Shown: one piece after another, positions 1 through 64,000 of the stretch
How the letters are laid out: the number at the start of each line of letters is the position of its first letter
Position numbering within the stretch: position 1 is the first letter of the stretch
Made by a program: the position numbers and the translations under genes
Notes under the pieces: generated by a model
Databases searched by the model: none
Told to the model about the DNA's origin: nothing
What the model saw: only the letters and a program-made list of their open reading frames with translations
From: Oryzias latipes
Taxonomy: Eukaryota > Chordata > Actinopteri > Beloniformes > Adrianichthyidae
Reading direction: 5' to 3'
Length of the DNA stretch: 64,000 bases
Assembly: GCF_002234675.1 (NCBI RefSeq)
Contig: NC_019859.2
Coordinates: 30,727,434-30,791,433 of the forward strand

Positions 1-147
1 AACCCTCAAACGAACCCATAAAATCTATGTAATTGGGCTAAAAACTGCCAGCACACTAAAACAAATGTCCTTTCTCTTTGATTCCTTATTTTAAAACATT
101 TCTTTTGCGAAAACAAAAATACCTTCATTTCAGTGTCTTTAGGAGTT

Positions 148-325
148 TTTCCTTACCTCTAAGGGCAAGGATACCAGTATAGTTTAGTCAGTTTGTTAGT
201 TCATTTCAGTATTTTCCTAGTGAACTCTTTGTATTCGTGATCCCTTTGAGTTCATGTTTTACTTCGAAGCCCATCAAGACGACTGTTGTTGTGATTTTGG
301 GCTATACAAATAAAATTGAATTGAG
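148..325 (+). repeat. LINE (L2/Maui-like) 3' tail fragment
   Basis: This stretch matches, base for base over most of its length, the tail of the longer LINE end at about 16185-16668: the same block from 'ctaagggcaaggat' through 'gctatacaaataaaattgaa'. The (GAATT)n-type tail is typical of teleost L2-clade LINEs. Only the last 180 bases or so are present. The rest of 1-1321 is AT-rich and shows no convincing exon. The next exon of bmerb1 must lie left of the window. Confidence 0.6.
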
Positions 326-1321
326 AAGTTTGAAAAGTGCTTTTGTTCCTAAATACGTGTTTAGTTTGCTGATGATGCGTTTTCCGACAGAAGGATCCTT
401 GGGAGTGACTTCAATGGCTTCAGGGGGAACCTTTACGATAGTCTACAAAGCATCAGAGCCCCTCCCTTAACCCTAGAGCCCTATTGCCGGGTGATTTTCA
501 CCCGACCAAAACTATTTACATGAATTTCAACATGTCGCGTGTCGAGGAGTCTGTGCCTTCACCAGGGAAGTCTCACATGTCCCATGAATGGGTGGACCAA
601 AGATCAAGTTTCTAGTATCATTTTTTTGTATATTTTAGGATTTCTCGCAAATTCCTAATTTTTCAGTAATTTTTGAGCATGTTTTTAGGAACTTCCCACT
701 TTTTTCTTTGTTATACATACCACAGGTGAAAATAAAAGAAAATCACTCTAATTGTCATGTTTTCATCTATTTTTTTAAAGACAAGTACTTTTTGTTGCGT
801 ATATTATATGGGGTAAAAATTACCTGGCAAAAGTGATGTCGTACTTTTTATAGCGAAAGTGTTAACTACATACATTTTATGTGTTTTCCACGTATGAAGT
901 TTCGGTATTTTGTGATTCATGCCTGATATTCGTCACTCATAAGTGTTTCTTGCGTCCGTCATGTCCATCAAGGGTTTCGGCCGATGGGTCTTTAGGTGAA
1001 ATTGGTGTTGAGTTCTTCGAAAATTTTTGGTTGGTTAAGAATTACTCAGCTATGTTGATTGTGTGCAATTATTATGTATGCAAGTGTGCATGATTTTTGC
1101 AATGCATGCACATATTTGTGGCTTTTCAGACTTTTCACAGATGTACCACAGACGAATAACTTTTATATTAGGTATGCGCCCCACATATCACGTTACAATT
1201 ATGTAATTGATGCATGCATCACTAATGAATTGCATATAAACAGCACAATAATCATGCACGGTTCACGTTCTACGCTGTGGGACGTGGCCTTGAGATGTGG
1301 CTGAGCGCACAGTGGCTGTAC

Positions 1322-5288
<3,967 letters not shown>

Positions 5289-8137
5289 GTTGCGCGAGCG
5301 CACACCGGGGAGTCGAACCTGCACGAACCCGAACCGTTTCCTGCGTCCGCCCCTCCGGATTACGCGCTTTCACCCTGAGAGGAGCGAGGGGATCCGCTGA
5401 GCATCTTTGCACGAGCTTCCAGACCTGAAGGATGGAGAAGATGCACGGAGCATGCGCAAAGCGCACATCCATGGGAGGACCAGGAGACGTCCAGAGATGA
5501 AAGTAAAGGAAAAGCCACGCAGTAAACGCAATACAGAGGACGGATGTCCTGGTTTTACTGTTAATTATCCTGTTGATGCGTTTTTGTAATCGTTTCCCCT
5601 TGCATTAGAAATACATTTTTGCACATATTTGTGACAGAATCACAAACGAAACTGTTCTATTAATAGAAATGTAATAGTCTAGAGACAACAGAAAAAACGG
5701 GACAGGAGAGTATCCAAAAACTCCACCTCAGCTCGATGAGCTACTACAAACTTTTATTACTGAGGCAGATATTTAAAAATATATACATTATTAAAAGTAT
5801 TACTAGACCGAGTGTAAAAAGGTAAAGAGGAAAAACAAAAATACATTTGGAGCACCATTTGAAGTTGTCTGATTTATATTTTAAAACTCGTGAAATCAGG
5901 CGTACATTAAAAAAAGGTGCATATTCTGGCATTTTCGGGCATTCAAAAATGTTTCAAATGAATTTATTAGAGACTGGTGTGCAGAATCAGAGACATGAGA
6001 ATGAAAGGATTTTATTGCTCATCTCCAGAATAAAGACAACAAACAGATGGTGGGTCTATGCACTCCACTGGATTCTCATCATATACTCAGGGGGAAAAAA
6101 TATGATGCTGTAAAACTCCCTTCAGGAGTATGATTTTTACAAATAGTTGCTAAAAAAAAGGCTCAACTTCAGGAAAAATGTAAATAAAAACAAATGGTTT
6201 CGATCATATCATCAAATGGTTCAGTTCATCACCTTTGCTCATTTTGAGTTTACTGGCAGCAACATATCTTAGAAAAGTTCATTCGGTGATGCATGTCCCC
6301 ATAACTAACACTAATATCTCTTTAGTTATCAGAACGGAACCAGCCCCCCCCTGATCTTACAGACATTTTTTTCTTACCTGCAGCGGAGAACAAGCAGGTA
6401 AGTGCGTCTCCTCTTTATCCTCAGGACATGGAGTCCACGAAATCCCTTTTTTTGTTTGTCTCTGTTGCTTTTTAACAAGCTCTGGGTCAGGGAAGACGGT
6501 TATCTCTTTTACATCACAGGCAGAACTTTAAGCTGAATTTCTGAGCAGTGATTTCAAAATTCGTAGCGTTACATAATCTCTTTTCGGTGCAGAACTGTTT
6601 GAGGACATCTCGAGCATCCAGGAGGGTTTTAGTCCTCTGAAGACCTGTTGTTAGAGAGAGGAGTTCACATTTTATCTCTCCTGAACCAACATTTTCTGCC
6701 CCATCCAAACTTTTCATGACTACAGCTGCCTTCAGAATATTTTGAATAAAGTCATAACTATGTCTGATGCATCTTTATGGGACAAGCGGGAAATTGCATG
6801 TTGTTTTCTGCTGCCGATAGATGTAAATGACGGTCAGTTGATGTTTTTATTGATTTCCTGCCCTCACACATTTACTGTCGTTTCCTTGTTTTCTATTCTT
6901 CACATCAGTGCTTTGCATCCATCCTCTCTTCCTGCCCTGCATGTCTGTCTTTGCAGCACCTAAAAAGGGCAGCTATTCTGTGCATAACAGTCCTGCAGTC
7001 TCCATGATAAAAATCTAAAAATATAACTTTAATTGTCAAAAGAAAGAAGCTCTCTCTTTTGGTTGTTATAACCCTTTAACAAAACTACCAAGAAAAAAAA
7101 ATAAATGAAAAAAAGTTCTTTTCTCTATTTCTTTGTTGCCTGGAGTGAGTCATACAATGGTTTTTGTAAAGGTTTTATTAGAATGTTTGGTTGAATATTT
7201 ACTAAAAAGGGACAGTAGGGGTGTAACTATTTATATTCCTTCAATCCAACCAGATCGATCAGTCTGAGACAAGTTGTGAATAAAATTGACCTGTGCCATT
7301 ATAAAATGGATTCAGTACCCGCAATGTTCAGGACCCAGGTATTTATCTCTGAGTCACACTAGTTACATTTTGGGCCAAAGATGTCCAGGATCGATTTTAG
7401 GTCAGTCAGATCAAATGGGACTCTTTAAAATGATCCAATATCAACTATGAAATATAATCTCAACCACAAATGATGACATGAATTGAACCTAAGGGACAGA
7501 GTTTCTGTTTTTCTCACATCCTCACCTCGACTTTCACTTTTCAAACCTCACATTTGCTCTTTGATGTTCCTGCGTGTTTCTGTCCTTCACTTTTTTCAAT
7601 CTTCTCATGATCATCATCAACAAGCTTCTCTCAAATAAATATAAGGAATGGCTTTCCTTTTGACTATTATCATTATTTTCTGCTTTTTATGGTGTTGTGT
7701 TGGACTGCTGTAATTTTAAAACCTATGCATGACCCCAGTGTGGATCTTCTGTGTGATTCATGTCTGGAATCCTCTCAGTGTTTCTGAAAGTTAAACATCA
7801 AAAGTTCTGCGTCCGATTTTTGTATTTAACCTTTGTATACCAGATAAGCTATTAAGAACATGTTCTTATTTACGACAACGACATGGAAAGTGGAGAAAAA
7901 GTTTGGTTAGGCCTCTTGGTGATCTTTTCCGTCTATTGTTTTGTGCTCATCTCTCCGTCCTGAAGTGTCTGCCCTCTTGCACTTGGTGATGTCAGAAGTC
8001 TGAACTCTGTCTCCCCCTCTGGTCACCGGCGTGAGCAGTCCCCAGAATTCTAACCACACTACAGCTCCCAGCATCCCCAGTGCACACTTCCTGGATGCGG
8101 CACACCTGATGCTATACATTCATGAACCACAGCACAC
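5289..8137. other. Intergenic stretch, no gene seen
   Basis: Upstream of bmerb1 and beyond the likely 3' end of mpv17l there are only short ORFs without recognisable content. A partial AGGGGTGTAAT-family element lies at 7216-7510. Nothing else could be supported. Confidence 0.6.
7216..7510 (+). mobile_element. Truncated hAT-like nonautonomous element (AGGGGTGTAAT family)
   Basis: It begins TAGGGGTGTAACTATTTATA and shares long stretches with the copies at 15791-17134 and about 41477-41930, including blocks such as 'gagtcacactagtt' and 'tcagtcaga'. The right terminus is degraded. It has no coding capacity. Confidence 0.55.
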
Positions 8138-8141
8138 TTAA

Positions 8142-8346
8142 CCCTTGTGCTATCTTAGATGATCCCACCCTTACATTGACATGTTCTCCCTACCATGATA
8201 AAGGTGGAAAAAGGTGGAAAGATTTCATGTAATCCATGGACACCAGTGAAGGTCACAAATCATTGGAGAAAAAAGATTCAGAGCACTGTCTAGTGGGTCT
8301 AGATGACCCAACTCCCAACGTTAAAGTGCCTAGGATAGCACAAGGG
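8142..8346 (+). mobile_element. piggyBac-like MITE, copy 1
   Basis: The ends are CCCTTGTGCTATC and its inverted complement, and the element is flanked on both sides by TTAA (8138-8141 and 8347-8350). TTAA target duplications and CCC-starting inverted ends are diagnostic of the piggyBac superfamily. At 205 bp it has no coding capacity. Two further copies lie at 12558-12802 (opposite orientation) and 31148-31361. Confidence 0.75.
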
Positions 8347-8749
8347 TTAAGCACTTCACTGTGCAGTGCAAAGTATTCCTTGTGCCACTTTAGCTTCTTT
8401 ACCGAGCGTTATATTTGGACCTGGTCTTCTGACCCTGACTCTGTTTGCCTGCCCCAACCCTCGCTTGGATTTTGACCGCTCTGTCCCTCCTCTAATGATC
8501 TCATGCCTGCTATTGATCGCTGCCTGCCTGACTCTGATTTAGCTTTGTGGACTTTTAGCTGAGCTGCATTTGGATCCAGCCACCTGCTTGTTCCTGCGAC
8601 AGGTGAACTCTGCTCTTCCGGTTTGACAGCTCCAACCTGAATTCACTCTACCTGATGGTTTTTCACAGATCAAAAGCGTAAGACGTGTGCATTTGTGTTG
8701 ACTTCAGTAGTTTCTCAATAAAAAAAAAATAAAAAAACAGGCATTTCAA

Positions 8750-10170
8750 CAGAGAACTTTATTTTATTCTAGATTCCATCTGCAATAGTGAAAAAAGTAC
8801 CAGGAAACGCCAAAAGCAGCGTCACACTCTCTTTGTGAGATCCAAACGTTTATTAGACATGCTTAGTGTTAAAAGCACAAAGAGTTTAGTCACTGATGAG
8901 ACAAAATGATCCATGAATGTTTTCACAGATCCTTCAGTTCCAGTGTAAGTCACCAGCTTTCATTGACAAACTCTCAGCCTCACATCACGGACACTTCAAA
9001 TCCAGTTTAGGTATGAAAAGATTTATAGTTTATACTGTTTTAAGAACACCAACACACTGTCATCTGATCCATAAATATACAAGCCTTCTGAGGCATTTTA
9101 AATATTATAAAGCAGCGTGAACTCCTCCTGTCCTCAAGAGCTACCTGTACCAGAAACCCGATGAGCAGACAAACTGAGGACCAACGGTGCAAAGTGCTCA
9201 ACCGCTGCAGCCGCTCTCAAACCGCCTTTGACTGTATATGAGAAGTGGACTGAGTGACGCCACACCTTGTGATCCAAACAGGAAGTACCTTCTAACTCCA
9301 AGAAGCAGAAATCCCACAGACTTCTATTGAGAAACAAGCAGCTGTTACTCGATCATTCTGATGCCTTTATCTAAACCCAAAAAAAATTTTTCGTGGTGCT
9401 TTTTTCTTTTCTTTATTGCAACTTATTCAAGTTACAAACTGACCAATCAGATGCCCCAGTAGAAGCATGTGGTGCCTGGTGGCCCCCACCTCCAACGTAT
9501 GAGTGACAGATTTAGTGGAAAGGGTGTGAACACCAAACAAGCTCACTCCTGATTGGCGACAGTAGCTGCCATATAAATGGTGAGTCAGACTACTCAGACC
9601 AATCACTGTCGACTGGCTCCAACATGGCGACGTCCGTATTGTGGAATAATGGCGACTGAATTGAATTTGTTTCGCTGGAGCCAGAAGTAAGGCATTTTCT
9701 AAGGGTGACGTCACAGCTGCTCAGTCCAGTTCTCTCTTATGCAGTCAATGGATGGAGCCAAAGGGCCATCGAAGCGCTCACATCTACGCAAACTTTCTGA
9801 AGTTAAACGCCAGAGATTAGCTTCCCGTCATGGGCTTCTTAAGCCCATGAGAAACATCAGTCCTCACAACCAGCTGCAGATGTCTCTATAGATCATTCCA
9901 GGATTTCCAGGAATCTTCAGCTGATCACAAATGACAATCTGGTCAGGAAAAATCATGATAAATCATGATTTAGCACCTGTCTTTGATCTTTTTTCATAAA
10001 CAGTTTGGCTCCAATATGTTTGTTCAGCAGCAGGAAGAAGATGCATCTTTACAATCAGACTTCTGTCGCAGATTACATCGGATAAACTTCTTGGCCAGTC
10101 AGGACCGGTCCAAACCCCTTGCCCAGCCACCTATGTCCAGTTTCAACGCTCAGGGAAAACATTGGCTGTG
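8750..10170 (-). other. Probable 3' UTR of mpv17l with inserted MITE
   Basis: Downstream of the mpv17l stop on the minus strand there is no further exon. AATAAA-type signals (TTTATT on plus) occur near 8757 and 8849. A MITE occupies 9228-9748. The true transcript end cannot be fixed from sequence alone. Confidence 0.35.
9228..9748. mobile_element. MITE with GACTGTATA-type inverted ends
   Basis: The left end (TTGACTGTATATGAGAAGTG) and right end (reverse complement TTGACTGCATAAGAGAGAAC) form an imperfect terminal inverted repeat followed by TGGACTGAG on both sides. It is about 520 bp long with no ORF of interest. The superfamily is not assigned. Confidence 0.6.
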
Positions 10171-12205
10171 CTACGGTTTGGGTTCGGACGCGGCAGCTGC
10201 CTCGGCTTTGCCTTTGTCGAGTTGCGCCTTGTCTCCTTCGGGCTGGAAGATCCATGCCAGGGCGGCAGCGGCTGTTCCGTCACCGGTCTGACGGGAGAAG
10301 CAGAGGAAGGTGGCCCAAACGAAGGCGCAGCAGCCGGTGAAGGTGGTCCGCATGTACAGAGGCACCAGAGCAAAGTTCAGAAGCTGAAACACACAATTTC
10401 CGATGTCAGTTTTCCCACGGCCAAGATAAGCCAGAACAATGGTGTCACCCAAAGGAAGGCAAGACTCTAAAAGAGTGGACTTTGAGGTTTAGACCTGCAC
10501 AGGTTAATATTTACCTGCATGAACGGCCAGAATGTCAGCCCTGTCTGAAGAGAAAGAAAGCATCATCGTTTCATTCAGATCAGTCACAGATTTAAAACTC
10601 AGAGGTGACTTTACAATAGAAACTGATGAGAGCATCGGTTTGTGAAGGTTAACAGTCCACTTTCCTGTTAGACCACATGACAGCGCTGGGAGATCCAGGA
10701 AGACGCTTCAGCTCTGACTCACCTTATAGGTGTTCAGGAACTTTTCTCTCCAGTCCTCCATGATGTCATCCTTCCCCTCCAAGAAGCTGACGCCTGATTG
10801 ACACAGAAACCAGACCTTTTTAACTGACATTAATGGTTGAATGGTTTAAGCATTTCGTGCTTTAAGCATCAACATCCACGAAAAGAGAATTAAGGCTTTG
10901 ATGTAGAAATGTCTGAACCTTTTTCTGCTTTGAAACGAAACACAATGGTATTGTTACACATTTACAACAACTGTCTCCCACTTTCGATTAACAGATCTCA
11001 AGATTGAACCTTCAACAACAGGAGGTGTAACACAGATTCATCTGGAAAAAAAGAAAAAAAGAAACTCGCTACATAAATGAGCAGATAATTAAATGCTGTT
11101 GGGTTTACGGCGCTGAAGTATAAGAGCCAGGAGGACAAACTCACTGAAGGATGGTGCTGGTAAATACAGGGCACATCCTGTCTCAATGTCAATCCCCTCC
11201 TCTGGTGGAAGCAGGGGTAAACACTGCTGTGACAAACCCTTAACATCCGAGACAAATTGTTGCATAAACTGCAAAAAGGATTTTTAAAAACCTCTTAGAA
11301 ACGGTTGTGAAGCGATTGTCCCAACTGGAGCCAGGTCAGTTCTTTTTAACAGCCCCCGTGGTTCTTCTGGAGGGTCTCCTGGTTCTGGGTTAAATGATGG
11401 TCCGTGGCGATTGTTACCGTAGAAACTAAAAATAACAATCAATTAGACTGGATGGTCGTTTGATTGAATAGGACCATGTTGTCCACCTGAATCGTGTAGG
11501 GGGCGCCACAGCGAACCAGCTTTCACTGATTTACACACTGCAGTTTGGCAGAGATTTTTATGCCGGATGCCCTTCCTGACTCAACCCTGTGTTTTATACA
11601 GGGTGGGACCGGTAGGAGGGGGGGGGGGGGTGTTGTGGCTACTCTAGGCTTCAACAAGAGCAAATGTGCCAGCGCGCAGGAAGGGATGCTTCAGCTGGGC
11701 TGTGGTACAGTGGGCCGGCACTGAGGTTTTGAGTCCAGCTTGGTTCTCTGTATGAAATAATAAAGCCAGGAAAAGGTAGTTCAAGGTCACCCCCCCCCCC
11801 CCCCCCCCCCCAATCACAGTCAGCTGACTCGGTGACCGCTGCTGCTGGAGCGTGGGAGGGACCTGCGGGCTCCACCTGTCCTGACGGGCGCGCGCACGCA
11901 CCTGTGTAAAAGACGCTGGTGGCCAGCGGCGCCGCCGCCGTCTGGTCCAGCAGCACCTTCCTCAGCAGCATCCCGGCGGAGGTCCCCGGAAACCTCCGCT
12001 CCAGAAAGCGCATCCAGAAGAAGTTGAAGTTCCCGTGGAAGGTGAAGGCGACCACGGCCACGTTGCGCGTCTGCTTCCAGTCCACGTCCTGCCCCCGAGA
12101 GAACCACTGGTGGACGAAGTCCCCCCCGGCGAACAGGCAGCCGTACAGAGACACGTTGGTGATCCAGGGGAACCGGCGGACGTGCCTGAGAAACGCCTCC
12201 CCCAT
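10171..12205 (-). CDS. mpv17l: Mpv17-like protein, complete, 4 coding exons
   Basis: Exons are 12205-11902, 10793-10723, 10544-10515 and 10383-10171 (618 nt, 205 residues plus stop). The ATG at 12205 gives MGEAFLRHVRRFPWITNVSL; the in-frame GTG three bases upstream is not needed. The protein matches human MPV17L through its length: four hydrophobic segments of the Mpv17/PMP22 family, the conserved DDIMEDW loop in exon 2, and the family signature TFWPFMQLLNFALVPLYMRT across exons 3 and 4 (around residues 128-147). In mammals MPV17L sits in peroxisomes or the mitochondrial inner membrane and limits reactive oxygen species and mtDNA damage. The Ala/Pro/Lys-rich C-terminus (EAAAASEPKP) differs from the human tail. 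The 30-nt third exon is very small but in phase, with good splice sites. All introns are GT-AG. Intron 1 carries a SINE fragment and long G and C runs. The neighbour order bmerb1-mpv17l-ntan1 is as in human. Confidence 0.95.
11496..11612 (-). repeat. SINE fragment (tail part, no tRNA head)
   Basis: It shares the core 'gccggatgcccttcctgac' and 'gggaccgg' with the full SINE copies at 15918-16121 and 28250-28471. It is degenerate and lacks the tRNA-like head. It lies in mpv17l intron 1 next to a run of G (about 11618-11630). Confidence 0.6.
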
Positions 12206-12400
12206 CACCCCCCCTCACGGAAAAACTCGTAGAATTCCAGCGGTGGGAGGGGTCTCCTCACCCGCTCACCACGCGTGTCCGTCCGACACGCGGACGGACG
12301 ACTCCAGGCAGACGAAGGAGATTTCACGCAGGAAAGGAGCGCTGTCAAACTGAAGGACTCCTACACCCCCGATCCACAGCCTGCGTGCTTTACGTCTGCA

Positions 12401-12466
12401 TACGTCACTCACTTACGCCCTCCTCACTAGAGCAGGCGGAATGGGCGGGGCTTGCTGTATATAAAG
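12401..12466 (+). promoter_or_regulatory. CRE, GC-box and TATA-like cluster upstream of mpv17l
   Basis: A CRE-like TACGTCA (12401-12407), a GC-box GGGCGGGG (12443-12450) and TATATAAAG (12458-12466) stand in the order expected of a plus-strand core promoter. The CRE and GC box could equally serve mpv17l, whose ATG lies about 200 bp to the left on the minus strand. No plus-strand gene was recognised downstream. Confidence 0.4.
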
Positions 12467-12557
12467 ATGAATAGACGCGAGTTTGTGGCCTTCCGGACAG
12501 TAAATCCTTCTTCTGCCCTTTCCTAGCCTCCTCAGACAAGAGCACAAGCCCCTTCCA

Positions 12558-12802
12558 TAAGCAGATGTAAAACCTTTGACCTTTATTTTACTTGTAACCC
12601 TTGTGCTGTCCTAGGCACTTTAACATTGGGAGCTGGGTCATCTAGACCCACTAGACAGTGCGCTAAACCTTTTTTCTTCAATGATTTGTGATCTTCACTG
12701 GTGTCCATGGATTACATGAAATCCTCTCCACCTTTGTCATGGTAGGGAGAACATGTCAATGTCAGGATCGGGTCATCTGGACCCCATAGGATAGCACAAG
12801 GG
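12558..12802 (-). mobile_element. piggyBac-like MITE, copy 2 (inverted)
   Basis: It has the same inverted ends as the copy at 8142-8346 but lies in the opposite orientation. The right flank is TTAA (12803-12806); the left flank is GTAA, a one-base departure from TTAA. It lies between mpv17l and ntan1. Confidence 0.7.
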
Positions 12803-13581
12803 TTAACCACCTCTTTGGAGATGACCTTCTGTCTTTTTTCAACCATCCATCTCCTCTCTGCCTTCTTCTTCTTCATGATGCTTCCCTCTGACCTCACTCT
12901 CCTTCCACCTTTTGACTAAACCTTCTTCTGGCTTTCCGAGCTTCGTCTTCAGGAACTTTATGTGAGCTCTGATGTTCTCCTTCCTGTTGCTGTCCATCCT
13001 CATCAAATTCAAGGAGAGAATCTATGATCTTCTCCTGTCCGTCAGGTGCGTCAACATGACAGCTTCCTCCATCAACACCCCCCCCCCCCCACATGCTCTC
13101 TGTTTCTCTGAACTGTTGTCCAACAGCTACATTTTTCCGTCCAGACTCATCTTCACTTAGATGTCAAATCAGTTTCCAAACTGATGATTGTCCTCTTGAT
13201 ATTGTATGTTGGGACTCTGCAGCAGAAACTGTCCTGCTAGTTTTTAACGTATGCGGTGTCAGTCACGCAGGTTTGTTTGGTTTTAATCCCCGGAGATGCA
13301 GAAACTTTTCTACAACCTTTGTGTCTAATGTAATTATTAAAAATATATAAACCGTACATAGACATTAAATGCAATCAGAAATGTGCACCAACATTCTCTG
13401 TATTACCCAACCTGACAAATTTATTTTGTAAAACTCATGAAGCACAATGTTACATGTGATTTGGGGGGAAATTCTATTCAAATGTTCATAACTCATGTAC
13501 GAGCGACACGGCTACTCAGAACAAACTGTTGTCCATAAACACCTGGAAAAGAAAAACCTGAAACTTTTGTTCCCTGGAACC
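12803..13581. other. Intergenic sequence, nothing recognised
   Basis: Low-complexity CT-rich sequence and a run of C (13079-13090) are present. No exon or repeat family could be supported. Confidence 0.5.
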
Positions 13582-14155
13582 TAAAGTCCCACTCCAATCA
13601 TTTGATCTTTTGTAAAAGCGCCGATAGTGGTCTTTTAATTATGAGTATGACGTATTTGGACAAAATTAATCGTCCTTTTCTAGGACATAGTTTCTGCAGA
13701 GCAGCAGGGGTTCATTAGAAATTCACCTCCGAGTTGTGGGTGGAACTGTTGCCGTTGGAGTAAGCCTGCCTTCACTTCCCAACATCCCTTTCCTCCTGCT
13801 AGCTCCCAGCCCCTCACAACCTCAACCCAACATAAGGGATACAACAAAAACGTCGGCAAATATCGGAGCTAACCAGCCGTGCAGTTTTGAGCCAAATTCC
13901 GGCTCGGACGAGGAAAACAAAGACATTCGTGGACATAGTTGTCTAGTGTGGCTCGTCGATTGTAGTTTCATCAAACTACAACCTATTCCAACAATATTTT
14001 AACGTCTGTTCCTGACTCACAATTTAAATCCAGAAATACTCAGAAATTCAGTTTTAATCTGAATTTTCTTTATAAATGTCCTCCATCATGAGAAAAATGC
14101 TACAAGAGCATGTTAGAAACACCTATAAGAGCATTTTCATTGGAGTGGGTCATTA
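13582..14155 (+). mobile_element. Nonautonomous DNA transposon (CCCACTCCAAT-ended family), copy A
   Basis: The ends TAAAGTCCCACTCCAAT and, inverted, TAATGACCCACTCCAAT form terminal inverted repeats. A second copy with the same internal order lies at 53479-53951, and a third, inverted and partial, at 21352-21500. It carries no transposase ORF. The superfamily is not assigned. Confidence 0.65.
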
Positions 14156-14504
14156 AACAAACCAGATCAGCAAAAGATAAAACCAGTTTGTGCCCCTGAT
14201 TTTATAATATTTCAATTTAAAGCAGTTTAAAATCTTTTCACTTTGAAGTAGACTGCAGGTTTCAAACCAGATACATTTGGCCATTAATATTTATTTATAT
14301 TTAACCACAGTGACATGCTAAAGCTAAACTGACACATTTCAGCATCAAACATCCATTTAAACAACACGACTGATGAAAAACGAAAATGCGCTTTCAAAAT
14401 AAAACTAGATTGCATTCTTTAAAAGACTGCGTTACCAATGAAGTCACTAAATCACAGAAACGAGTGAAGTATAGGCTATTCTCTTCGAACACATTTGTCA
14501 AAGT

Positions 14505-14662
14505 GCCCTTGGGCAAGTCACTGAAGCCCACATTGCTACTGGTGGTTATAGGTCTTTGGCAGCGGGCCGTTTTCAACATGTGTAAATGGATGAATGGGAT
14601 TGTGACTGTAAAGCGCTTTGGGCCTTCCAAGAAGGTAGTAAAGCGTTACATAAGTAAACGCC
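14505..14662 (+). repeat. Short interspersed repeat tail ('cttgggcaagtcact...gtaaagcgctttgggcc')
   Basis: The motifs 'gcccttgggcaagtcactga' and 'gtaaagcgctttgggcc' are hallmarks of a teleost SINE/LINE-derived 3' region. It is a single degenerate copy just beyond the probable ntan1 3' end. The exact family was not determined. Confidence 0.45.
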
Positions 14663-15231
14663 ATTTCAGCTGTTTTTAACAGTTTTGAAACAGAAAAGGC
14701 TGCTGTTCACACCAAGACTGCTTGCCATGAATACCTTTGCTTGAAAATTCTGATGCTGATTTTGGGAAATCTCACTGTTTATTTCTTTTTTTTTTAAATC
14801 CAAGGTAGGACTGTGCAGGACCACGCTTAGCTTTGAGCCCAACATGCCTTGTTCCTCTTAAAGAGTCACTGAATCAAAGGCAAAAGGCTTCAAATATTCA
14901 CATAAATTGCACCAATTCTTCTTCATTTGGAAAAAAAGTGAAGGAGTTTTATGGAGAGAATAAAAAAGCCAAACTGCACAGAAATGTTGACAGCTAAACT
15001 GTAGGGGCTTTTAAAGCGGACAATGTGTAGACTTGAAGCACAGAAGAGTAAAGATGAACTGCTGGAGGTTCTTTTCCCACTGGACCGGTCAGAAGATGCA
15101 GCAGACCCGACACGGGTTCTGCTTGAAGCTTGGTCCTGTTTTAAGACACAATGTTTGGGAACCAGGGAATCATAAAGTGGCTGAGGCAGTCACAGTGAGG
15201 TAAAGACAGTCAGAGTTGGGAGTCAGAGACG

Positions 15232-18200
15232 TCACGGGTGGAGCAGCCTCTCCCAGTCCCCACCCTCCGTCCTGTGGAAGAGCTGAGGCTCAGCATTCGG
15301 GAACAGGCCATCGGGGTCTGGATGCTCCAAAATAAACCGGATGGTGGACTTGATGTGCCGCACAAAGTGAGGAGGCTCAGCCTTTGGAGAAGTGGAGAGG
15401 TACTGAAGAAAGAAAAACCTGATTACCAAATGCTTGCATGAATCCATCATAAAAATGTCATTATGTCACTTTTTTCAGAGTCATTCTAACACTGTTACAT
15501 TTACAGCTACAACATACATGCAGTTTTATGCCGTCAAATACACCTTTATGGAGTAATTTAAGTGCTTTCTCACAGGTTTCTTCTTTCCAAACGGACTGAC
15601 CTGTAAAACAATAATCTATTCCAACCCTCACAGGAAAAACCCTTTAGCTTTTATAAAACACGAAATATCTTCCGTTTCTAAAGTATTTCTAGAGCCTTAG
15701 TCATCATCTGGAGTCAAATTAAATTTTGGATTATGCCGGTAGGATAACAAATTACGTCGACGTAAACCTTTTTAATGGCAGCAAATGCAGATTAGGGGTG
15801 TAATGAGTAATCGATTCATTTATATATATAACCAGATTGATCTGTCTGATTCAAGTTGTTAATTGAATCAAATCAACCTATGCAATTAAAAAAAAAAAAA
15901 TCAGCTCAAAATGAAATGTTGTTTCTCTTTCGGCTTTTTCCCATCAGGGGTCGCCACAGCGAACAAGTCGCATGGAAAACTTGGCAATGTTTTACACCGG
16001 ATGCCCTTCCTGACACAACCTTCTCAAAGCAACCGGGCTTGGGACCGGCACAGAAGTAGAGAAGGAAACAGGGAGCAGCCCGGATTCGAACCTGGGTTTT
16101 AGCACGAGCTAAACCGGCTCCCAGCTCAAAATGAAATAAATCAATTATATCCATCTTGAATTGAGGCACGGCAGGTCTATTTCATATCGTCTCTGCTCTG
16201 TACCTGACCGAGTACCTCGTCTCTGCTCCTGCTCCTACACCTGGCTGTGGTTCCTGTCTCCAGCTCGACTCGCGCCTTTGACTGTCCCCACAACCACGGC
16301 TGGATGAAGCTCGTCTGCTGGACTTTTATATATGTAGTTGTAGATTTAGATAAGTTAATTCTTCTCTAAGAGTTCTGGTAAATCGCCTGTCCGTCCTGGG
16401 GGAGGATCCCTCCTTCATGTGGGCACCCCTGAGGTTTCTTCGTTTTTTCCGGAATCCGTTTTTTTTGGGAGTTTTTCCTTACCGCGAAGGGGGGGTCTAA
16501 GGGCAGGGATGCCAGTATAGCTTAGTCAGTTTGTTGGTTCATTTTAGTGTTTTTCTATTGAACTCTTTGTATTCGTGATCCTTTTGAGTTCATGTTTTAC
16601 TTCGAAGCCCATCGAGACGACTGTTGTTGTGATTTTAGGCTATACAAATAAAATTGAATTGAATTGAATTAAATCGTAAAACCTACCAAGTTCCATCACA
16701 GCGGACAAAATGTTGCAAAAACTGGTCCGTCCATCATTCCAGTCCAATGTAAGGAAACACTTTGAATTTAGTGAAGACATGTGACCATCCAGTGTGCTAG
16801 AATGGTCTAATAATGTTCCCTTTAGATTCTTTAGATGTGGAAAAACAACAGTGGTGAACTTTAGGAAACTAAAATGTGAATGGGTTTGACATTGATTCTT
16901 GTTTAGTTGTACACATATTTAATTTACACTTGATTATCTTGCAAGAAATACCAGGAATCCTGAAAACCTCGGAGTCACACTAGTTGAAGTTTTGGCTAAA
17001 GGTATCCTGGATCCATTTTAAGTCAGTGAATCGGATCGTTCAAAATGAATCAATATTCACTATGAACCGGATCAACGACCATGAATTATGAAATTAAACG
17101 AATAGTTGTTAAAATGAATCATTACACCCCTAATGACAAATAAAGTTAAGAATAAATCTGTAAATAGAAATGTATTGAATTGTTTATTGTACTTCTAAAT
17201 GCTGAAAATGCAACTCCTCTACTAATTTTAAGTTGTACATCTTCCTCCTGAACAATCTTCACTACATTGTTCTTTTTTTGATGACTTTTTCAAATTAATT
17301 TCCTTTCCGCATGTTTCCCTTCTATAATTTCATTAAGTTTGATATCAAATTATCAAATCACAATAGTGTTCAGAAAATTGTAGGAGCTATTTATTGTTTT
17401 TTTTTGTCCAATTGCATACTAACCAACCACCAACTTGCATAGAAATATACCTACTTGACTGTGAATGAATTGAGTGTCCAAGGACGTAAAAAAAAAAAAG
17501 TTAACTGACACTTTAAGGCGTGTGTGCTAAATGTGTTTGTTTAGGGAAATGACAGAATTAGTGGAGAACGTGAGAAACTTGCATGAATTCCCACATAAAA
17601 GCCTTTGAGGTGAAACTAGAGCTCCTTTGGGAGCGAGTGAAAAAGCACAACTTCCTCCATCTTCCTGCTCCCCTCCCCAAAACCTGCCTGCAGAGAACCC
17701 AGCAGTGCCGCTCCCAGCTGAAAAGAGTGTGGAAGCACTGGAAATGCTGAGGCCGGAGTTTGGTGTGCGATTCCGTGAAGTACACGTTAATACAAAAGAA
17801 ATTCATCTTTTCACCACACAGCACCCTCACAGGTCAACCCTCCTACGGGTGCGTGTGACTAAGGCTTAAAGGACGTATGATGACGCGCCTTTTTTTTTTT
17901 TCCCATAGGCTTCCAGTTTAACCAACATTTACATTTTCTGATCCAAACAAACCAGCTCGGAGAATTTGCTAAAAATCTATTCTCTTGTAAGATTTTTCCA
18001 GAAAATGTTGTTTTGTTTTTTTTTACCTTTAAAATTGTGTCATCGTCCTGTGACAACCAGAAGCCAATGTCCAGGTTAGGTGACCATTTGCAGGGACCAA
18101 CTTTCACGAGCCCCCGGCTGCAGTCGTAGATGTCGGCCATCTGCAAAAATACAGGCAGCACTGAATGACAACAAACTGTGGTAGCATAGTACACGAACAC

Positions 18201-21200
18201 GTACAAGTACACGAAAGATCAATAATAAAAGATAAATCAACAAACATTTTTTATACAAACGTGTTTTTACTGTGGTTCCATGAATACTTTCTTCCAAATA
18301 AAAACCCAATTACAGATCAACCCTCTTGTTTCTGTGTATATTTTCAATAATATACATTGATGACATGATTACATGATCAATTATTTCTAACTTTCTAGCA
18401 CAAAGCTCCGGTGGCCGACACGGCTCACACTACATGCAAAAGAAACAACGCAACGGCATAAGCCGAAGCACAACGGAAATGAGGAACTATTTACATACAT
18501 TTGGACCCTTACCAATATACGTTTTTAGATAAACTACCGTAGTAAGAAATTATCTCATCTAGTAAAAATGTCACATAACTCAAGAAGCACTGAATATATT
18601 AAAACTGAATTAATTTCTTCACAGTAAATATTTCCATTGTATTCCACTTCTGTTGTGCTTTGGGTTACGCAATTGTGTTGTTTTTTTTGCATGTAGTGTG
18701 AGCCACTGTACAAAAATGATTGGCAAGGATTCGTCTTCAGTCGTGTTCAATTTGGTTAAAACAAAAAAAAGTTAAAAAATCTGGAGAGACTCTAGATTCA
18801 TAAACTCTGTGGTAAATTAATAAAGTGATCACGCGCTAGATTACTAATAATTAGACTAAGGTAATGACGCCGGTCTGATGGGATTTGGACAAAGGAAGCA
18901 TCAGAATACTGACACAGATGAACACGTTCCACATTACCTGCCCTCCCACGAAGGTCCGTGCGGATCGCAGCTCCTCTGCGGGGCCTTTGTCCGTAAAGGA
19001 GGCGGGGAACACCTCACCTGTTTTCACGTTTACACCTGAACCCAAGCGCAGAGCGCGTCAGTCGAACGTAGAGAGCAGCGGGAAAGCTTCTGCACGTGTC
19101 TGTCACTCACCTACGCCGTACACCGCAGGTCTGTGAATCCGATCACAAACCACGTCGTTCACCTCTAATACAGAAAATGATCCATCAGAGGAGGAACGCG
19201 ACAAAAACCGTCCCAAACAGACGTTGAAGTTACCTGTAATGCAGCAGGTTTCTAGGTGAATTTCCTCGTTCTGTTTCTGAAACGCTGCTGTAAAATAAAA
19301 ATATTCAAGTCAATTAAATGTTCAGTTTCAGGTTGATACCGCCGACTGACTGGAAGGAACTTTGGTGGATCGTACCAAGTAGGTCAAGACTGAGATCATG
19401 AGATCTTTTGGAGTCGTCAATGAATCCCCCAACGATGTGGAGCTCAAACCTGCAAACGTGAAGGAAAGAGAGAAATCCTGGCATGAGGAGAGAACAAGGA
19501 GGAGGCAGAACCTTTCCCATTTGCGCCGTACCTGCCCTCCTTACAGAAGGTGCTCAGCGATGCCACTGCTTTCACGAAGAGAGGGACCTCCGACCAGGTG
19601 TTGGAGCCGTCGCAGTGAGCCAGGCAGGCGGCTCTGCTTCCTACCAAAACGCAATGCTTTGTTAAAACTTTGAAGTTCACAGTTTTGGGTCAACCACATT
19701 AAAAAACTTTCATTTTTACTTTTAGGGCTGGAGCTGACCAGCTACTCGCATTGGTTTGGGTTTCTTAAAAGCTCAGAACTTTATGGTGGAGTCGTTCAAT
19801 GCTTTGAAATCAAACACTAAATATCTTTAAAGACGTCTTTAAAAACAGTAAACCTGTGCACTGAGCTGAAATTTTTGTTGTTTGGTTACAGTTTGACATT
19901 CAACTGTAAATCCGAAAGTGCATCTCAACCCATTCCAGAGAACAATGAGAAGCAATCTCACAGATGTCACCAAATAAAGGCTTGCAACTACACATGTTAT
20001 AGAGTTTCATCTCACAAAAACCCTTGTTCCTTTGCACTAAACAATGTGAGCACAAAATAACTTTTTTTTCCCCCCACCAAAAGCTGATTAAGGTCACAAA
20101 ACTAGAAATAATAGTGAATAACATTACCAGTGTGCTGCAGTACTACCAGATGGCAGGTGGTGGCGTCATCTGATCCAATGACTGAGACAAACTCTGAAAA
20201 AAAACGGACCAAAAAAGGGTCACAACTGATCTTCATGAAATAGGTAAGAAAATGTTTTAACTAAGTTGGATTTACAGTCATTCTCAGTCCAATAAACCAG
20301 AAAAAAAGGTCTGAAGTCGAGAAACTGAACAGTTCAGGGTAGCGATGGAACACAATCACTATTTTTGCAAATGAACAGCAAAGTTTTACCCTCGAGTTCT
20401 TGCAAATAAGTTTAACAGGAGGAAAAGAAAAGAGTGGCAGTGTGGGGCTCAGGTATTGTACTCTCTTAAAGGTTCACAGACTTCTCTGTTCACCAGGGAA
20501 GATGAGCATGAAACAACTAAAGCTTAATTGACAATGTCATCCAAATCATCTTAGACACATAAGCAAATCATCAAAGTGGCTCGTCTTGATGAATGTAATT
20601 TATTTTGTTTTGTTTTTTTCTTTTTAATGTAATTTTGACTCACTGTCAGCTGGGGTCGTTGCAGCAAACTCTCTCTGGTGGACATACAGCAGGCACTTTG
20701 GATCCACATCAACAAGAGGCCTGGAGCGAAATGTTTTCGCACTTTCCTAGAAAGAAATAAAGAAAGACAAGTCCACACATCCAGGAATCAATCTGGTTTC
20801 TTTAGACCATGGGCAGAGCAGACATTTAATGTGAACACTTTACGCTCAAAAGCACCCACATCAGTGGAAAAGCGTGCAATGAGGCTAGTTTGAAAACAGC
20901 CAACTGAAGCTGGAAAAAGTCAGAAACATCTGGGTGCCCCCCCCCCCCCCCCCCCCCGCGGCGGATTCCCACAATCTGCTTCTCCGCCCAGGTGCCCGGA
21001 GGCGCCCTGACTGCTCGATGTGGAGCGACAGCATTTTTCTTTTTTTGCACTTTCTACATTCCATCATCCTCCACAGTTGAACTCAGGCACTCACCTGAGC
21101 ACAGGTGCCAGCTCACCTTTACACAAATAATATGTGTGCGGGAATGATGCATGCTTGACAAGCGCTTGTTTCTATGAATGTGTATGTGAGCTGGAAAAGA

Positions 21201-22069
21201 CGGAAAGGATGCAACTACACGAACTGTTGTGGTGAAAATGTTTCCTGTCAGGTGGGGCAAAGTCAGTCACAGAATGAGTGACTGACAGATCATAATGTAT
21301 GATCTTAAATGCAAAAGTTAATTAAAATTACTGTCTTGTTGCAAAGAATTAAAAACCCACTCCAAAGAAAATCCAATAGAAAACATTTTTTTTACATGTT
21401 CGTGATGCATTTTATAATGATGGAGGACGTTGATAATGAAAATTAAGATTAAAACTTCATTTCTGAGTCTATTTTTAATCAAATTGTTGGAACAGAAATG
21501 CAATTTAAAAAAAGCTTATAGGAGTAAGTTACAAACTACAATCGACTTTTTTCTTTAAAAAAAAAGTTTTTAAATGTTTTTTCAAAGTAAAAGACTTCTC
21601 ATTTCATTTCAATTAAATATTACATTGAGATAAATATTTCATCAATTAAAAAAAGGACGTACACACAAGAACCACCAAAACAGCTGATAGTGCCATGATG
21701 GAGTTTAAATGTTAAAAAAGGTAGCAAAAATACGTTAATCAATCGGAATAATTCTCACACAAAAATGAATAAGCATTCACAGTAACTCGCACGCTCTTTA
21801 TCATTTCGACATTCAAATGACGACTTCATAAATGTTTTGGTATCTCGATTGACTGCAGTTACGTTAACATCATGAACCCAACAGCTGCAGTTAACTTAAA
21901 GCCCACATTTTTTATCCTTTAAATAGTGACGTGATGAGATCTATGCGTAAGTAATTGCGTTAAAAGCAGAAACTTTCCACAAACAAACCTGCAGATGAGG
22001 ATATTTCTCGAACAGCTCTGCAGATGAGTTTACGCAGCCAAGCTCTCTGTTTTGGATTAACAAAGGCAT
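15232..22069 (-). CDS. ntan1: Protein N-terminal asparagine amidohydrolase, complete, 10 coding exons
   Basis: Exons are 22069-21989, 20746-20644, 20193-20128, 19640-19532, 19449-19376, 19287-19234, 19164-19111, 19035-18938, 18140-18027 and 15402-15232 (924 nt, 307 residues; human NTAN1 has 310). The start MPLLIQNRELGCVNSSAELF matches human MPLLVEG. The enzyme deamidates N-terminal Asn, left after Met removal, to Asp, feeding the Arg/N-degron pathway. The motif GSDDATTC (residues 68-75) places a cysteine at position 75, the same number as the nucleophile reported for the human enzyme. Later landmarks are ACLAHCDGSNTWSEVPLF, ELHIVGGF, SARTFVGG and STSPKAEPPHFVRHIKST. Exon 6 uses the acceptor ending 'attttacag' (19288-19290 on plus), which restores frame with exon 5. 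All introns are GT-AG. Intron 9 (15403-18026) is enlarged by nested transposons. The gene is head-to-head with ddx17. A likely poly(A) signal is near 14778. Confidence 0.96.
15918..16121 (-). repeat. tRNA-derived SINE with 16-bp target duplication
   Basis: It is flanked by the direct repeat CAGCTCAAAATGAAAT (15902-15917 and 16122-16137). On the minus strand it starts with a tRNA-like head (A-box-like TAGCTCGTGCTAA and B-box-like GGTTCGAATCC) and ends in the shared tail containing 'ccggatgcccttcctgaca' on the plus strand. The direct repeat shows LINE-mediated retroposition. Confidence 0.8.
16185..16668 (+). repeat. L2/Maui-like LINE 3' end
   Basis: This is a 5'-truncated LINE 3' UTR ending 'gctatacaaataaaattgaa' with GAATT repeats. 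It is nested in the element 15791-17134. The fragment at 148-325 is its closest relative in the window. Confidence 0.6.
21352..21500 (-). mobile_element. Partial, inverted copy of the CCCACTCCAAT-ended element
   Basis: The sequence around 'atgatggaggac' and 'gattaaaacttcatttctga' is the reverse complement of the right third of the element at 13582-14155. It lies in ntan1 intron 1. Confidence 0.5.
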
Positions 22070-22215
22070 CTCTTCGTTCGGGAGTCAAAAAATGTTTTCA
22101 CCTCCGATATGAAGTGTTCACACTTCATGTTACTGCCGCTGCCGCAGACCCACACTTCCTTTACAGCTAAAGAACTCTTCCTCGTTTACTGTGAATGAAG
22201 CAGAACTTGACGCGA

Positions 22216-22229
22216 GCGCCCTCTGCAGG
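22216..22229 (-). promoter_or_regulatory. CTCF-like motif upstream of ntan1
   Basis: On the minus strand it reads CCTGCAGAGGGCGC, close to the CTCF core, about 150 bp upstream of the ntan1 ATG. It is motif resemblance only. Confidence 0.3.
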
Positions 22230-22942
22230 AGGACAGTGAGCACAACGGCCCTGCCTTTCGTGTTGAATAAAAATGGGCACAAAAAAAAACAAAATAAAAA
22301 AGGCATATACAATAAACGATTCACAATAAATGTTGTACTCTAAACGTAATTTTTTGTGTACATTTTAGATGTTCTAAAGTAAGATTAATTTAAAACGTGG
22401 GGATATTTAAATTAACTTTAGTCATATTTATCAGATTGTCCAAGATATACACAGTAAAACATACTACATTAAAATTAAAGTGCTAAAAAACAAAACAAAA
22501 AAAGGTTTAAGTTATTTCCCATACAATAAAGTAGAGTCAAAATAATACTCTAAAGTTCATGGTGATGTTTCCTAAAGCATGTCACTAAAATATCTGTGCT
22601 GTGTACAAAACATTCTATCCAACAAATGTAGAATTGCAAGAGCAGAACATTAGCTTGTAGTTTTTATTTTTATTTTAAGAATTACATGTCTTCTAATTGT
22701 GAAATAATGAAGCAACACAGGTCCAGAACATACAAATCGTAACAAAAATATACAGGAATAGTAAAGAATAAAACAGCAACAAAAAGAAATAAATAAATAA
22801 TAACAACAGAAATAATATAGGAAAAAAAGTGTTTTCATATAGGGTTGTAATTCATAATAAAATCTGGGTTAAGATATTTAAGTTTTTTAATCCAGTTTTA
22901 CTTCGTATGCTCTTTTAAACAGAGTTGTTACTCACCTTTCAG

Positions 22943-23060
22943 CACGTCCCTTCAGGGCTCGTCACAGCATCGTTTGGCAGGGATTTTTTACGCCGGATGC
23001 CCTTCCTGACACAACCCAGTAATTGATCCGGGCTGGGGACCGGCACACGGATACTTTGGG
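22943..23060 (-). repeat. SINE fragment (tail part)
   Basis: It contains 'acgccggatgcccttcctga' and 'ggggaccggcac' as in the full SINE copies. The tRNA-like head is missing. Confidence 0.6.
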
Positions 23061-23594
23061 CCCCTCATGGCTACACAGGTAGACAGACGTGGACGTGAAG
23101 GTTGATGCAAATTGGTCAAAAGTTCTTCTAACCAACTCGTAGACAGATGTGTTGTCTGTCTGTGATTAACTGGCTTTTGTGCCACATTTGTAAGTGCAGA
23201 GGAGATAGATTTTGTGAAAATTGTTTTTTATTGCTCGTATTTTTAAATTTCAAGAGTAAAATTGTTTTGTTTGCACAAATTCTTGAGTTTCAAGTGTAAA
23301 ATTCTTTGATCAGACAGATTTGTACTCTCAAAATAGTTACATTACACTGTCGTTGGTCAAGAAATTTTTTTTTTATTAGATGACACAACTTCACACAAAT
23401 AGAACAGAAAAAAATAAAAATGAAGAAAATAATAAAATACTATAAGATAAAATTAGAATTGTAGTCTACAATACTAGAGGTCGTCATACAACATGGGATC
23501 TTCAATGAAAATTGAATTTAGGTTTTTTCGTAAATTTCAGCGATTAAAATATAAACAGAATTCTTTATGAAATGTATTAAATAATTGTGAAATA

Positions 23595-23703
23595 TGGTTT
23601 ATTGGCGGTTGGCAAGCAGCTTTGTAGTGCAGTACCCCCACCACTCAGTGGTGGCGGTACTGCATCACAAAGCTGCTTGCCAACCACCAACAACAATAAA
23701 CAA
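23595..23703. repeat. Short palindromic repeat just upstream of ddx17
   Basis: The left arm 'ggcggttggcaagcagcttt' is repeated inverted as 'aaagctgcttgccaaccacc', and the arms meet at CCACCACT-c-AGTGGTGG. The arms are about 50 bp with few mismatches. It ends about 190 bp before the ddx17 ATG, so it lies in or next to the core promoter or 5' UTR. Confidence 0.7.
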
Positions 23704-23895
23704 CAGAAGAAGAAGAAAAAACAAGCTACGTGACTGACGTACCATCTTTCCTCAAGAGAACGTCTCGCTTGTTGTTGTTGTTGTGTTGCTCCAACTTTTC
23801 GAGCATCTAACTGCAGTTTTTTTGCAGTAACTGCGGCTGCGCTGTGCTAAATTTTCAGGGGGAAAAGCGCGAGAGAGAAACATTTCACCGCCATC

Positions 23896-34474
<10,579 letters not shown>

Positions 34475-34913
34475 TGAATGATGAGTTCATTGTGTCGGGT
34501 TTGAGCGTTTTCACCGCCCAGAAGAGGTTTGGAATCTGGAATCTGGAATTTGATTTGGTCTAAAACAAAAATCATGGAGGGGACTTCTACTCATTCTGTT
34601 GGAAAGGTGCCACACCCCCCACCCCCACCCCACCCCGCCAGTGTTTTTATAATCACATGGAGGCAGTTGAGTCCAGTGGAAAGATGAGTTTTCATGCACA
34701 CATTCCAGACATGTTTCTCTGCATCAAACCACTTTCAGCGTTTGAGTTTTCATCAGTATTTTAGTGCTTTCTGATCCAGTTTTTAAATGGTAAGAGATAA
34801 TTGTAGACATTTGTATCATTTTCTTATGCATGCTTCTAGTCATTTCTGTAGTGTAGCAAATATCTGAAGTATTCAACGTTTGTTTTGTCACTTGGTGTGT
34901 TGTTGTTTTTTTA

Positions 34914-34919
34914 AATAAA
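34914..34919 (+). terminator. ddx17 poly(A) signal AATAAA
   Basis: A canonical AATAAA about 440 bp past the ddx17 stop, followed by a T-rich/GT-rich stretch. Confidence 0.6.
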
Positions 34920-35384
34920 TGAAAACATGCAGGTTTTGGATTCTTCTTTGTTTCAAAGACATGTTGGTGTTTCCATCTCGGCTCTGTGTGAGCTTGCATT
35001 TATTATTAAATTTGTAAACAGTCCTCCTTTATTAGTGAACTACGAGCCGCACTCTGGATCCTTTTTGCATAATGTCGAGATGCCATGGATCCATCACTGA
35101 GGCGTCTGAGAACACACCCAGGACCTTCTCAGATGAAACTGAAGGCCCATCATGCAGAACTGATGCTGTATTTCAGTCTGCTCCTCTGGTCCTATGGACT
35201 AATTTACTGTCTTCAAGTGGGGCAGTATTCTGCGTGCAAGCAAGTCCAAAACTGTCGGTAATCGTGTGTCTTCTGGGCAAAAGGAGGAAGATCTCCCAGC
35301 TTGGGAACCTGAATCTAACAAGAACAAACTCCAAAGAGTCCAGAAACTGACTCCAGGATTGATTTTAAGATTCGTTTAATAGTT

Positions 35385-36150
35385 TACAAGAGTGTCCATG
35401 GTATTGGTCCTATATTATATCAGATTTGCTTTCAGCTTATGAACCTCCCAGAGCCCTAAGATCCTAAAGCACGGGCCTGCTGAAGGTCCCTAGGGTCAGG
35501 ACAAAAATCCACGGCGAGGCCTCATTTAGAAACTACAGGTCTCTTCTGTGGGACAGCCTGTCTGAGGATGTGAGGGCCTCAACCACTGTCAAGGTTTTTA
35601 AAATGAAATTAAAGATGAATTTATTTAATTCACCTTTAATTAGATCGCCTATTGGGGATCTAAGATTTTTACTGTTATATTTTATGATATTTTATCACAT
35701 ATTTATTGTTTTAATGTTTTTTAGTCAAGTTGTCTTAACATCTTAACTTATTCTTATTTATATTTCAGGTGTTTTAGACTTTTTTAATGCATTAACTTAT
35801 TTTAGTTTTCATATTTTAGTTGTTTCTTATATTTTAACTTAAATTTTAACTTAACTCACGAGTGTTTTTCTCACCCTTGGCTGGGGTGTTTATGTCTGTG
35901 CTGACACCCCGGCCAACAGGAGGACAGAGCAGACGGCCCTTTCTGGGTTCTCTCCTCTTAAGCTTTTTTTTTTGTTTAGTCATTTTTCTTATACTTGTTT
36001 GTTTTGATTTTATTATGGGGGGCATATTTAATTATTTTATTGATGAGTGGGGATTGGTGTTCATGCATTCTTGTTTTTTTTTTATGTAAAGCACCTTGAG
36101 CGGTTTTCTTCACATGAAAGGTGCAAATAAAATTAATTTGAATTTGAATT
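35385..36150 (+). repeat. 5'-truncated L2/CR1-type LINE
   Basis: The left part resembles the C-terminal end of a LINE ORF2 ('agactgttc' style sites lost, but 'tctgtgggacagcctgtctg' and 'aaagatgaatttatttaatt' remain). The right part ends 'gtaaagcaccttgagcggtt' and 'aggtgcaaataaaatt', a typical L2 tail. It is degenerate. Confidence 0.55.
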
Positions 36151-37695
36151 TCATGACACAACATCCTTTTTTGTTTAGGAACTAGAAGGTTGTACCGTGG
36201 TAACCATGCAAACAACCCAATCCAGCTGTCATGACCTGATTACATTTGAATTCTTTGTGGATGGATGTGCCTAACATCCTGAAGTCTATTATCTTTGTTC
36301 TGAATATTAGCTCCAGTCAGCGTTTCACACATTAACAGACTTTGGATGCAGGTCTGGATTTATTTCAGTTGACAACCACTAGCACAGGGGCCAAGTCATA
36401 CCAAAGACTAAAAATGGGATCTGCTGTCGCCCTGCTCGACACTCAGCATTAAGGGGTTAAATTAGGGGCTAAGCCACCAAACGGCGCAGCTGTGTCTGCA
36501 TTGTCTGCAGCTCAATCTTCTCCCCATGGAATGTACCAAATGCAGAGAACATATTTCACACACCTGACTTCAACTATAAATTTATCCACATGATCAAATT
36601 CTGTAGTCGTCTTTTTTCCCCCATTTCTGTTCACTATTGGGGACAAAAGGGACAATGCACTTTAAGGTTACCTTTAAGGCCATGGAATGCATTGTGTGAC
36701 TTTGACAAAGTTTTTACTTTTAAGCAGCAAAAAAAAAAAGAAAAAAAAAAGAACTTGCTTTATAGACTTCTTTTGATTTCATTTTATTTTATATATAAAC
36801 CCAAGAGATTTGCATCAAACCTCTTCCCCAGTCAAGTCAGCATTTCCAGGTAACAACATGATTTGATATGTTATACAAAGGGAAAATACATGACAACAGA
36901 AACTGCAAACATAAATACAAGACAGAAGAACGGGATATCTCCGGCACCGGTGGCAGAATTAAACCACGTGCTGCAATGCCCGTGCAGGACTTCACATGTC
37001 CTCTTTGGGTAAATCAATGGAAAATAGGTAAACCCAATGTGAAAAATGATTTTAAAATAAAAGTGCATTCATTTCAGTGAAAAACATGAAAGGACATTTT
37101 GTGTAGAAAACAAAGTGCAGAAATGAAGAATACCTGTAGATGTGAGAAAATGAAACGACATTAACAACCAGCTCCCTTGCATGCAGAGCTTCTGGAACTC
37201 TGATAACGTTTGAAGCAAACCAGAGAGACGAGGCCAACAGGCCTGTCGACCCTTTCAGCAAGAATTACCACGCTGCTATTAACTCCCTGGACAGGTTTGG
37301 CTGAGAAAACCGCTGAGACGGTACTGAGGGACCCAACTCCTTCCTGTAGTTTCAGTTCCTCTGCACGAGCTTGTGAAAAAACAAGTGAGAAGACATGGAA
37401 AGCTGTGCAAAGAACCAGCTGAGACACCAGCGGTTCCACGTCCTTCACTCGGGTAAGTGAGCTGGACGACTTCAAACATCTTCCAAAAGTCGCCGGATTG
37501 AATCCTGACAGCTAACAGTATGTCGACACATACCACTGCTTTTCTTTTTGGAGGAGGAGACAAAGGAGGAGGAGCAAAAGAAAAGAAGGCACAGGTAACT
37601 TGTTTTCACAAAGCCCGCCACGTCCAAACTCCCAGAACAGAGTCTGAAAGCACTAAGACGTGAGGAGAGCAGCTGCAGGAGGCCCGACCTCCTCA

Positions 37696-44480
<6,785 letters not shown>

Positions 44481-44805
44481 CTTTGCCACCCTGAAGTAAG
44501 CTTCCGATTTGTTCTACATAGCGCCGATAAAAGGCCAATCTGCTGTTAGTCCCTCAGGAATCCAGATCAAGACGTCTGCATTGTCATTTTTTATCATAAT
44601 AAAAAAATAACAATAAAAGTGTCTGATAAGTTTTTAAATTATAACACTAAAATCTAATATTATTAATTAATATTATTATTAAATAGTAATATGTCATATT
44701 TTTAATTAATGACTTCTTTCACATTATTAAACTCTGTTTTTGTGCGCACATTTGCAATAATATTTTATTCATCATCATTATTATTATTATTATTTATCAA
44801 ACACT

Positions 44806-44813
44806 TACATTGT
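44806..44813. other. Tol2 target-site duplication, left
   Basis: TACATTGT, identical to 49502-49509. Eight bases is the hAT-family duplication length. Confidence 0.97.
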
Positions 44814-45125
44814 CAGAGGTGTAAAAAGTACTCAAAAATTTTACTCAAGTGAAAGTACAAGTACTTAGGGAAAATTTTACTCAATTAAAAGTAAAAGTAT
44901 CTGGCTAGAATCTTACTTGAGTAAAAGTAAAAAAGTACTCCATTAAAATTGTACTTGAGTATTAAGGAAGTAAAAGTAAAAGCAAGAAAGAAAACTAGAG
45001 ATTCTTGTTTAAGCTTTTAATCTCAAAAAACATTAAATGAAATGCATACAAGGTTTTATCCTGCTTTAGAACTGTTTGTATTTAATTATCAAACTATAAG
45101 ACAGACAATCTAATGCCAGTACACG

Positions 45126-48100
45126 CTACTCAAAGTTGTAAAACCTCAGATTTAACTTCAGTAGAAGCTGATTCTCAAAATTGTTAGTGTCAAGCCTAGC
45201 TCTTTTGGGGCTGAAAAGCAATCCTGCAGTGCTGAAAAGCCTCTCACAGGCAGCCGATGCGGGAAGAGGTGTATTAGTCTTGATAGAGAGGCTGCAAATA
45301 GCAGGAAACGTGAGCAGAGACTCCCTGGTGTCTGAAACACAGGCCAGATATCCATCCAACTCTTTGCTGGCTTCATGTGTTGTCGGTTTCAAAGAAGCGA
45401 AAAAATCTTCATCATCAGATGAACTGTTGGCCAATTCCTTCTTGTGGTCCAAAGGCTCCAGATGCACTCTGATGTAGTCCATGCCTACAAGCACAGTGAG
45501 CAGACACAAAGAAAAGTTTGGTTGAGGGGCTTCTGACTGGGAACAAATTTTATGGATTTTGTCATTAACTACATTTACGTGCAGTCATCTACATCTAAAA
45601 TCATGCAAATCCCTTATTTTAGCATAAAATCTAACTGCATTTCCAAACCACATATGATACATATGAGTTTGGTTTCAAGAAACACTGAGGGATAACTACA
45701 ACCTGCTGCAAGAATACTTTACATCAATATTCATATTGAGATCACAGCCAAAGATGGGATATAACATTCCTAAAAAGTGCAAAAATAAATAAATAAAAGA
45801 ATAATTTTGGTATGGCTCAAAGGTTGCCCAGATTAGAATTCGTCAAGTGTATGTTGCTTGCATTCATTTACCTCGTTTTATGATGGTTTCATCATTTGTC
45901 CAAGAGGTCCGAAATTTAGGGAGAAGGATGGCAGCTGCTATGATCTCAGGATCTTCAAACATATGCTTGAATCGTGTTTGGATTCCTTGTTGTAGGGCAT
46001 CCACAAGTGGGTCACAGTACCTGAGAGAATGGTGGAGTCGCTGAAGTTTCAAGCTTAACTGATGGACACTAGGCAGCAGCCACCCCAGCTGTGTATTCGT
46101 TTCCGCTTGCAAGATGTCGAGTACTTTTGCAACTGGACGCATTGTGTTGGCCCACTCTGTCAAGAACAGCATTTCTGCTGGATTAAACCTACAGGAGAAA
46201 TCAGCATAATCAAAGAGTATTAAACAAAAACAACCCACATTTGTTTACATCGATAGAGGGGAAAAACACTTACATTGGAACCTCAAGAGAGGTGCATATA
46301 TTCCGAAGTGCGCCTTCTCCTGCTTCTTTGCAAATTTGAAGAATTCTGTCAACAGCCATAAAAGTTGAATTCCACCGCGTTTGGTTTGGCCTTAAAAGCT
46401 GAAGCCGGCTTTCTGATTCAACAGCTTCAGCTGCTAGAGCCGATCGGCTGCTTTTATTCCATAAAGCTTGGCATTTGCCAAAGACAGATCTGTAGAGTTT
46501 CTTGTAGTGTTCATTTGAGAGAGCTTTTTGGGCATCAACGCTTGAGACTAGGTTAAGTAAGTGACAGGCACACTTTTGATGTTTTGGTAGCTGGAATTCG
46601 AAGCCATCGTCTTGGTCCAGGACTCGTGAGGCATCTTGGAATTCCACACCATCACTTCCCTCACCACAGCCTTCAGAATCAGTGTCATCACTTTCACACC
46701 TTCTTGCCTCAGTCTCGATATCATTGTTTTCCACACCAAAAACTCTGAAAGCCTTCATAAAGTTGGAACCACTGTCTGTGGTTGTGCAAACAACCTTGTC
46801 ACGTATTTCATACTCTGAGTGGATATCATTCATGGCACTGGCCAGTACCTCAAAAGTATGAGAGCCCATTAATCTTTTGCAGGCAAGTGCAGCGGAATGT
46901 CTTTCAAGACTTCCAGGGTTGATCCAGTGAGCAGTTACACCAATGAATGACTTTCTACGTGCAGTCCAACAATCCGTTGTGGTTGCAATCCATTCAACTT
47001 CACTCATGGCAGCAGTCACTTTCTGTTTCATGATCAGAGCAGCTTCAGCTATCTTGGAGCGTAAAGTAGGCCTTGTAATGACAGAAATGCCAGGCTGCAG
47101 TGTACTAATCAGCTCTTTAAATGATGGCAGATCAACAGTGCTGAAAGGATGAAGTCCTTGAATGATGTACCTTAATATAGCTTTGTTCACAGTGACTGGA
47201 GACACATGTTTGACTGGGAAAACTGAGTCAACTTTCAGTTGCTTACTGCTGGAAGCATGGGTGGAGGTCCCGATCTTTCTCTTCTGTGCTGTCAATTTAG
47301 AGTAGTTTTTGAGGTAATTTGGGTGCATTCTCTGTAAAAACAACAAATAAATATTTATATTGTATGCAATAAATGTAACAATTACACATACACTCTCTGA
47401 TTACAGCATTAAAGGGTTAGTTCACCCAAAAATGAAAAGATGTCATTAATGACTCACCCTCATGTCGTTCCAAGCCCGTAACACCTCCGTTCATCTTCGG
47501 AACACAGTTTAAGATATTTTAGATTTAGTCCGAGAGCTTTCTGTCCCTCCACTGAAAATGTATGTACGGTATACTGTCCATGTCCAGAAAGGTAATAAAA
47601 ACATCAAAGTAGTCCATGTGACATCAGTGGGTTAGGTAGAATTATTTGAAGCATCGAAAATACATTTTGGTCCAAAAATAACAAAACCTACGACTTTATT
47701 CAGCATTGTAGCGTCACTGCGAAGTCGTGAACGCGGATTGACAACAGACCCGGAAGAGAATACAATGCCGAATAAAGTCGTAGGTTTTGTTATTTTTGGA
47801 CCAAAATGTATTCGATGCTTCAAAAAATTCTAACTAACCCACTGATGTCACATGGACTACTTTGATGTTTTTATTACCTTTCTGGACATGGACAGTATAC
47901 CGTACATACATTCTCAATGGAGGCACAGAAAGCTCTCGGACTAAATCTAAAATATCTTAAACTGTGTTCTGAAGATGAACGGAGGTCTTACGGGCTTGGA
48001 ACGACATGAGGGCGAGTCATTAATGACATTATTTTCATTTTTGGGTGAACTAACCCTTTAATAAAACTGACATTTGCAGCCAATTGCACACTTTATAATG

Positions 48101-48789
48101 TTAAATACTTGTTGATTTTAGAAATACAGTAGCATTTAGTGACAATCAAACATTAATTTTATTTCTGATTATATTGACAAAAACACAGGACTGTAAGGCT
48201 GACATGACAGGGTGAATTGATTTCATTACATTAGTTTTGATGGTAACACTTTTACAATAAGGTTCGTTAGTTAACTACATTAGTTAACATGAACTAATAA
48301 TGAACTGCACGTATACATGTTAATTTCAACATTTACTAATACTTTATATCTTGTTAACATTAGTTAATGCACTGTGAACTAACATGAACAAACAATGAAC
48401 ATCTGTATTTCTATTAACTAACGTTAACAAAGATTAACAGATACAGTAACAAATGTATTGCTCATGGTTATTTAATGTTAGTTAATACATGAACTAATCA
48501 ACCTCATTGTAAAGTGTTACCGTTTTGACAATACAACATGTTTGGAAAAAAATTTCTCGCTTGGTTTTCTTGTGTTTTGCATGAATTCAAACACAATGAG
48601 AGCACGGAATGATAATGATTATTCAAAGCTGCAATAGGCGCCAAATTTCCCGTGGACCTAACGTTACCAATTACAAATGCATTTTAGCATTTTATTACGT
48701 GAGCCTTATATTGTCAATCGCATGCATTAGTGAAAATAGGCCTACTACACATATAAAAGGCGCGCCATCAACGTCAAAACATGCACACC

Positions 48790-48827
<38 letters not shown>

Positions 48828-49074
48828 ATCAGTAAAACAAAATACTTAATGTACTTACCTCAATATGCTTCCTTAGGTTTGATGGCGAACTTTTGAAGGC
48901 CGATATTTCTTTATTAAGCGGGAGACAGAGGACACATTTCATCTTGAATGAATCTTTATTTACACCACTTAAAGAAAAGAATTCGCGAAGATACGGCCAC
49001 GGGTGCTCTTGATCCTGTGGCTGATTTTGGACTGTGCTGCTCGCAGCTGCTGATGAATCACATACTTCCTCCAT
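45126..49074 (-). CDS. Tol2 transposase, complete, 4 exons, 649 residues
   Basis: Exons are 49074-48859, 47331-46274, 46188-45872 and 45484-45126 (1950 nt). Phases agree at all junctions and each has a GT donor and AG acceptor. The ATG at 49074 gives MEEVCDSSAAASSTVQNQPQ; an in-frame extension upstream to 49182 exists but is not the usual start. Residues about 28-76 form a BED zinc finger whose CxxC (MKCVLCLP) and HxxxxH (KHIERMHP) lie across the exon 1/2 junction. The middle is the RNase H-like catalytic core of hAT transposases. The C-terminus has the hAT dimerisation segment ASAACERLFSTAG (about 606-618). The enzyme cuts at the CAGAGGTGTAAA ends and reinserts with 8-bp duplications. The frame is open throughout, so this copy may be autonomous. 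The identity with the published Tol2 protein is from memory. Confidence 0.95.
47409..48061. repeat. Internal palindrome of Tol2 (Angel-like MITE), arms about 300 bp
   Basis: The left arm runs from TTAAAGGGTTAGTTCACCC (47409) to about 47710 and the right arm from about 47760 to 48061, inverted. The arms agree along nearly their full length with a few mismatches and a loop of about 50 bp. The outer TTAA-like ends suggest an originally separate palindromic MITE that landed in the first intron of the transposase gene. Confidence 0.9.
48242..48521. repeat. Second MITE-like block in Tol2 intron 1
   Basis: The ends GGTAACACTTTTACAATAAG and, inverted, GGTAACACTTTACAATGAGG form a terminal inverted repeat of about 20 bp around a body rich in GTTAACTAA motifs. 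It is 280 bp long. It resembles a repeat I remember as very common in carp-family fish genomes. Confidence 0.7.
48790..48825 (+). repeat. Poly-A run in Tol2 intron 1
   Basis: About 36 consecutive A. Its length is the likeliest source of size differences from other Tol2 copies. Confidence 0.9.
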
Positions 49075-49501
49075 TTTCTTCCACTGATTGACTGTTATAA
49101 TTTCCCTAATTTCCAGGTCAAGGTGCTGTGCATTGTGGTAATAGATGTGACATGACGTCACTTCCAAAGGACCAATGAACATGTCTGACCAATTTCATAT
49201 AATGTGAAAACGATTTTCATAGGCAGAATAAATAACATTTAAATTAAACTGGGCATCAGCGCAATTCAATTGGTTTGGTAATAGCAAGGGAAAATAGAAT
49301 GAAGTGATCTCCAAAAAATAAGTACTTTTTGACTGTAAATAAAATTGTAAGGAGTAAAAAGTACTTTTTTTTCTAAAAAAATGTAATTAAGTAAAAGTAA
49401 AAGTATTGATTTTTAATTGTACTCAAGTAAAGTAAAAATCCCCAAAAATAATACTTAAGTACAGTAATCAAGTAAAATTACTCAAGTACTTTACACCTCT
49501 G

Positions 49502-49509
49502 TACATTGT
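49502..49509. other. Tol2 target-site duplication, right
   Basis: TACATTGT, the exact copy of 44806-44813. Confidence 0.97.
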
Positions 49510-49663
49510 CCATGCAGCCCTGAAGTGCTGTACAGTGTCAGAATAACAAAAAAAAAAAAAGAAGTGGAGTGAAACAGTTAACGAAAGAAAAAAAAGAGAC
49601 TACAATCCATACACTGACTTCGTTGCAGTCCCTTTTGTCGGACTATCTTCCTGGGGCCTGATA

Positions 49664-49690
49664 TCGCGAGAGCTAAGCAACATCTCGCGT
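49664..49690. promoter_or_regulatory. Paired TCTCGCG half-sites in the gga1/micall1 promoter region
   Basis: TCGCGAGA (49664-49671) and TCTCGCGT (49683-49690) are close to the TCTCGCGAGA palindrome found in many bidirectional TATA-less vertebrate promoters. They start a CpG-rich block (about 49640-50300) leading into micall1 exon 1. Confidence 0.4.
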
Positions 49691-50292
49691 GAGTAAGTTC
49701 TGTAGCTCGTGTCCGCCACGGTTAGCCTCCTATCCTCTTGGCAAGCGCAACCGCGCGCGCTCAGTTGTGTACGTACAGGAACAGTCGGGAGGGTTTTTCA
49801 TAAGATGCTTCAGCTCGAGGGCAGTATCCGCGCACTGTCCATCCGGGAAACGGAAACGTTTTAACCCCCTTTGCTGAGGCCGTCGAGTGGTCCGTACTTT
49901 TAGTGTTTTAATCTAGCCGCCGCGGGTCCTTTAACAGCCGATCACACCGTGCTGTGACCCGCTAGGGAGGGAACTGTCACCTCTGTGCGAAATCTGCATC
50001 TCTGAAACGAAATCGAGCTGAACCAGGAAAATCTGTCAACTCCAAGTTCACGAACGGCTGCCATGGTGGCGGCGAAGCTCACGCGGCTCCGCGGACAACT
50101 TTGTTTTCTTCACCTTGGAGAGCCGCAGACATTAAAAGTCCAGATTCAGCGCAGGACATGAAGCTCGCGCGGATTTGCGTCAGCTAGCATTTACCTGTAC
50201 CGCCCAGGTTTGGGACACGAAAAAAGAGGACGCGCTTTGACCTCCCCCGGCCATCATCTCCTCGGGGACGCAGCTGCCTGGCTGGAGGCGTG

Positions 50293-53200
50293 ATGGGGTC
50301 GCTGAAGGCTCTTCAGGAGTGGTGTCGGCTCCAGTGTCAGGGCTACAGCGGTGTGGAGGTCAGGGACATGTCTGCGTCCTTTCGGGACGGCCTGGCGTTC
50401 TGTGCCATCATTCACCGGCACAGACCAGACCTCATGTGAGTAACAGCAAAGACGCATCACACGCAGCTCAACTCCAACACTTTTCACTGGTTTAAAAGCA
50501 TCTGTTATTTTGGTCTTCAGGCCTCTGATTCTGACTGTTGTCAGACTTGAGTGTAACCTCATTTAAACTTTTGTTATTACTCAGCCAAGTCCCTTCTCGT
50601 TTGTTATGGCTGCCCCCTTTCACCTAAAGTGTCTGGTCTGGTTGTGTTTTTAGCAAAGCCAGAGCAGCAGATAGCCCAGTGTTGTGTGAGGAACTGGAAC
50701 TGACAATCATGGGATGCATCTGCAGCTCGGCTCCCCTCCACCTGCTCAAAGCAAAACAAAACATCTTCATCTGCACGGTCCACCACAGACTAAGATCATG
50801 TTTGCTCCCCTTTTAAAAGGGAAAACCCTCTCACCTTCCCACTCAGATCAACTAAATCCAACTTTGTCGTGAGGACGACTGAAACCAGACAAGTTTGGAG
50901 TTTTGCTGCACAACATATCAAGAGTAACTGGATGTAAAACCAGCAGTTCCTCTGATTTATTTTGTAACTAAATAACTTCAGTAGAGAGGATAAAGCTACA
51001 ACTTTTTCCTGTGTCAGTCTGCTACTTTAATTTATCAGGCATCCAAGCTGGGTATTGGGATAAAGTTAAAATAAAGTCCAAGATTTTAAAATATAAATGT
51101 TGCTCACCTTTCGGAATATCCCATCAGGGGATAAATCGGCTTCGCACAGGTTGTTTTGGCAGAGATTGGCTACATAGTTAGACAGTAATGCGTAGTGTCT
51201 AGCAAATGGCTGGCATTTTGAATTTTTCTCATGGCTCTCGTGCTTTTTTGAAAGAGGTACATTCGTGCCGCATTTGGTGCTTGTACCACAAAATGCACGA
51301 TTTACCTGAAATATCAACCTAACCGGCTCTGTTAAAGTAGGGCTTTTATACAACATTCAGCTCAGATTGCTCTGCAGGGGCCCGGATGTCCCACCTCACA
51401 ATGCAAAACCATTTGTGCAAAACAGCAGACATGTACCATGCAAAACCAAAGCAAAAGTGAGCTGGCCTCAAACTACACTTCATTATGAAACTTTTGCATA
51501 CTTTTGATATTGCCTGTTGTTGAACTGCTCATTTCTCCTCTTGAAAAAGCATTTTGAGGCCCTTCAGCTCACTTCAAGATGCAGAGAAAGCAGTCCACTG
51601 CCGGACGTGTTTGCAAAAATGCAGCCAAATAGAATAGTTTGCATGTCTTTAGGTTTGATCTATTTTTAATGCATCTGTAGTTGCATGTGTTCATATCATA
51701 TATTGTTTTTCTTTTTGAATGTACTGGAAGGACTTTATGTCCAGCAAAAGGTTAAGAGGTTTTTCTTGCAGATTGACAGGAAGTCCTGTTTACACGGAAA
51801 ACTGATCGCTTTAAACATGCAGTGGAGCAGCAACACTTGTCTTTGTAATGGAGTATATCGTTAGTGGTGAGTTCATACCTGTCTCAGTGCACAGATTCTG
51901 CTCTGTCGGTACAGGAAACATGCATCCATCATGTTGGATTTCATTCAACTGTGTTATGAGAATCACTAGGATGACTTTAGGCTTTCCTGATCCACTGAGT
52001 GAATTGAGGGGTGGACATGTAGTCTGGAGTAAATGTAGTGGAACATATCTACCTTAAAGAGCACAGTGGTAAAGTCTAAAGTACAAGAATGATGAAATCC
52101 TATTCACAGTTTTATGCATCTCATGATTGTGTTTAGCTCTTCGTTTGGTGAAAGCCGGGGATTGAGACGGACAGTTGATCCGACTAAGAATGCGCAGAAA
52201 GCTCTGCCTGTCGGACTGGATTTGGCTCCAATGCAGAGGCACGCCGCTGCAGGACTGCAGCCTTAGCTGCAGAGCAGGCTATTACCACAGTAAATGCTTC
52301 ATTTAATCAGCCTTCCCTTAGCCTGCTTGGAGGAATTTGTTTTGATGTTGGTAAACCAAAGCAGGCACAGCATTGCTGCAGATCTGAACTACATTTAGTT
52401 CATATCTTACTTTTTTAAGGACTTTAGTCTGAGCTGTTGTTGCTCATCAGACTCACTCGGACGGATGCTGAGTCATCGTTAGTCATTTATCCTACCTGTT
52501 ATTCTTGCATTCAAAGTGTGTTTTCTGGTGTGATCTGCAGAGTCACACTTTTCTCCAGCTTTTCTTCCAAAATAAATCTGTTGTTGAAGTTGGAGTCAGA
52601 GCGGATTACGTTTGCCTCTCCCTTTACACACCTCATCATCCTTTGCTGTCAGCTGGCCCTGGGGATTTGAACCCCCACCAACTGGTAGTATTTTTAGTAG
52701 CTGCAGTTGGAGTCTGCTTTTAAGGTGGAGTTGGCACGTTGGACATTTTGAAACGAGACCTGGATCCGATGCCTGCTGCTCCGAGTTTGTGGCCATGGGA
52801 GCCTGAGAGAACAGAGGTCACTCTTTGTGGCTCCAACACTCGGCTGATTCACGACACCGGTTTCCACAATATGCCCACATTTCTGCACGCATTCACTGAC
52901 GCACGCGACCACAGAGATGTTTTACTGCAGGAAGTTTTCAGGCCGGGGTTCAGCTTCACAGCTTGGCCTCATAATGATCAGCCTCTTGGTTGGTCCCGCT
53001 GGTTTTCCTCTTTTCCACGTTACACCTCATAAATACGTGGCTCATGAATCATCCCCTCTGGTGTGCGGGAGGCACAGCAGCTCACCTTTGCTGTGTAGCA
53101 TGCAGCCAATAATAGCAGTAGATGATCCTTCCATAAGTATACAGTCTGAAAACTAAATGCCGTCCTGTCTCCACTTGTCACCTTCACAGTTTCCCTGCAA

Positions 53201-56200
53201 AAATTCTTTGTGATATTTACTATTCCAACGTGCAAACACTGGCTTATGGCAAAACCATTGAAATGTTGTTTGTGGTTTCAGAGACTTTGACTCGCTTTCT
53301 GAAGAGAATGTCTACGAGAACAACCGGCTGGTAAGTCCAATCTTTGACTCAGTGTTCTCCTTTCACGATGCTGTCTTCTCGATAAATGTTGTGATTACTC
53401 TGAAGTTTGATGAGCAAAAACAGTGAGAGGGAGATAACCAGAGAGGAACTCTGGTGAGGATGATGAAGACTGGGTTCTTAAAGTGTCACTCCGATCATCT
53501 TTGGATCTATTGTAAAAGCGTTCTCAGTAGTCTTTTTATTATGGTTCTGCTGTTTTTAGCCAAAATTTTGAAAAAATAAAAAATAAAAGTCGTTTTCTGG
53601 GACATTGATTCTGCAGACCGGGAAGAGTTCATTAAATATTTGCCTCTGAGTTGTGAGCGGGACTGTTGCCATGGAGTGAACTGGCCTCCATTTCCCATCA
53701 TCCTTTACAGCCCCTCACAACCCCAACCTAACATTACCGATACATCAAAAATAGCGACCAATATTGGAGCTATCCCGCCACACAGATTCCAGCTCATACG
53801 ATGAAATTCCTGATTCACAATGATCCAAATAAAGAAATACTCTGAAAGTTTTAATCTTACTCTTCTTTATATATGTCCTCCATCACGAGAAAAAGGCAAT
53901 AGGAACGTGTTAAAAACACCAGAAGCACCATTTTTATTGGAGTGGGTCTTTTGCGGTAAATGTCACAGTTGTCAATTTAAATGCAAAATGTTCTTGGTTG
54001 GTTTCTCTTACGCTGCGTTCACACCAAACACGATTTGTGCGTCAGGGGCGTCCAGTTTCAATGTTGAGTCAATGTACAGACGCAATTGGAGGTCCAGATG
54101 GGCATTTTGAGTGTCGGGGACAGCGCATCAGTCTGGCAGCAGTGTGTTTTGAGTGACACAGCGAGAGTTGAAATACCTGAAATTTGGCAAAGGAGACATA
54201 TTGCATCAACCAATCAGGGACTCGGACGTAGTGGGTGGGGCCCAAAACCAACATGGAGGAGAATCTGATCGTTCTCCTCCTGAACTTTATATTTTTCTTA
54301 TTTGCATCGACGCAACAATATCCTAATTTTTATTTTTTGTTCCTTGGACTAATGCCGGGACAGCAAGTCCTCAAAGCTGGTCACAGAGAAGCGCCCGGCA
54401 GTATATTTTACTGCGTCAAAAGAGAGGCACCCAGCACAAATTTGACGTGCAAATAATGTTTGATGTGAACACAGAATGAGATTTTCCACAGCTTAGTGAA
54501 AATTTGCTGCAGTTAATTTTCTTTTTAATCCTTCAGTTTCTGGTACAAACAAGATGGGAGGTGGGGGTCCGAAAAGTATTTTTATGAAAATCACTATGCA
54601 TTCATTAAATTCACTAGATTTATACTTATGTGATAGCGTTCACAGCTCTGTGTGCAGAAACTTTGCTTTCAGAAAGCTGTTGGAGAATCATCAGATAACC
54701 TAACGAATGAAAAGGTAACAGGTGGGATGACTGTGGGCCTCCAGGTCCTGATTACATCGCTCTACCTGTGGGAGGAATCAGAGCTTAAACTGACTTCAAT
54801 CTCCAACAGCATGCAGAGTTCTCTCCAGAATCCTGCCACAAACAGAGGACCTCTGTCAGACACTATGGTATGGAGGCGGAATATGATATGAGCGAGTTCC
54901 TTGTCTGTGGGGAGTCTGCACAGGAACAGCATGGACCAGCTTGGACCCTACACAGGTCCTTAGATGGACTCAGACAGGGAGAAACGCACAGCTACGGCAT
55001 TTAAACAGTTTATAAAAAAGAAAAAAGGGCTCCAGGACAGCACTCTTCCTCAAACCCGGTCAATGTTTGGGGAGTGTTTACAAAGCCATGGAAAACCCCA
55101 AAAAACAGGAAGTATCATAGTTTCTACAACCTAAAAGGACAAAAGTTCAGTATGGTTGCTGAATACAGTTACTCTCTTAGCTGAGACTTTGACCCATTTA
55201 TAGAGTTGGAAAAACGATTCGCTAGACGCCCTCTCACTAGTGTCCTGGATCATACCAGGCAGTCTCTGATGTGGTGGCCTGACGACTTTCGCAACCTTGC
55301 TGTCATCCTCCAGCCTATCTCTGGATGGCCACGTCGATCGGCTCCTCCAGGTTTTCTGGGATCTCACATAGTGCAAGTTTATCCTTGGGAACGCTGAAGA
55401 GTCCCTGGTGGAAAACATTCACCAACGCCTTATCAGTAGCTGCCAGGGTCCTAAACTCTCCTTGCCTGAGCTGAAAAAAAACTGGGATGCGGCTGTTGAG
55501 TATTGCATAGTCAGGTCGTAGACAAGGAGGGACTAGGCGGTAAACGCGCCGAAATAAATGGTCTGCTCCTCAGTCCATTCAGCCAAACCCTACTGCTTAG
55601 CCCTGCCCATCACTCAGGGCGTACGCAGCTTTACTGTGCTCAGACAGAAAGTCCGAAGGGTTGAAACTGGAGGCGACAGGAGGGGAGAAACGGGTGACAA
55701 TCCACAGCAGTACCGTCAAAAGGTTGCGGAGGACAGAGTCTGGTTTGTCAAGGATAAGAAGCGCAATGTTCCAGTCTTTTAAGACTCCCATGAAGTTCTT
55801 CCATCTCCGACAGACACCTCAGAGATCCATGTGGACAATTCCTCCTCATCTGGAGACAAAACCTCAAGTGTTGTTGCTCTTTCCTCACTTGGTCGGTGTG
55901 TCATGTAACAGAGTATCAGGACAACCCAGATGCAGGACAGAACAAGTAAGGTTCAATGACGGAGTAGTATTTTTAAAAATAAAAGCGCCAATCTAGGTGG
56001 GTAAAAAACACAAACAAGAATCTAAAACAAAAAATAAAACCCAGGATTGCAAAACACTGACCACAGTGCAGCAAGTGAGAGCAACAAGTAACCGAAATGA
56101 AAAGACCCTCTGACACTGAGCACTGAAACAGAGGTACTTAGATCGAGTTCATTTAAATCACCTTGGTGGGCAGGCAGCTGTGCACCACTCTATGGAGGAT

Positions 56201-59200
56201 CACAGGCGAGTGGGCGTAACCCTCCAGAAGAAGCCATGGCCCACCTGCACAGAAAACAAAGAGAGGAAAACAAATGTAAACTGACAGACGGGGTCAGTCA
56301 CAGAAACCCGTCAATGTGCTTCAATGGATTTATTGCAACTTTTTCTGGTGCTCTTGATTTTACAATTTGTGGATTTTTTTCACTCTAACTTAAAAACATA
56401 ACAGTTGATGTTGGCTCACTGTTTGTCTGTGAAGCTTCAGCATTAATCCCCCCCCCACAGGCTTTTGAAGTGGCTGAGTCTCAGCTGGGGATTCCTGCCC
56501 TGCTGGACCCAGAAGACATGGTGTCCATGAAGGTGCCTGACCGGCTCAGCATCATCACATACGTGTCGCAGTACTACAACTTTTTCAACGACAGGTCTAC
56601 AGGTGTGTTTCCCGTTTCTGCTGTTGCCTCGAGTGGATCCCGCGGGAGTGATGATCGTGGCCTCTGCCTCTGCATCCACAGCAAACCCGCCTTCAGTGAA
56701 GAGGCTGGCTCCTGCCGGACAGACTGAGCCGGCCCTGAAGAAGCCTCTCGGCCCTAAAGACAGCGACGCGACAGAGAATGAGGTAAGTTAGAGGTTGGAA
56801 TGTGTTGGAGGCCTGGAGTTCATGTTGACTCTAGAGCGCGCATGTTTCCTGCTACATCTGCATGACAGCAATCTGTGGCCGTAGGGTTAGATTTTATTTT
56901 CCTGATGAGGTTATTGTCCTAGATAGGGGTGTAACACAAAGAACTCACTGGGATCCTTTTGTGATACTCTGTGTTTAGGACGTGCATCTGTATTTAAAGT
57001 TGCATCACGTTTGTCATTATGCATGGACTGCAAAAACACATGTCACTGTACAACAATAGACGCCTCTGTCTTTTTATATACACGGACTTCCTTGTGTGAA
57101 GGTTGCAGCGCAGCATGGACATGGGTAGAATAATTCTATGAAGATAGCCTCTGTATCGTGTCTCTCTTTTGTCTTGCATGCCTTCAAACCTGTTTCCTCC
57201 AAACCCCGTACCGGCATCCTTCCCATCACCCCCTTCTCTCACACTCCCCTCTTCAGATGGAAACTCATTGTTCTCCCTCATCTTCCTGTTCTTCATCCCC
57301 ACATCTGCTCTCCACTCCTGAACCTAGGCAGTAGGGCAGGGTGGGGTTTGGGGTGGAGTTTTGCTGTGAAGGAAAACAAGAAGTCAGTTTTGTTTGTTTT
57401 TAAATCTCAGTGATTTCACTCTGACCCTCTAGTGTTGCAGTTTGCCTTTTTCTAAAATCTTTTTTAGTTACCGGTACCGGTACCGGTAACAAAACCCTTG
57501 AAGGAATCTTATCCATGTCAGTTATGACTGAAACAAGTATTTACCAGAGTCACTAACCGGGCGGGTTTTGTTTTTGACTCACACTTTAGTGCTAACCCTG
57601 TATGGGTTTATTTAGAAGGGGAGGATCGTGTTCATGAACTGAGCAGAGGGAATGTTCCACGTCTCCAAATCCTGACTCCATGTATGATCTCCCCCATTAC
57701 TCTTCATCTTCCCCTTCCCCCTTCCCCCGGTGTCTTTTCCTTGTCTGCGTTGCTGACATCAAACCCGTGGCGGCCACCTTCAGTCAGTCCAGCCTGCACA
57801 GACGGCGGGCGTAGAACCGGCTGCCAAACGCAGCACCCTGAGCAGCACCTGCTCCGCCTGCCACAAACACGTCCACCTGGTGCAGCGGTTCCTGGTGGAC
57901 GGCAAGCTGTACCACCGTAACTGTTTCAGGTGAGGCTTCTATGGGGATGGCAAGAATCTAACGCTGATGTGACCAGCTGGGAATTTGTCTTTAAGTGGTT
58001 AAAAATTGGTTTTGTGTCTGAAAGCATTTCAATCCAAAAAAGAAAAAGGGATTTTGTTGCTCTAATATTTCCTTCTTAACAAAAAAATTCTGCAGGACAG
58101 ACCAACTTCTGGGCCTCAGGAGCAGGTCTGCTGAGGAAAAACCCTCAGACCCACTCCGGAGATGTATAATTGCTACTGAATTTATATTAAATATTTATAA
58201 ATATTTGTTGGAAACAGTTTAATTGATTTAATAACCCAATGGTTATGAGACCAAGTTAAAAGGACGATCATGAGAAGGATCGGTTTTTTATTCTTTTCCA
58301 GCAGGTCAGTCAGGAAATACGAGTTTTACTGCCTTATCCAAGGTGGATCAAAAACCTGACTTTATCCGGTTTCTGATTCACAGACTCAGTCTATACATAA
58401 AGAAGTACATAAAGTGTGTTTTTTTTAAATAAAAATGTAATAAAACATATGAGCCAATCAGAAGGAAGTTGAGTGTAAAATCACTGTACTGTGTGTGAAC
58501 AGTTCAGACATGGTTATAATTGAATCAATAATTCAAACCAGCACCTACAGATGTGATCAGATTACTGATAGAGGCATCATACAAATAGTAAAAAAAAATC
58601 AATGAGAAGATGGGGTAAAGATGAGTGACGATGATGGTAAATCTAAGAAGCAGAAAATGACGACAAACAGAAACACTGGAGCCTCTTCTAGAGCACATGT
58701 AACAAACTCGAGGCCTGTGGGCCACATCTAGCCCGGCGTGTAATTATACCCGGCCCATGAGATCCTTCTATATCATTGTTATTAATGGCCCGGCGATATG
58801 TAGTGCTGGTAACGCATTAAAATTCAGATTCCATCATGCAGCGCTTCAGCTGCCGCGCCGAACACTTCATGACGTTTCGGAAAACAGAGCCTTTTAAAAA
58901 CTGATGGGAGGCAGAATATATGTTTACTGACATGGCCGGTAAACCCATGCGTCTAATTTGTGGAGCTAATGTGACTGTAATTAGAAACAGAACGTGGGTC
59001 AAAATACGCACTTTGCTGATAAATTAAGCCCGCCGCTTTGAGGAACGAAAAAATGAATTTTGTTTGTCTTCCTTACCCATTGGGCACCGATTGAGCTGCA
59101 GTGTTTTGGCACACTGAAGTACGACACTTCAGGGCCGCACAGTTTATTCACTCCATTCCCGCAGAAATGCCCCGGCTTCGTCTACATGCGGCTCCCTCCT

Positions 59201-62200
59201 GTGCATGTTTGGTTGCAGATTTCTGTGTGAGAAGCTCTTCTCGGTGATGAAGACTAGGAAAACAGTACACAGGAGTCGTCTCACTGAGGGGCCCCTGCAG
59301 TCCATCCTGAGAATCTCCACAACACAGGAGCTCGCACCAAACACAAACCAACTTGTTGCCAAAAAAACGATGCCAGGCATCCAGGCTGGCATACGTTTAC
59401 ATAGACCTTTATTGAAAGTGGGTGCTTGAACGTGCGATTCAGAGGGCGGTGTGAACGGCGCCTAATGTAGATGTTGAGAATGGAAATGGCTCTTCATACA
59501 TAGCGTAACCCCATCATTTTTCATATTGGATGGTGAGATCACAGAGAATTTCAAAATAAAAGCTCTACATCCAGAAATGAGATTCAGTCCAATACTCCTC
59601 AAAAGGTTAATCTCAGCCTAGATGCTTTGTTCAATTTAAGAAGTCCAGGCTGTCTTGAGAATATGACATTTCTAACCTAATTCAATTTTTACTATTAATA
59701 AAGTTTTATTCTGCTTATGCATTTTTGCCATCTCAGGTGCACAAAGTGTCACAGCACTCTGCTTCCTGGATCCTACAAGTTGGGGACGGACCTGGGGGCT
59801 TTGGTCTGCAGCCATCACCTCTCAAAGCAAACCCCCCCCACCCAGAACGGCGCCTCAGAAGTCGGCAAGAAAGAAATTCAGCCTGCCAGGACTGGTGGCA
59901 GTACATCCCTCAACACTGCACCCAACACTGGGGGCCAGGAAAACACTCCACCCTCAGAGGAGCAGAGCCGGGACTCTGTCGGGGCGGCGCTGGCTGAAGC
60001 TGGCGCTGAAGATAAACCAACAGAGGCGGACAGACAAAGGGAGTCAGAGGAGAAGTCTCGATCGTCCTCTCCTCCCAACCCCTTTGAGGAGAGTGATGAA
60101 GAGGAAACCCAGAGTGTAACAGAGGAGGGACCACAAACTGTAGTCCACAGCATGACGAATGGGGAGCTCCCTTCCACACCTGAAAACCCTCTGGAAAGTT
60201 CCAGCCGACCAGTGCCTGCCCCCCGAAAGGTTTCTGAGGCCGTGCCTCCCCCCCGCCCGGCCCCACGAGCTCGACTCTCACAAAGAGCAAATACTGTCGG
60301 TAGGTTTCCGTTTCAGAACACATTCAAAGATGCTGCTGCTGTTCACGCCGATGCTTCTTTCCTCGCAGGAGAGCATCAGAAGCCTCCGACTCCTCCCAAA
60401 CCTCGAGAAAGATCGGAGTCTCCAGCAAGGTGATGCATTTCTGCCACGTAACTGTTGACTTCTTCATAGCACCAACCCCAATCATGTCATCAGTGTTCAC
60501 TCCACACATTCTGAAACACTTTTGTTGTCGAGGCTTAACCTCCGCCTCCATTTGGACGTTTCTGTTCTTCTCTTGTCTCTTCGTGACCCCCCCATCACTG
60601 TTTGTGTGTCTCACCATTCAGTGGCTCCCATAAACCTAAAGACCCACCTTGGCTTGTCCTGGTTCAGTCAGAGCAAAAGAAGAAGAAAGCCCGTCCCCCG
60701 CCTCCCCCTGGACCGGCAACTCCGTCAAACACCTCCTTGTCTACTCTCCAAGGGGAGGGCTCCTCCAGACCCAGCTCACCTTCTCACCCCTCCAACCCCT
60801 TCGAGGAAGACGACGACAACGATGAAGGCAAAGAAGAGGAAGGTGGAGAAGGAGTAGCGGTTCCTCCCTCTGTGTCTGCAAACCACCCATGGTACAGGAT
60901 CAGCCAAGCACCTGACCTGGGAGATGGAGACACCAGCCCCCAGAGGAGCAGCCCCTCCACTTCTGCCAGTCCCGGGAGTGCCAAAAGCAAGAAAAGGCCA
61001 GCTCCTCGTGCTCCAAAGCTGCCTGCTAGAACCCAAGGTTGGTTCTCCCATAACCTTCATGGTTCTCCCAAAAGGGAGACCTCAAAGCTGCTGTCCTTCA
61101 TGGTGGGGAGAGGTTTCTGAGCTTTAATCAAACGGCTGTCTCCATGCACATAAACTGGAGGTTTCCACTTCCTCTGTTGGCCTTTTCTTGCTCACTGGAA
61201 TCGAACCCAAAAGCATATAATGTTATTTGTTGAGCACTGAAACAGAAACCCCTAGAAAAAAAAACAAGACAATCTGGCCTTAATAGAATAATTTAGTTTG
61301 AATGACATAACAATTCTATTTATAAAACTCTTGCTGCGTCGGATTTCCCTCACTACTCCTTAACACCTAAAAGACTGTAAAGTGCGGGACTATCCAGTGC
61401 CCTGGATTTTGGTGCAATTCTGACACATAATCACGACTTCTTTTTTTTTTTACTCCAAAGTAACATCCTAATAAATGTGAACATTTTACAAAGACCTAAT
61501 TATCAATCCATTGTGTTCATAAAAGTAAACTTTTTTTCCAAATGACAAATTGATCAAACGCTATGCGTCGTGGTTTATATTCACCAATCTCGTTAGCATT
61601 GATGCACACCAGTTTTTTGCAGAGACTTCTGGGAAAATTCCTAGTGGATTTTGGAATTGTTGAACAAAGGTCATCCCCTATGCCCTTTATGGTGCACTAA
61701 GTGAGTAGTAGTGAGGGGATTTGATCAAAACGTCTGGGGTTTGTTTTTTTAGTTTTTTTAAAAGTTATAAGCAGTTTACAAATAATTAAACTGACAAACA
61801 GATTATAAACTTCTGGATATAAATTGGTCCCTACTCATAAATGTATTGTAGGTTCATTCATTTGACCTTTTTGTTCACTTTCAGGAGGAACATAACTCAC
61901 TTTTGTTCACTCTTAGATTCATTTTGTAATGCAAATCCTGATTTTTTTTTTTATAATTTTTTATGTTGTGGCTGCATCCCTCAGTAAACTCTAGAGGAGG
62001 TTTTCCTGTTTAGCTATTTAATTAATATTCCAACTGTGTTACAGAAGTGGTTTCACCAACATCATTTATTTAAATTACTCTGTTTTCCCTAAAAACAACT
62101 ACAATTATAGTCTTTTACACATAAATTGATGTCCTTTCTGTTTCATACATCTAGTAACTCATGAAATAAAGTTTTCCATCATTGACAGCTCAGTTCTCTG

Positions 62201-63496
62201 AAGCATCAGGCGTGATTTCTTTCTGTTGCAATTAACTTCATGCTAAATCCGAAAAGCTAAACCATGGATAAAAATTTAGCCTTAGATCAGAGTAAAATTG
62301 TTTTTCCCCCCAGACAGAATCTACATTGTTGTATATTTTAATCCTGCCGTTTTCTTCCCTCATCTTCACTTTGACTCTACTCTTCAGCCTGTCCTCCCTC
62401 TCAGGCCTCCTCCTGTTCTCCATCTCCAGCTCTCAGCACGGAGAGCTTGTCCTCCTGCTCAGACCACGGCTCCTCCCCGCTACCCCTGGGTGGCAGTGCC
62501 ACCAGCGTCCAGGAGCAGAGCTTCACCAAAAGTGTGTCGGAGCCTTCCATCGCTTCGTCCGACGACACCTCCGTCCCCTCCTCCTCCCCAGCTGACAGTC
62601 GGCATACTGCTAACGCAAGACCTCACTCCACTGCTGTGACAGCCAACGCCAGCTCAGCTCCAAACACCCCTCAGACCAATCGCAGCTCTGACGGTCTAAG
62701 ACCTAAAGCTCCACCCCCACGACCCTCGACGACCCCCAGCCCGCTGGTCGCACAATCGCCTAAAAAGGTTCAAACTCAGTTTTACAGAAAAAGGGCAGTA
62801 TTGTAAGCATGCTAGCATCCGGCCTCTTCCAAACCTGCCGAATTCCTTCAGGGTCAGGGGGCGGCTAGAGCCCAGCCAGCTACTATTGGGCAGAGGCAGA
62901 GTACATCCTGAACAGGTCTCCAGTCTATTTCAGGGCCACCATACTAACATGTTTTTGTTTTTAGCAGATATGCAAGGAGAACCCCTTCAACAGAAAAGCG
63001 TCTCCTTCTCCAGCCAAAACCCCAGCGAGACCTCCGATGGGACCTCGTCCCGCCAGACCTCCAGCTCCTGGATACGGCTTCCCGCTCATCAAACGCAAAG
63101 TACGAACAGCGGGCTAACGTGACGCGAGACCGATTTTTATTTCTGTTTTGAAAACGCGCTGCGGCGCTCAACGCGTTCCGTCATCCGTGCAGGTGCAGTC
63201 AGACGATTACATCCCAGTGGAGGACATCCATGGAGAGATGGCTCAGCTGGAGAAGCAGCTGGATGAGCTCGAGCTGCGTGGAGTGGAGCTGGAGAAGAAG
63301 CTGAGGAGCAACCCAAGCGGTACAGCATCAGTGTGGACCGGAGTCGGTGTTGATTTGTGTTTCCCTGTTCAACCTTTCTGACCGTGTCTGTGCTGTGCCA
63401 CACAGATGAGGATGAGGAGCACTTGCTGGTGGACTGGTTCACTCTGATTCACGACAAACACCTCTTGATTCGCCGTGAAGCTGAGCTCGTCTACAC
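50293..63496 (+). CDS. micall1: MICAL-like protein 1, first 12 coding exons; 3' part off the right edge
   Basis: Exons are 50293-50435, 53282-53330, 56461-56602, 56682-56782, 57784-57929, 59737-60299, 60369-60429, 60622-61037, 62430-62767, 62968-63099, 63193-63319 and 63406-63496 (2309 nt, about 770 residues). The start is [20 protein letters not shown]. The calponin-homology domain spans about 1-105 ([31 protein letters not shown]). The LIM domain spans about 160-215 ([17 protein letters not shown] with [17 protein letters not shown]). A long Pro/Ser-rich linker has three NPF motifs (about residues 307, 459 and 658), which in MICALL1 bind the EHD1 EH domain. The bMERB coiled coil begins at about 690 ([20 protein letters not shown]) and is cut by the window edge. 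MICALL1 scaffolds tubular recycling endosomes with Rab8/Rab35 and EHD1. Exon 10 could start at 62965 instead, adding one Gln. Intron 3 is only 79 nt. The introns hold several repeats. Confidence 0.95.
51107..51190 (-). repeat. Degenerate SINE tail fragment in micall1 intron 1
   Basis: 'tcggaatatcccatcagggg' and 'ttttggcagagatt' match the tail of the SINE family, with the rest diverged. The remainder of intron 1 (50436-53281) shows no recognisable repeat or exon. Confidence 0.4.
53479..53951 (+). mobile_element. Nonautonomous DNA transposon (CCCACTCCAAT-ended family), copy B
   Basis: It has the same order of blocks as the element at 13582-14155 ('ttctgcagaccgggaagag', 'agcccctcacaacccc', 'atgtcctccatcacgagaaa') and ends ATTGGAGTGGG. 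It lies in micall1 intron 2. Confidence 0.65.
54013..54474. mobile_element. DNA transposon remnant with CTGCGTTCACACCAAAC ends
   Basis: The left end CTGCGTTCACACCAAAC and right end (inverted CTGTGTTCACATCAAAC) match at 15 of 17 bases. It is 462 bp long with no transposase. It lies in micall1 intron 2. Confidence 0.6.
54900..56440. other. Unclassified, repeat-like part of micall1 intron 2
   Basis: The base composition is more GC-rich than the surrounding intron at 55200-55800, and the text around 55900-56300 ('ggacaacccagatgcaggac') looks like a dispersed fish repeat. I could not define ends or a family. Confidence 0.3.
58690..59370 (+). mobile_element. Degenerate hAT (Charlie/ZBED-like) transposase relic
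   Basis: It begins with 'aacaaactcgaggcctgtgg', like the CAGGGGTGTCAAACTC ends of Charlie-type hATs. Inside, broken frames give a fragment MTFRKTEPF near the left and, at 59205-59350, [20 protein letters not shown], the hAT C-terminal dimerisation segment. Most of the catalytic core is missing. It lies in micall1 intron 5. Confidence 0.5.
61038..62429. other. micall1 intron 8, nothing recognised
   Basis: AT-rich sequence with poly-T runs. Read-through from exon 8 would add 27 residues to a stop at about 61118, but no poly(A) signal follows closely. Confidence 0.5.
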
Positions 63497-64000
63497 GTAA
63501 GTGTGTAAGGCTGCAGGGAGACACGATGTTCCAAAGACCGCCAATGTCCCTAAGACCTTTAGCAAGGGCACAGAGTAAGAGCAGCTCGTGTCTGTACAGG
63601 AACTCAACGAGAAACTTTCAGTGAAGACATTTTAAGAATGTGTAAGAGTGTGAACATAAAGAAATGTTAAGAAGCAAGTTTACTGAAGATCCTAATGGAG
63701 TTCAGCAATTCCAGGATTCCTCCCCTTTCCCTGGTAGAGTTTAGTTGAAATGAAAAAGACATTAAACGTGGAAGGGGCACGTCAATGATCAATGAAATAA
63801 TCAATGAGACGCAAACGCACACGCACGCAGGCAGACACACACACTCGCGCACATACTCATGAAACGCGAGCACACACTCGCGTGATGCCTGTGTGTGAGG
63901 CGGCCACTGCGTGTGAGAAGAATAGGGAAAGCCACTGTGAGTGGCTAAAATGCGTGTAGGGGGAGGGGCCTAGAGCTGACCAACCAATCACAGTGGGGTA
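63497..64000. other. micall1 intron 12, to window end
   Basis: It contains a CA/CG-rich dinucleotide stretch (about 63810-63880) and no exon. The rest of the bMERB domain lies beyond the window. Confidence 0.5.

Follow-up and report, generated by a model that had tools for sequence, protein, structure and literature searches.

A recent, full-length Tol2 insertion between the gga1 and micall1 start regions of medaka, probably private to the Hd-rR lineage

Introduction

Transgenic fish are commonly made with Tol2 as the vector, and the element's recent arrival in medaka has already been published as a case of transposon invasion. Koga et al. are said to have described that invasion in 2000. A medaka locus at which a Tol2 copy lies between the head-to-head genes gga1 (minus strand) and micall1 (plus strand) raises a plain question: what is this element, how recently did it arrive, and has it altered the genes on either side? 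We addressed it in a stretch of 64,000 nucleotides, hereafter the window (C1:30727434-30791433), and in the genome to which the window belongs (734,051,031 bases in 25 contigs).

Results

Identity and boundaries of the element. An earlier note on this DNA had placed a whole Tol2 at 44806-49509. An element is indeed there, but that span takes in both target-site duplications, and the element proper is shorter:

44814-49501, minus strand (that of its transposase gene): complete Tol2, 4688 bp, recognized by its ends, duplication, open gene and copies elsewhere
44806-44813, no strand: left 8-bp target-site duplication TACATTGT, by letter comparison
49502-49509, no strand: right 8-bp target-site duplication TACATTGT, by letter comparison
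44814-45013, plus strand: left 200 bp (transposase 3' side) with terminal and subterminal repeats, by own-genome search
49302-49501, minus strand: right terminal region (transposase 5' side), by match to a published primer
48791-48825, plus strand: A-tract of 35, the chief source of length differences among copies

The ends are intact and the duplication is perfect, much as had been claimed. TACATTGT is equal at 8/8 bases on the two sides, and the 20-base primers for both Tol2 ends printed in excerpts of PMC4818426 and PMC3078864 are identical to the ends found here, with CAGAGGTGTAAAGTACTTGA exact at 49482-49501 (minus) and CAGAGGTGTAAAAAGTACTC exact at 44814-44833 (plus). It is scarcely credible that the element is instead goldfish Tgf2 or some other Tol2-like hAT transposon. 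The active relative Tgf2 resembles our element at its ends and, at 4720 bp, nearly in length (PMC4890040, in excerpt), but a 50-base Tgf2 end aligns to our element with one insertion and one substitution where the Tol2 primers are exact at both ends, and a length of 4688 bp and a total of 15 copies suit Tol2 in Hd-rR. Tgf2 is ruled out by the end sequence. Carriage by a virus was considered and rejected: a scan of viral contigs with transposase exon 2 yielded four pattern matches and no confirmed relative. A near-match search of plasmid records returned no matches.

The transposase gene. The element carries a four-exon gene:

49074-48859, minus strand: transposase exon 1 (649-aa form), 216 nt
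47331-46274, minus strand: transposase exon 2, 1058 nt
46188-45872, minus strand: transposase exon 3, 317 nt
45484-45126, minus strand: transposase exon 4, 359 nt

Joined across GT-AG introns, these exons give the uninterrupted 649-residue reading proposed before, with no internal stop; an in-frame ATG upstream at 49182 would add 36 residues to exon 1. The catalytic residues D192, D258 and E611, as named in excerpts of the review PMC8151067, stand in their expected places, and the transposase would be expected to work. The same excerpts give exons of 117, 352, 102 and 118 aa, figures with which exons 2 and 4 agree and exons 1 and 3 do not. No Pfam family matched the 649-aa protein at E 0.001, and the Hermes transposase, of solved structure, matched weakly (E 4e-5 over the whole sequence, no single stretch passing alone).

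Repeats nested in intron 1. Two repeats lie between exons 1 and 2:

47408-48062, no strand: long inverted repeat of two ~303-bp arms 50 bp apart
48240-48523, no strand: second MITE-like block with inverted ends, by comparison of its ends

Angel is a repeat of zebrafish and the carp family. We take the long inverted repeat for Tol2's internal Angel element, a name for which the Figure 2 legend of PMC8151067, seen in excerpt, is the one source. All counts from the own-genome searches with these repeats are lower bounds, very common words having been skipped. One arm of the inverted repeat gave 30 strong matches (one partial), all within the 15 Tol2 copies described below, and six matches elsewhere of ~72 bases at 78-81%; for the second block, every one of the 15 full-length matches (48240-48521) fell within Tol2, and five further matches, at 72-89%, were partial. 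Free copies of both repeats are likely absent from this medaka genome, judging by these matches. Since no full-length repeat of either kind was found outside the 15 Tol2 copies, Tol2 presumably carried them in. We tentatively entertain the idea that they are a fingerprint of the genome from which Tol2 came, and with it the idea that Hd-rR alone may carry this insertion as a natural allele of gga1; we hold this joint reading to be rather less probable than not. If it were true, a fish lineage in which both repeats are free and abundant would be the donor or near the donor. A literature search with the two repeat strings found no paper printing copies of them.

Separately, inverted pairs of the ~72-base matches to a nested-repeat end, 4-5 kb apart, occur at C12:22000686-22004906 and C18:25087538-25092923; they may mark the termini of larger related elements.

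Fifteen copies in one genome. With the left 200 bases as query, 15 places matched at 100%, the window's included, and three more at 71-75%. The finding is not a product of chance: 14 further near-identical copies stand elsewhere in the same genome. Each of the 15 has its own perfect 8-bp duplication, different in every case. Exact ends accompany the perfect duplications in 13 of the other 14; in the fourteenth (L017) the last base is changed and the duplication, CTCGTGAC in the raw letters, is intact. Outside the A-tract, nine of the 15 are identical. Three of the other 14 (L011, L018 and L022) equal the window copy at all 4688 bases, five differ from it in the A-tract alone, and six differ outside the A-tract, L014 by a 119-base deletion.

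The transposase is unchanged in 12 of the 14 other copies. L016 (C10:1750680-1757370) bears D314Y, and L017 (C10:1682936-1689630) has a 15-base coding deletion and an exon 2 that reads with a stop. These two copies, ~63 kb apart on C10, have three substitutions (one of them D314Y in L016) and a 3-base deletion in common, a pattern that looks like local re-insertion: a local hop, with one sister decayed. Exchange between the inverted arms was rejected as a source of the differences among copies, the changed positions 47477, 47489, 47869 and 48043 lying outside the 13 positions at which the arms differ.

Diverged Tol2-like left ends (71-75%) were also seen at L023:501-661, on the minus strand of L024 from 5874 and on the minus strand of L025 from 5360; L025 additionally holds a broken transposase relative at ~32% identity.

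Age and strain distribution. Exon 2 as query matched the genome 15 times at 99-100%, and the next match stood at 40% (70 matches, 115 of 136 candidates having been scored); among those 115, nothing of intermediate divergence was present. Both the insertion of the window copy and the arrival of the element are recent, because the near-identical relatives of that copy each have their own duplication and are followed, among the scored candidates, by a sharp gap from 99-100% to 40%. The suggestion that the copy is likely recent is thereby upheld, three other copies being identical to it throughout. An old insertion, vertically inherited and kept at this site across Oryzias, is very improbable against that same three-way identity over all 4688 bases and the lack of intermediate relatives among the scored candidates.

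Excerpts of PMC5705604 give genome sizes of ~733.5, 677 and 744 Mb for the Hd-rR, HNI and HSOK strains and full Tol2 copies numbering 15, 5 and 16, respectively, more than 99.4% identical in the three strains and "in different positions." Our count of 15 equals the figure printed there for Hd-rR. We infer that the genome examined here is that of Hd-rR, and the window copy is very likely among the 15 copies that the paper reports for it. The quoted phrase, whose wording is open to more than one reading, may be taken to mean positions that differ between strains, and on that wording polymorphism between strains is probable. The earlier proposal that the insertion could be polymorphic is thus probably right, on the strength of that excerpted phrase and of the one genome read here. 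The site would be empty in other strains, and the window copy is probably private to the Hd-rR lineage.

The neighboring genes. The two start codons that flank the element are as follows:

44478-44480, minus strand: gga1 start codon, inside the YY1-type motif AAGATGGCGGC (44473-44483, minus)
50293-50295, plus strand: micall1 start codon, with a CH domain downstream

From the gga1 ATG (44480, minus) it is 333 bases to the element, close to the ~330 bp given before, and from the micall1 ATG (50293, plus) it is 791 bases; without the insert, the two ATGs would be 1116 bases apart by our count, in keeping with the earlier figure of about 1117 bp. The name gga1 is based on minus-strand VHS and GAT pieces (Pfam, below the curated cut-offs) and on the solved structures matched by the VHS piece, GGA1 best (E 6e-12), then GGA3 (8e-9) and GGA2 (6e-8). 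For micall1, the basis is a plus-strand CH domain and bMERB piece, above the Pfam cut-off, and LIM pieces, below it. In the Pfam scan of ten pieces, 57921-58079 matched no family. Beyond gga1 lies a helicase piece (33566-33940) that presumably belongs to a DDX5/DDX17-type gene.

Other features of the window deserve mention in their own right. Near the helicase gene, an open frame at 29926-30345 (plus) encodes a Myb/SANT-like DNA-binding domain (PF13873, E 6e-14), of a kind that occurs in Harbinger-type transposons. A perfect 84-bp tandem duplication at 28526-28689 (100% matches) is either a recent duplication or an assembly artifact, and a dispersed repeat of ~220 bp, 85-90% identical and in both orientations, stands at 8138-8350, 12592-12810 and 31140-31367.

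One promoter or two start regions? The earlier note held that the element had split a compact bidirectional promoter. We counted CpG in 100-base bins on the empty site, with the insert removed. The gga1 side (44101-44600) is moderately CpG-rich, with 3-11 CpG per bin, the bin 44401-44500 having an observed/expected ratio of only 0.43; the micall1 side (49597-50396) is clearly CpG-rich, with 6-10 CpG per bin. Between these stretches runs a spacer of 12-35% G+C with at most one CpG per bin, and Tol2 is inside it. The insert does lie between the gene starts, but the idea of a single shared start region finds only partial support: there is an AT-rich spacer between two CpG-rich stretches. Because the element landed in that spacer, it came between two likely start regions and did not interrupt a CpG island.

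Both sides keep motifs of their own. At gga1, AAGATGGCGGC still covers the ATG; we take it to be of the YY1 type, the kind of motif that YY1 binds. The micall1 side retains the TCTCGCG block assigned to it before, in the form of two elements:

49662-49671, no strand: near-palindromic CGCG element TATCGCGAGA, one mismatch from TCTCGCGAGA
49683-49692, no strand: near-palindromic CGCG element TCTCGCGTGA, one mismatch from TCTCGCGAGA

These are presumably of the motif type bound by BANP. Their distance to the gga1 ATG is ~5.2 kb with the insert in place and would be ~0.5 kb on the empty site.

Start sites and CpG islands are, in published excerpts, a reported insertion preference of Tol2. We found no enrichment among the natural sites: a CpG-island-like 200-base sliding bin occurred in 5/15 insertion sites versus 9/20 controls, and we reject the notion that the 15 insertions as a set favor CpG-rich DNA. 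The controls were 20 random 2-kb pieces (the first 2 kb of an intended 10 kb) drawn from 12 of the 25 contigs, eight of which were hit. The window's own site ranked first among the 35, with 109 CpG-island-like bins, and 24 of 27 window tiles held such a bin, so the whole neighborhood is CpG-richer than average.

Discussion

We consider it highly probable that Tol2, a hAT transposon whose coding sequence is intact here, recently reached the AT-rich spacer that separates the gga1 and micall1 start regions by ordinary cut-and-paste transposition, most likely in the Hd-rR lineage of medaka, and that neither gene would be much affected, since both retain start regions of their own. gga1 may be slightly affected, and a regulatory effect seems less likely than no marked effect.

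The same element of the same age could instead have made a strain-specific regulatory allele, in which removal of the CGCG elements to a distance, or read-through from the transposase into gga1, alters gga1 RNA. In its favor, the CGCG elements at 49662-49692 are separated from gga1 by the insert, the transposase gene is on the same strand as gga1 and directed toward it, and a search of 44700-45130 for AATAAA on that strand gives a single hit (44764-44769), outside the element. Two ATTAAA signals, however, are inside it (45016-45021 and 45081-45086), and gga1 retains its YY1-type motif at the ATG and the CpGs around and downstream of it. Excerpts of PMC5705604, comparing two strains, describe raised transcripts at 101 start sites that carry insertions of 1-10 kb, but that set needed an insertion within 100 bp of the start site, and here the distance to the ATG is 333 bp. 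We regard such an allele as improbable and favor a recent insertion of little consequence. Our literature search found no paper naming Tol2, medaka and gga1 together.

The contribution of the window copy is a natural insertion, precisely placed between the starts of two genes, that existing inbred strains make open to test; comparing the 15 copies adds a sharp gap, 99-100% and then 40% among scored candidates, that marks recent arrival.

The copy itself is an ordinary full Tol2, already described, and there is nothing new about the element as such. With Tol2 as known, it has in common the ends, the 8-bp duplication, the four-exon 649-aa transposase, D192/D258/E611 and the internal inverted repeat; the printed length of Tol2 (GenBank D84375) is 4682 bp versus 4688 bp here, and A-tract length differs among the copies of this genome. 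Goldfish Tgf2 is likewise of the hAT family and has similar ends, but is longer (4720 bp, with a 686-aa transposase) and differs twice within its 50-base end. Hermes is a distant relative of the Tol2 transposase, recognizable by a weak sequence match.
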